Shown: piece after piece, positions 1 through 64,000 of the stretch
Numbering within the stretch: position 1 is the first letter of the stretch
Layout: each line of letters starts with the position of its first letter
Origin: Lampris incognitus
Taxonomy: Eukaryota > Chordata > Actinopteri > Lampriformes > Lampridae
NCBI RefSeq assembly: GCF_029633865.1
Contig: NC_079211.1
Location: forward strand, 150,595,232 to 150,659,231
DNA: 64,000 nucleotides
Reading direction: 5' to 3'
Made by a program: the position numbers and the translations under genes
The notes under the pieces: model-generated
The model's input: the letters and a program-made list of their open reading frames with translations, nothing else
Told to the model about the DNA's origin: nothing
The model's database searches: none

Positions 1-432
1 AAGAACACATATATCCAAACTACGAGAACACACATATCCAAACTACAAGATCACACATATCCAAACTACAAGAACACATATCCAAACCACAAGAACACAC
101 ATATCCAAACTACAAGAACACATATCCAAACTACGAGAACACATATATCCAAACTACGAGAACACACATATCCAAACTACGAGAACACACATATCCAAAC
201 TACAAGAACACATATCCAAACTACGAGAACACATATCTAAACTACAAGAACACTTATCCAAACTACAAGAACACATATCCAAACTACGAGAACACATATC
301 CAAACTACAAGAACACATATCCAAACTACAAGAACACACATATCCAAACTACAAGAACACATATCCAAACTACAAGAACACACATATACAAACTACAAGA
401 ACACATATCCAAACTACAAGAACACATATCCA
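1..432. repeat. minisatellite, 21-24 bp unit
   Basis: About 20 head-to-tail copies of a unit close to aagaacacatatccaaacta(c), with 2-bp length variants caused by an extra 'ac' and A/G changes in 'tac(a/g)ag'. The array begins at or before the window edge and ends in unique sequence near 432. Apparent minus-strand ORFs rich in Met-Cys-Ser are translations of the repeat and are not genes. Confidence 0.95.
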
Positions 433-488
433 ACATATCAACAAAAAACTTTTGCACTGTCCAACAGAACGAACGCCAGGATGACTGT

Positions 489-935
489 CGGAACTGCCGG
501 TCTGCATGGCTAGCAGTTAGCTTAGCCTGCCCCGCTTCCATGTCCTGTCAGACCGCCCTCGGTGTTATCTCCTCAGGTGCAGCTCCAGGCAGGGCCGTGG
601 TCCTTCAGCCCACCGGACGCAGCAGACAAAGCTCCCCAGCCAAGCCAACGCCAGCTCTCCCAGCCAGACACCTTCGATACACCTCCCCACACTCCACACG
701 ACGACACCAAAAACACAGTCAATGCTAGGCAAGGCCGCTGCCAGACCACCCTCAGTGTTATCGGAACTGCCGGTCTGCATGGGCTAGCAGTTAGCTTAGC
801 CTGCCCTACGTCAGCGTCCTGTCAGACCGCCCTCCATGTTTCCTCTTTGGGTGCCACTCCAGGCAGGGCCGTGGTCCCTGGGCCGACAGGATGCAGCAGA
901 CCAAGCTCTCCCAGCCGATCCAGCACCAGCTCTTC
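489..935. repeat. two-copy tandem duplication (~275 bp period)
   Basis: A segment starting ggaactgccggtctgcatgg at 489 recurs at 763. Each copy continues through a shared stretch containing gtcctgtcagaccgccctc and ccaggcagggccgtggtcc. The copies are diverged. An ORF of 243 codons on the plus strand (562-1293) runs across both copies and into a SINE tail, so I do not regard it as a gene. Confidence 0.7.
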
Positions 936-1164
936 CAGCCATCAAGTGAAGATAAAACTTAAAACGCAGACGTGGACAGACAGTTCATGGACGGTACTGG
1001 AGGAGGCCGCCGCAAACGTGAATTTGCGGCGCCATCTTCCCACACTGGAAGTGGAAAAATATTTCCAAGATTTTCCCCATATTTCCTACCTAATTTCAAT
1101 CATGTTAAATCTTACATGTGAGGCTGTTCCCATAGGATTTTTCACATGCAAAATTCACGCTTTT

Positions 1165-1262
1165 TTTCAGACTCAGGGTCATGGGGATGCTGGAGCCTAT
1201 CCCAGCAGTCATTGGGCGGCAGGCAGGGAGACACCCTGGACAGGCCGCCAGGCCACCAGATG
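1165..1262 (-). mobile_element. V-type SINE, 3' tail fragment
   Basis: On the minus strand this matches the distal part of the full SINE at 2324-2668: the segment with gcctgtccagggtgtctccc, then 'actgctgggataggctcc'. The tRNA-like head is absent, so the piece is truncated. Confidence 0.8.
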
Positions 1263-1332
1263 CCTTATTGAGGTTTGTGGTTTAGGTAGCTAAATTTTAC
1301 AACAGAAGATTTTGCTGACATCTCTTCCCAGA

Positions 1333-1480
1333 CAGGCACGGCTTGTTGTGGTCTTGACCGGTCTTGAAATAAAATCCCAAGTCCTCTTTGAGGTAAAAAT
1401 GCAGTCAATTCCGAGACGAGACTGAGACCTTCAAAAAATGGTCTCGAGACCAAGACTGATCTCGAGTACTAGAACACTAC
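1333..1480. repeat. possible transposon end with GAGAC-rich motif
   Basis: The stretch contains repeated GAGAC/CTCGAG words (ctcgagaccaagactgatct). Similar runs occur at the ends of fish DNA transposon relics. No partner end was found, so this is a description rather than an assignment. Confidence 0.25.
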
Positions 1481-1494
1481 CATGATAATTAACT

Positions 1495-1745
1495 AGAGTT
1501 ACAATGGCAATGTAAAGGATGTGTGTGTGTTGATGGAGAGGAATGTTGGTTTGAACGGGGAGTCAAAGAGGCCATCTAGTATATGAAGAGGGAACGACCG
1601 TCCCTGAGCCGAGGGGGGCCTAAGAGTACATCTGTCACCATTTTACAATGCTGTGGTTGCCACCACTCCCAAATCCTCTGTGAATAATATACATTGGCAT
1701 TGTAGCTTTAGTTAATGGTCACGGCAATTTGCATATAAAACCATT
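1495..1745 (+). mobile_element. Penelope-like element relic, GIY-YIG endonuclease C-terminus
   Basis: In frame from 1541 the sequence reads ECWFERGVKEAI, the conserved distal block of the Penelope GIY-YIG endonuclease, followed by a decayed P-S-L-x-R-G-G block. The next ~150 bp, including a conserved aatcctctgtgaataata stretch, matches the 3' parts of the copies at 4230-4760 and 63,565-64,000. Frameshifts and stops show it is dead. PLEs carry an RT followed by this endonuclease; the RT is not present here. Confidence 0.75.
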
Positions 1746-2008
1746 GCCTTCGGTCATAATGCAAATATGTTTTTTTTTTATTCTGTAAGGGGCAATTTTA
1801 GAGATTTTTTTTAAAAACTTTTTCCTGTTGGAGCATGAATTTTAAACAATGGCGCATGATTTTCATGACCCTTTGGCCCCTAGAAATTATTCAGTATTCA
1901 TAGCATGGTTTCATAGATACATGAGCTTTATCATAGTAAATAAAGTTCTCATACTTATCACATGCATAGCACAATTTGTACAGTGAATCTTCACCTAACA
2001 AAACAGGT

Positions 2009-2040
2009 CTTCATGGAGCTGTGCTGACAGCTCCATGAAG
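2009..2040. repeat. perfect hairpin, 14-bp arms
   Basis: cttcatggagctgt is followed, after a 4-base loop (gctg), by its exact reverse complement. No coding context or nearby gene explains it. Confidence 0.85.
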
Positions 2041-2323
2041 TCTGTGTTTGTACAGACTGTGTCGGCACCCTGTACTTTTCCGTTGTAACCTTTCAGAACA
2101 TTACCACTCGGGTTGCAACGCTGGGTCAGAAGTGGAAAAATGTTACTTTTCATGGCATAAAGCCTTTGTATCGCTTCCTTTTTTTTATAGGTTCATTCAG
2201 TGTGTTTTTGTAGACTTTTTAATGGAGCATTTTGAGCTTTCAAACGGGACACCGTATTGAAGAGATAGAGAATTATTATGTAATGCTGTGACTTATTTTC
2301 CTATTTTTGGAATTATTAATTCT

Positions 2324-2668
2324 GGGCGGCACGGTGGCGCAGTGGTTAGTGCAGTTGCCTCACAGCAAGAAGGTCCTGGGTTCGAGCCCCGGGGTAGTCC
2401 AACCTTGGGGGGTTGTCCTCTGTGTGGAGTTTGCATGTTCTCCCCCCGTGTCTGTGTGGGTTTCCTCCAGGTGCTCCAGTTTCCTCCCACAGTCCAAAGA
2501 CATGAATCGGCCATACGAAATTGTCCCTAGGTGTGAAAAGTGTGTGTGGGCCCTGTGATGGCCTGGTGGCCTGTCCAGGGTGTCTCCCCGCCTACGCCCA
2601 ATGACTGCTGGGATAGGCTCCGGCATCCCCGCAACCCTGAGTAAGGATAAGCGGTTTGGATAATGAAG
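2324..2668 (+). mobile_element. full-length tRNA-derived V-type SINE (HAmo-like)
   Basis: The tRNA-like head has an A box (gtggcgcagtggttagtgc) and a B box (gggttcgagccccgg). The central part (tggagtttgcatgttctccc to cctcccacagtccaaagaca) is the conserved V-SINE core. The tail has actgctgggataggctcc and ends at ataagcggtttggataatga. This is the best intact copy of the type-1 tail form in the window. The V-SINE name rests on memory of the family consensus. Confidence 0.85.
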
Positions 2669-3599
2669 GTAAAATGGGTCACAGTATGCAAAACCTAGCA
2701 AATGCTGAAAATGCCACATACCTGTAACAGCCACTCCCATCTTACAACGATGATGTGAGTCGGCCAATCATGCCATGAGGATTACACGCACGTTTTCATT
2801 TTTATGTTATCACATACACATTTTGACATTTTATCGCGTAGACATTTTGAGTTATACTTTATTATGTGCACATTTTGAGTTATATTTTATTATGTGCACA
2901 TTTTGAGTTGTATTTGTTGCTCCTGATTCACTTAAAGAAAGGCAGATGTCTGTGTTGTTTTTTCGTGTGGTGCAGCAGAGCTGTAGTGTTCCGATTCCCA
3001 TGGGTGAAAAAGGGAGGAAAAAAATGGCTCTCCTCCCAGAATTGCAAAAAGGGTAATTTTTTTGCAGGGGGTGATTAGGTTACGGTTATTCACATTAACC
3101 CTGAGAGCAACTGAACGCTGAAATCACAGCTCTTAAACCTTGTGAGGTTCAAGAATTCAAAGATTTCATGAACCGTGTTACGTATGAGCTGGGGAGACTT
3201 GAGTAGAGTGTACTATTTTCATATTTTCATTACTTTTCCTAACTGACGTGGCTGCCCCTCAGTTTTCCTTCTACACCCCAACTTGCTTGCCCACTTTGCT
3301 TGGCTGGATCGTGATCCCATAACTGCATCTTACTCCTTTGTGGCTCCAAACTGCTCCAGAGTCTAGATTAAAGTGTCGACTGAATGACCAAAAAGGGGAT
3401 TTGCTCACCGACAGCACACACACCACTGTGTGTGATGTGTTGGCTGATCAAACATGAAACCCTCTTTCCCCCAAAACAGGATCAAAACGTGAAGAAAACC
3501 CTTAATGTCAAAGTTGTGCATTGGCTTTTGTATCATGACACAAATGTCACAAATTGATATGGTGTGATATATTATGATACTGTGCTGACGGTGACACTA

Positions 3600-3975
3600 A
3601 TGAAAAGACAGGAGGTGGAGCTGGAGGTGGCCGAGTTGAAGATGATAAGATTTTCACTGGGAGTGATGAAGAAGGACAGGATTAGGAAGGAGTATATTAG
3701 AGGGACAGCTCAGGTTGGACAGTTTGAAGACAAAGCAAGAGAGACAAGATTGAGATGGTTTGGACATGTGTGGAGGAGAGGTGCTGGGTATATTGGGAGA
3801 AGGATGCTGAATATGGAGCTGCCAGGGAAGAGGAGAAGAGGAAGGCCAAAGAGGAGGTTTATGGATGTGGTGAGGGAGGACATGCAGGTGGCTGGTGTGA
3901 CAGAGGAAGATGCAGAGGACAGGAAGAGATGGAAACAGAAGATCCGCTGTGGTGACCCCTAACGGGAGCAGCCAA
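3600..3975 (+). pseudogene. RTE-like non-LTR retrotransposon, ORF C-terminus
   Basis: Open frame 3564-3962 encodes about 120 residues of the region after the reverse transcriptase: KRQEVELEVAELKMIRFSLG, then RLRWFGHVWRR, then PGKRRRGRPKRRFMDVVRED, ending in KIRCGDP and a stop. These blocks are typical of the C-terminal zinc-finger-like domain of RTE-type LINEs. The RT domain and 5' end are missing, the usual 5' truncation. A close relative with RT lies at 61,255-62,470 on the other strand and a shorter one at 16,520-16,760. The start codon given by the open frame is not a real start. Confidence 0.8.
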
Positions 3976-4235
3976 GAGATGAAGAAAATATATTGTAATA
4001 CTGCCAAAACCATGATAAGAGCCATAGCTAGTGTGACCCTACTGCTGTGGTTCTGTGCAGCCCTGTTACAACCATAGAAATGGAATGAGAGTAGAACAGA
4101 AATTCCCATTCAAATCAACATAGGATGGTCAAAGCGACAGCCATTTTTATTTGAACTGCTGCCACTGCAAAGAACTGTGACCGTTGCAGCAGGCTAACTT
4201 CCGTATAAACTTGTCTTAATGCATGCTCAACAAGC

Positions 4236-4757
4236 CGGGTAAGAAAACCACAGAAGGTTGAATCAGTTCATCTGGATACAACGTTTATGGACTGATAGGT
4301 TTTATCACTCAACTGAGTGATAGCCTCAGTCTAAACTGACTGCAGGTATCCCCAACCCCTTATTAACAATACAGTTGCAAAATGACCGAAACAAATAACC
4401 AGTTTCATATTCAAATTGCCGTGACCATAAACTAGAGTTTCAATGGCCATGTGTACTATTCACAGAGGATTTGGGAATGTTTGCAATTACAGCATTATAA
4501 GATGGCGACAGATGTACTCTTAGACCCCCTCTCGGCTCAGGGATGGTCGTTCCCTTTTCACACAGATGGCCTCTTTGACTCCCCATTCCAACCAGGGCTC
4601 CTCCCTATCAAGGATGTGCACATCCTCATCCTTGAAAGAGTGGCCACTGGCCTGTAGATGGTGTAGACTCTGGAGACCTGGCCTGACGTGTTAGCTCTCC
4701 TGTGTTGTGCCATCCTCTTTGGCCAGCATCTGTTTAGTTTCCCCAATGTATAAGTCA
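4236..4757 (-). pseudogene. Penelope-like element 3' end with decayed GIY-YIG domain
   Basis: On the minus strand the sequence opens with YIGETKQ (the YIG motif), then MAQHRRANTSGQ in a second frame, DEDVHIL and an altered form of the RGVKEAI block in a third, then LSPSYNAV. These are ordered blocks of the Penelope endonuclease with at least two frameshifts. About 250 bp further, at 4300-4330, is an 8-bp-arm hairpin shared with the copies near 14.7 and 63.6 kb. The element ends at ggttgaatcagttcatctgg near 4255. Its upstream side abuts a gypsy protease fragment at about 4757. Confidence 0.8.
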
Positions 4758-5170
4758 GGGCCCTGCTAACCCCCAGTGGGTCAACAGGTACAGGCCGATG
4801 ATGCATGGGTCCCGGATGTTGGCGAGCCAGAACTCATGTGCCAGCTCCTGGTCTCCAGCCTGGACTCACAGTGACCTCTTCCCTCTCATGCCAGCCTTCT
4901 TCCCTATCACCGTCATCAGCTGGGTGTTGGTTGGTGATCATGCCGCTGAGAGGGGGCCAGTGGTGCCTGGGAGGACGCCAGTTCGCACCAGGGAAATAGT
5001 AGACCTCATGTCTACCAGGGCCCGGCAGGATCGACCGTTGAGTTGGCAGTCCAAATACAGTCCTTTGACGTGACCTAGGCTGCCAACCAGCGTGTACTGG
5101 CCTTGAACTGGGGCTGGAGACTGGAGTAGCGGTCCCCTCACTAGGCCACTCCGCCGTCATTTCCCCGCCG
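4757..5170 (-). pseudogene. Ty3/gypsy-type protease fragment
   Basis: Minus-strand translation gives LYLDCQLNGRSCRALVD, then MRSTISLV where an aspartic protease would have the D-T/S-G triad, so the catalytic Asp is kept but the next two residues are altered. Further on come EFWLANIRDPCIIGL and THWG, typical of the end of a retroelement protease. A stop and a frameshift lie between. It follows the Gag zinc knuckle in the same orientation, so this is one gag-pol relic. RT, RNase H and integrase are absent because sequence switches to the Penelope relic. Confidence 0.75.
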
Positions 5171-6060
5171 GCCGGTTGACTCTGGCTTTTGGCGCCAGTG
5201 CTGGGCAGTTGCAGGCTATGTGTCCAGGCTCGTCACACCGGTAACAACGGTCAGTTGGCCAGGGTGGACATCGCCTGGATGTTGGAGGCCATTGCTGAGA
5301 CTGTTGTGGCAGAAGTTGAACTTGATAGACTTCCTCTACCTCTTCCTCATCATCGGTCAACCTGACGTGTGGTCGGAGAGCGATGGACTTCTGGAGTATC
5401 ACCTCGGCCCGATGGTGTATCACCTCGGCCCGTTCAGCTTTGCAGAGAGCCTCGCTAAGGGACTGTGGTGAGGCGAACATGCTGGTGCAGATGTTCCGGC
5501 GTGAGCCCCCGCAGCAAAGCGTGGAGGGCCAGCTCCTCTTGGGTGGCTGTGTTGAACTGTGGTTAACTGTGTTGGGTGTGTAGCTGCACATCTGCAGCGA
5601 AGGTACCCAGGCTCTTTCCCTCTTGGCAGCAGCAGCTGGCTAGCTGCTCCCTGCTCTGGTCAGTGAGGAGTCATTGCCCAAATCGCCTCTCCAGCGCCAT
5701 AGTCAGGGTTTGAAAGTCCCGCTGCTCCGTTGGGGCTAGGTCGAGGAGCACCTGCAAAGCCTTTCCCTCCAACGCCAGAGTCGGGTGGATGGCAGCCTCT
5801 TCATTGCTCCATCCACTGTGCCATGCCGCTAACTGAACTAGCGGCAAGCAGCATGTGCTCCCTGGTGCTGTTCCTCCTGAACTCTAGGGGGCGGAGCCAC
5901 AGTGCACTGGCGCCATCAGGTTGGGCTGGAAAACTTCTATCTATGGTGGACTCCATCTTTCGCCATGCCAAGTTTTCCAAGCGCCAACGGGTCTGCTCGA
6001 TGGCCCGCTCCACACTCTGGATCTCCCTTCTCCATTCTTCAGCTCAATCCCACTTCTGAC
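5157..6060 (-). pseudogene. Ty3/gypsy-type Gag with zinc knuckle
   Basis: The clearest part is the 144-codon frame 5157-5591, ending with CYRCDEPGHIACNC, a CX2CX4HX4C knuckle. Upstream, 5600-6060 holds the rest of Gag in broken frames, including a run reading RRNSTREHMLLAASSVSGMA. The 5' end lies next to the primer-binding region and LTR at 6066-6403. Gag packages the element RNA into cytoplasmic particles. Here the reading frame is broken, so no protein is expected. Confidence 0.7.
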
Positions 6061-6065
6061 ACCAA

Positions 6066-6403
6066 TGTGACGAACCGGCGTGAAAGAATGAGTCAAGACG
6101 CAGAGATCTCGTTTTAATGGCAGCACCCATGTCCAATACACCGCACAACCCCAACGATGTCCCCCCGACGTCACAACCAGCGACACCAGTCTGAGTCACG
6201 GTCCTACAGTCAGTCAGTCAGTATATGGTCTTCCACTTAGTCTGAGTTGAACCCCCAAACAAACAACAATAATCACAACATGAACAGAACATTTAAACAC
6301 ATAAATCATAACATTCAATAACACAGACAGCTCCATGAGCCCCTGCGCTCCCCCAGCGCAGAGCAACCAACAGTAAGAGCGACTGCCTTCCCCGGTCGCT
6401 ACA
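6066..6403 (-). mobile_element. 5' LTR of the gypsy relic
   Basis: On the element's strand the LTR starts TGTAGCGACCGGGG and ends CGGTTCGTCACA, the expected TG...CA boundaries. It is immediately followed by TTGGTGTCAGAAGTGGGA, which looks like a primer-binding region, then Gag. Length is 338 bp. No second LTR was found, so the copy is truncated. The LTR at 44,169-44,421 also begins TGTAGCG but is 85 bp shorter. Confidence 0.7.
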
Positions 6404-7311
6404 ATATTTTCTGCCTCTCATTTCAAGGAGCCAGTTGGTTGAAGTCTCACAGTCCTCAGGGGAATTTCATGAGGCTCTTCATTGAACACTAAGGAATGAA
6501 CGGATGTTGGTAATGCTTCTGCTGAATGTTAATGGAGGACTTCCCATGTGGTTTGCAGCATGTGCATAGGTTTCATCACAAAGACTGATTTCTGACTCTT
6601 GCACAGGAGCTGCCTCTTGTGAACCCCTTTACTCAGGCAACTTCTCCCAGATGACATTTACCTCTGTGTCTTCTCCTGAGCCGCATGATAAAATGTGTCT
6701 CGTTCAATAACACCAAACCATTGGAGGGAGGGTAAAATTCAAAGTAAAAATAATAATAAAATAGGTAATGCATGCATCCTTTTACACAGTTATAGATTCA
6801 CTGCTTGGATCAACTCAGATGGTGTCGGGTATTGAAAAAGCCAGCACACATGCTCTTGAAATTGTTGCTTTCAGTGTTTTGTCAATAATAAAGGATTTCA
6901 GCTTTGCTCCTTAGTTTTCTTCCCACTGAATGGTGCTTCAGATTCAGTTACAGAGCATAAATGTCCCCTTCTTTTGCACACAGGCAAGTGAATCAGTCAA
7001 TATCAATGGGAGTGAGAGGGGTGGTGTGTGTTGCATCTAATGTCTTGTTGACACACTGTAAGCTTTTTGCCATGCTGGTGTGAATGGGGGCAACCACTGG
7101 GGCGAGTAGAAACGTGAGAAGGCAAAGACTGGTAAAATTAAATGTCTTTTGTCACATGGTAAAGTGATTTTTTTTGGGGACTACAATAAACCACTTCAGT
7201 AATTTGTTCAAGACCTTAAAAGTCAGACCAAAGCTGAAACACTAACATTTTCCAATATCGCTTATTGCTTGCATTTTTTACTAGCATTTTCTACAGGTAA
7301 AAATATAAGTA
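6404..7311. other. no gene recognised
   Basis: AT-rich sequence with no splice-consistent coding exon, tRNA or repeat that I can assign. Confidence 0.5.
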
Positions 7312-9246
7312 TTCAATCAGTCAATCAATCAATCAAGTTGCATTTTATATAGCACTTTTCTAGCTGCAACAGCAACTCAAAGCACTTTACAATTAATTCA
7401 CACACACACACACACACACACGCACATCATACACCGATGGCATGTCAACTATGCAAGATATGCAAGGTAACAACTGCTCGAGTATTAAAGGTACAATTCA
7501 GTTTTTCTTTTTTCCTCTATTTAAGACAATTCACATATAAACACTTGAATGGATAAATGGTTTGTAATCGCTGTTCTGTAATGAGAATTTACTATTATTT
7601 TCATCTGGTGTTTGAAACTCTTTGAATAGACAACCATTTAATGACTGATCTATTTGTAATCAATAGTCTTGATTTAACTTTTCATGTCTAATAACCTTGA
7701 ACATGGTGTAATAAAACATTCAGGGACAATGTTTTATTTGTAAATGACTAATAATGTATTATTTATACCTTTATAACTGAGGGAGTGGTCCAGGCATCAT
7801 TAATATTCATGAGACGAAATTTGATTGACAAATATAAGCAAATGTGGGCGGGGTTTTGTATTTTGAGGATTTGATCTGATTGGCTGTATGTAAATAAGTG
7901 TGATGACATCATGAGGATCAGAAAAAAAGATGGCTGATAGAGGCTGAACCAGGGGACTCAAATAGAGGAAAAAAGAAAAACTGAATTGTACCTTAAATAC
8001 TTGAGCAGTTGTTACCTTGCATAGTTGACATGCCATCGGTGTATGACAAGTGTGTGTGTGTGAGTGTGAGAGAGAGAATTAATTGTAAAGTGTTGCAGCT
8101 AGAAAGACGCTATATAAACTGCAACTTGATTGACTGATTGATTTAGAGTCCTCTAGTTCAGCTGCTTTCAGCCATCTTTTTTTCTGATCCTTATGTCATC
8201 ACACTTATTTACATACAGCCAATCAGATCAAATCCTCAAAATATGACACCCCGCCCACACTTGATTATATTTGTCAAAGTTCGACTCATGAATATTAATG
8301 AGGCCCAGACCACTCCCTCACAGTTATAGATAAAGGTATAAATAATACATTATTAGTCATTTACAAATAAAACATTGTCCCTGAATGTTTTATTACACCA
8401 TGTTCAAGGTTGTCAGACATGAAAAGTTAAATCAGACTACTGATTTATGTCCGACTTCAAAAACCAACAACACAACACGACACATCACGTCCACGTTTCC
8501 TGTTCAGTAATTATGACTATATACACACGCGCCTTCACCCGAAACGAGCAAGAACACAGGTTAACGTGAGGCAGCACCCTAGATGACGACACTATTTGGT
8601 GCTCTATAGCGCCCCCTTGGCAAGATTCTCTGTTGTTCGGTGGCACAGCGTAGCTGAGACGGCCGCAGAGGAATCCTGTTGCTTTTTGCCAGAACTGCTG
8701 CCGAGTTGACAAACAGAGCTGCCGGTTGCTGGAACCGCTGCCAAGTTGACTGAGCTGGTGGACTGACAGCTGGGTAGACTGTGCCCGGGGGTCTGAATTC
8801 AGAGTTACCTTCTCCTAGCCTTTGCCTAAAGAGGCATCAACCCACAAGACAGCAGGTGGATTTGAAATCAGAGCGCCCTTCTCCTATCCCAGTGTGTTGG
8901 CTGGACGGGGCACCATTGGAAGTACCATACAGGCATGCAGTGCAGGAGGACCGGAGCTATCAGTAGGGACGTCGTCCTTCGCCAAAGGGCCCTTGCTGAG
9001 GTAAGGTGCTACCCCTCTACAGCCCACGGTTGCAGTTTAGTGTCTTAACCCAGGACTCAAAGGCTTATGACTAGAACAATCACTAAATGTTGTCTAATTA
9101 GATTTTTAATTATGACAAGAACAATCATTAAATGGTTGTCTATTTAGAGTTTCAAACACCAGATGAAAATAATGATCAATTCTCATTACAGAACAGCGTT
9201 TACAAACCATTTATCCGTTCAGCTGCTTGTATGTGAATTGTCTTTT
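7312..9246. repeat. nested large inverted repeat
   Basis: Three arm pairs were found. Arms 7312-7513 and 7955-8146 are inverted copies (~190 bp) ending in cttgattgactgattgattt. Arms 7671-7963 and 8150-8440 are inverted copies (~280 bp) sharing ttcagggacaatgttttatt. Arms 7515-7655 and 9125-9246 are inverted copies (~130 bp) sharing ggttgtctattt and caaaccattta. A ~640-bp stretch (8443-9080) with no internal partner separates the last two right-hand arms. The inner arms include a (CA)n tract at 7398-7421. It may be a fold-back transposon with later insertions. Confidence 0.8.
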
Positions 9247-10255
9247 TGAAGAAAACAGGCTTGATGGCAGGGTTCGAAATTCGTTGTTTTAGGGGAAGGC
9301 AACCTTGCCTAGGATGATGCCTAATTTTACCAGGGCACCAAAGGCAACTGAGAAATTCAAGCCCACAACACCATTGCGCAAATAAATACCACAAGAAAAT
9401 ATTACAAGATTGATTTCAGAGGTTTCCTGAAAAGGTTTTATAACTAGAGTTGTAATAAATCCTATATCAAGAGGTAGTGTTCAGATTGAATCATGTAAAT
9501 GTAACGGTCATATGGTCATTGGTTGACAAATGGAGCTTTGCTTATCGTTATTAATGCCGGCAGACTACATTTCAGTTCTTATAAGGGCGTGGATTCCCCC
9601 CACCCGATACGGAGAGTGGTGCCATATCGACATTGGGCATGAACGCTTGCTAGCTAGCCAACATAGCGATATAGCTAGCTAAATTGGTTAACTGGAAGAT
9701 AGGAACTTCCAGCAAAATACACAAAAACATGGCCAATTATTCTTACCAATTCGTTTAAACACCGTATTATGGTAGCTATGTGTGGTATTTGCAACTGTCT
9801 GTTGCGTTTTAAATACTTGTCAATAAACTGCTAGTTTGGTTAGCTAGCTAACAGCATATAGCAGTTGGAGATAACAAAAGCACTAAGGCAAGGGAATTAC
9901 AGCGGGAAAACACATTCGGAGGAGGTAACGTTATACAGGAATATTTGCAGAGGCTGGGTTTATTCAGAGCATGTAATCAGTTTATTTGGAATATAGGCTT
10001 AAGTACCAGAATATGGACCCAATACATTCACATGTTATGATCGATCGGAATATGGTAACGTTATGCGTGTAACTCATCTTCAAACTCACCTGTTAGAGCT
10101 GCTTAGCTAGCTAGCTAGTTAAGATAACGGTAGACCATGTGTTACCCCCTACACCGCCGCCTGCCAACCCAGCAGGGCGCTGGGCAATCGTGCATGAGCG
10201 CACAGGGTCAGGGGTTGCGAGGGATGTAAATAACATGGGAGGAAAGTGAGGGCCC
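9247..10255. other. no gene; GCTAGC-rich stretch
   Basis: Repeated gctagctagc words occur at 9645-9675, 9836-9855 and 10,103-10,120. No coding exon is evident. Confidence 0.5.
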
Positions 10256-10259
10256 TTTC

Positions 10260-10261
10260 AC

Positions 10262-10300
<39 letters not shown>

Positions 10301-10302
10301 GC
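10260..10302. repeat. (CAGA)n microsatellite
   Basis: About ten uninterrupted tetranucleotide copies. Confidence 0.95.
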
Positions 10303-10704
10303 AGAAAATTGGCTTGAAACCGGTTACAATGAGGAAAAAAAAACTGCTACGAAGGGCACAGCGGCAACGCTGCCTTTATAACTAGTGCTTTTTACAAGGG
10401 CATTAATGCTCAACGGGAGGGCTTCTGTCCTGGAAGCTGTGGGGAATTTCGAACGCTGCTTGACGGAAACAGCAAATATAGAATAAAATCCCTAAATTGA
10501 TGATAAGCTTCCCTGACTTCATGTGGACAGTAGTGGATAGTTAAGATGTAATGGTAGACAGTGGAGGAAAGAGACCTTCCTTTGTCTAATTTATTATGAA
10601 TTAAAAAAACATAACAGCAATATTAGATGGGAAAATGCAGCTTAATGCAACGATATATTTATTAAACGAGTCCATCAGCTAAAGCAACAAAAAAAAAGAA
10701 GAAG

Positions 10705-10775
10705 AAAGAATCGGAATGGAATTTATTGGCCAAGTTTGTGTATGCACACAAGGGATCTGACTCCAGTTTACAGCA
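10705..10775 (-). mobile_element. LINE 3'-end fragment (TTTATTGGCCAAG family)
   Basis: The stretch ggaatttattggccaagttt to tgactccagttta resembles 13,268-13,345. Both look like the 3' end of a non-LTR element read from the minus strand. The element type is inferred. Confidence 0.5.
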
Positions 10776-10778
10776 GCT

Positions 10779-11000
10779 TCTAGTACAGCAGTGGCTAACC
10801 ACGTGCCACGGAGAGCCATGTGTATGCAGGTTTTCATTGAAGCTGGACTCCACAACAGGTGATTTCACCGATTAGCAAACCTTCAACCAAAGAGGAAGAA
10901 TGGATGCATGAAATCACCTGGTGTGGAGTCGGGTTGGCATGAAAACCTGCATACACATGGCTCTCCATGGCACATGGTTAGCACCCGCTGGTCTACTACT
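10779..11000. repeat. hairpin-forming inverted repeat, ~80-bp arms
   Basis: Left arm 10,779-10,866 and right arm 10,911-11,000 are reverse complements with few mismatches. Both contain gagagccatgtgtatgcagg or its complement. The spacer is about 45 bp. This is the shape of a fold-back MITE; no target duplication was established. Confidence 0.85.
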
Positions 11001-11334
11001 TACATATGTCACTCACAAAAGAAATAAATAAATAACAGAAATAAATGGAATGATAAATAGAATACTGGATGTAAGTATGTATGCACAACAACAGTTTTGT
11101 TATGGTTGAATATTTACAACTTATGCTTACATATTATATTGTGGGAGTGCAGGAATGAGTAGACGGAAAGATCGAGTCGAGTCAGTTCCGTTTACTCGCC
11201 ACACAAAACAACACCAATACAGCTCAATCTCTCCTGGCAACCAGCTAACCAATCGCTAGGCTGCTGCAAACATGGCTCCATGGTACAAAATATTTAAAAA
11301 TATCTACAGATATGCAGTGGGTGGCCAGGTTCAG

Positions 11335-11705
11335 GTGGGTAACAGCTTGTGGAAAGAAGCTGTTTTTGAGCCTGGTAGTGTGGGCTCTGAGGATCCTGTA
11401 GCGCCTCCCAGAGTGCAGGAGGGAGAACAGTCCATGGTTGGGGTGGGTGGGATCTCTGCTGATGCTCAGACCCCTTCGAAGGCAGCGTTTGTGATAAATG
11501 TCTTATATGGCTGGGAGCTGAGTACCGGTGATATGCTGGGCCGCCTTGACGACCCGCTGCAGAGCTTTCTGGTCTACTGAGGTACAGTTGCCGTACCACA
11601 CTGAGATGCAGCTGGTCAGGATGCTCTCTATGGTGCAGTGGTAGAAGTTGGTGAGAATTTTGGGGGATAGACGGGCGCTCCTCAGCCTCCTCAGGAAATG
11701 CAGGC
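11335..11705 (-). pseudogene. CR1/Rex1-like LINE, ORF2 C-terminus
   Basis: Minus-strand translation reads FYHCTIESILTSCISVWYGN, then KALQRVVKAAQHITG, an in-frame stop inside the 'LPAI*DIYHKRCLRR' block, then DPTHPNHGLFSLLHSGRRYR and NSFFPQAVTHLN. These blocks follow the RT domain in CR1/Rex1-type elements. The RT is missing, and the stop shows the copy is dead. Confidence 0.8.
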
Positions 11706-13265
11706 GTTGTTGGGCCTTTTTCCTCCTGGAGGATTCCGTGTAAACTATGTGAAGGTGTCAGAGAAATCATGTGGGCTCAGCACACGGCCATTAAGACTGG
11801 GAGCACTGGGATGGCAGCTCATTACATCAAGCGTTTATTAAAGGACACTGTTGGTCTGATTCATACTGGCTGCCTTCCCTGCCACTTTCCACCATCTGGT
11901 CTGTGGAAGCTGATTTGGACTTAACATGTTTTGTCTCTTCTGTATTGAAGAATGACACCGGTGGAGTTTCTCAGCATTGAGTCTATGGTCTATGTGACGG
12001 CACACATTGCTCCTCCAGAAGACTGCATGGCGCCTCCTAGTGGCGTTACAACAGACACACATAAGCAGTCTTTATCACTAATGCTTGAAGCTTTTGGTAT
12101 AGGCTCTAAATATTACAAACTACAAACCCATGCATGGATTTATGTTACGTCTTCTATCCCTTTACTTAGACAAATTAAACACTCAAATTGGAAGCTGTGA
12201 GACAATAAGGAGCTGCCATGAGTGTCAACTGGAATCCTCGTTTAATGAAGTTAGGCCCATGTAAACGCAATAAAGTCTAACAGCGTCCTAGAAAGAGGGT
12301 CAGTGTCCTTTAGCCAACACTTTTGTTGGACTGTCATCCAGCATCAGGCTGTTGTTGCTGATTGACTCGAGTGGTTTAGATGAGTTCAGAATGTAAACTG
12401 TATAAAAACATAGACTCAGCATCTGTGACATCATCCACAGGCCTTTGAAGAGCCTTTTTGAAGCCTTGAGCAGTGTGATTTACAGTCATCACCATTTTGT
12501 CAGATTTTGCAGCCGGAAAAATCTAAATTTGTGTAACGAGATGAACCTAACTCAGAGGCATGAGAAACCTGTCAATCACTCCAGAGAGACCTGTAAACAA
12601 AGGTAACCATGCCCCCAAACCATGGCCTGATTAACCTACTTGGGGGCTCTAGGGCAAAAATGTATTATGGGCCTCCACCAACCTGACTCGTCTACTGTCT
12701 GTTCATTGTGCATGTACCCGCCCCCTTCAAGTCCACCAATTACAGTGAACACAGCAGACTACACATGGCAGAAAGAGACTGCTAAAAATGCACGAGAGAA
12801 AATAGTGACACAAGTCGGGCACACCAGGTGTGCACAGGATTTTGAAGAAATGACAGAGTAATTTCTTAAGAGAATGGGGTAGTCTATCTACGAACATTGA
12901 GAGAAAGTGGGACCTGACCTGCAAACCTAGCATACACCATGACATGACCAAGTAAACAGCACTAATTACATGGGGATATGAGTTACACAATTTGGTAGGA
13001 TGGCTGGCAGTCACAGGACACAAGGGGCCCCAACTGCACACACGGATTTGATTATCCTAACTTGTTTGTATGGTATCTGAAACCTTTTATGGCATAAGAC
13101 TCATATGAGGATATGCCCATATTTTATTTTGCTTTTGGCCTCAGAAGCTAACGAGTAGCCCTATGCTCCAAAACTAATTGGCCCCAGGTTTGCTGTTGCA
13201 CATTTGTTGATGAATATGCACCATATAAGCACAATATCAACTAAAATGATAATGATGCCCTGAAG
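11706..13265. other. no gene recognised
   Basis: I see no conserved exon or structural RNA. Short open frames are not supported by codon use or known motifs. Confidence 0.5.
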
Positions 13266-13267
13266 GC

Positions 13268-13500
13268 TGGATCAGAATCAGAATCAAAATCAGTTTTATT
13301 TGGCCAAGTATGTGTAGGCCTACACATACAAGGAATTTGAGTCCGGTTTCTCCATTGCTCTCCATGTACTTACACAGACTAGATATACAGCTAACACAAA
13401 GGCAACAAGGCAAACATTAACATTTAACTACTATGTACAGATATAGATGTACATAAAAAAGTATATTATAAAAAAGAAAAAACAATGATGTAACAGGGAG
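13268..13500 (-). mobile_element. LINE 3'-UTR fragment
   Basis: tcagttttatttggccaagt followed by a long AT-rich stretch ending in 'aacagggagacaatagtgca' resembles the 3' region of a non-LTR element in minus orientation. Its beginning is shared with 10,705-10,775. Confidence 0.5.
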
Positions 13501-14164
13501 ACAATAGTGCAAAGATGCTGGAATAAATTATTAACAGGTTACTATATACAGTGTGTCATCTTCGACAGCACATTATCTTTTGAAGCCCACATCAACAACG
13601 TTACTCGGTCTGCATACTTCCACCTATGCAATATTAATCGTCTTCGCCCGTCATTTACACCTAACAGCACTGCCATACTCATTCACACCCTGGTTACATC
13701 CTGTATTGACTACTGCAGTTCTATCCTCTTTGTTCTTGCCCACAAGTGTCTTCATAAACTTCAACTGGTCCAGAATTCAGCTGCCCGTATCAGTACCAGA
13801 ACTCCTTCCATAGATCATATCACTCCTGTTCTTCAGCAACTCCACTGGCTCCCTGTTAAATACTGTATTGACTTCAAGATCCTGCTCCTCACCTTTAAGG
13901 CCCCTAATAACCTAGCTCCTTCGTATCTTTCTGAACTCCTTCATATCCACACGCCCTCCCACACTCTCAGATCCTCTTCTGCTCTCCAACTCACTACACC
14001 ATCAGCTCGCTTGACTATCATGGGGTCTAGAGCCTTCAGTCCCTATGGAACTCTCTCCCACAAGACATTCACAACATTGACTCTCTTTCAACCTTCAAAT
14101 CCCATCTCAAAACGCACCTTTTCAAACTGGCATATTCAGTCTGAGCCACGCTTCATTGAATTTT
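13500..14164 (+). pseudogene. L2-like LINE, ORF2 C-terminus (5' part, split by SINE)
   Basis: Open frame 13,507-14,214 encodes an L2-type post-RT region: [20 protein letters not shown], then [47 protein letters not shown] and APSYLSELL. The element is 5'-truncated before the RT catalytic box. Its 3' UTR resumes at 14,563 after a SINE inserted at 14,182-14,545. Confidence 0.85.
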
Positions 14165-14181
14165 GTGCAGATGATGATTTT
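14165..14181. repeat. target-site duplication, left copy
   Basis: gtgcagatgatgatttt, identical to 14,546-14,562. It marks the site where the SINE entered the L2-like 3' end. Confidence 0.9.
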
Positions 14182-14545
14182 TTTCCCGATTTTTCCCTTT
14201 TTCTCCCAATTTAGAGGCCAATCAATCCCTATTTTAGTTCAAACACCCACCCTCATACTGCATGCGTTCACCAACTGCCTCTCTCCGGCCGGCAGTCTCG
14301 AAGGAGACGCCTCACCACTTTCGTGACGAAACCACTGCTTTTTCCGCCATACACAGAGACGCATTCACGTGACGAACACAAGCCGACTCCGCCCCCCTCC
14401 CGAAGACAGCGTTGCCAATTATTGCTGCTTCATCGAGTCCGGCCACAGTCGGAGTTGACGAGACCGAGGCGCGAACCCCGGTCCCCAGTGGGCAACTGCA
14501 CCGACACAAAGCCGATGCTTAGACCGCTACACCACCATGGACTAC
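14182..14545 (-). mobile_element. tRNA-derived SINE ('family C'), intact with TSD
   Basis: Read on the minus strand, the head has an A box (tggtgtagcggtctaagca) and a B box (ggggttcgcgcctcgg). The body is GC-rich. The 3' end reads aaattgggagaaaaaggg followed by an A-rich run. It is bounded by a perfect 17-bp target duplication. Its tail resembles the 3' end of the abundant SINE 'family B' although the heads differ. Confidence 0.85.
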
Positions 14546-14650
14546 GTGCAGATGATGATTTTATACTTATCTGTTGTATTAACTTTTTATTGTCTACCTG
14601 CTTTGTTTTGATTTTATGCTGTCTGATACAGTGCTGCTGGTTTTTAACTG
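14546..14650 (+). mobile_element. right TSD copy and L2-like 3' UTR remnant
   Basis: 14,546-14,562 is the right target duplication. The following AT-rich bases (tatctgttgtattaactttt to cagtgctgctggtttttaac) continue the L2-like 3' region. Confidence 0.65.
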
Positions 14651-14659
14651 TGTTCAGTA

Positions 14660-14735
14660 AGTCAGAGGAGGTTGAATCAGTTCATCTTGACACGTTTATT
14701 GACAGATACATTTCATCACTCAACTAACGACATCT
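14660..14735 (-). mobile_element. Penelope-like 3' terminal hairpin segment
   Basis: ggttgaatcagttcatctt and a hairpin (tcactcaactaacgacatc on the plus strand) match the 3' terminal parts of the PLE relics at 4255-4335 and 63,570-63,660. No endonuclease sequence is attached here; a LINE fragment follows directly. Confidence 0.65.
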
Positions 14736-15245
14736 TCAGTCTTTTTAGACCAGAGGGGAGGAGCTGGAACAGGTTGTGACCAGGGTGTGATGGGTCTGCA
14801 GTGATGTTACCTGCCTGTTTCCTGACTCTGGATGTGTATAAGGCCTGAATGGAGGGCAGGTTGGTACCAGTGGTTTTCTGTGCAGTCCTGACAGGCCACT
14901 GTAGTCTGTCCCTGTCCTGTTTGGTGGCTGAACCAAACCAGATAGTGATGGATGTGCAGAGGACAGACTGGGTATTGCAGAATAGAACTGAATCAGCAGT
15001 TCCTAAGACAGGTTGAACTTCCTGAGCTGACGGAGAAAGTACATTCTCTATTGGGCCTTTTTGATGATTGTGAATTTGTTTGACACCCCCCTTGGGTCCT
15101 GGGAGATTATGGAGCCCAGAAACCTGAGCGTTTTCACAGCAGACACCATGCTTTGGAGTATGGTGGTGGTGAGGGCGGGGGCAGTGTTGGGGGGCTTCTC
15201 CTTAAGTCCACTGTCATCTCCCTCTCCCTCCACCATCTCCAGTTG
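14735..15245 (-). pseudogene. CR1/Rex1-like LINE, post-RT fragment
   Basis: Minus-strand frames read TLRFLGSIISQDPRG, then RMYFLRQLRKFN, then SITIWFGSATKQDRDRLQW, LPSIQALYTSRVRKQAG and DPSHPGHNLFQLLPSGLKRL. Frames change at least twice. This is the region downstream of RT in CR1/Rex1-type LINEs. It is a separate insertion from the plus-strand L2-like fragment that begins at about 15,250. Confidence 0.8.
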
Positions 15246-15249
15246 GTAC

Positions 15250-15778
15250 AACTGCTGCTCGACTCATTACTGGGCCAAAAAGCCATGGTCACATCCCCAC
15301 TGTGTCTGCCTCCCTACACCGGCTCCGTGTTATAGTTCAAATCGATTTTCAAATTTTATTTCTCACTTTGAAGGCCTTAAACGGTCTTGCTTCTAAATAT
15401 ATCTGATTTATTGACCTGGTATATGCCCTCTCGACCATTAAGATCCGCAGATGGAGCCCTGCTGGTTATTCCCAGATCTCAGTTGGTGACAAAAGGGTGA
15501 TTGGGCTTTTGCTGTTAGAGCCCCTACATTATGAAACTTGCTTCCAGTTGAACCAAGACAAACCAAGTCTCTAGCTTCTTTTAAATCTCATCTTAAAACT
15601 TTTATTTTTGTAAAAACTTTTACAAACATTTGAAATGTGCTTTTATTTATACTGTTTTTATTTTTACTCTTACTTATTTGGCCTTACTCTTATTTTTTGC
15701 CTTGTCTAGTTTTATTTCCTTATAAAGTACTTTATAACATTGTTTTAGAAAAGTGCTACATAAATAAAGTTATTATGA
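15250..15778 (+). pseudogene. L2-like LINE, extreme 3' end
   Basis: Decayed translation shows LHRLRVIVQIDFQILFLTLK and PSRPLRSADGALL. The 3' UTR ends agtgctacataaataaagtt. The UTR matches the minus-strand remnant at 30,002-30,160, so both come from one family. Confidence 0.75.
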
Positions 15779-15784
15779 CATGAA

Positions 15785-16515
15785 TACACACAGGCCGGCT
15801 AACATTCTGGATGGAAGGCTCCCGTCTCGATTAAGAGTTGTTTAAATGTGCTCCTCTGTGTTTGCCTCCTAGTAAGAGGTTAATACAGTGTGTATGAACC
15901 TCGTTTGAGGAAAGAAAGAACAGAAATGCTCTTTTGATGTATTCATGAATTGATCCTCTTCGTCACATCAAAGGGCAGCTGTCGGGGAAATGTTATGACG
16001 GGTCGACCGTTGAGCCAACTGGATACAGACTGAGAAGTTTTCTTTTTTTCCCCCCTTTTTTTATTATTCTATGATCCAGCCACCTGCCGGGCCGCGGCTG
16101 TTTTAATCCCGGTCCTCTTTCACAGATTGAATTCCTCCTGAGCACATCAGGGCCAGAGAGGGCTGGAATGAGGAGACAGGAGTTAAAGCTCTCTCCCGCT
16201 CACTCTCTCTACACACATCATGCCTTCCCTCCATTTCCTTGTACTCTTCACGCCATAACCTTTGAACCCTGCTGCCATCCCCAGGAAATCCCCTTTAAAT
16301 CCACTGACTATTACCACTATGTACTCCATGGAGGAAGAAAGCCGAGATGGACTGAAGTGTAAATTCTATTCACTGTATTCACATCCATCTTCCAGAAGAA
16401 CGACATGATTACGTCTCTGTTTTCGATCTTTCTTGTCTGCCTTTATCGGTCAGTGACGACCGAGCAACTCGGCCATCAGGAATATTCAGTTCTTTGACAA
16501 TTCAACTGATGACAA
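15785..16515. other. no gene recognised
   Basis: Unique-looking sequence with no supported exon. A T-rich run lies at 16,035-16,065. Confidence 0.5.
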
Positions 16516-16519
16516 AGGA

Positions 16520-16760
16520 AGACAGGCAAGATTGAGATGGTTTGGACATGTGTGGAGGAGAGATGCTGGGTATACTGGGAGAAGGATGCTGAATATGGAG
16601 CTGCCAGGGAAGAGGAGAAGAGGAAGGCCAAAGAGGAGGTTTATGGATGTGGTGAGGGAGGACAGGCAGGTGGCTGGTGTGACAGAGGAAGACGCAGAGG
16701 ACAGGAAGAGATGGAAACGGATGATCCACTGTGACGACCGCTAAAGGGAGCAGCCGAAAG
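16520..16760 (+). pseudogene. RTE-like LINE, ORF tail fragment
   Basis: Frame 16,532-16,744 reads MRWFGHVWRRDAGYTGRRML, then GKRRRGRPKRRFMDVVRED, then RKRWKRMIHCDD. It is nearly the same as the tail at 3760-3965 and is more strongly truncated. Confidence 0.8.
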
Positions 16761-16764
16761 TAGA

Positions 16765-18875
16765 AGATGCCTGATGGCCAGTACACAATTAGTGTTGTTT
16801 AGTATTAGTCGATTTGTAATTATCTTAATAAATCGTTTTACTTTAAATAAGCGTTTGCCCTGCCTGTTTTGTAACAGTACTCACTGATGCCATCCTCTGC
16901 CAATTAAAGTACTCCAACTGGTGCAATGTTGATTATCCCATTAACTTGAATTATAATATTATAACTACTCAACACCAAAATTACTGGTTGATAGATCTAT
17001 GAGACTGATTTTATGGGACTGATTCATGAGACTGATTTGATTATTCCATCAATTCTAGTAGTTTAATATAAAATATTAAACAACAAAATTACTGGTTAAT
17101 AAATTAATGAGATTTTATGATACTGATTTGTAACACCGCTGCCCTCACATATTACATTTTACATTACCAAACAGTTCGTCATGATGAACCTCAGCTTGGA
17201 TTCTTAAAAATTGAATTTTTTCACATGTAAACAGATGCCAAGATGTATATCAATATTCTGTAAAATTCCTGATGATTATCATGTTAATATTTTCCATGTT
17301 GCCCAACAGTACTGCAAGTAGGTACAAAAAAAGAGAGGTAATAGGTAATGGGTTGCATTTATGCTTGCATCTTATTTCACACACTTTGCCCGACTTGGTG
17401 TGACGACTTCATACTATGGTCATCTACATGGCTCGTCTCTCACTAATGCCTTCCACAGCTGCAACCACAAAACAACTGAATGTACATTTATAAAGAGGTA
17501 CGCAGTAACCCATCTGTTGTACGGCGCCTTACACACTAAATACAAACACCTGGTGTCCTTGTATAAGGTCTGATAGCATGCGGCATTGCTCTGTTACAGG
17601 TAAAGCTATCTCTGTACAGGTACCGCCAAGAGAAAACCACACTTATTTCAAAAGCCTTTTTAAATGAAGTGACTCAAATGCTGCCATTCTACAATGCAGT
17701 CAGTGCTGTGATTCAGAGCAGTTCTCACATTCTTATTAAATGACAGCTCCATTGACACTGGCCAAAGCACGAACACACAAAAAGAAACCACAAAGAACAA
17801 CACTGGCATCTTCTTATTTAATGGCTTCCTCCTCAGGGACCAAACGCCGCTGAGCTTCACACACCCCTCCAACATAGCTGTCTAACCAACATGGGAGTCT
17901 GCCATGCTGAAGACCGTCTCGTAAAAGAAATGAAGACCTGCTGATGGAATGAGGGTGGGTAGCTTTGATACACCGCAGGCTGGCGACCTCATTGAGAGGT
18001 CATCGGCATGCAACACGATGTCATCCAAGTGCAAAAAACACACACATACACAATGATGGGTGTGTTACGGCACTATGAGGGCTGATGGGCAGACTAACCA
18101 GGACTTTAGCATCTCCTGCTACTTCTCACTGGTCAGCATGGACTGCAGCTCGCACAATGTGAGACCTTACAGGAATCCCCAGGACATACCTAAGTTATAG
18201 TGAGAGAACTAATGGATTGTCGACTGATTAATTGATTGTGACAAATACTGAAGCCAGATCAAAATTTGTCAGCAATCAACACATTCAGGCTGAAATCCTG
18301 AATTTTTTTCTCCATTAATAAATATTTGTTTTTCCATCTGGACAATGGAGCCATGCTCCATAACACTACCAGTCATCTTTACCATGGTTGGAGACACTCT
18401 CCGGGTTCCGTATACCGCTGATGAAATGTTTTGACCGGGTAGGACGAACACTGGTGCAGCGCTAAACATGTTCCTACTGAAACAGGAAATGGATTGATGC
18501 ATGATGGTGATGTGTCCATGACAACCAATATGACTGTACAACAGTGTTCCCATATAGTGTGATGTAGTGTGTACTACATCACACTATACTGTGTGTGTTA
18601 GCTGTGGTCCCAGGATCCAGTTTCTCAAGGGTGGGAACTGTTTACTGCTGAGCTGACAGCACACCAGCCACAATGGCTGCTACACCTGGTTTGTAGTCCC
18701 ACACAACCAGTGTCAACAGGTCTGTTTCTCTCTGCCTCCCACATCCAACTATATCACAACACTGTTCTACTGTAAGACTGCCTGTCCAACACAACCACCA
18801 CATCACCTTGTTTCAAATGCATAAAGTAAAGTCATGGAGAAATATTGTGGATTTCAGCTTTAAAAGTAATTACTG
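16765..18875. other. no gene; one perfect palindrome
   Basis: No coding exon or repeat family was recognised. At 18,553-18,588 there is a perfect hairpin with 16-bp arms (tatagtgtgatgtagt) and a gtgt loop. Confidence 0.5.
18553..18588. repeat. perfect hairpin, 16-bp arms
   Basis: tatagtgtgatgtagt, loop gtgt, then the exact reverse complement. No terminator or gene context was found. Confidence 0.85.
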
Positions 18876-19300
18876 GGGGTATCCGGGTGGCGTAGCAGTC
18901 TATTCCATTGCCTACCAACGTGGCGATCGCCCGTTTGAATCCCCGTGTTACCTCCGGCTCGGTCGGGCATCCCTACAGACACAATTGGCCGTGTCTGCAG
19001 GTGGGAAGCCGGATGTTGGTATGTGTCCTGGTCGCTGCACTAGCGCCTCCTCTGGTTAGTCGGGCCGCCTGTTTGGGCAGGAGGAGGAACTGGGGGGAAT
19101 AGCGTGATCCTCCCACGCGATATGTCCCCCTGGTGAAATTCCTCACTGTCAGGTGAAAAGAAGCGGCTGGTGACTCCACATGTATGGGAGGAGGCATGTG
19201 GTAGTCTGCAGCCCTCCCCGGATCAGCAGAAGGGGTGGAGCAGAGACTGGGACGGCTCAGAACAGTGGGGTAATTGGCCGAATACAATTGGGGAGAAAAT
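18876..19300 (+). mobile_element. SINE family B, full length with TSD
   Basis: The tRNA-like head has an A box (gggtggcgtagcagtctatt) and a B box (gtttgaatccccgtg). The body has the family landmarks gacacaattggccgtgtctg, actagcgcctcctctgg and tggtagtctgcagccctccc. The tail is acaattggggagaaaat. Flanks aaaagtaattactg (18,862) and aaaagcaattactg (19,301) are a 14-bp target duplication with one mismatch. Confidence 0.9.
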
Positions 19301-19314
19301 AAAAGCAATTACTG

Positions 19315-20195
19315 AAGATAACGAATAAGCTCAACACTGCAGTGAGCAACCATGCAATGAGAATTTGATGGGCAGAAATAATTTGGGCTCATTCAATGAA
19401 CTCCTGACCCAAACCCCCCCAAACATCATGACCAGAATACAACCAACGCAAATGCAAACAGAGTTAATCGATTACATAAGTACAGCTGGTTTGCAAAATA
19501 TGCAGCTTGTTACATTAATTCTTTATTGGCTCTTGATTTAGCTGATTAAAAATTAAAAACTGCGGAAAAAATGTTATAAAAGTTAGATTTGGACACCGAA
19601 GTCTAAATGTCTCAGCTTTCTCTACAAACTGGATCGCCCCCGTTGTCGAGGCCTAATGTCCATCAATACTGAGACAAGCGACTAACCATCCGCCCTCGTC
19701 CATTTAAGTTAGTTTCAATTCTGTCCCAGACAGAAAGAGAGAACTGCCATGCAAGGTCAGTTTGATAGTCAGACCGAATAGATTTGAATTATACCCTGAT
19801 GATGGCAATTGTACAATTCGATGTAATTGTTGTACAGCCCCAGCCATCAGGTTGTTGACCCCTGCCAGCAGGGTCGTTTAAATTTTGCATAGAATGCCGA
19901 AAGATCCTAATGGATATTTTCTGACCTGTCCATCACATTAATCTCCCATTTGCTATTCATCACGTATTAGTCATTCCCTTCAACTGTTTCTGTTCTAATA
20001 AATATGAGCAAATCAGGGATGCAACAATATCATTTTTTCATGGCCAATACCGATTCTGACTATGAATCTGTATTGTTTGATACAGAGCACTGATCTAAAC
20101 GGTGCAGATCTAGACCATTAGTTTGGGGTCAAAGGGCAAAATAATTGATATGGAATTACCCCCCTCCCCCCATCAAAGAAATACAGGATTCAATG
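19315..20195. other. no gene recognised
   Basis: AT-rich; no supported exon or repeat. Confidence 0.45.
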
Positions 20196-20199
20196 TACA

Positions 20200-21165
20200 A
20201 AAATGCAGTAAATCAAGCCACTGTGCTTTCATTTTGCATGGTACTCATGACTTTTGGTATCGGATTTTAATCTGGGATACCACTTCTTACAAGAAGATAC
20301 TTTACTTTTATATGCAAGATTGTTAAAAACCGGGAGCTTGACAGTTTTGATCATCTATGTCAGACATATCGGGTGGGGAGGCAGGACTTTTATAGGTATT
20401 TACAGCTCCGCGATTACTTTTCTAAAAAGATAAAAGGTTCTAATCCAAGAGAGATTCCAGCTGTCATTCATTTATTTATTGATGCATCTCACTCAGAAAG
20501 CAACAGAAATCTTATAAGTAAGTTATACTATAGCATCACATCACTGAATAAGGACTCCACACATGATGTGAAACAATGATGGGAAAAAGAGCTGGACACT
20601 GAAATAGCTGAGGACATGTGGTTGGATGCCTAGAAAACGCAATCGTCCTCCACCAACTCCCGGACCTGGAGAGACGTCTGCTGGAAAAACCTGAAGTCCA
20701 AACAAACCGGCCCTCAGCTGAGCTGCTGGAGGGAATGTGGAGAAATCATGGCTGATCATGCTCATGTTGTTTGGTTGAGTCCCTCCATTCAGACTTTTTG
20801 GAAGGACATATCAGTTATCATCTCAAAAACCCTGGGTTTTAGCATCAGTACTACATTCTCATCTTTGTTTCTTGGACATGTCCCTGATGGACTAAATAAA
20901 ACTGATGTCTCTCTTTTTAAGATCTTGCTGGCGGCAAGTAAAAAGGCCATTACGAAACACTGGCTTCAGAAAAATAGTCCTACTATCGGCCTTTTCATCG
21001 ATATTGTCAACCGATTACATCTTTCAGAACAGATGACTTACTCTATTCAGCTCCAAAAAGAACTGGGAGAAAACGGTGGGAAAAATGGTGTATTTATTTG
21101 GCCAATGAGAAGGATAGCTCATAGTTATTGTAAGTATACTGTATACGAGATATTCTACTTAAGCG
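20200..21165 (+). pseudogene. L1-like LINE, ORF2 C-terminus
   Basis: Frames read RQDFYRYLQLRDYFSKKIKG, then a broken TNSRTWRDVCWKNL block, then CWRECGE, then ADHAHVVW (the H-x-x-W of the L1 CCHC-like tail), and ASKKAITKHWLQKNSPTI. This order is typical of the ORF2 C-terminus of fish L1-clade elements. At least two stops or frame changes occur. The RT itself is missing. Confidence 0.7.
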
Positions 21166-21175
21166 GTTTCTTGAT

Positions 21176-22275
21176 CATTTCGTTTCGTTTATTTCGAGCA
21201 TGCTAAAGTAACAAAATAAAATACACAGGCAGGAATACAAGAACAAATGGAAATAATAGTGAACATATTTTCCAAACTCTCTGTAACACCACAAGTAATA
21301 ACTAGACCCTGTTGGAAAAGGGCGCAGGATGAAGTAAAGGACTTTTTTGGTCCTACCCCTTTCTTATACTTTATCAATCAAATCAAACCAACCAAAAACT
21401 TTCAAGATAAACCAAAAGTGGGAAAAAAGAAAAGAAATGCCAATGCATAGAGCTCAAAATAAACAAAACCGCACAAGTCAAACAAGGCACCTTACACGTC
21501 ATGTGTCATGTCATGTTATTCCAGTCCACCTCTTCGTTCATCCGTCCTATATCTATTCAACATGTTGTTTTTGAAGAGTTGTTTAAACTTACTTATTGAT
21601 GTACACATCTTCACGTCTTCTAGATTGACTCCTTTGATGGATATACAGTGAAGTTTTGCATTTGTCCTCACTAGTTATTTTTTGAATACAGTACATATTC
21701 CTCTGAGATCGTGTTTACTTTCCCTCTTTTGGAAGAACTTTTGGTAACTGCTGATTTTTTACTCTGTACATGATTTGTATTGTTTTGAAGTCAACCAAAT
21801 CCTTAAATTTTAGTGCTTTCAGTTTGATAAAGAGTGGGTTTGTAGGCTCTCTGTAAGTGGTTTAGTTTACAATTCTTATGGCTCTCTTTTGAAGGATGTG
21901 GATTGGATCTGTGTTTGTTTTGTGTGTGTTCCCCCACACCTCCACACAGTAGGTGATGTATGGAAGTATGAAGGAGCAGTACAAGGTGTATAGTGCTGGT
22001 TGATGCAGGAGATCTTTGGCTTTATATAGTATTGCAATTGACTTTGATATTTTTGCTTTAATATAATTTATATGTGGCTTCCAACATAATTTATTGCCTA
22101 TTATTACACCAATAAATTTGATTATCGACACATTTTCGATTTCTACATCATTTATCATGAGCTTCTTGTTTGAGTTTGTTGACCGATCGTCCCATGACCT
22201 CGTTTTTTGAATTTTTTTCCCTGTTCTTGTTTTCTGTTTTTTTGCCTTTTGTTCCTGTAATAAAGAAAACACCTA
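21176..22275 (-). pseudogene. non-LTR retrotransposon, post-RT region and 3' UTR
   Basis: Minus-strand frame 21,862-22,272 reads FIGVIIGNKLCWKPHINYIK, then SKSIAILYKAKDLL, then LPYITYCVEVWGNTHKTN and LQKRAIRIVN. Downstream frames read KFKDLVDFKTIQIMYRVKN. The 3' end is an AT-rich UTR ending in (gaaac)-like repeats at 21,176. The clade is uncertain. Upstream RT is absent. Confidence 0.75.
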
Positions 22276-22289
22276 GAAATAAAAAGTAA

Positions 22290-22622
22290 AAAAAAAAAAA
22301 GATACTTTACTGTCACTGTACAAACATAAAATGGAGTTTGTTCTCTGCATTTAACCCATCCTAATGTATAGGGCGGCTGCAGCACCCGGGGACCAACTCC
22401 GGCTCTTCTTTCCACTGCCTTGCTCAGGGGCACACGCAGGAGTACTAACCGTAACATGCATGTCTTTTTGATGGAGGGAGGAAACCGGAGCACCTGGAGG
22501 AAACCCACGCAGACATGGGGAGAACATGCACACTCCACACAGGAAGGACCTGGGACGGCCTGGGGTTCAAACCCAGGACCTTCTTGCTGTGAGGCAACAG
22601 TGCTGACCACTGGATCACTGAG
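22290..22622 (-). mobile_element. V-type SINE with alternative tail (type 2)
   Basis: Head and core match the V-SINE at 2324-2668: gtttgaaccccag-type B box, tggagtgtgcatgttctccc, tccctccatcaaaaagaca. The tail differs: a gcagtggaaagaagagccgg segment and gggttaaatgcagagaacaa, ending in an A-run at 22,290. The same alternative tail occurs at 58,826-59,176. Confidence 0.8.
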
Positions 22623-22624
22623 CT

Positions 22625-23084
22625 GATAGCGATACTCCATTTTAGCCTGGTATCGGTCCCATATCCGATATGAGTATTGGTGCATCCATAAAGCAAACAT
22701 AAGATAACCGCTACGTCCTCTGAGGCGATGTCCGAAGCTACGTCCTCTTTCAATAAGAGGACATGATGCACTCACCTGATATCTGAAGCAAAGAGCCAAA
22801 TCAGATGAGCAGTGAAATGTTTTCAAATCTATGACTCCAATCTAGCTGTGTGTATTTACCTTGTTGGTGATACGAAATAATTTGGTTTTTATTGCCTTTA
22901 TTGTCACACTCATCCCAGCAGGGCTGTGTGGCATTTCAAGAAACCTGTCAGTGACGGAAGGAAGAGGAACTCAGACCTTTTACTTGAGTAAATGTTCAAA
23001 TAATCTGAAACACAATTACTCTGGTAAAAAGTGAAAGTAACACAATGACATGTGTACTTAAGTAAAACTTTGTAAATATCCAAC
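22625..23084. other. unassigned; start of an interrupted AAGTAAAAGTAC repeat
   Basis: No gene. Bases 22,966-23,085 carry acttgagtaaatg and acttaagtaaaac words that belong with similar words at 23,735-23,760 and 24,215-24,310. Confidence 0.4.
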
Positions 23085-23218
23085 CACCCATCAGTTATCC
23101 GAACCGCTTGTCCTGCTCTCAGGGCCGCGGGGATGCTGGAGCCTATCCCAGCAGTCATTGGGAGGCAGGCGGCTCCGGAGACACCCTGGACAGGCCGCCA
23201 GGCCGTCACAGGGGCCGA
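23085..23218 (-). mobile_element. V-type SINE, type-1 tail fragment
   Basis: Read on the minus strand it carries gcctgtccagggtgtctccg, actgctgggataggctccag and the distal aagcggttcggataactgat end. Head and core are missing. Confidence 0.8.
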
Positions 23219-23229
23219 ATAAAATATTT

Positions 23230-23530
23230 CACCTTTTCCAAATACCTCTGCCTTTCATCTTCTTGAGATTTGTTTTTCTTTCATGACCTTATTTTAACTG
23301 TTTTTAATCCTAATCCCTGTTTTATCGGCTCCAATTGGCTTTATTTTAACGATGCTCTTGTGACTTTATCCTGACTGTGTTCTGTGGAGCGGATCTGGCA
23401 TTATGTGCTACATTATGATTGTATTTTGTTGTTTTATCTTGACTATGTGCGTTACTTTATCCTGCTGTGTAAGGCACATTGTAACACTGTTCAGAAAGGT
23501 GCAATATAAATAAATGTCATTATAATTATT
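23230..23530 (+). mobile_element. L2-like LINE 3' UTR
   Basis: AT-rich UTR ending gtaacactgttcagaaaggt then gcaatataaataaatgtcat, the typical 3' terminus of fish L2-like elements. There is no ORF sequence. Confidence 0.65.
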
Positions 23531-23646
23531 AGTACTTTACTAAGAATGCCAGTCATCAGGTAGGAATAAATAAATGAGAATAAACAGAGAGCAGAAATGC
23601 TGACTGAATGTTTGGCAATAGATAAAGAGTCATGTAATATTGTATT

Positions 23647-23738
23647 GCCCCCCCCCCCTTCTCTGCAATTGCACTTTGGCCAATTACACCACTCTCCGAG
23701 CCGTCCCGGTCGCTGCTCCACCCCGTCTGCTGATCCGG
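23647..23738 (-). mobile_element. SINE family B, 3'-end fragment
   Basis: ggccaattacaccactctcc and gagccgtcccggtcgctgct, then ctgctgatccgggg, match the 3' end of family B in minus orientation. A C-run marks its tail. Confidence 0.8.
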
Positions 23739-23739
23739 G

Positions 23740-24924
23740 GTAAGTAAAAGTACTTGTTGTATTCTTTGCCCTGATATGAAAGAGCCTATATACGCCTCAC
23801 GGTAGATCTACTACACCTCTTTTCCTGTAGGTAAGTGCAAATACATACCCCGATTACAACACATCAGACAATAGGACAGGTGGTGTCGCAGTCATTTACA
23901 AGCAGCCGTTTTGTTTTTTACTGTACGTGATCCAGGTCACATTACAAACCACATGTCCACTTATGAATACTGGTCTGTAAATCAGAATGAGACGTTCTTC
24001 TCCAAGTCGACTTAAACAATGAACTGCAATCATACAAAAGAAAAGACTGCAAAAAAACAGTAAAAATAACGACGATTAAATTGAAGAATCCTAGTTTAAA
24101 ACATTGTAATGAAACCGTCCGACTGCTTCTTCTTGCTTCTGCTACGCATAAATATAAATCCTGATGTGTTTTTCTTTAAGACGACTGCAGTGGAGTATAG
24201 ATATCTGCTCTGAAATGTACTGGAGTAAAAGTCGAGAAAGTGGCTGAAATTTAACGGCGTACAGATACTCGAGAAACGTACCAAAGTAACAAAGTACTTT
24301 TACTTTGTCACTTTCAGCCAAATGGAGAAAAAAAAGTTTGTGAAAGCTGCTGGTGCAAATAAATAATAAGAATAAATAAGAATAAAATGAACGAGAGTAC
24401 AAAGGAAATGACAGAAGTGAGATCTTGTGTAGGCGGTCAGTTCTGAGGTACTGACATGAAAGGCGGGTTCTAGGATACTGTAATATTGTGATACTCATCT
24501 GCTCCGTTTGTTGAGCAACACAGAAAACTGTGGTTACGGTTCAACAAGCTCCCAGATGGGAATTTATGAAGCTGTGAGTGGGAAGCACGTCGTCTATGTG
24601 AGGGAGCGAATGTGCTCAGACAGCATTCTTTGGATAAATAAAGGTTTAAAAAGCCTTTAATTTTCAGCCATGAAAAAGAAAAAAAGAGAAGACAAACTGT
24701 GCGATTATTGGGGGGGGGGGATGCATAGCGGTGGTAGCTCTCCAGCTTCCTTCATTTCTGTTCTGGAATTAAACTTTGCAGGAGCAAAGATTTCTCATTA
24801 TGTTTGCATTCACGCTCCACTTTTTCAACAGCCGTCCACAACACCTGGTTAAACATGACTCTGATAAAGGCCGACAGTGAGCACCCTTTATCCTGAAACA
24901 CATCGACGAAGTTCCAGCATATTC

Positions 24925-24928
<4 letters not shown>
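23740..24928. other. no gene; repeat fragments only
   Basis: At 24,215-24,310 there are ctggagtaaaagtcgagaaa and caaagtacttttactttgtc words of a fish repeat also seen at 22,966. The remainder is unassigned. Confidence 0.4.

Positions 24929-24929
<1 letters not shown>

Positions 24930-24980
<51 letters not shown>
24930..24980. repeat. (TA)n microsatellite
   Basis: About 25 uninterrupted TA dinucleotides next to the Penelope-type repeat. Confidence 0.95.
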
Positions 24981-24983
<3 letters not shown>

Positions 24984-25188
24984 ACACAGATACAGGGAAA
25001 AGATTTTAATACATTGCAGTACAGGCCTGTTTCATGCGTCTCGCACTCATCAGCAGCTGATGTGTTTCAACAAAGAATCATACAGTTACGTTGCCCAGCA
25101 TCACACCCCTAACTTCGGTTGGACAGCGACCAATCAGATGGGGAAACATTCAAACCATAACAACCAATGGGGTAGGTACTTATGATGC
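24979..25188 (-). mobile_element. Penelope-type terminal repeat, minus copy
   Basis: About 210 bp that is the reverse complement of 25,476-25,687. It contains a hammerhead ribozyme core at 25,016-25,057. Assignment to PLE pseudo-LTRs is inference from the ribozyme and from the known occurrence of hammerheads in Penelope-like elements. Confidence 0.65.
25016..25057 (-). ncRNA. hammerhead ribozyme (stem I weakened)
   Basis: On the minus strand: core box CTGATGA, stem II gtgcg-aga-cgcat (last pair G-U), then GAAA, then short palindromic stem III acaggcctgt, cleavage position A in GTA, then ctgc closing stem I. The 5' stem-I strand is gctg instead of gcag, giving one mismatch. All invariant core positions are present. 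It should self-cleave poorly as a monomer, since stem III has only 3 pairs and a 4-base loop. Confidence 0.8.
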
Positions 25189-25475
25189 ACAGCAACAAAT
25201 GGAGGGGTAGAAAACATTACAACCAGTGGGACTGGGGTTTGTTTTGAAAAGCATGTAGGGGCCAGGGCGCTGTGGAAATGGCCCACATTAAAAATATAAC
25301 AAGGTAACTTATGTGAATTATATATTGAGGTGGTGTTGGGGCACAGTTGGAAGGACAGGCAGTTAAAATATTAAAAAATATATTAAAAAACTAATAAATG
25401 TCATATGTGTATCATCTAATGGGGGGGGGAATAATAAAGACGTTTTACTTATAGTTACAAAGGGGATATATTTGT

Positions 25476-25755
25476 GCATCATAAGTACCTACCCCATTGG
25501 TTGTTATGGTTTGAATGTTTCCCCATTTGATTGGTCGCTGTCCAACTGGAATACGGGGTGTGACGCTGGGCAATGCAAACTGCACGATTCTTTGTTGAAC
25601 CACATCAGCAGCTGATGAGTGCGAGACGCACGAAACAGGCCTGTACTGCAGTGTATTAAAATCTTTTTTCCTGTATCTGTGTTGATATTCCGCTCCTTAT
25701 TAGCTGAGCACTCACAACACCATTGACGGTTTCGGGAAAAAAAAACGCTATATAT
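25476..25755 (+). mobile_element. Penelope-type terminal repeat, plus copy
   Basis: Inverted partner of 24,979-25,188, continuing past it into gttgatattccgctccttat, the accattgacggtttcgggaa motif and an (AT)n tract. The same downstream motif recurs near 26,030 and 61,140. It contains the best hammerhead of the window. Confidence 0.65.
25608..25649 (+). ncRNA. hammerhead ribozyme, intact core
   Basis: Stem I 5' strand gcag (25,608-25,611) pairs with ctgc (25,646-25,649). CTGATGA occupies 25,612-25,618. Stem II is gtgcg/cgcac with an aga loop (25,619-25,631). GAAA is at 25,632-25,635. Stem III is aca/tgt around ggcc. The cleavable base is A25,645 in a GTA triplet. Every invariant hammerhead position is satisfied. 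The short self-complementary stem III (acaggcctgt) would also allow a dimeric form. Role (known for such elements): self-cleavage of the retroelement RNA. Confidence 0.88.
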
Positions 25756-25773
25756 ATATATATATATATATAT
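25749..25773. repeat. (AT)n microsatellite
   Basis: Dinucleotide run at the end of the Penelope-type repeat. Confidence 0.9.
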
Positions 25774-25789
25774 GAAAATTTGTTTCTTT

Positions 25790-26075
25790 GTTAAAAGAAA
25801 CAGTCAACGGTAGGGAAAGTGCTCAACAAATAAGGAGCAAAATAATCCAGTCAGTCAAGTGAATTCTCTATGAGACAGTACAAGCCTGTTTCATGACATT
25901 AGCAATCATCAGCTGTCAATAATGAATAGTGTTAATTAATGTTAATATATCTTAATTAATATTGACAGCTGATAACTGCTTATGGCATTAATATTGATAT
26001 TCCGCTCCTCATTTGTTGAGCACTTTTATCAACACCATTGACGGTTTCTGGAAAACGCTATATATGTATATGTGT
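25790..26075. mobile_element. two further, decayed Penelope-type terminal repeats
   Basis: 25,790-25,920 (minus) ends in a decayed hammerhead: 5-bp stem I gacag/ctgtc, CTGATGA, GAAA and stem III acaggcttgt are present, but the 13 bases between CTGATGA and GAAA do not form stem II. 25,945-26,075 (plus) keeps gacagctgata and then jumps to gatattccgctcctcatttg and accattgacggtttctgg, so the ribozyme is lost. Confidence 0.6.
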
Positions 26076-26084
26076 GTGTGTGTA

Positions 26085-26090
<6 letters not shown>

Positions 26091-26132
<42 letters not shown>
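26091..26132. repeat. (CA)n microsatellite
   Basis: About 20 CA dinucleotides. A partial copy of the adjacent MITE end (gggtaacactttataat) follows at 26,136. Confidence 0.95.
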
Positions 26133-26134
<2 letters not shown>

Positions 26135-26161
26135 GGGTAACACTTTATAATATATATACAC

Positions 26162-26673
26162 GGGTAACACTTTATAATTACTACACAAAAGAAGCATTAG
26201 TTAAGTATTAGTAACTACTCAATGCATCATTTGTAAAGCAAGACATGCACCAATGGTTAGTGAGTGTGTTAATAGATGTTTTATAAATACTTATTAATAC
26301 CACAATTTATGATTAATTCATGCACAAATGTACATGTAAATAGTTTGTTAATCATGTACTTTCACTTTCTAAAGGATCTTATGATCTTTTAGGCTTTTGT
26401 GAGTCTCAAGGTGCTGCTGGCCTTTCAGTCTCATGTGTAAATGCTTTGTAGGGCACAGATAGTCCTCACTTTAGATGAGCTCATACAAAATACTTACCCA
26501 ACAACTAGTAACTACCTGAATTAATCATGAATTGCAGTATTAATAAGTATTTATAAAACATCTATTAACACACTCACAAACCACTGGTGTATGCCTTGCT
26601 TTATAAATGATGAATTCAGTAGTTATTAACACTTAACTAATGTTTCATTTGTGTAGTTATCATAAAGTGTTAC
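26162..26673. mobile_element. MITE with ~160-bp terminal inverted repeats
   Basis: Left arm 26,162-26,320 begins gggtaacactttataatta. Right arm 26,517-26,673 is its reverse complement with scattered mismatches, ending cataaagtgttac. Both contain ttaatagatgttttataaat or its complement. No ORF, so it is non-autonomous. Confidence 0.88.
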
Positions 26674-26674
26674 A

Positions 26675-29600
26675 TATACATGTACGTATAATTTCACACA
26701 TTCATCCAAAAACCCTATACATTCACAAAAATGATGCATTCAATCTCATACTGAGTAGGAATGTACTCACACATCCAAAGCCAAAAAAAAAAGGGGGGGG
26801 GCAGGTGCCTGCTGGGGGGCTGAAAACGAGTAAACAATGAAAAGAACAAATGAGCAGCTCGCACACTGCACGGCCCCAATTTCCACTTATGTGTTGCACC
26901 ACAATATTTCATTATCATACCTCCCAGTGGCGTTGGTGCAATAAATATACGTGTAACAAATAAGTGTAAACTGGAGCCCTGCAGTGTGCAAGCTGTCATT
27001 TGTCCTTTTCATGTTGGCAATAGTCACACAGCACAGACACACAATACAGAGCCTCAACACACAAATCAAATCAGTTTTGTTTTTTAATTTGAAGTGGGAG
27101 CCATGGCCACGGGAGATGGAAAATGTTTTGCAATGAAGGAGTTACTCTTGGACTCCTCTGAAACGACGGCTGAGTGATATTTCTGAACTCTATTTCATGT
27201 GGAAGTACAACGCAAACCGGCTTCCACACCATACAACAACTGCAAGTGCATCTAAACTCAAGAGGAAAAAGCTCATCAGACTGTAAAGTGCCCCGGCGCC
27301 CGGAGGTATGGCGACACCGTCCTCTTGCCACAAGCGCCATTTCTTATGCACACAGTCACGCCTGCTCTTTATTTCTCTGGAGCCACCAGTGAAGGAGTTG
27401 TGAATGTCTTTAAAGTCGAGTGGATTATTACAGCTCACCGTGTGAGGGTTTTTTTTTGCAAAAATCATTTACATTTATCCAGAACGTACTTGGCTGTTGT
27501 TGGGTGTTTGTTGATCTAACTTCCATTCACATTTAAACAATGCAACAGGACTCTGAACCGACATCAGTGCAGGATAACCATGGAAACATATCAGAGAGGT
27601 CCCTACGACTAAGATGTGACTCAGCGACCTGTCCAACACCTGACATGTGGCGAGAAAAAGACTTCTCTCAAACTTTCACCATCTGAAAAAACCTGGTTAC
27701 CCCTTATTCATTAGCCTGCTAGTGCGACCAGCTAATCCTACAATTACTACATTTAATCCTACAATTAACACATCTCACTGTTACTCACCTACTGAGTAGT
27801 GGAGGGACGGGGAGGGACTTTTTATTTTATTTTTGTATTTGCTTAAGCTGTTTTGTACCATTAATATGCAATATGTTGTATGCATCTCACATCTGTTTTG
27901 CATGAAGCGTCTGTTGTTGTTTAAGCTGTTGTTTTTCTTCTCGTTTGTCATTTGTTGTGTACTTGAAAAATGATATCATATATGTACATGCACGAATTAA
28001 CTGCTCAATAAAATATATCTTAAAATAAAATAATATTAGAGGGCGACATCGACCGAGTCATCTATGCTACTTACCCAAATCAGGGCATTGTTTTAAAGCT
28101 CGTCCACGGTGGCGTCACTAATCTGGTTTCTAGGTGTGAGACTCCCTCTCCGTGTCAGTAGCTGCCCTGGTGTGACCGACGCTGAAGATCTGTTATGATG
28201 GACACAGACAGAGCCCACAGCTTTACTGTTCATGTCCTGACATGCAACACACGCACACGAGCAAGCAAACAAAACAGCACAAAAAAACAAGAAACGTCCA
28301 CTTTTCACAGCACAACGAGGGCTTTAACATTCCCGTAACCGAGGGCAACAGGGGAATTTTAAAGGGAAAGTAAACCTGTGGAAAACTAGATAGGACGATG
28401 GCTTTTGATTTAAATTAATCAAACCGATCAATCGTTGAAAATAAGGAGCTCATAAAACGAAGACCGGCGGGCCCCTAGTTCAACAGGTGGACGGAGACAC
28501 CGGGTTTTAGGTGGTTGTCGGGTTCATTCCAACACATTATATGTCGCACAACGCCAGCATTCAGGGATCTGACAGACTTGTTGGCTTTCTGTAAAACCAG
28601 CGAGGAACTGTGTCCACATGCTTTTGTGTTCATCGACTCAACCCACTTTAATCCAGGTCAAATAAATTAAACTCAATATTTATTGTTCATGCACAAACTA
28701 CACAAGTTTTTAACCATCTGGCACTGACACACAAGAGTTGATTCTGACATATGTTACACAACACATGCACACGGTGAAGTTAACTTACAATCTTGTCAGC
28801 CTTTCGTAACACTAGTGAGGAAATGTGTCCACATGCTTCTGCACTGATCAGTTCAGTTCAATCAAACTACATTCAATTCAGCTCAATTCAACGTTTGTTT
28901 ATGCACAAACCACACAGGGCATTACCTAAGGTTAAACGTGCAAACAGAAACGACAACTTCAGTTGAAACATCAGGAGGGATTGTCTCAAGGATGCTGGCT
29001 TATGAGTCTGGTTCGGATAAAAAAAGGCAGAGTAGGGATAACGTTCACATCTTGCCCTCGCTGGATGAAGTCTGCGGGACTTGGAAGTGACCGTTTGCTC
29101 CGGCGGCACCTGGAGTGTGTCTATATGTGTTGTGGTCCTCACGGCTGGCCGAGGCTCAGGGCAACGACGACAAAAAACAAGCCTTTCTATCGATCATGCG
29201 TTAAACTGGTAGTGAACCCCGGAATCCACAGGAAGACAAAGCCCCTTCCCGCCCTTCCCTTTTAAGCTGTGCAAAGAGTCGGAGCTGATGGGGTCCGTTT
29301 CCCGCCTTGAAAGTGACCGCGTTAGCTAACCAAATGAACCGCAGCCCTCTGACAACACAGAGCACCTGGCCTTTTCACACAGCCATTCATGACTCATTAG
29401 AAAAGGCTTCGCCGAAAAAAGAAAATAAATTCCCCGAATCACTTTGGGATCGGTTGAATCTGAATTTGCCGCCCGGAGAAATGTGATGATGGTAGAGCCC
29501 CCTTGACAAAGGCTACAGAGGAATAGCAGGAATTGCACCTGCACCTGACTCTTTCAAAGCCGACATCTCGGCTGCTCAGACGAGGATTAACAGCCAATTT

Positions 29601-29735
29601 GCCGCTCTCTTCCTGGACTCGGGTCTGTCCTAACAGCTCGGCACTTCAAAGAGCCAGATAAAACAGAGGCCGGGGGACGGTCATTCTTCACCGGGAACAG
29701 CTTAGTTAAGCTCTGTTTACAATGGCAGCAACACA
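26675..29735. other. no gene recognised; possible retrotransposon tail
   Basis: No exon with conserved protein motifs was found. Bases ~27,800-28,035 (T-rich, ending ctcaataaaatatatcttaa and an A-rich run) could be a LINE or retrocopy 3' end, plus orientation. Confidence 0.4.
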
Positions 29736-29750
29736 AAACCAAAGCTGTTT

Positions 29751-29790
29751 TGATGTGTGTGTGTGTGTGTGTGTGTGCGTGTTCTCGTAC
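29751..29790. repeat. (GT)n microsatellite
   Basis: Dinucleotide run gtgtgtgtgtgtgtgtgcgtg. Confidence 0.9.
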
Positions 29791-29965
29791 TTCTAACTTT
29801 ATGAGGACCAATTCAAGTTTTTAACCATCAGAGTGAGGACATTTCTGCAAAGTGAGGACATTTTGGATGGTCCTCACTTCTTTAAAGGTCTATTGCAGGG
29901 TTAGGTTAAAGGTCAGGATTAGGTTAAGGTTAGATTAAGGGCTAAGGAAATGAAGTTTTAAGGTG
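29790..29965. repeat. dispersed repeat with GTGAGGACA words
   Basis: gtgaggacatttctgcaaag and gtgaggacattttggatggt, then ggttaggttaaaggtcagga. It has the form of a common fish repeat of uncertain class. Confidence 0.45.
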
Positions 29966-30001
29966 TGTGTGTGTGTGGGGGGGGGCAGCTGTACAGTAAG
30001 T

Positions 30002-30160
30002 TAATAATAATGATGATGATAATTTTATTTTTTAGTGCTTTTCTAAAATAATGTTACCAAGTGCTTTACAAAAAAATAAACCAGACAAGGCAAAAATACA
30101 AGTAAGGCCAAATAAGTGAGAGCAAAATGAAAAACAGTACGAATAAATAAATAAATAAAG
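30002..30160 (-). mobile_element. L2-like LINE 3' end
   Basis: The reverse complement matches the UTR at 15,650-15,778: cacttatttggccttac, ttgccttgtctggttt and agaaaagcactaaaaaataa. Confidence 0.75.
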
Positions 30161-30604
30161 GATGTCTGGTCTGCCCTGCAGCGACTGCGCTGCATCAAAC
30201 AGAAAAGATGTCGGGGCACACTGTCTGTGTTCACCAATCTGTTAAAAATTATGATTAAACGATTACATAAAGAGTCCATCATCATCATCACCATTTAGCC
30301 CACTCCTTATGCATGGTGTGATTTTGGATTTGCACCCAACTCGTGGAAGGCAGCTGTTGTGGGAACCTCACCTCTGAACCGCGGTAACACAGAAAAGAAG
30401 CCTCGAGATCCACAACGTCGAACCGGGAGGTTAGAGAACTGTCTGAACGGCCGAGCTGTCGGACACACGCCTGCAAGGTTAAGATACACAGAATTGAAAT
30501 TTATTTTTAAGCGGGATACTTGCAAACCACATTAAAATAACAAAATATTAGCCACTTGAGACCTCAAAATGTTCAGGAAGGACTTATACTACGCTTTGTA
30601 AATA

Positions 30605-30993
30605 TCCATCCATCCATTATCCCAACCGCTTATCCTGCTCTCTGGGTCGCGGGGATGCTGCAGCCTATCCCAGCTGTGATTGGGCGGCAGGCGGGGAGAC
30701 ACCCTGGACCTGTCAGGCCATCACACAGGGCCGACACACACACACACGCACAAACACAAAAACACACACACCTAGGGACAATTTAGTAAGGCCGAGTCAC
30801 CTGACCTGCATGTCTTTGGATTGTGGGGGGAAACCAAAGCACCCAGAGAAAACCCAAGCAGACACGGGGAGAACATGCAAACTCCACACAGAGGACGACC
30901 CCCCCCCAAAGTTAGACTACCCCGGGGCTTGAACCCAGGACCTTCTTGCTGTGAGGCGACCGCGCTAACCACTGCGCTACCGTGCTGCCTCAT
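30605..30993 (-). mobile_element. V-type SINE, full length, type-1 tail
   Basis: The minus strand carries head (gcagtggttagcgcggtcgc, gggttcaagccccgg), core and tail ending ataagcggttgggataatgg with atgg repeats. Flanks tttgtaaata at 30,595 and 30,994 form a 10-bp target duplication. Confidence 0.88.
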
Positions 30994-31003
30994 TTTGTAA
31001 ATA

Positions 31004-31915
31004 CTAAAACAACAATGAAAACGGTCATGACGAAAATGTAAAAAATGAGAATAAGAATATTACAAGAGGAAAAAAATATGAAATAAACCTGAAATAAACC
31101 GATCTAACAAAACTGACTGTAGTTGAAAGACTCGTTGAAACCTTTTTGCAGATATACGTGCTTAGCAGAGATGTTGTGATATATGGGGTTTAGATCCAGC
31201 TTTTCCTCTTTTAAAAGTATAATTCATCTTTTCGATGGTGTAAATTTCTTAAAGAATAAGACTGATCGAACATTTTGGTACGCTGACCTCATTTTAAAGT
31301 AAAAGTCAAGGAAGGGAATAGCCTTTTTATTCAAAGGATTCTATTTAAAGGAAATTTTATTTAAAGGATGGTGTGTCTAGTCAACTTAAAGATCCAATAC
31401 CAAAAACCGACTTTGCTGCAACAGAGATAAAACTGAACGTCAAACAGAAGTCCTGCTGATACAGCCACAAACATAGAAAGAACTGTTGAGCCAAAAAACC
31501 AATATGTAATGAACAAAGCAAGAGATGTAATTGTCAGTAGATGGAAAGTTGGGTTTTTTTTTGCAGCTGATGATAAAAAGTCGATTCAAAGTACAAACCG
31601 GATTTCTCCATAAAAAAACTGCACATTTGGAGATTAAATTGGTGCGTGTCCAAACTCTCCATCGACCCTATTGAGTTCTACACCACATTAAAACTAAGAA
31701 ACCTTTCTCGAACTACACCGTTTCACTGCAACTAAAAAAAAAAACCCAAAGCAAAACGTGAGGCGCAATGGAACCAAGTCAACTTTAGCACCCTCACAGT
31801 CGATGAGCTACAAGTACCTGATCAGTCAAGTCTCAAGGAAAAGGCCTTTGAGTCTCTTTATTTAAACACCATGTCACATCCCGCAAGGGGTAAAAAAAGA
31901 GAGGCCTGCAACCAT
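31004..31915. other. no gene recognised
   Basis: AT-rich, nothing assignable. Confidence 0.45.
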
Positions 31916-31919
31916 TTTT

Positions 31920-33092
31920 TCAAAGTGAAGGGTTCGGTTCTGGGTCCTCTCCTGTTCTCCCTGTACACGCCATCCCTGGGTTCTGTTATTCGCTCGCATG
32001 ACTTCTCTTACCATTGTTATGCTGATGACACCCAGCTGATCTTGTCTTTCCTTCCTCTGATACACAAGTAGAGACACACATTGCTGCGTGCTTGACTGGC
32101 ATCTCGGAGAGGATGGTGACACGTCACCTGAAGCTCAGTCTGGACAAGACAGAGCTGATGTTCCTCCTGGGGAAAGGTTGCCCGCACCGAGACCCGGCCA
32201 TCACCATGACAACACCGTGGTGACGCCAACTCAGACTGTGAGGAATCTGGGTGTGATCCTGGACGACCAACTGTCGTTTGCTGAAAACGTTGCATCGGTT
32301 GCTCGGTCCTGCAGATTTCTCCTCTATAACATCAGGAGGATTCACCCATTCCTCACCGACGAGATGGCACAGGTGCTCATCCAGGCTCTGGTCATCTCCC
32401 GGCTGGACTACGGCAACTCCCTCCTTGCTGGCGCCCCGGCGTCGGCCATCAGACCTCTGGAGCTTGTTCAGAAAGCTGCAGCTCGTCTGGTGTTCAACCG
32501 CCCTAAGTTCTCCCACACACCTCCCCTTCTCATGTCCCTACACTGGCTCCCAGGAGCTGCTCGCATCCAGTTTAAGACTCTGGTGCTAGCCTACAGGGCA
32601 GTGAAAGGAACAGCTCCTTCCTATCTCCAGGCCATGGTCAAGCCCTACACCCCGCCCAACCACTTTGCTCTGCTGCCTCGGGACGCCTGGTTGACCCGTC
32701 GCTCAGAGGCCCCTGCTGCTGATCGACCCGGTCCCGGCTCTGTTCTGTCCTGGCCCCACAGTGGTGGACTGAACTCCCCACTGATGTCAGGACAGCGGAG
32801 TCGCTGCCCATCTTTCGGTGCAGGGTGAAAACTCACCTCTTCAAGAACTACTACCCTGTTACTTGTTCTTTGCACTTAATGTATTCACTCATTTAAAAAA
32901 AAAAAAAAAACCTTTCCTTTTCCTTGTACTTTAGCACTGGTTTTGCTCTTAGATGCTTGTTTAGACGCACTTATGACCTCTGATGACTAGTAGTTTTCCT
33001 GATCTCCTACATTAAATGATGCACTTATTGTAAGTCGCTTTGGATAAAAGCGTCGGCTAAATGACTGTAATGTAATGTAATGAAGGGTGAAG
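31920..33092 (+). pseudogene. L2-like LINE, RT palm to 3' terminus
   Basis: The 5' end begins in the RT at [12 protein letters not shown] (box B), and the catalytic YADDTQ box lies at 32,018. A frame change follows, then 32,088-32,828 encodes VRNLGVILDDQLSFAENV, RRIHPFLTDEMAQ, LVISRLDYGNSLLAG, LELVQKAAARLVFN and SLHWLPGAARIQFKTLVLAY. The 3' UTR ends gtaagtcgctttggataaaa, 'gcgtcggctaaatga' and (ctgtaatgtaatg) repeats, diagnostic of fish L2-like elements. The copy is 5'-truncated with at least two frameshifts. Confidence 0.88.
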
Positions 33093-33282
33093 GGTGAAAC
33101 CTTCCTTGATCTCAAATTGCTAGCAGGGCAACACTGGATGCTTCACTGTTGGGAGACAGAAACAGAAAGACCGGTGTGATGTGTTGAACACGACCTTGTG
33201 GCGGCAAGAGTCCACTTGTTGCCATGATTAATGACTGTTGGTTTATACTTGTTTTCCTTGCTGATGCACCTTGGAGGTTAAA

Positions 33283-33758
33283 TTAAAGATCCAGTCCACT
33301 GAAAATTGTGTTTTCCAATCTCGTATTTTTTAACTGAGGGTTTGCTGATGTAAAGTTACCCAAACCATTAGAAGTGCTGTTGTGAAAATATGACTAAAGC
33401 CCCTTGAGAAAGTCTCCTGTCAACATAATTAAATGGTTTCAGAAAACCAATCAGCTTCTGCTAATAAATGACATCATCTAACACTCTGATTTGATTGTAA
33501 AGTCAATGACTGTCATCATCAGCCTGTCAGTTGGTCTATTTTTGAATAGTTGCCTGCAACATCATGCTAGTTAGCAAGCTAGCTAGCTATAAATAGTTTT
33601 GTGAGAAACCTCCTGAGAATTGTCTGTGTTCAGAGAGGGGACGCTAACAGTGATAACAAATCAAATGCTACTTCTGAGGATCAAGAAACGACTCATTAAT
33701 ATTAATACTGCACAATAACACTCATGACTGAATTAAAATCACTGGACTGGATCTTTAA
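33283..33758. mobile_element. MITE with perfect 16-bp TIR and TTAA ends
   Basis: It begins ttaaagatccagtcca and ends with the exact reverse complement. TTAA lies at both boundaries, the target used by piggyBac-type transposases. No ORF. Class assignment is from the TTAA only. Confidence 0.8.
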
Positions 33759-34039
33759 TCAACTTTAAACAGATTGCTCACCACTCTGAACAGACCAATT
33801 TAAAAAACAAAACAAAACAAAGAATTTCATTTTAAAATACAAAGGGGCAGTGTTCAAAAAATTATGAATTTACTTGGGACAAAATCGAGATAAAACAAAA
33901 AAAGGCAAAAGCAAAAAATCATTATTAAGCCACATAGCTTGTCCACACGTAACTGCTTCTACATTTTAGAGATAAACAACTTTTGCCCAAGCACTCCATT
34001 ACTAGATGAAGAGCTGGGTAAATAAAACCTTTTGACATC

Positions 34040-34570
34040 TGGTCATCAAGATGCCGCCAAGGATGGCAGACTCAGTACAGCGCTCCCTAAGGTTTTTCGC
34101 TTTTGTTTATTCTCTGTGTCTGGTTATTCAAACCCGATTACTTTCAGCAGAGAAGAACTGCTTAACACTAGGCAGTAAACTCCAGCTAGTTTTTCACCAG
34201 TTTTCACAAACCCGGGAAGTTTTTTGGAGATCTTAGTTGGAGGAACAGCGGATCTCTGTGAGACATGGAGGCAACGGTACGCTGGGGAGGCTCTGACGGC
34301 AGGTACTTCAATCTGCACTCCCACTGATTCACCTGGCGAATCTCCACTCCATGCCTGACAAAATGGACGAGCTGCACCTCCTCAACAGAACGAACAAGGA
34401 GTTCACATGTTCTGCTGCCCTTTATTCCACTGAAAGCTGGCTCAGTGAATCCACCCCAGACAGCGGATTACATCTGCGGGGCTTCCGCCTACACTGAGCG
34501 GATTGCGTTATGGCGCTATCGGGAAAAGCGTAGGGTGGAGGAATTTAATTCTGCATAAAGGAAAGTTAGT
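34040..34570 (+). pseudogene. LINE endonuclease N-terminal fragment (CR1/L2/Rex1 type)
   Basis: Frames read HLANLHSMPDKMDELHLLNR, then TNKEFTCSAALYSTESWLSE, then PDSGLHLRGFRLH. The ANLxSLxNKxDEL and ALxxTETWL blocks belong to the start of the apurinic-type endonuclease of these LINEs. Stops interrupt it, and no RT follows, so this is a 5' piece separated from the rest of an element. Confidence 0.72.
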
Positions 34571-34988
34571 GTACATTTGTCACAATATGTTAAGTATTTA
34601 CTTAACTACAGACCTGCCGCTGCTCGAATGCTCCTAAAATTGCATACATCTGCATTAAAATTAGTTTTAGATCAACTGCACAAAAAAAGTTATGATAAGA
34701 TCTACCTAAAATGACCACGAGCCGTCAAAAAGACGGCTTGTAATTTGCGTGTCATCGTGTGCTTCATGTCAGTATTTATGACGTGTGTTGGTCGCATCAT
34801 TTCCTTCATGAAGTTCATTGCTATTGCTGTCCTAGAAACACACTAGCGTCCTCCAGTGCAGAGAAATAGTCTAAACTTGATGTGTGATCATGTCCAACAT
34901 GATGGTTACAGACGCTGTTACAGACGCACCATGACTACCACCGAGGCGCTGCAGTATTTACAGGCGTTGGACAGCGGCCATTTTAAAC

Positions 34989-35187
34989 TGTTTGGAAAAC
35001 AGTATTAAAGTTGTTAAAATGTTAATTTTGGTGTCAGTTAGTTTCTTAACAGACATACTAACATATGTAATGTATTAATATCTCAACTGGGTATTTATCT
35101 TGACAGAATATAGAATAAAAAACTGTGGCGGTCATTTTGACCACCCATGGTCATTCTAATAGTTTTTAAGTTCCGGTCGTTGTTTGG
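34989..35187. repeat. direct repeat, copy 1 (piggyBac-MITE-like)
   Basis: About 198 bp repeated at 35,952-36,151 in the same orientation, sharing agtattaaagttgttaaaat and tatctcaactgggtatttat. The end carries cattttgaccacccatggtc. Confidence 0.8.
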
Positions 35188-35237
35188 GACTGTTTCAATA
35201 TTTATTTTCAGTTCTACTCTTATATTTCACGTTTTAT

Positions 35238-35400
35238 AATAATAATAATTATTATTATAAATCAACCTTATATAGCGTTTTTATAATACTCAAAGTCGCT
35301 TTATAATAAACGGGGTGAAACAAGACAACATGAACACAGCACAAACATACAGAGGTGGATGGGAAGGAGGGGTTACGAAAGGGAGAAGCGCATAAGCCTT
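35238..35400 (-). mobile_element. L2-like LINE 3' end
   Basis: On the minus strand it matches the 3' end of the element at 38,585-40,100: cttgtttcaccccgtttatt, aaagcgactttgagtatt and ATT repeats. Confidence 0.8.
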
Positions 35401-35518
35401 GGTACGTTTGTTAGATTAGCAATATGTGTGTTCCGTTTTGTTTTTCAGGTAATATTTTCACTTTTTCAATTTTGTTATCCAAGTTCGACCATGTCTCTCT
35501 GAAGTTTGTGGAGGGTTT

Positions 35519-35948
35519 TTTCTTCCAATGTTTCTCCCCAGTTGTACTTGGCCAATTACCCCACTCTTCCGAGCCGTCCCGGTTTCTGTTCCATCCCCTC
35601 TGCTGATCCGGGGAGGGCTGCAGACTACCACATGTCTCCTCCAATACATGTGGAGTCACCAGCCGCTTCTTTTCACCTGACAGTGAGGAGTTTCACCAGG
35701 GGACGTAGCGCGTGGGAGGATCATGCTATTCCCCCCAGTCCCCCCCCCCCCAACCGGGACCCCAACCAACCAGAGGAGGCGCTAGTGCAACGACCAGGAT
35801 ATATACCCACATCCAGCTTCCCATCCGCAGACACGGAAAATTGTGTCTGTAGGGACGCCCGACCAAGCCGGAGGTAACACCGGGATTCAAACCAGCAATC
35901 CCCGTGTTGGTAGGCAGCGGAATAGACCGCTACGCTACCCAGACACCC
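35519..35948 (-). mobile_element. SINE family B, full length
   Basis: In minus orientation it holds all family landmarks from the 3' tail (ccccagttgtacttggccaa) to the head (gtagcgtagcggtctattcc). It lies between the two direct repeats at 34,989 and 35,952. Confidence 0.85.
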
Positions 35949-35951
35949 AAG

Positions 35952-36151
35952 TTGTTTAAAAATAGTATTAAAGTTGTTAAAATGTTAATTGTGGTGTCAG
36001 CCGTTTCCTAACAGACATACTAACATATGTAATGCATTAATATCTCAACTGGGTATTTATCTAGACAGAATATAGAGTTTAAAAACCGGCGGTAATTTTG
36101 ACTGCCCATGGTCTTTTTAGGTAGGCATGAAATACCGGTTGTTCTCGTGTT
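35952..36151. repeat. direct repeat, copy 2
   Basis: Second copy of the 34,989-35,187 repeat, with changes such as gtaatgcattaata for gtaatgtattaata. Confidence 0.8.
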
Positions 36152-36204
36152 AAAGGCGAGTCCTGCCTTGCTTTCCACTCCTCTTCTTTATACTTCAGGT
36201 CAAC

Positions 36205-37690
36205 AGCAGCCTTGCTGAAGGAATTTTCACTTTCTGGCTATGTGGCCATCTTCGCCACACCTAAAACAGAACCAGGCCTTAGGCTGAGCCCTAGGTGTAA
36301 CCTGGGGAGTCACCTAGTGAGCCTGGGTCTCGGCTCTGGGTATGGGTGGATCCTGGCTGGCCTCAGGGGCTGTCGTCTCACGCCTCCTCTCTCTCCTGGA
36401 TTTCTTGGCGTTCAGCTGCATTTGCAGCTTGGCAACCTATTTCCTCAAGCTCTCGGTGTCCAACATGTCTGCCTGTAACACACTGACATTGTGATCAAAG
36501 ACACAGGAGAAATCGGCCACAGATTGCACATTCATTGAGGGCTTTGTTTTGGAGGCCCCCCAAATGGCGGTGCATGCGGCCCAGTTTAGTAGCTCTATTG
36601 TCTTCCTCTGTCTTCAGCTGCAATAAAAGCTCAGCAAAGTCAAGAGGCTCATCAGTTTTCAGCTCCAATTGAAGGACAAGGTCGTGGTCCCAACAGCCAC
36701 ACTTGAACTGTCTCTTCAGGTGACGGCCGCTGACCTCAGACGTCTTACTCCGTTTCTTTTCACTGCAGTGTTCGGAAGCGCTTGCAATCTCTGCAGATAA
36801 CCAGATGTCCTCTCACTTGGGTCCTGGTTTGTGTTCAGGAACTTGGCGAATATCTCTTCACCATCCTCTACAAGGCCATAAGCAGACTCCAACAGCCTCA
36901 TGTAGTCTCTGGGGTGAGCAGAGGAGCCTAACTGCCTCACAACATCTGAAGTTGGGGGAAGCAAACTCTCATATTTTCCTCCACTGTACCTCTATAGAGA
37001 CATGTTCTTGGAACACTAAGTACATGGAGCAGCCATGTTTCAAAGTCGGCTTCACCTGGCGGCTTAGGTACTTGACCAGAGAAAGAGCGCAACCATTTGG
37101 ATTGATTCTGACAGTTGTGCACATCACTTTTTATTATGTGTTCGACAACAATATGCCTCACTTCTGGCGGATTCATCACCTCCTCATCTAGGACATCAGC
37201 TCTAAGGGGAGTGACTCTCCTTCACTACAGATTTGGGCTTTGTCTTTACAGGCTAAGAGCCTCCTGGGGTGGGAGGGGCTTCCCAAAGTCGGGTGTCTTT
37301 CTAGATCTACGAATCAGGGGTGTTGTACAACGGTCAGAGTGGACACCATCATCAGCGTCACTACTGCCACCCGAGTTGCTGAAATTGGGAGCAGCCTGTA
37401 TAAGTACTTTAATACTATCTATGCGCCATGTTACAGTGGTGTCACGGACATTCTGTATGTCAAAAGGTAAATCAGGCTCAATCCCAGCATTAGTAGCATC
37501 TGATGCAAACTATACAATGACAGTACAATCAGCCTCTTTTTCTGTACTTTGCACCCTCACTATTTTAGCAACTGCACCATACCTTTGAAAAGTTGCAGTG
37601 ATGTTGTCTTCTGTATCAGTTTGGGTAATGCCTGACAAGGCGATGGACCGTTTTACATTGATACCATATTTCTTTTTAATATCCAGGTCT
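36205..37690 (-). pseudogene. PNMA/ZCCHC-like Gag of a Ty3/gypsy element, degenerate
   Basis: Read on the minus strand, an almost full-length Gag-like protein can be followed. The N-terminus is an RRM-like part: KKKYGINVKRSIALSGI, then ITATFQRYGAVAKI. Then come a linker (DATNAGIEPDLPFD), VRHIVVEHIIKSD, PKPPGEADFETWLLHV, YGLVEDGEEIFAKFLNTNQD and YLQRLQALPNTAVKRNG. Next is CWDHDLVLQLELKTDEPLDF, and last a zinc knuckle starting CFRCGEDGHIARK. At least four in-frame stops and two frameshifts interrupt it. This architecture is that of paraneoplastic Ma (PNMA) and ZCCHC12-type proteins, which descend from Ty3/gypsy Gag. Here it looks like a dead transposon copy, not a host gene. No flanking LTR or pol was identified. 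Confidence 0.75.
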
Positions 37691-37699
37691 TAGACTCAA

Positions 37700-38580
37700 A
37701 TCACTTTCACGCAATGCAAACAACAAAAAAACTTTACATAAAAAGTGAAAATAACCAGTATCTATTACAACACTCTAAAATGTAAATCTGTGTGACTTGG
37801 TCGTGCTCAAAACGCTCCTGGCTGGCTCGCCGTGAAGTGGTCCATGCACCCAAGGTTACTATCACATTCCCACATTACTATTGCCGTAACATAGGTTGCC
37901 AACATATGGGCCAAAAATCTACATTACATTCAGCTCCAGAAGTGAATTGATCACGACCACTGGTTGAGTAGGGAAAAAAACAAAAACAAAAACAAAACAG
38001 TAACAATGGTTTTTAACAGCATTCCATAAAGTTGGGAATCACACGTGGAAAACAATAAAACAAAATAATAAACAATTTCCCCTCTAATAGTCAGTCAGTG
38101 TATAAACAGTCAGTCAGTATATAAACTCGGTTCAGTTTCTTGGCGTGTTTCCAAGCTCAGATCCTTTGTAAATACATGTATTATTGCTACTATCACTAAT
38201 ACTACTACTACCTGGGTAGTGTATTGGTAATGTTGGAGATCTCATAAATCTTATCTGCATCCCAAGGGAACGTGTCCAATCCACCGGCTGGGGGTAGGCT
38301 GACAGGGCACACTGGATGTAGTTTCAACACACTCCCAAGTATCCGGAATCACTGGCTCGCCATCAGATCAATCACAAGTGGCAGAATATGCACACACAAA
38401 AAAAAATCTGCACAAGCAGTGCAAAAATCTAACATTAGTACTGTACAGTATCTTGTTATCATGAGCAACATTCATTCTGTAATCACCGTCAATGCAAATG
38501 CAATTTTGTATGAGTTTCAGTGAAAATGCAGTTTTTACATTCTGTGCAACGTAATACCAACTCAACAAAACTTACACCGT
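37700..38580. other. no gene recognised
   Basis: AT-rich. Bases 38,090-38,130 (agtcagtcagtataaac words) resemble a short stretch of the gypsy LTR at 6208-6225, so part of a decayed LTR is possible. Confidence 0.35.
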
Positions 38581-38584
38581 CAGT

Positions 38585-40100
38585 AATCTGGAGCCCTTAA
38601 CATCCTCATCCTCCTCGACCTGAGTGCAGCCTTCGATACTGTGAGCCACAACATCCTGCTCACCAGATTGAAAGATGTTGGTACTGAAGGCACCGTACTC
38701 AGCTAGCTCCAGTCCTACCTCTCCAACAGGTCACACTTCATCTCACTTCACAACCACTCCTCTGTTCCATCCACAGTCACACAAGGTGTTCCCCAAGGTT
38801 CTGTACTCGGCCCACTCCTTTTCATCACATCCTCCCTCTTGGAGGGATTCTCCGCCAATTCAACTTGGACTTCCACTGTTATGCTGATGACACCCAGATA
38901 TACCTCAGCATCAAATCCCCTCACAATCCACCCCTCTCTCACATCGACTCCTGTCTGTCTGCAATTAAAGTCTGGATGCAGCAAAACCTTATCAAACTCA
39001 ACAGTGACAAAACTGAACTCCTCTTCATTGGCTCCAAGTCCACTCTCAGCCAAATCAACAACCTTGCACTCACCATCAATGGCACTACTGTCACCCCTTC
39101 CTCCCAGGCACGCAACCTTGGTGTGATCCTTGATTCCACCCTCTCCCTTGAGCCACATATCCGCCAAATGGTCAAACCCTGCTTCTACCACCTTCGTTCG
39201 CAACACTACAAAAATAAGATCCTCTCTCACACGCCCTGCTGCTGAGATACCGATCCATGCCTTCATCTCGTCCCGCCTTGATTACTGCAACTCAGTCCTC
39301 TATGACATCAGTGCTAGCTCTATCAAGAGACTCGAACTGGTCCAGAACGCATCTGCCCGACTTTTAACTTTCACCAAATCCTGGCACATCACCCCAGCCC
39401 TAAATGACCTCCACTGGCTACCCATCTCCCACCGGATCAATTACAAACTCCTGGTTCTTACTTATAAAGCCCTTCACAAACTGGCTCCCCCATACCTCAC
39501 CAATCTCCTCTCCCCCTACCAACCCTCTCGGTCCCTCAGATCCACCTCAGCCTCCCTTCTCTCTACCCCCAGGTCCAACCTCCATGGCTTTGGTGACCGA
39601 GCCTTCTCCAGAGCAGCTCCCAGGTTCTGGAACTCACTTCCCCAAATCATTAGAGACTCGGAATCCCTCCCACTCTTCCAATCCCGTCTCAAGACACACC
39701 TTTTCTCAATTGCCTTCTTTTGCCCCCCCCCCCATCCACTCATTCACCCCTGGTCTGGGGACCGAGCGCTCGACCTGCCCCCTCCCTCAACTCCCTCCCC
39801 CAGCGCATCGGACACTGCTGCGGGCTGCCCACATTTAGGTCATTGGTCGGGACTCACCTCTTCAGACTTCATCTGAGATTTATGATGTTTGTTTTTCTTT
39901 CCCTTTTGTATCTGTCCAAGTGGGAGAGTCCTGCTGGCATCGCGTGTGGCTGCCGCGTCTCCCTCTCGTAGCCCCCCTTCCCATCCACCCCTGTATGTCT
40001 GTGTTATGTTTATCTGTCGTCTTGTTTCACCCCGTTTATTGTAAAGCGACTTTGAGTATTAAAAAAGCACTATATAAGATTGATCTATTATTATTATTAA
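38585..40100 (+). pseudogene. L2-like LINE, RT domain to 3' end
   Basis: The RT palm can be read: box [17 protein letters not shown], an in-frame stop, box [15 protein letters not shown], and catalytic box C YADDTQ at 38,880-38,891. Then come NLGVILDSTLSLEPHIRQM, ISSRLDYCNSVLYDIS, LELVQNASARLLT, DLHWLPISHRINYKLLVLTY, HGFGDRAFSRAAPRFWNSLP and LKTHLFS. Frames shift several times (for example between 39,245 and 39,250). The UTR ends gtaaagcgactttgagtatt and an ATT run. It is the longest LINE copy here but cannot be active. Confidence 0.88.
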
Positions 40101-40106
40101 TGTAAC

Positions 40107-40200
40107 CGGTTATTTTCTTGCCCGGTACGGGATTCGATACGGCTGTACTGCACCACAAGGCGACGTCACTAACCGCTCGGCTAAAGGGTCAGACCCGTTA
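40107..40200 (-). mobile_element. tRNA-like SINE head or tRNA pseudogene
   Basis: The minus strand has an A-box-like tagccgagcggttagtgacg and a B-box-like gtatcgaatcccgtacc at tRNA spacing. No clean cloverleaf or 3' SINE body was recognised. Confidence 0.45.
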
Positions 40201-40599
40201 GCTAGGGGCTAACGTGTGTTATTAGTAGCTTACATCACTTAAAAGAAGTTTATGAACATCTTTCCAGTGGTTTTAAGCCTCGAAACGTTAGCCCGTTAGT
40301 CACCTCGCAGCGGGACAATATAACGTGGAACATGCTAGAAAACGCCTCCATTTCATGTCACTCATGAGAGCGAGAGAGCGCCCACTTAGGTAAAGAAAAT
40401 GGCGTTCTAGCGTGCAAAGGGAGATTAACGCCGATATCACGTTCATCTCAGACGGGCTTTTAAATGACAAAGGTCATAACAGAAATAACAGCAACAAATA
40501 ATAATAATCACAAAAATACTCACAGCGCAAGCTCATTACACTGGCTTATCTCACAACTGTATACTGGACCAGAACGTGGCTAATATAGCCGGCTAGCTA

Positions 40600-40700
40600 G
40601 CATTTTCCCTCCAGCCGCACTCACCGGAGAACCGCTCGAACTTTGTCCGGAAGCGGAAGGAAAAAAAATAAAAGGCTTCCGGCGGTTATCACTCGCTAAT
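40600..40700 (-). promoter_or_regulatory. candidate promoter / non-coding first exon
   Basis: Two ETS-type sites (CTTCCGG/CCGGAAG at 40,646-40,652 and 40,676-40,682) lie upstream, on the minus strand, of a good splice donor CCG|GTGAGTG (exon end at 40,625). CpG is common relative to neighbours. No ATG lies in the putative exon and no downstream exon was recognised, so it is only a candidate. Confidence 0.3.
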
Positions 40701-40907
40701 AACAACAACCAAAAGCAACTCTTTTAATTGTAAGGTGGTCGTTTTCCGTCCGTGTAAAACTCCTCCCTCGTAGCAGCATCTCACAACTGTCACTGAAAAC
40801 GGGAGACTGCAGCGATCTACCCAGCCACGATAGCGTGACTCAGCTAAAACTCCAGCGCCATCTAGCGGACTGGAGAATTACAACACGTTTGGCTCTACAT
40901 TTTAGAC

Positions 40908-41045
40908 GTTCCATCCATCCATCTTATCCAAGCCGCTTATCCCAGCCGGGGCCGCGGGGATGCTGGAGCCTATCCCAGCAGCCACTGGGCGGCGGCAGGC
41001 GGGGAGACACCCTGGACAGGCCGCCAGGCCATCACACGGGGCTCT
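40908..41045 (-). mobile_element. V-type SINE, type-1 tail fragment
   Basis: Begins with ccatccatccat repeats, then the reverse complement of the tail (ggatgctggagcctatccca, ggcggggagacaccctggac). Head and core are missing. Confidence 0.85.
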
Positions 41046-41357
41046 TATTTCAGCAGCTCAGATATATTCTGTATTTCAAAATTCAATACCTCTCCCACAT
41101 CTTCAATCTCCTCACTAGATTTGAGGGTTTTGGTTGGTGTTCAGTATTATTTATGTTGCTAGTCAGCCCACAGTAAATATGTTGTGTTACCGTTCTGATA
41201 AATTGGGAAGACATTTTGAATGAAATAGTTTTGACTCAATTTGTCCGCTGAGTTATCAAAATATAATGTGATATAAACATTAGACTACCCAGGTGATACA
41301 CAGCAAGTTGTATTTTCAGCTATTTCACATTTTCAGTAAGTTGAGAGGTATGTAGAG

Positions 41358-42405
41358 CAGTGTTTCTCAACCGGGGGTCCGCGGACCCCTAGTGGTCCGT
41401 GGTGTAATTGCAAGGGGTCCGTGAAAATAAAATATCTTTAAAAAAAATCCTATGACATTTATAGAAATAGGATTATTTTACTCAAATGTGACTGAGACCT
41501 TTATCTACCTAAACTATAAAGGGTAACAGGACTTTTTTCTCTAATTACATCTGTTTCACAAGTGTAATTTATTGTATTTTAATAAGAGATCTCGCTCCCG
41601 TTTGTATTGTTAAAAGTTACTGCATAAAAATTCAGTTGTTACATATATCTGAAAGTTACTGAATACATATTCTGTTTTGTTACATATATCTGAAAGTTAC
41701 TGAATACATATTCTGTTTTGTTACATATATCTGAAAGTTACTGCATAAGAATTCTGTGTTGTTACATATATCTGAAAGTTACTGAATACATATTCTGTTT
41801 TGTTACATATATCTGAAAGTTACTGAATACATATTCTGTGTTGTTACATATATCTGAAAGTTACTGAATACATATTCTGTTTTGTTACATATATCTGAAA
41901 GTTACTGAATACATATTCTGTGTTGTTACATATATCTGAAACTTACTGAATACATATTCTGTTTTGTTACATATATCTGAAAGTTACTGAATACATATTC
42001 TGTTTTGTTACATATATCTGAAAGTTACTGAATACATATTCTGTTTTGTTACATATATCTGAAAGTTACTGAATACATATTCTGTGTTGTTACATATATC
42101 TGAAAGTTACTGAATACATATTCTGTTTTGTTACACATATCTGAAAGTTACTGAATACATATTCTGTTTTGTTACATATATCTGAAAGTTACTGAATACA
42201 TATTCTGTTTTGTTAACTATATCTAAGTTACAACTGAAAGCTCTTATTTTTGCCCCAAAGAGTGAATAAATGCTATAATTTAAAATGCAGTTTCTACTGT
42301 TTCTATCAAATTGCAACCCCCTCCCCCAAGATCAGGTGGAGGGGTCCTCAGGTAGATCAAAAATACGCAGGGGGTCCAGGACCCCAAAAAGGTTGAGAAC
42401 CACTG
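41358..42405. mobile_element. hAT-type non-autonomous element with 8-bp TSD
   Basis: Termini cagtgtttctcaacc and its near-complement ggttgagaaccactg (14 of 15 bases). The 8-bp target duplication atgtagag is at 41,350-41,357 and 42,406-42,413. TIR sequence and TSD length are those of hAT elements. There is no transposase. The interior is mainly a 41-bp minisatellite. Confidence 0.93.
41638..42211. repeat. minisatellite, 41 bp x 14, inside the hAT element
   Basis: The unit runs gttacatatatctgaaagtt followed by actgaatacatattctgttt and t. The 574 bp equal exactly 14 periods. Variants are tgtgtt for tgtttt, and one unit with actgcataagaattc. Confidence 0.95.
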
Positions 42406-42414
42406 ATGTAGAGT

Positions 42415-43290
42415 ACTGCCATGTACCGCGATATGTTCCGTATCGCATTGTATCGTGATACAGTTGTATCGTGACCATCACGTTACATCTAAAACACGTT
42501 ACATCTACACATGTTAGATGAGGTCTTGTGGCCTGTGGATGAGAAAAGGGTGATTTGATTCTCAGGCCGTTAAAAGTTTTAATCTTCCTGACAGGTCAGG
42601 GGTCAGACGAAACATGTTTGTGTAACCTGGACGTATAATTACTCCATAGACAGCCTGGTCTCAGTCTAATCACATCAACTCCCCAAGAGCATATGAGGAG
42701 TGTCTTGTTCAAACAGATCTCCTCTTGGAAACAGGAAGTTGTTTTTCTAACTCCCTGCTCTCTGGTCAGCCTGTTAGTGTTTTGCAAGAAGCCCTGCAGG
42801 TAACACAGTGGAGATAGATTAACAATGTTGCTACAATCTCGTTGTTCACCGTGTTGACATATTGAGAATTTATGGACCAGCGTGACAGCATCAGCATAGA
42901 AAAATTGTCTGAAACTGAAGCTATTAAACAGGAAGTCAAGTTACACGACGTTGCGCCCTTCCATGCAACACCATTGATACAATAGGTTTCATATTCTAGC
43001 TCTATGGTGGAACGTTCGCACAGTGACGTTGGTGAACACTTGGTTACGGTCGGCCATACTGCCATCGGATCCCTTGGTGTGGCTCGGAGCTGGTTGATAG
43101 GTGTGTGCTGGGGCAGGGCCTGTGGCGGGACTGGCTGGAAACAAGCACATCAGTGAGGTGGTTTTTCTTTGTAAGCCTTCATTTAAACAGCTTTAAGATT
43201 CTTTTAAGACATTTTGTGTTACCTTTTTTTTGTTAAAATAAATTGTTAAAGCCAATTAAAATATAAAAACTTTAAAAAAAGAAGAAGGAT
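42415..43290. other. no gene recognised
   Basis: No supported exon or repeat. Confidence 0.45.
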
Positions 43291-43294
43291 GTAC

Positions 43295-43990
43295 CCTGGT
43301 TGAAGGATTGTTTAGCAGGCTGGGGGTCCCGGAGTCCATCCAGTTACCAGGGGACACATGTTGAATAAAGGGTTTTCTCCACCATGTGTGAGTGACGGGT
43401 GAGTGGAGCGGTTTAACCGCACCCTAGCTGAACAGTTGTCTATCCTAACATCCACCCGTCAGCTTCCCTGGGATATGCACTTCCCCTTGCCCTCATGGCG
43501 TGCCGCTCTGCGTTCCAAGTCTCCATTTCATGCACACCGGCCCTCCTCATGTTGGGCAGGTAAATGAGGACCCCTGTGGCGCTGGCCTTTGGACGGGCCC
43601 TGGATGTACAGGTGTGTAGGTCTGAGCTACGCCAGGCAGCTTCAGGACCGTTTGGACACCGCACATGCATACGCCAGGAGGCAACACTTTGCAGTTGGGG
43701 AGCTAGTTTAGGTCTACACCCCGACCCGGAAGAGGGGCAGGTGTGCTCAACTGGGCAGCCACTGGGTGGGGCCTTGCTTGGTCTTGGAGCAGCTAGGAGA
43801 TTGTCTATCCGGGCACAGTTGCCTCTACAGGGCTGCAAAGTGGCGCTAAACCATGACCGGCTGGCGCCATACAGGAGCTCTGCAGTGACTCGGGTGATTG
43901 GAGGGGAGTGGGGGAACACCGTGTTGCCTGCCGTGACATCTGGGTGGTGGTGGGGGTGAAGCAGCCAGTCGCGATGACACAATAAGTGGG
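43295..43990 (+). pseudogene. Ty3/gypsy integrase C-terminus
   Basis: The plus strand shows LVEGLFSRLGVPES, a deletion, then VERFNRTLAEQLSILTS, then LPWDMHFPLALMACRSAFQ, ISCTPALLMLGR and a stop. Further, in other frames, come DRLDTAHAYARR, then SHWVGPCLVLEQLG and LPLQGCKVALNHDRLAPY. This is the end of the integrase core and the following GPY/F-like region. RT and RNase H are missing upstream. A polypurine tract and LTR follow. Confidence 0.82.
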
Positions 43991-44152
43991 ACCCAATCTG
44001 CTGCCCGTGTCCAGTTCACCTCCTCGGGGGGCGGGCAACCCTGACAAGAGCCAGGGGAGGACTGACCAGGGGTCAGAACACCTACAGGGCAACCAAGGAG
44101 GGGGCAGAGAACGCCTCTGAGGTTTCCAGACTTTGTCCTCAGGGTCCAGGAC

Positions 44153-44168
44153 TTTAGTAAGGGGGTAG
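44153..44168 (+). other. polypurine tract
   Basis: ttagtaagggggtag immediately before the TG of the LTR, as expected for plus-strand priming of a gypsy element. Confidence 0.65.
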
Positions 44169-44421
44169 TGTAGCGTGGTCAGGTTCACTCGGGGGTGTAA
44201 GTGTTAGTTGAGGGAGATGTTTTGCAGCTCCGCGGGGGTGGTCCACTGTTACCGGGTCACGGGCTAGTGGGTCGAGTCTATGGAGAGAGAGACGGCCTGT
44301 GAGTCGGGTTTCATGGTGGTGTGTACGGCGTGGCCGTGGCCGACAACAGCCATGAAAAAAGCAACGCTCAGTTGTGTTGTAAGTGTTGAAGTGTGTTTCT
44401 TTGACAGCGGGGAGCGCTACA
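44169..44421 (+). mobile_element. 3' LTR of gypsy relic
   Basis: 253 bp starting TGTAGCG and ending CGCTACA, which are inverted complements, directly after the polypurine tract. Confidence 0.75.
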
Positions 44422-44564
44422 AGGTTGGGGGATACCTGCAGTCAGCTGAGACTGACGGGCACTTGAACGAGTGATGAAACGTGTCGAGATGACCTGACTC
44501 ACCTGTGCTTTGCTTACCTGGATTATCGAGCATGCATACAGACACATCGTGAATGCTACCGTCT

Positions 44565-44622
44565 GTACTGCCACCACCATCACCATCATCACCACCATCA
44601 TCACCATCATCATCATCATCAT
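44565..44622. repeat. (CAC/CAT)n microsatellite
   Basis: Trinucleotide run of cac, cat and cacc units. Confidence 0.9.
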
Positions 44623-44772
44623 GAAGGGGCACCTCATGAAGGAAACCTGGCAAACGGAAGCAACTAAAAGGCTTTTCCTTAAATCATGCCATCGAATGGA
44701 CGGACAAAATGGCGCACAACACTTGGGTACTCACAGCTACAGCTTTTGTTTGCTGTACGCTTTGCTTGCTTG

Positions 44773-44774
<2 letters not shown>

Positions 44775-44822
<48 letters not shown>
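44775..44822. repeat. (CA)n microsatellite
   Basis: About 23 CA units. Confidence 0.95.
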
Positions 44823-44824
<2 letters not shown>

Positions 44825-44974
44825 GCATTTTCCAAGGAGAAAACGGCGATCGAACGGCGTCTGGCTTTCGAGGTGATTTCCATGAGGTCTGGTCTGTCAG
44901 GACTGCTGCTGCATTATCTCCCACAAGCCAAGCACAAGAATATTCTTCAAAGAATAACCTTCAGAACATTCACT

Positions 44975-45645
44975 CATTCATCTCATCTTCAGCCGCTTCT
45001 CCGGGGTCGGGTCACGGTGGCAGCAAGCCAAGTAGGGCACTAAGGAGGTCCCTCCTCTCCCCAGCAACGCCCTCCAGCTCCTCCTGGGGGATCCCAAGGT
45101 GTTCCCAGGCCAGACTGGACATGTAGTCCCTCCAGCGAGTTCTGGGTCTACCCCGGGTCTCCTCCCAGTTGGATGTGCCCGGTAAACCTCCAAAGGAAGG
45201 CGCCCAGGAGGCATCCTGATCAGATGCCCGAACCACCTCAACTGGCTCCTTTCGACGTGAAGGAGCAGCGGCTCTCCTCCGAGCTCCCTCCGGATGTCCG
45301 AGCTCCTCACCCTATCTCTAAGGCTGAGCCCAGACACCCTACGGAGGAAACTCATTTCAGCTGCTTGTATCCACTATCTCACCCTTTTGGTCACTACCCA
45401 AAGCTCATGACCATAGGTGAGGGTTGGAAGGAAGACTGACTGGTAAATTGAGAGCTTTGTCTTCCGGCTCAGCTCCCTCTTCACCACAACGGTCCGGTAC
45501 AACGTCCACATTACTGCTGATGCTGCACCAATCCACCTGTCAGTCTCCCGCTCCATCCTACCCTCACTCGTGAACAAGACCCCGAGATACTTGAACTCCT
45601 TCACACTTGAGGCAACAACTGATCCCCAACCCCCAAGCTTCTGAA
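44975..45645 (-). pseudogene. non-LTR retrotransposon, post-RT region
   Basis: Minus-strand frames read MKEFKYLGVLFTSEGRMERE, then VVVKRELSRKTKLSIYQSVF, LTYGHELWVVTKRVR, MSFLRRVSGLSLRDRVRSSD, SQLRWFGHLIRMPPGRLP and NTLGSPRRSWRALLG. The 3' end has a cattcatctcatct tail. The clade was not assigned. Relatives are at 51,313-51,712 and 59,925-60,460. Confidence 0.82.
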
Positions 45646-45689
45646 TATTGTGTTGTAAAATACAGAGGTGCAGCGGAGAGCCTCACTGC

Positions 45690-45691
<2 letters not shown>

Positions 45692-45739
<48 letters not shown>

Positions 45740-45746
45740 GCGAGAG
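45692..45746. repeat. (AG)n microsatellite
   Basis: Run of AG units with two CG interruptions. Confidence 0.95.
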
Positions 45747-45749
45747 AAA

Positions 45750-46234
45750 AAAAAGGCAAAGTCTAGTTGTGTGCTCAAATTTGGTGAGATTTTATTTGCC
45801 CTGGGCTTCGAGATACAACCACAAAGACATTGTGCAAAGAAAGCAAAGGTTAAGTCACACTTATGGAGAGTTGGCTTGCAAAGACCACACATACCAGACA
45901 TCTGCATGTGAGAACACGGTATGCTCGCAGACGAGGACATGCTACAAGAAACCCCCCAAAAACAACAAAACAGAAAGCCATGCACCCCAATGAAGAAGAG
46001 AAGCTAAAAACTATTCAAAATGTAAAAATAACATAGAAACATTTAAATCCATATGAATAAATCAATGTACTGCATGTTACAGTCTCGTTTCATTTGAAAG
46101 GTGTTCAGAACAATAACACTGTTTTCTTTGTACTCCTTGTTGTCTGTTGCTTTATGGCAATCACACCGGCGATGCTCGTAATGGTTGAAATGGTTTGTGT
46201 ACTTGCTTTACAGGGTCCAGCTGAGAGTTGTCGT
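45750..46234. other. no gene recognised
   Basis: No supported exon or repeat. Confidence 0.45.
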
Positions 46235-46237
46235 CTT

Positions 46238-46678
46238 TCCCCTCCTTTTTCTCCCCAACTGTATCCGGCCAATTACCCCCACTCTTCCGAGCCGTCCCGG
46301 TCTCTGCTCCACCCCCTCTGCTGATCCGGGGAGGGCTGCAGACTACCACATGCCTCCTCCCATACATGTGGAGTCACCAGCCGCTTCTTTTCACCTGACA
46401 GTGAGGAGTTTCACCTGGGGGATGTAGCACGTGGGAGGATCACGCTATTCCCCACAGCTCCCCCTCCCCCCTGAACAAGCGCCCCCCCACCGACCAGAGG
46501 AGGCGCTAGTGCAGCGACCAGGACACATACCCACATCCGGCTTCCCACCCGCAGACACGGCCAATTGTGTCTGTAGGGACGCCCGACCAAGCCGGAGGTA
46601 ACACGGGGATTTGAACCGGCGATCCCCATGTTGGTAGGCAACGGAATAGACCGCCACCCTACCCGGACGCCCCATCGG
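46238..46678 (-). mobile_element. SINE family B, full length with TSD
   Basis: All family landmarks in minus orientation. Flanks gagttgtcgtctt (46,225) and gagttgttgtctt (46,679) are a 13-bp duplication with one mismatch. Confidence 0.92.
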
Positions 46679-46689
46679 GAGTTGTTGTC

Positions 46690-47430
46690 TTGAACGTCTG
46701 TTTGCTACAACTGCAATGCATGGCGCGCTACCCTGGCAATGCCTTTCACGGGTCAAAACACGATAAAGGAAAAACAAATGAAGCTACATTTACTGCCTGC
46801 TCCGTGTCAGGTACATGGCGGGGATGCTCCAATAATACAAGCTGTGTCGTTTTCCCCACGGATGCCCGGGGCTGAATTCATATCATACCCAATAATGAGC
46901 CTCAGAAGACCAAACAGGACATCAATCTGAAAAAAAATTTTTTTCCTCTTTCTTTTCTTTCTTTCATTCTTTTTTTTTTTTTTTTTTGCATTAGGAGATG
47001 GGAGCAAGTGCTGAATAAGAGCTCCGTTCGGACACACAACATCCTGAAAAGCACGACAAGACATGATGAAATAAAACACAAGCTAGCTGGTGTGCCGTGT
47101 GGAAGAGAAAAGCTTAAAACATTGAACAAATGCAGTTTTGAGAAAAAAAGAAAAAACGAAAAGAGGCCTTTCGCCATTAGGGGGCCATACCAAAATAATG
47201 TATGCTTCACTGGGCACTGAAAGAGATTTTCTCATTGGCTTTACCCCCCCCCCCCCAAAAAAAGGTTCAGTGATTGGCATCAGTTGGGGTTTTAATATCT
47301 GTGTTAAAGGGTTCCAACCGTAATGTTGCCCCGTTTGGGAAGACAGCGAGGTCTTTGGTGCGGTTAGAAGGACTGGGATGGATTGTAAAAGATTGGCAAT
47401 GCATAGCAGAAAGTTTTCCCATCATCCTTT
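46690..47430. other. no gene; homopolymer-rich
   Basis: A long T-run lies at 46,971-46,988 and a C-run at 47,246-47,256. Nothing else was recognised. Confidence 0.45.
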
Positions 47431-47435
47431 AGCTG

Positions 47436-47953
47436 TGTCAGGCCAGCTTGTGTCTGGGCTGCCAAAAATGTGTCCGGGTGACGTCATCACAATGCAGCTC
47501 GCATTGCGTCACCCTGTTTTTGGGTTGCTAGCTACCTAGCTACCTAGCTAACCTGTCAGCGATGTCAAAAAACATATAATAGTATAAATACTGGATGTTT
47601 CATTTTAATGGAAAATAGATTTATAGAACATCTTTATTGAAAATCTCGCCCACGCTACATAACGTCAGCTAGCTAGTTTGCTAGCTAGTTAACAAGGTGA
47701 TCAACCAGTAGATGAACTTTCGCTTAAAAGTGTCCTGTTTTGTGCTTTTCGAAAAACATATCCTAGTAGAAACAACCGCAAGTGGAATATAAAAGGTGAC
47801 CCTGCACATGTACCGTACGGTGTAGCTGAAAGAGCGCACTACTGACCCCGCTTTTGCCTGCCGGGTTACCACTCCATCTACGAACTACAGCGAGAGAGGA
47901 GTGTCGGGAACGCCAGCTGTCATGATGTCACCCGGACAGGTTCTGGCCTGACA
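47436..47953. mobile_element. TIR element (MITE-like)
   Basis: Left end tgtcaggccag, with gtgtccgggtgacgtcatca further in. Right end ctggcctgaca, with gatgtcacccggacaggtt inside it. The arms are inverted, with an extra ~18 bp in the left arm. The interior is AT-rich with gctagctagt words. TSD is unclear. Confidence 0.65.
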
Positions 47954-48456
47954 GCGCCATCCTCCCCAAACTGAATGTAAACTCCGTGTGTAAGTCAGCG
48001 GTCCAGTTGCACGGCACATTATTTTGGGACGACCTGCAGGGTTATAACATTTGTTACCAAGTCCACATTTCAATTTCAGAGTTTTACACTTATTTTTTTC
48101 TTCTTTTCTTTTTTTTTTTTGAACAAAGTTGCAAGCAAGCCATTACAAACAAAGCCTTAGCTGGTATATTAACTTTTTTTTTCTTTTTTTTTTTTTGGGG
48201 ACAAAATTTTAAATCTTTTTTTGAGGCACCAAGTTAAAAAATATATTGTAAAATAGATTTTTCCAAACTGGCATATATGCAGATTGATTATTGGTTATTA
48301 TTGCTGTAGCGTATCCTCTCGTACACTTTAGGCTGGTGGGGGAACACTATACAAGTTGCTGTGAGGACAGCAACACAAAGCAAAAAAAAAAAAAAGTAAA
48401 TGAAAAGACAACAACAGTGACACATACAGATACAGATGATAATGTCTTTTAGGCCC

Positions 48457-48492
48457 TCATTCATCATCACTTTTGCTCCTCTCTGACTGATC
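48457..48492 (-). CDS. smarca2: SMARCA2 (BRM), terminal coding exon
   Basis: The exon encodes DQSERSKSDDE and a TGA stop (stop at 48,457-48,459). It follows a pyrimidine-rich acceptor ending tctgcag. The peptide matches the end of vertebrate SMARCA2 (EQSEGSGTDDE in human). The exon enters in phase 0, which agrees with the phase-0 donor of the upstream exon at 52,593. The 3' UTR continues to lower coordinates; I could not place the poly(A) site. This tail is acidic and Ser-rich, with no catalytic function assigned. Confidence 0.87.
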   Translation of the reverse strand, partial: DQSERSKSDDE

Positions 48493-48497
48493 CTGCA

Positions 48498-48535
48498 GAG
48501 AGAGACAGACAGACAGAGAGAGAGAGAGAGAAAAA
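48498..48535. repeat. (AG)n microsatellite beside the terminal acceptor
   Basis: agagagagagagagagag and agacagacagac. On the gene strand this is a CT-rich run that contributes to the polypyrimidine tract of the last smarca2 intron. Confidence 0.8.
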
Positions 48536-48902
48536 GAGAATTACTTTAAGGAAAATGGAGGTAGAAAGAAGTACAGAGAAAGAGAATGGTTAAATAAATG
48601 GAGGTTGAAACACAGCTAGAGAGGATGAGAGAGAGAGAAAAAGACGAAAGGCGGGGGGAACAAAAATCTACCATGGGTGTGATGAGGGTTAGAGGCTGGC
48701 CAGGGAGCAGACAGGCAAAATATATCACACTCTGAAATAAGCAGGCGGTCCGCAGAGGGAAGGAAGTCCGGAGGTGAAGCCGGCGCCCTTTCTCTAAAAG
48801 CTCACCTCCTGCTGGAACTTTCTCTGGGCACCGAGTGCTGTCTGGCCAAACTAAAAAGCAAATGCCAATGCTATCCTCTGACGGCACAGAGCGGGGAGAT
48901 AG

Positions 48903-49245
48903 CGGGGAGGGCTGCAGACTACCACATGCCTCCTCCATACATGTGGAGTCACCAGCCGCTTCTTTTCACCTGACAGTGAGGAGTTTCACCAGGGGGACGT
49001 AGCGCGTGGGAGGATCATGCTATTCCCCCCGGTTCCTCCTCCCCTCCAAACAAGCGTCCCGACCGACCAGAGGAGGCGCTAGTTCAGTGACCAGGACACA
49101 TACCCACATCCGGCTTCCCACCCGCAGACACAGCCAATTATGTCTGTAGGGACACCCGACCAAGCCGGAGGTAACACCGGGATTCGAACCGACGATCCCT
49201 GTGTTGGTAGACAACGGAATAGACCGCCACGCTACTCGGACGCCA
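48903..49245 (-). mobile_element. SINE family B, 3'-truncated, in smarca2 intron
   Basis: From ggggagggctgcagactacc to the head (gtggcggtctattccgttgt on the minus strand). The last ~80 bp of the 3' tail are missing. Confidence 0.85.
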
Positions 49246-49865
49246 AAGGGGAAGATGACTTTAATGGAGCCTTTGATGAACCAGGAATGCAGGAAGGAGA
49301 ACTTTCTCCTGAGGCGAAGGTGGAGGGATTTGAAGAGGGGGGGGGGGGGAGCAAGAGCATGAAGGAGAGACGAGAACAACGTCACACTGAGTGCCTCATA
49401 TGCCCGTCAGCTAAGTCACAGCTGCAGTCTCAGGGGGCTTTAAAGACAAACTAGTTTGGAAAGCCTCTAATCTGACAGGGCAATCTATATATGAATCAGT
49501 GAGAGTGAGTGGTTACTTAGCTTATCGCTCCAGAGTAAATTAGACTGGGGGGGGGGCAGACAAGGCATCCAGTGAGATCATTCCATCGTAACAGGTTCCA
49601 ATTTGAGGAGGGTGATGGGTATTAATTGCCTATCCCAGACTGCATAGCAAGTTAGCAACTAATTGGCTACATTGACTGTAGGCGCTCAGGACCTCACATC
49701 ACAGGCGCTCAAGACAGCACAGCAATCAGTTCCTGATGAACAGCGTCACAACACATTCGTCTATCACGACTCCCTGGGCTTTGTTTCACACACACAGACG
49801 CTGATGGGGTTTCAAAGAGGGGCAGGTTTTGTGACGGATTTTATTTAAAAAAAAAAAAAAAAAAA

Positions 49866-50250
49866 GCGTCCGGGTGGTGTAGCGGTCTATTTTGTTGCCT
49901 ACCAACACGGCGATCACTGGTTCGAATCCCAGTGTTACCTCTGATTTGGTGGGGCGTCCCTACAGACACAATTGGCCGTGTCTGCGGGTGGGAAGCCGGA
50001 TGTGGATATGCGTCCTGGTCGCTGCTCTAGCGCCTCCTCTGGTCGGTCGGGGCACCAGTACACTACGTCCCCCTGGTGAAACTCCTCACTGTCAGGTGAA
50101 AAGAAGCGGCTGGAGACTCCGCATATATTGGAGGAGACATGTGGTAGTCTGCAGCCCTTCATGGATCAGCAGAGGGGGTGGAGCAGCGACCGGGACGGCT
50201 CAGAAGAGTGGGGTAATTGACCAGGTACAATTGGGGAGAAAAAGGGGGAA
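49866..50250 (+). mobile_element. SINE family B, in smarca2 intron
   Basis: Starts gcgtccgggtggtgtagcgg after a 19-base A-run and ends attggggagaaaaaggggg. Part of the middle (the GGGGGAACTGGGGGG stretch) is deleted. It directly abuts a V-SINE. Confidence 0.88.
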
Positions 50251-50271
50251 ATTAAAAACAAAAAACAGAAC

Positions 50272-50495
50272 AGACACACACACATCTAGGGACAATTTAG
50301 TACGGCACAGTCACCTGACCTACATGTGTTTGGACTGTGGGGAGAAACAGGAGCCCCTGGAGGAAACCCACAAAGACACGGGGAGAACATGCAAACTCCA
50401 CACAGAGGACGACCCCCAAGGTTGGACTACCCCGGGGCTCGAACCCAGGACCTTCTTGCTGTGAGACAACTGTACAAACCACTGTGCCACCCATA
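50272..50495 (-). mobile_element. V-type SINE, head and core only
   Basis: The minus strand carries the head (tggcacagtggtttgtacag, gggttcgagccccgg) and core up to the cctgtgtg region. The tail is missing where it meets the family B SINE. Confidence 0.8.
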
Positions 50496-50499
50496 TAAC

Positions 50500-51310
50500 A
50501 GTATCAAACAACCGTATTAAAAACACAATGTGAGCTGACACAAGGGCTGAAGCTGTTTAAGTGTAAATGTGCTATACAGCTGTTGTGAAGCTCTAATTCA
50601 GGACTTATGAGTTGGGAGTCTGTGTATTATGTCCCAGCAGCACTCCTCTAAAGAGGTAGTAAACTGTTTTTCTTGGTTTTTTTGTTTTTCATTTTTTGAG
50701 CTGAGAACATGTTGGTGTGGGTCCGGGATGGTAGAACCAATTGTCCCCACGATAACGTCAACAAAGAACCAGACATCACACGGTCCCTGATTTCTCTTAC
50801 GTCCGGGGGAAACATACACTATGATGGACCCCCTCTGAATTGCCTACGTCATATGGGGACATCATAGACGGTGAGATCCACGTGACGTAGGTGAGATTCA
50901 TGTGACGTAGGCGACACATGTGGCATCAAGCGAGTAAGACCAATAAAACATGAGATGAGGTAAGAGGAAACACATCGGCGTTGGCCAACTGAACTTCTGG
51001 GAAAAGAAGCTCTGGATTCATACCTTGACTGAAGTACTCCTACTTGCTTGTCTTTCGGACAGGAAAGATGGGGAGTGAGAGGGGGGATGACATGCAACCA
51101 AGTTCACCAGCTGGATTTGAACCGGTGATGTTGCAACCGTTTGGTATGTGCTGTAACCATTTGGCTACGGAGACGCCCCCAGAAAAGTGAAGCTAAGAGC
51201 TCAGAATCTCCACCTGATGTTTCCCTGTTGCCAGACTATGAAAGCCGTCTCCAAAAGACTGGCTGGCCACTTGTTTCAGCATCGCAGGTACCACTTAATG
51301 TGAAGTTGGA
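50500..51310. other. intron sequence, nothing recognised
   Basis: Within the last smarca2 intron. A tRNA-like word gatttgaaccggtgatgttg occurs near 51,115 with gtaaccatttggctacgg, which could be a decayed SINE head (minus strand). Confidence 0.4.
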
Positions 51311-51312
51311 AT

Positions 51313-51712
51313 CATCTCATCTCATCTCATCTCATCTCATCTTCAGCTGCTTCTCTGGGGTCGGGTCGCGGTGGCAGCAAGCTAAGTAGGGCACTCCAGA
51401 CGTCCCTCTCCCCAGCAACGCCCTCCAGCTCCTCCTGGGGGATCCCAAGACGTTCCCAGGCCAGATTGGACATATAGTCCCTCCAGCGAGTTCTGGGTCT
51501 ACCCCGGGGTCTCCTCCCAGTTGAAAGTGCCCAGAAAACCTCCAAAGGAAGGCACCCAGGAGGCAACCTAATCAGATGCCTGAACACCTCAACTGGCTCC
51601 TTTCGACACGAAAGAGTAGCGGCTCTACTCCGAGCTCCCTCCGGATGTCCGAGCTCCTCACCCTATCTCTAAGGCTGAGCCCAGACACCCTACGGAGGAA
51701 ACTCAAGTTGAA
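51313..51712 (-). pseudogene. non-LTR retrotransposon, C-terminal fragment
   Basis: Frame 51,327-51,587 reads FRHLIRLPPGCLPLEVFWAL, GRRPRGRPRTRWRDYMSNLA, LGIPQEELEGVAGER and LLSLLPPRPDPREAA. Upstream blocks match 44,975-45,360. The 3' end has five perfect TCATC (plus strand) repeats. It lies in the smarca2 intron. Confidence 0.82.
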
Positions 51713-51828
51713 ATTATTTCATTTAAATTGACATAACGGGTGGTCCTGGTCCTAGAAAATGTTGTAAAACATCCATTAAACACAAAGCTGTGACGGCAAA
51801 AATGTTGATGTAAATATTAATACACTAA

Positions 51829-52245
51829 GGGCATCCAGGCAGCGTGGCAGTCTATTCGGTTCTCTACCAACACGGGATCGCCGGAATGAATCCCAGTGTT
51901 ATCTCCGGCTTGGTTCGGCATCCCTACAGACACAATTGGCCGTGTCTGCGGGTGGGAAGCCGGATGTGGGTATGTGTCCTGGTCACTGCATAGTGCCTTC
52001 TCTGGTCGGTCGGGGCACCTGTTCGGGGGGGCCTGGGGGGAATAGCGTGATCCTCCCACGCCCAACGTCCCCTTGATGAAACTCAGTCAGGTGAAAAGAA
52101 GTGGCTGGTGACTCCACATGTATGGGAGGAGACATGTGGTAGTCTGCAGCCCTCCCCGGATCAGCAGAGGGGGTGGAGCAGGGGGGGGGTAATTGGCCAA
52201 GTACAATTGGGGAGAAAAGGGGGGTGACCCCCCCTCCAAAAAAAT
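51829..52245 (+). mobile_element. SINE family B, in smarca2 intron
   Basis: Head gggcatccaggcagcgtggc with family landmarks to attggggagaaaagggg. Flanks tacacta at 51,821 and 52,257 are a likely short target duplication. Confidence 0.85.
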
Positions 52246-52592
52246 ATACACTAACTGAAAAAGACCACACATAACGGGGTTGGAACTAGTTTGCTTAATT
52301 TTACAGGTGAACGGGTGATTTCTATGGATGGAAATTTGGCTGGGGCAGCTGGAGCTTTGATTACAGGAACAACAGAAACTATTTATGATTCAAACCTTTG
52401 TTTTTTCCCCTACAGATTAATTTCCCTATGTTTTTGATTGGAAATGAAATTCACCTTAACAAGAACTTCTCTTTAGAATCTGGACAGCGAATTTTGCTCC
52501 AAGGTGATGAGCTTACACTCCTGGATCGTAAATCACTGTGACATTCATGTCTTCTGAAACATGTCCTGAGAGAAAGACTTGAAATGACCTAC

Positions 52593-52729
52593 ATTCTCCT
52601 CCTGCTCCTCCTCGTCGCTGTCGTCGTCGCTGACCACCGGCTTCGCCTTCCCACGGCCCTGCCTCCTCTTGCCTTTGTCGTGGCCACGCTCCTCTTTGTT
52701 CAGCTTGATCTTAACCCGCACCGACTTAG
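52593..52729 (-). CDS. smarca2: SMARCA2, lysine-rich and acidic tail exon
   Basis: 137 bp. The acceptor ccccacag precedes CT, which completes a Ser codon begun in the previous exon. It encodes [20 protein letters not shown], then [20 protein letters not shown] and EQEEN. This is the basic AT-hook-like stretch plus acidic patch that follows the bromodomain in vertebrate SMARCA2. The donor AAT|GTAGGT is in phase 0 and joins the terminal exon at 48,492. If the donor is not used, the frame runs on 15 codons to a TGA at 52,545. The 4.1-kb intron downstream carries several SINEs and a LINE. Confidence 0.93.
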
Positions 52730-52956
52730 CTGTGGGGAACAAAAAGGGAGTTAAACCAGCAATCAGCACCGAGTCCTCATCCTTGTGCGGGTGATGGGGG
52801 AAATATAAACTGTGTGGTGAATGATTTAGTGGTTTGTCGATTTGAAAATTTGACAAAAGGGAAACGTGTTGAGTGGCAAAATGTCGCAAAAGTAGACAAA
52901 GCAGCCAGCTCTAACACCTAACCTACACTGGACGCATCATTTAAGACACAATGATG

Positions 52957-53395
52957 GGGCGTCCGGGTAGCGTTAGCAGTCTATTCCATTGCCTACCAAC
53001 ACAGGGATTGCCGGGTTCGAAGCCCCGTGTTACCTCTGACTTGGTCGGGCGTCCCTACAGACACAATTGGCCGTGTCTGCGGGAGGGAAGCCAGATGTGG
53101 GTGTGTGTCCTGGTCGCTGCACTAGCGCCTCCTCTGGTCAGTTAGGGGTGCCTGTTCAGGGGGGAGGGAGAACTGGGGGGAATAGCGTGATCCTCCCACA
53201 AGCTACGTCCCCCTGGTGAAACTCCTCACTGTCAGGTGAAAAGAAGCGGCTGGTGACTCCACGTGTATGGGAGGAGGCATGTGGTAGTCTGCAGCCCTCC
53301 CCGGGTCAGCAGAGGGGGTGGAGCAGTGACTGGGACAGCTTGGAGAGCAGGGTGATTGGCCAAGTACAATTGGGGACAAAAAGGGGGAAAAAAAA
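52957..53395 (+). mobile_element. SINE family B, in smarca2 intron
   Basis: From ggggcgtccgggtagcgtta through all landmarks to tggggacaaaaaggggg and an A-rich run. Confidence 0.9.
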
Positions 53396-53514
53396 TAAGG
53401 AAAAAAAGGTTTTCACACACAGTCTCAATTTTCAAAATGCTTCCAAAGAATTTATGAACAGAAGGCTGACACATGTAAGTTCATTTATTATTTTACAGAC
53501 TGGCACTGTAATAG

Positions 53515-53640
53515 GAGCGCCTGGTGGTGCAGACAGGGCTGTAGGTCTGGGGTGGCCAATCTTATCCAGAAAGGGCTGGTGTGGGTGCAGGCTTTTGATC
53601 CAACAACGCAGGTACACACCTGATTCTGTTGAGCAACCAG
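53515..53640. mobile_element. left half of an interrupted palindromic repeat
   Basis: ggcctgattctgttgag-type sequence (cacctgattctgttgagcaa at 53,619) is complementary to tagtagaatcaggtgtgaaa at 54,371. The hAT-type element sits between the halves. Confidence 0.5.
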
Positions 53641-53721
53641 CAGGGGCGGCTGGCCAGTAGAGGGCGCTGGGGCGCCGCCCCCTTCAAATATCAACAGATG
53701 AAAATCTACTTAAACATGCTG

Positions 53722-53758
53722 AATATAATGTAGTTGTATTCTACAACTACATTATATT
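53722..53758. repeat. perfect hairpin, 17-bp arms
   Basis: aatataatgtagttgta, loop ttc, then the exact reverse complement. Confidence 0.9.
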
Positions 53759-53842
53759 ATACATAACTATGAACTAAGTATTTTTCAGTCTGTGAGTGTC
53801 TGTCAGCAGCATTAAATATTGTATCAAATGGTATTTGGTTGG

Positions 53843-53926
53843 TTCCTGTCTGAATACATGTACTTCCTGTCTGAATACATGTACTTCCTGTCTGAATACA
53901 TATACTTCCTGTCTGAATACATATAC
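53843..53926. repeat. tandem repeat, 21 bp x 4
   Basis: Unit ttcctgtctgaatacatgta plus c; the last two copies have catatac. Confidence 0.95.
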
Positions 53927-54349
53927 TTCCTGGGTGAGGGGCGCCGGCCAAACCATACCTTACGTAAGCCCTCAGACTTGTGGCCAGCAGGTGACCTGAG
54001 GCTGCTGTCTGATTGGTTTCTTCAGGTTTTCCAGGGGGCACAGTTCTGTGCGCCCCAGACATTCCCACTTTTACTGGCAGTGAATTAGTATTGTTTTAAT
54101 GTTTTTTGGTCTAATGTGATTGGACAATTATCGTGGCTGTCAATCATGTTCACACCCACCACCACGCCTCGTCTTGACTGTCAATCATCCACCGTCTACA
54201 AAGCCTGATAAAATCTATAGGCTACATGGTCCTTCTTAATAACTCGGTGACTATGTGGACATTAATGCAGCTGTCAGGTGTGCTGCACCAAGCTAAATTG
54301 CCCCGCCCCCCCCCCCCCCCACACACATTTTTAGCACCAGCCGCCACTG

Positions 54350-55114
54350 CCAACTAGTAGTGTTTGTTTAGTAGAATCAGGTGTGAAACTGCTTGGTTAT
54401 GGTTTACCGCCCAACCCCAGTCAAGACTCATTCATCCTCTTTTCAGAAATGAAAGGAAAGCCAGTGCAGAGTAAAGCACATGTATGAACACTGAGACACT
54501 GTTTCAGTGGACTTTATAAAGCAACACGCCACGAGTGTCATCAGTCAACCCCAATGACCTTTCATTTCATCTGTTCCTCTACAGAACGAACCCGGCAACG
54601 TGAACCACTAGCGCAGCGCAGGTCAGGAGCCCAGTCCTAACAGCTAACCACTGTCATCTGACAGCTGATGTAGTTTAGATGCAAGTAACATTACAGTGAC
54701 ATCATCTGACAGAGTGAAAGGCATTCAGCAACTGCCATTATGTGCCATTACTTTGCCAGGGCAGCTGCAGCTTCCCACCGTGTTCAACATGTACGGGTCA
54801 GCGTTTGCACTGACAGTACACATTTTCACGTTAACTTTTTCTAAATACTCTGTGAAATTATCTGAAATTGCGTACACAAAGGTTTTGTGTGCCAATGATA
54901 AAACTTAGGACACCCACATATGAAGCTGAAATCACATCTTTGGAGCTTTGAAGAAGAAGTCCTGTTCAGTTCCCTTTATTTTAGTATCAAATACTGATTA
55001 CAAAGTGGTCAACCCAAAACTCTTTTTCAAAACGGTTTCCAGCTGCAATCTGAAGACTGGAGGATTGTTTTTTGTGGAGGTGTAGCTGACAGAAAATGTA
55101 CTTTCAAATGGGCC
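54350..55114. other. intron sequence, nothing recognised
   Basis: After the hAT-like element, no repeat or exon was identified. Confidence 0.45.
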
Positions 55115-55115
55115 T

Positions 55116-55560
55116 CGGGCGTCCGCGTAGCGTAGCAGTCTATTCTGTTGCCTACCGACACAGGGATTGCTGGTTCGAACCCCGCGTTACCTCCAGCTTG
55201 GTCGGGTGTCTACAGACACAATTTGCTGTGCCTTCAGGTGGGAAGCCGGATGTGGGTATGTGTCCTGGTTGCTGCACTAGCGCCTCCTCTGGTCAGTCAG
55301 GGTGCCAGTTCAGGGGGGAGGGGGAGCTGGGGGGAATAGCGTGATCCTCCCACGCGCTACGTCCCCCTGGTGAAACTTCTCACTGTCAGGTGAAAAGAAG
55401 CGGCTGGTGACTCCACATGTATGGGAGGAGGCATGTGGTAGTCTGCAGCCCTCCCTGGATCAGCAGAGGGGGTGGAGCAGAGACCGGGACGGCTCAGAAG
55501 AGTGGGGTAATTGGCCAAGTACAACGGGAGAAAAAAAAAAAAAAGGGGGGGGGGGAAATC
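55116..55560 (+). mobile_element. SINE family B, in smarca2 intron
   Basis: Head gggcgtccgcgtagcgtagc, all landmarks, tail ending in A- and G-runs. It ends about 130 bp from the donor of exon 55,690-55,813 on the gene strand. Confidence 0.9.
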
Positions 55561-55684
55561 AAAAAAAAAAATTGGCTTCAGTGGGATGATGGCCAAGTGA
55601 ATTTCAAATACTAGTACCGCTGAATGGGCTGCAGTAGGACTTTGAATGAGATGACAAGGGTGTGTGCGTGTGTGTGAGATGTCA

Positions 55685-55909
<225 letters not shown>

Positions 55910-56123
55910 TCACAGAGAGAGGAGGATTCAAACAGGATGGAGATGCAGTAAATAGAAATATGTCAAATAGAGGAGGGAGGAGGAGAAAAGTGTCCGGTAT
56001 GAAGGGGAGAGAAGTGGAAAAGAGCAGGAAGACGGGAGTTTAGAAGAAAATGAAGGTAAAATAAAGCACTGTACTAAAAAGACCTGGAAAACAAAAGCAA
56101 AACAGGAAAGAGAGAAAAGTTTA

Positions 56124-56258
<135 letters not shown>

Positions 56259-56744
56259 TCAGCACAAAACACACCAGCAGCACCAGGCTCAGTCTCATTC
56301 TCCTCATAGTCTAACCAACCCCACAGCCTCAAACTGGTATCAAGTTCAGCACCGCAAACAGACTTGTTTCCCTCTGCCATGTCAACATGCTGGTCAGTGT
56401 ATCCTCAAATTAAGATCTGAGGTCACTTCCACAACGCTCTCACCGTCTAATCTCCAGAAACAACCCATGTGCTCCTGAAACCTTCTGACGTAGTTTTTCT
56501 GTCACTGGATAAAAACACAAAAGCTTTTATGGTGCATTAAGACCGTCAGCTGTCATCCCATAATCTACTGTGCACCAGAACTGTCAACGCAGCACATATT
56601 ATTAATGTGCCACTGTAGAAGAATCAAACGTCTTCTTTCCATCACAGTCTTTACTGCCATCCTGTGCCGAGGGCTGTCACCACCATGACACTTTAGCTGA
56701 CGATTCATTGTCATACAAATAATTGCAATTAACGATTTGTCTTT

Positions 56745-57182
56745 TTTTGTGGCTCCCCCCTTTTCCCCCAATTGTACTTGGCAAATTACCCTATTTTCCA
56801 AGCCGACCCGGTCGCTGCTCCACCCCCTCTGCCAATCCGGGGAGGGCTGCAGACTACCACATGCCTCCTCCCATACATGTGGAGTCACCAGCCGCTTCTT
56901 TTCACCTGACAGTGAGGAGTTTCACCGGGGGGACGTAGCGTGTGGGAGGATCACGCTATTCCCCCCAGTTTCCCCTCCCCCCTGAAAAGGCGCCCCTACC
57001 GACCAGAGGAGGCACTAGTGCAGCGACCAGGACACATACCCACATCCGGCTTTCCACCCACAGACACGGCCAATTGTGTCTGTAGGGACACTCTACCAAG
57101 CCGGAGGTAACACAGGGATTCGAACTGGCGATCCCCGTGTTGGTAGGCAATGGAATAGACCACCACGCCACCCACACACCCT
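56745..57182 (-). mobile_element. SINE family B, full length, in smarca2 intron
   Basis: All landmarks in minus orientation. Flanks atttgtcttttt (56,735) and aattgtcttttt (57,184) are a target duplication with one mismatch. Confidence 0.9.
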
Positions 57183-57682
57183 TAATTGTCTTTTTCTGAT
57201 CATTGTATGCCAGTATTATAGTATAAGCCTAATCATAGTTTAATAATACACATACACCTTATGAAGAAGAAGAAGAAGAGCCACTTATTGGCACTGAACA
57301 CTGAACTGAACTGAACATGAATAAATACAAATGTTATTTCTGCTCGCCAAAATGCAGTCGTCGAATATTATAGAATAAGCGTCTCAAGATGAACAGTTTG
57401 TTGGTGCTAATTCATCACTCATGTGCCAGAGGCAACACGGTGACGTCATTAAAAGAGCGCCAGTCAAGCAACAAACGGTGGGAAATGAGGTGGAGGTAGT
57501 GATGGAAAGATGACACTTCTGTTAGTTTATCCAGCTGGTTTTATACACATGAATGGAAACGATTCTAACGATTATGCAAAATGATCAATGGTCAAATAAT
57601 CGCAATCAGGCGATAATGTAATAACTGTGACAGCCCCACCTGTGCCCCTGACCAACTTATAACCACATCTGCCACTGGGTCA

Positions 57683-58200
<518 letters not shown>

Positions 58201-58215
58201 TGCAGCAATTTAAAC

Positions 58216-58648
58216 CCCCCCCCTTTCTCCCCAATTGTACCCAGCTAATTAATTACCCCACTTTTCCGAGCCGTCCCGGTTGATGCGCCACCCCCTCTGC
58301 TGATCCGGGGTTGGCTGCAGACTACCACATGCCTCCTCCAATACATGTGGAGTCACCAGCCGCTTCTTTTCACTTGACAGTGAGGAGTTTCACCGGGGGA
58401 CGTAGCACCTGGGAGGATCACGCTGTTCCACCCAGTTCCCTCTCCCCTCCGAACAGGCGCCCCCACTGACCAGAGGAGGAGCTAGTGCAGCGACCAGGAC
58501 ACATACCCACATCTGGCTTCCCAATAGCCGACACAGCCAATTGTGTCTGTAGGGACGCCCGACCAAGCCAGAGGTAACACGGGGATTCAAACTGGTGATC
58601 CCCATGTTGGTAGGCAACGGAATAGACCACTACGCTACCCAGATGCTC
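58216..58648 (-). mobile_element. SINE family B with perfect 14-bp TSD
   Basis: All landmarks in minus orientation. gcagcaatttaaac is identical at 58,202-58,215 and 58,649-58,662, so this is one of the younger insertions. Confidence 0.93.
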
Positions 58649-58825
58649 GCAGCAATTTAAACTTAATCAATTTGAGAAATGATAGAGCTAAGAGATTGAG
58701 CGGCATAAAAAATAACAAAAACATGTCAGATGACCTTCAAATCTACATACAACATATGAAAAAGCCATGCTGCCGTTTTGTATGCTGTAGAAATATGCAA
58801 CAGCTAGGTCATTAATTACTTAATT

Positions 58826-59176
58826 AAGTTCCCTTTATTAATCCCCTTGGTGAAAGCCAGTTACTGCAAATTAACCCATCCTAGCTGTGATCTGTGTAGC
58901 TAGGAGCAGTGGGCTGCCGCCTCCATGCTGCACCCGGGGACCGACTCCAGTTCTTTTGCCATTGCCTTGCTCAGGGGCACAGACAGGAGTATAAACCCTA
59001 ACATGCATGTTTCTATTGATGGTGGGGGAAACCAGAGCACCCGGAGAAAACCCAGCGCAGACATGGGAAGAACATTTAAACTCCACACAGAGGAGGTTGG
59101 ACTACCACGGGGTTTGAACCCAGGACCTTCTGCTGTGAGGTGACAGCGCTAACCACTGGACCACTGTGCCTCCCAG
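58826..59176 (-). mobile_element. V-type SINE with type-2 tail
   Basis: The minus strand carries the head (tggtccagtggttagcgctg, gggttcaaaccccgt), core and the alternative tail (ggcaatggcaaaagaactgg, aggatgggttaatttgcagt) ending in a tattaataaagggaac-type end. Confidence 0.82.
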
Positions 59177-59179
59177 TAT

Positions 59180-59920
59180 ATGATCTTGATATTGTGATAT
59201 TGATCTTGATATTGATACTGCAGGCATTGGGTTGGTGTTGTCTACAATTTCCTTCAAGCAACTGATGCCCGTCATGTGGAGTTATCCATTTCTCAGATCA
59301 CTCAGTGTGGACAAGTCCAATTAAACATCGCTTCACTGGCTAAGCTAAGCGTCAAAGCACTTTCAAACGGTAAAACGCTTTGAGTGGCTGTTGCAGCTTG
59401 ATTGACCAATTGATTGAATTTAGCTTCTGATGCCTAAACAGGACCTGTTGTCAGACTTTCAATTCCACTTTGAATTGCAGGGGTTGCCGTGAAGGCATTA
59501 AGTGTTCAGGTGAAAAATTTCATTAATTAAGAAGCCAAAGTCCTCATAAACCGATCAATCTTCAAAGTCAAACGACTTTACGTTAATGAGAGTCTGGCAC
59601 ATTTCAATCTTGTCATGTTCCTCTACGTGAGCCACCACAACCAAGGCACATAACACAACAAAACACTGAAAATGGTTTGAAAATGAAATGGACAGTTATG
59701 TTTAATGTGATTAAGCTGCAGCTTTCCTTTGGTGCATTTGCTGTATTTTGGCCTCTTGACAGGTGGTAGGTTTTGATGTCAGGTTAACAGTATTATACAC
59801 CAAGTAGGAAAAAAAAACAAAAAAAAAAACAGCATACACTTAATTTAAGGGTTCATGTTCAGGGGCAGGTGAAAATTTTCACACAGGTAAACAAAGGAAA
59901 CAATTAAATGAAGAAAATCT
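59180..59920. other. no gene recognised
   Basis: Bases 59,385-59,420 (tgttgcagcttgattgacca) resemble the arm end at 8090-8140. The rest is unassigned. Confidence 0.4.
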
Positions 59921-59924
59921 AACA

Positions 59925-60460
59925 CCAAAAATTCATGCCTGTACTAAAAGAACACCGGAGGGTATGCTCCAATTATCAGGGCATCACACCGCTCAGCCTC
60001 CCTGGGAAAGTCTACTCTAGGGTGCTGGAAAGGAGGCTCCAACCGACTGTCGAACCTCGAATCCAGGAGGAACAATGTGGATTCCGTCCTGGCCGTGGAA
60101 CAACGGAACAACTCCTTACCCTTGAGGAAGCACTGAGGGAGGCATGGGAGTTTGACCAGCCAGTGGAGGACAGGAGCCAGTTAAGGTGGTTCGGGCATCT
60201 GATTAGGATGTCTCCTGGGTGCATTCCTGTGGAGGTTTTCCAGGCACGTCTAACTGGGAGGAGACCCCGGGGTAGACCCAGAACTCACTGGAGGGACTAC
60301 ATGTCCAATCTGGCCTGGGAACGCCTTGAAATCCCCCAGGAGCTGGAGGGCATTTTTAGAGAAAGGCATGTCTGGAGTGCCCTACTTAGCTTGCTGCCAC
60401 CACAATCCGACCCCAGAGAAACAGGTGATGATGAGATGAGTCTAAATGAGAACTAGAAAA
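59925..60460 (+). pseudogene. non-LTR RT ORF with in-frame internal deletion
   Basis: An open frame of 173 codons (59,935-60,456). Residues 1-78 are the beginning of an RT domain: RVCSNYQGITPLSLPGKVYS, LERRLQPTVEPRIQEEQCGF, RPGRGTTEQLLTLEEALREA. At about residue 80 (WEFDQPVE|DRSQLRWFGHL) the sequence jumps in frame to the C-terminal region, then GRRPRGRPRTHWRDYMSNLA and LLSLLPPQSDP. The catalytic palm with the F/YxDD box and the thumb are missing. C-terminal relatives are at 44,975 and 51,313. The frame is open, but with the catalytic core gone it cannot be a polymerase. Confidence 0.85.
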
Positions 60461-60863
60461 TGTGAAAAGGAGTGGTGCTACAATGGGCTAAATCCTGAAA
60501 TAGTAAAGCTACAGTGCGTTATATCCACTCCATACTGTTATAACATTGGATGTTTAAAGAACAATTATGGATAAATACGGTTATCTGTTTAAATTTAAGG
60601 GCATTTTACACTGATATGAAGTCCACCATACCATAGGGCAAATTAGCATTGCTAAGTAAAAGTTCTTGAGACTGTCAGCGAGTTGGACTGGGATTAATTT
60701 TACACTGATTGCAATAATGCAGGAATTTTAACTATTAGCGCCATTGGATCAGGAGGCTTTGAGTGTAATTTTGTTTGGTAAGAAAAGGTGGATGAGTCAG
60801 CTTGCTCTAGGCTTATTTTAGGATTTTCTAGTCTGTTAGATAAAGAATATGATTGACAGAATG

Positions 60864-60864
60864 C

Positions 60865-60898
<34 letters not shown>
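60864..60898. repeat. (CT)n(AT)n microsatellite
   Basis: Compound dinucleotide run next to a Penelope-type repeat. Confidence 0.92.
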
Positions 60899-60899
60899 C

Positions 60900-61180
60900 C
60901 AAAATTCACTGGAAAGCCGGTGGTTTCATAAGTGCTCAACAGGGTAAGGAGCAGAGATCGCGTTTTTTTTCCGAAACCATCAACGGTTTCCCAGACCGTA
61001 AACCGTTTGTTTAACCACATTAGCAGCTGATGAGTGCGCAAAGCACGAAACAGGCCTGTACTGCAATGTATTAAAACGTCTTTTTCCTGTATCTCTGTTG
61101 ATATTCTGCTCCTCATTAGTTGAACACTTATTATAATGCCATTGACGGTTTCAGGGGAAAAATGCTATATATTTGTATAT
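60900..61180 (+). mobile_element. Penelope-type terminal repeats
   Basis: 60,900-60,995 is a minus-oriented piece (agtgctcaacagggtaagga, gaaaccatcaacggtttccc). 61,000-61,180 is a plus copy holding a hammerhead, gttgatattctgctcctcat and ccattgacggtttcagg, as at 25,476-25,755. Confidence 0.65.
61023..61064 (+). ncRNA. hammerhead ribozyme, intact core
   Basis: Stem I is gcag (61,023-61,026) with ctgc (61,061-61,064). CTGATGA is at 61,027-61,033. Stem II is gtgc/gcac with loop gcaaa. GAAA is at 61,047-61,050. Stem III is aca/tgt around ggcc, and the cleavage base is A61,060. Compared with 25,608-25,649, stem II differs (4 bp and a 5-base loop) but pairing is kept. Confidence 0.87.
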
Positions 61181-61254
61181 ATTTATTTGCATCAGCAGCA
61201 TTCATATTCCTTTCTGCCCTTCTGATTGTCATTGCTTTGTGATAGTGTTTCCAT

Positions 61255-62470
61255 CTTTTTTCTACTATTACTACTTTCGGCTGCTCCCGTTAGGGGGCGC
61301 CACAGCGGATCATCCATTTCCATCTCTTCCTGTCCTCTGCATCTTCCTCTGTCACACCAGCCACCTGCATGTCCTCCCTCACCACATCCATAAACCTCCT
61401 CTTTGGCCTTCCTCTTCTCCTCTTCCCTGGCAGCTCCATATTCAGCATCCTTCTCCCAGTATACCCAGCATCTCTCCTCCACACATGTCCAAACCATCTC
61501 AATCTTGCCTCTTGCTTTGTCTCCAAACCATCCAACCTGAGCGGTCCCTCTAATATAATCGTTCCTTATCCTGTCCTTTGTCGCGCCCAATGAAAATCTT
61601 AGCATCTTCAACTCTGCCACCTCCAGCTCCACCTCCTTCTTTTCATCAGTGCCACTGTCTCCAAACCATACAACATAGCTGGTCTCACTACCATCTTGTA
61701 AACCTTCCCTTTAACTCTTGCTGGTACCCTTCTGTCACAAATCACTCCTGACACTTCACCATCCACTCCACCCTGCCTACACTCTCTTCTTCACCTCTCT
61801 TCTGCACTCCCCGTTACTTTGGACAGTTGACCCCAAGTATTCAAACTCATATGCCTTTGTCACCTCCACTCCTTGCATCCTCGCCATTCCACTGTCTTCC
61901 CTCTCATTCACGCATAGGTATTCCGTCTTGCTCCTACTGACTTTCATTCCTCTTCTCTCCAGTGCATACCTCCACCTCTCCAGGCTCTCCTCCACCTGCA
62001 CCCTACTCTCACTACAGATAGCAATGTCATCTGCAAACATCATAGTCCACAGAGACTCCTGCCTGATCTCGTCCATCACCATTGCGAACAAGAAAGGGCT
62101 CAGAGCCGATCCTTGATGTAATCCCACCTCCACCTTGAACCCATCTGTCATTCCTACCACACACCTCACCACTGTCACACTTCCCTCACACATATCCTGC
62201 ACCACTCCTACATACTTCTGTGCAACTTCCGACTTCCTCATACAATACCACACCTCCTCTCTCGGCACCCTGTCGTATGCTTTCTCTAAAGCCACAAAGA
62301 CACAATGTAACTCCTTCTGGCCTTCTCTATACTTCTCCATCAACATTCTCAAAGCAAACATCACATCTGTGGTGCTCTTTCGTGGCATGAAACCATACTG
62401 CTGCTGCTGATCATCACCTCTCCTCTTAACCTAGCTTCTATTACTCTTTCCCAAATCTTCATGTTGTGGC
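61255..62470 (-). pseudogene. RTE-like LINE, RT domain to ORF end
   Basis: Minus-strand frame 61,777-62,388 encodes MEKYREGQKELHCVFVALEK, AYDRVPREEVWYCMRK, VGLHQGSALSPFLFAMVMDE and the catalytic FADD at 62,026-62,037, then RWRYALERRGMKVSRSKTEY. After frame changes, 61,192-61,632 adds VELEVAELKMLRFSLGATKD and the GKRRRGRPKRRFMDVVRED tail. The Asp pair and box A Asp region are intact, but frameshifts and 5' truncation make it inactive. Confidence 0.85.
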
Positions 62471-62474
62471 TGTA

Positions 62475-63560
62475 ATCAACACGTTATAATCAACCACCCA
62501 AATTAAAGTTCAGTTTGTGACAGTATGTTTTCACGAATGTACTGTTCATTGACTTCTCAAAGTCTGCAGGTCATAAAGATTACCAGACAGCACACATAAT
62601 GTCAACCTTCCTCTGCAGTGTTTTTGTAACTTAGTTCATCCTTGGTGGGATTCATCTTTGATTTAGCACTAAACGTTATTCCCTCAGAGGCAGTATGCGG
62701 TGCATGGCTAGAAAAGTGAGAATGTATTAACAAGGATCTGATCTATCAAATTAACCTTCGAAACATTTGTTTGTTGCACAGCTGATCGACTGGGTTAACT
62801 ACTGCCCGTTTCTCCCAGCTAATTTCCCTAATATCAAGGAAAATAGGAAAAGGGAAAATTGGCAGAAACAGGCATTAAGACTTAATTTCTAAATCCTGGA
62901 AACAAAAAAGCATGATCACTTGGCTAAAGAATCTTATGGCCACCACCCCGTGGCAATGTAACTGCTCCATTACAGAAAACACCTCATCTAAGGTTGTCAT
63001 TTTGCTCCAGACTTTCCTCGTGCCAAGAACTCGTATGTTTATTTGCTTCATTTTCAGCTGGTAAGAGCCAAGCTGCACCTCTTTCTGCTGTGTGTTGAGA
63101 TACGCTGCATCAACTTCAGTCTTCCTTTTGCACATATGGAATTATCTGTTAGGCCAGATGGCGATAAACTCTAGGGGCTCCTTGCTATTTCTTCCTCCCC
63201 CGCAAAGACAATGTATGACTCTGAGCCACTTCCTAACAAGCTGAGGCAATAGCTGCTAAGAGGTTAGAGAGGTCGAATTGTGACTGAATTGTCTGTTTGA
63301 ATTTTTGTGAGAAAGGCGAAAGACGTTTATCCTCACTGCTGTGTTCCATCTACTGTCACTACTTCACATCTGCCTACAAAAACATTGTCAAGGAGATAAC
63401 AAACAGAATGAGAGTGTGTTTATAATGAAATATTGGATTTTTCTTAACCTGTAGTGTGTACTGTATGACGTCTGAGATTGCCGCTGGAGAGCTGTTCAGC
63501 TTGATTCCAAGGCTATTCGATATCAAATGACTTGGATATCGAGCAATCACACCAGTGCAA
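62475..63560. other. no gene recognised
   Basis: No smarca2 exon or repeat was recognised in this stretch. Confidence 0.45.
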
Positions 63561-63564
63561 TCAA

Positions 63565-64000
63565 AGAAGGTTGAACCAGTTCATCTGGATATACTGTTTA
63601 TTGACAGATACATTTCATCACTCAACTAAGTGACATCTTCAGTCTACTGACTGCAAGTATCCCCACACTTATAAACAATACAATACAATGGCATAACAAC
63701 CGAAACCATCAGTTTCATATGCAAATATGGGTGTGACAATTAAGTAGAGTTTCAATGGCCATGTGTACTATTCACAGAGGATTGGGGAATAGTTGCAATC
63801 ACAGCATTTTAAGATGGTGACAGATGTACTCTTAACCTCCCCTCGGTTCAGGGACGGTTGTTCCCTCTTCACATAGATGGCCTCTTTGACTCGCCGTTCA
63901 AACCAGCGTTCCTCCCTATCAGGGATGTGCACATCCTCATCCTTGAAGAGTGGGCACTGGCCTATAGATGGTGTAGACTGTGAAGTCCTGGCCTGACGTG
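63565..64000 (-). pseudogene. Penelope-like element 3' end, GIY-YIG block, cut by window edge
   Basis: The minus strand encodes DREERWFERRVKEAIYVKRE and PSLNRG, the distal endonuclease blocks. A UTR follows with catggccattgaaactctac and a hairpin (tcactt/gagtga) at 63,615-63,645, ending ccagatgaactggttcaacc. It is the least decayed of the three copies. The rest lies beyond the right edge. Confidence 0.82.

Follow-up and report, generated by a model that had tools for sequence, protein, structure and literature searches.

Head-to-head 3' ends of a hammerhead-bearing Penelope-like element in Lampris incognitus mostly differ in their tails, suggesting two separately primed cDNAs

Results

Structure of the locus

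The stretch of Lampris incognitus DNA analysed here (64,000 nucleotides in full, henceforth the window) contains at 24983-25750 an insertion that is placed between two runs of alternating A and T and that reaches to the end of its tail, at about 25750. A preliminary description of this DNA had recognised two opposed hammerhead-type motifs within inverted arms of about 210 bp. The arms are real (92-93% complementary), pairing 24998-25087 with 25578-25667 (93%) and 25086-25191 with 25473-25578 (92%), and both motifs were recovered, by direct reading, by a descriptor in the case of the plus copy and by alignment in the case of the minus copy. The features of this insertion and of two further insertions in the window are the following, with the basis of each assignment in brackets.

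24930..24981, no strand: (AT)26 tract, insertion target on the left side (repeat reading)
24983..25473, minus strand: copy A, the last ≈491 nt of a Penelope-like element (PLE), 3' end to the left, tail-less (genome comparison)
25009..25063, minus strand: hammerhead motif of copy A, predicted cut between 25020 and 25019 (covariance model, 72.0 bits, the sequence being in the model)
25474..25686, plus strand: copy B, the last ≈210 nt of the PLE, head to head with copy A at ≈25473 (inverted repeat and copy comparison)
25602..25656, plus strand: hammerhead motif of copy B, predicted cut after A25645 (77.5 bits, the sequence being in the model, and descriptor)
25688..25750, plus strand: tail of copy B, which includes unit 1 of the leader repeat of the PLE (GCTCC..GAGCACT..ACACCATTGACGG), ending at CGCTA (copy and leader comparison)
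25749..25773, no strand: (TA)12.5 tract, insertion target on the right side (repeat reading)
25774..26071, no strand: adjacent insertion of a second, divergent hammerhead-bearing family, near-palindromic (inverted repeat and covariance model)
25868..25922, minus strand: hammerhead-like motif of the second family, divergent, with U-U at the base of stem II (64.5 bits, the sequence being in the model)
60898..61170, no strand: third head-to-head insertion, whose left arm (minus) ends in the ORF start, a third start site, and whose right arm (plus) ends with a tail (copy and leader comparison)
61017..61071, plus strand: hammerhead motif of the third insertion, with a full core and a different stem-loop II (78.1 bits, the sequence being in the model, and descriptor)

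Most of the 40 scored relatives of the insertion at 24983-25750 match its first ≈491 bases only and then continue into further element sequence, and the left part is therefore a 5'-truncated copy in the minus sense; the right ≈210 bases repeat the same 3' end in the opposite orientation. The arms had been taken for PLE terminal repeats; they do not belong to one intact element, and are the 3' ends of two 5'-truncated PLE copies that are fused head to head with their 3' ends outward. This arrangement is already known, and the locus is another example of a published type: the literature already describes PLEs with minimal hammerheads, the dimeric cleavage of these, and terminal repeats that are inverted and in which a tail is optional.

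Other observations made in the window concern the second family, for which a first look at the genome gave 2377 candidates, 40 of them scored, and whose right arm at 25774-26071 consists of a degenerate motif (25959-26004, plus strand, 16.6 bits with the covariance model) fused to a tail like that of the first family. A 157-nt inverted repeat (26164-26320 and 26517-26673, 90% complementary, 196 nt apart) is perhaps a small DNA transposon; a UnaL2 LINE 3' element lies at 33017-33070 (57.9 bits) and a satellite-like array of 15 copies of 41 bp, with 94% matches, at 41613-42231.

The hammerhead motifs and their constraint

In the plus copy, direct reading places CTGATGA at 25612-25618, a stem II of 5 bp with an AGA loop at 25619-25631, GAAA at 25632-25635, the self-complementary ACAGGCCTGT at 25635-25644, A17 at 25645, and a stem I of GCAG/CTGC in which 25608-25611 pair with 25646-25649. 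As originally proposed, all core positions are thus present in this copy (25612-25649, read directly and matched by the descriptor), and the cut predicted after A25645 is the one given in the preliminary description. The minus copy (25016-25057) retains the core bases, which lie in order when aligned to the model, with a G-U at the base of stem II and a U-U mismatch in stem I, and each strand carries one copy in the ribozyme sense.

An explicit hammerhead descriptor matched the window at 25604 and 61019, both on the plus strand, with 0 matches on either strand of 60 first-order Markov copies of the window; the minus copy is missed because of its stem I mismatch. The covariance model was built from 28 motifs of several families, the four window motifs among them, which had been chosen by motif searches, a few of these requiring stems. 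An Rfam search gave no hammerhead match at gathering scores, and a relaxed Rfam search of 24300-26400 gave a weak HH9 match only (RF02275, 25595-25665, plus strand, 20.9 bits against a gathering score of 52, E 0.051), the other matches, mostly on simple repeats, being disregarded.

Constraint on the motif is visible between families, where its three helices covary: 29 cells were changed on both sides as compared to 9.7 after shuffling (0/500 shuffles reaching the observed value), 6/14 helix pairs had changed on both sides (shuffled 3.8), and 89.5% of cells were paired, as compared to 18-43% for slid structures. Covariation counted as further pair types lay within the shuffle range (15 vs 13.3 shuffled, reached in 75/500 shuffles). 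The preliminary description had set itself the test of whether the core is enriched relative to neutral sequence, and across the 103 copies in the main family such enrichment was not clearly seen: conservation amounted to 0.958 for CTGATGA, 0.938 for GAAA, 0.888 for stem-loop II and 0.928 for the downstream sequence, the value for the upstream flank (0.714) not being comparable because many copies break there. The full core is intact in 58/103 copies, and conservation of the core within the family, about equal to that of the 3' flank, matches what should be expected of dead copies.

It had also been suggested that the arms might pair and so mask both motifs, with which the predicted folding agrees: the whole insert is predicted to form a single long hairpin in which both motifs are engaged (-405.5 kcal/mol, z -29 with 20 shuffles). 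In monomer folds of the two motifs of 24983-25750 a competing hairpin hides the core, and the fold of the 61017 motif is partly hammerhead. Cleavage at the 24983-25750 locus is, on these predictions, unlikely, because each strand holds a single ribozyme with a partner of ≈92% complementarity and no same-strand copy with which to form a dimer. Dimeric cleavage at the locus, as previously envisaged, would require a pair in the same orientation and so does not fit the single copy per strand. That the paired ribozymes are a working local device, by which read-through RNA from either strand is cut, could be argued from the core that is kept in both motifs and from their distribution, one per strand; given the long hairpin predicted over both, the concealed core in both monomer folds, the missing same-strand partner and the fact that this copy is one among over a thousand, we consider this reading exceedingly improbable. 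The locus itself is probably inert.

The parent element

A pattern derived from the ribozyme and 3' sequence had 1306 matches at ≤2 mismatches in the 1.48 Gb of genome searched, as compared to 0 for the reversed control. At one locus (L031) the same ends, ≈660 bp each and inverted, flank RT and endonuclease-like frames on one strand; a Tc1-type transposase look-alike was also seen by eye at L031 and, like the UnaL2 LINE end of the window, would suit a fish. An RT query gave 150 scored matches in the genome. The frame at L040 carries a YRDD motif and has 2376 relatives in the protein database, with a best identity of 61% among 120 listed. RVT_1 was found in 2/6 relatives scanned (E 2.1e-6 and 1.9e-5, under the curated cut-off), three of the six having been picked because the search listed PF00078 for them, and GIY-YIG (PF01541) was found downstream of RT in 5/23 relatives (best E 3.6e-4), the motif also being read by alignment. 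No RT or GIY-YIG match resulted when the frames of this genome itself were scanned with Pfam. Nothing useful came from comparing its RT and EN fragments with the sequences in Pfam, NCBIfam and PDB, or from a PDB search with a profile of the relatives.

As judged from these frames, RT and GIY-YIG-like in the fuller copies, the element is Penelope-like, in agreement with the original assignment. It possesses the inverted terminal repeats, 5' truncation, optional tail and AT-rich target of PLEs, and lacks the head-to-tail hammerhead repeats of retrozymes: neighbours <1 kb apart were inverted in 8 cases and direct in 1, among 100 listed pattern matches. Between RT and EN, the L040 and L053 frames contain a Cys-rich segment (CKCC...CPLEGKC) with Cys columns that are invariant in the alignment. 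Such a segment between RT and EN is described as a feature of the Neptune clade (PMC3846280), and by this segment, which precedes the endonuclease, the element appears Neptune-like.

Copy ends lie shortly before the units of a leader repeat

Copies have two main end points, the tail-less end at GTTGATAT and, ≈65 nt later, the tailed end at CGCTA. Among the loci L069-L145, a (TA)n run adjoins 52/64 tail-less and 36/43 tailed ends, as compared to 61/20000 random 24-mers. At L045 and L049 the ORF directly follows the leader with the ribozyme, and the tail corresponds to the stretch just after the ribozyme. The leader contains two related units, GCTCC...GTTGAGCACT...ACCAT, the second of which ends at the probable start codon; each end point precedes a unit by a few bases, the tail-less end preceding unit 1 and the tail end unit 2. 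In the second family, which has a different upstream sequence, the tail-less end falls at the same place relative to unit 1.

The similarity of the two units exceeded all 300 shuffles in 4/7 leaders (L045, 51 vs 33; one L048 leader, 41 vs 33; L049, 37 vs 28; L059, 28 vs 26) and was within the shuffle range in 3/7 (L042, 28 vs 32; L040, 21 vs 26; the other L048 leader, 20 vs 35). Unit 1 is cut short in L040 and L059, and the second L048 leader is rearranged upstream. GCTC/GAGC hairpin potential was seen by eye in both units of the L045, L048 and L049 leaders. Such leader-repeat hairpins could possibly be a binding site of the RT.

Copy ends rarely mark the ribozyme cut

Retrozyme RNAs are described as cut and circularised (PMC7761336, PMC7229834), and, as proposed for retrozymes, the RNA of the present element might be cut by its hammerhead so that the cut ends define new copies; conservation of the core and of the stems across families, together with their covariation, would be in keeping with this. 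The 5' ends of copies fell within the 7 bases around the cut in 1/77 and 0/24 cases (1/101 together), while 32/77 and 13/24 fell within 20 bases at the 5' edge of the ribozyme, including 7/24 and 6/14 for copies without an abutting partner. This 5'-end cluster may in part reflect joining at the palindrome CAGCTG. As regards 3' ends, 110 of the 119 element segments at L069-L145 extend to the tail-less site and 9 stop before it, of which only L090 and L105 do so near the cut, element sequence resuming after a gap in L090. In L105 (394-422) an arm has its 3' end no more than a base or two from the cut, with a T run after it in the sense orientation; this one arm would be in keeping with cleavage. 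Since copies end away from the cut, their ends argue against ribozyme processing of the template, and we consider it highly improbable that cut ends define the copies. Copies seldom start or stop at the cut, which fits the null effect of ribozyme mutants in vitro, as given in PMC11167929.

Mostly one tail per head-to-head pair

The sample was drawn from the first 100 of the 1306 pattern matches, which gave 93 regions, less 11, with the window, L031 and L032 among the 93; it is not random over the genome, because the 100 listed matches all lie on contigs C1-C3. Loci that duplicate another locus, ten in all, were removed prior to counting. A head-to-head pair was counted when its arms were -20 to +60 bases apart and both 3' ends were readable, so that of 81 minus/plus neighbours 45 were counted, 22 being outside the gap rule and 14 having an unreadable 3' end.

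A tail is present on one arm only in 34/39 head-to-head pairs, which represent 39 distinct junctions, a count that is reached by 1/200000 label shuffles. In a held-out sample of 19 further loci, for which the prediction had been fixed beforehand, 6/6 pairs were discordant (p 0.07 alone). The five concordant exceptions among the 39 are tail-less on both arms in L003, L070 and L097 and tailed in L035 and window61; the latter was scored as having two tails, although one of its sides ends at the tail site and the other at the third site, inside the ORF start. A hand tally in which arms split by BLAST were joined gave 37/43 (L037, the second pair of L038 and L125 discordant, L110 concordant). L090, unreadable by rule and discordant when read, stands outside both counts, and L107 was excluded, its right 3' end being located at the limit of the sequence analysed. 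In the second family, read by eye under the same gap rule, 4/5 short-gap pairs were discordant (L007, L046, L072, L128); in the second-family pair of the window itself both arms are tailed, and the right one is degenerate. The presence of a tail on one of the inverted repeats has already been published in qualitative form (PMC3846280), and no earlier count of tail asymmetry was found in the literature searched.

Two other properties of the arms were compared. Arm-to-arm identity showed no significant excess over that of random copies of the same subfamily (0.930 vs 0.923, p 0.25, 21 pairs), and arm identity cannot separate one source RNA from two. The expectation that tailed arms would be shorter than tail-less ones was dropped, as lengths taken by eye had no consistent direction.

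These counts bear on how the two arms are made. Self-priming, in which one cDNA folds back so that both arms derive from one molecule, has been proposed for rotifer Penelope from palindromes at head-to-head junctions (PMC3846280), and here a junction overlap of ≥6 nt occurs in 10/45 counted pairs. Snap-back predicts like ends, whereas the tails differ in 34/39 and 6/6 pairs; in addition, a diagnostic base differs between the arms in 3/19 readable pairs (L003, L037, L092), though later mutation of a single base is possible. Self-priming is therefore regarded as unlikely. A history of two separate insertions, the second copy entering into or beside the first in opposite orientation, might be suspected from the clustering of copies (e.g. 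at L024, L038, L126 and in the window) and from the more than 10 unmatched bases between the arms in 14/45 pairs. Separate events would not be expected to give 31/45 pairs with ≤10 unmatched bases, nor exactly one tail in 30/31 of these, and such a history appears very unlikely.

Discussion

A probable explanation for these insertions is that the element RNA is copied from both nicked target strands, starting at different leader units, that the cDNAs are then joined, and that the RNA remains uncleaved while the ribozymes of the resulting locus are masked. The element RNA would probably start at the 5' edge of the ribozyme. It would be reverse-transcribed from both nicked strands of the target, each strand using another leader unit and priming at a TA that precedes this unit by a few bases; the far ends of the resulting cDNAs would be joined, the template having been used without hammerhead cleavage; both ribozymes of the finished locus, hidden in the hairpin, are predicted to do nothing. 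The unlike ends of the arms are what suggests two separately primed cDNAs, one per target strand. We infer that the two start sites belong to the two units of one leader, used one per strand. The 5/39 concordant pairs count against this explanation, as does the anole system, in which the start site is described as the same between strands (PMC11167929).

Minimal type I hammerheads of PLEs are attributed to Cervera & de la Pena 2014 and Lunse et al. 2017 (both as cited in PMC7761336, PMC7229834 and PMC10085705). The present motifs resemble the minimal hammerheads, as described in these citing papers, in their core, their very short stem III, their position in PLE terminal repeats and their many dispersed copies, and differ from them in that stem III is here a 10-nt palindrome and that the copies are inverted, so that no dimer can form in cis. 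With the metazoan retrozymes, as these are presented in PMC7229834, they share the type I hammerhead and a weak stem III; retrozymes are tandem hammerhead repeats, whereas the insertions found here are mostly inverted or single and come from a coding PLE.

The likeness to rotifer Penelope, to the extent given in PMC3846280, includes head-to-head 3' ends, a tail that is optional on one inverted repeat, an AT-rich target and 5' truncation. That paper infers self-priming, whereas the rule-based counts made here (39 + 6 pairs) favour two separately primed cDNAs. For the anole Poseidon element PAc, PMC11167929 describes that purified protein cuts and extends both strands in vitro, that two start sites bound the tail, and that ribozyme mutants are without effect on insertion. 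The present element is like PAc, as portrayed there, in what appears to be an internal start of reverse transcription at two sites that bound the tail, with both strands cut and extended, and in a hammerhead near the ORF start. According to the same paper, PAc starts 111-118 bp into the ORF, in an AC-rich stem-loop that has no homology with the target, and does so alike on both strands, whereas in the fish element the two starts precede the ORF, each of them standing before one leader unit, at a TA step like those of the (TA)n target.

PMC11167929 and PMC7761336 describe PLE integration and the purpose of the hammerhead as open. More generally, and here only tentatively, since we would put it at somewhat less than an even chance, PLE integration may be a two-primer reaction in which an RNP, perhaps dimeric, carries a leader that has a pair of equivalent start elements, one for each nicked strand, the cDNAs being fused and the hammerhead lying uncut at the extreme 5' end of the template. 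If this were true, the tail would mark the strand that used the second element and would not be an optional decoration. With over a thousand copies in this genome, the inverted repeats become countable evidence, and the difference between their ends speaks for separate priming of two cDNAs and against self-priming; both the two-cDNA and the uncut-template readings are testable with the in vitro system already described and in any genome that is rich in PLEs.
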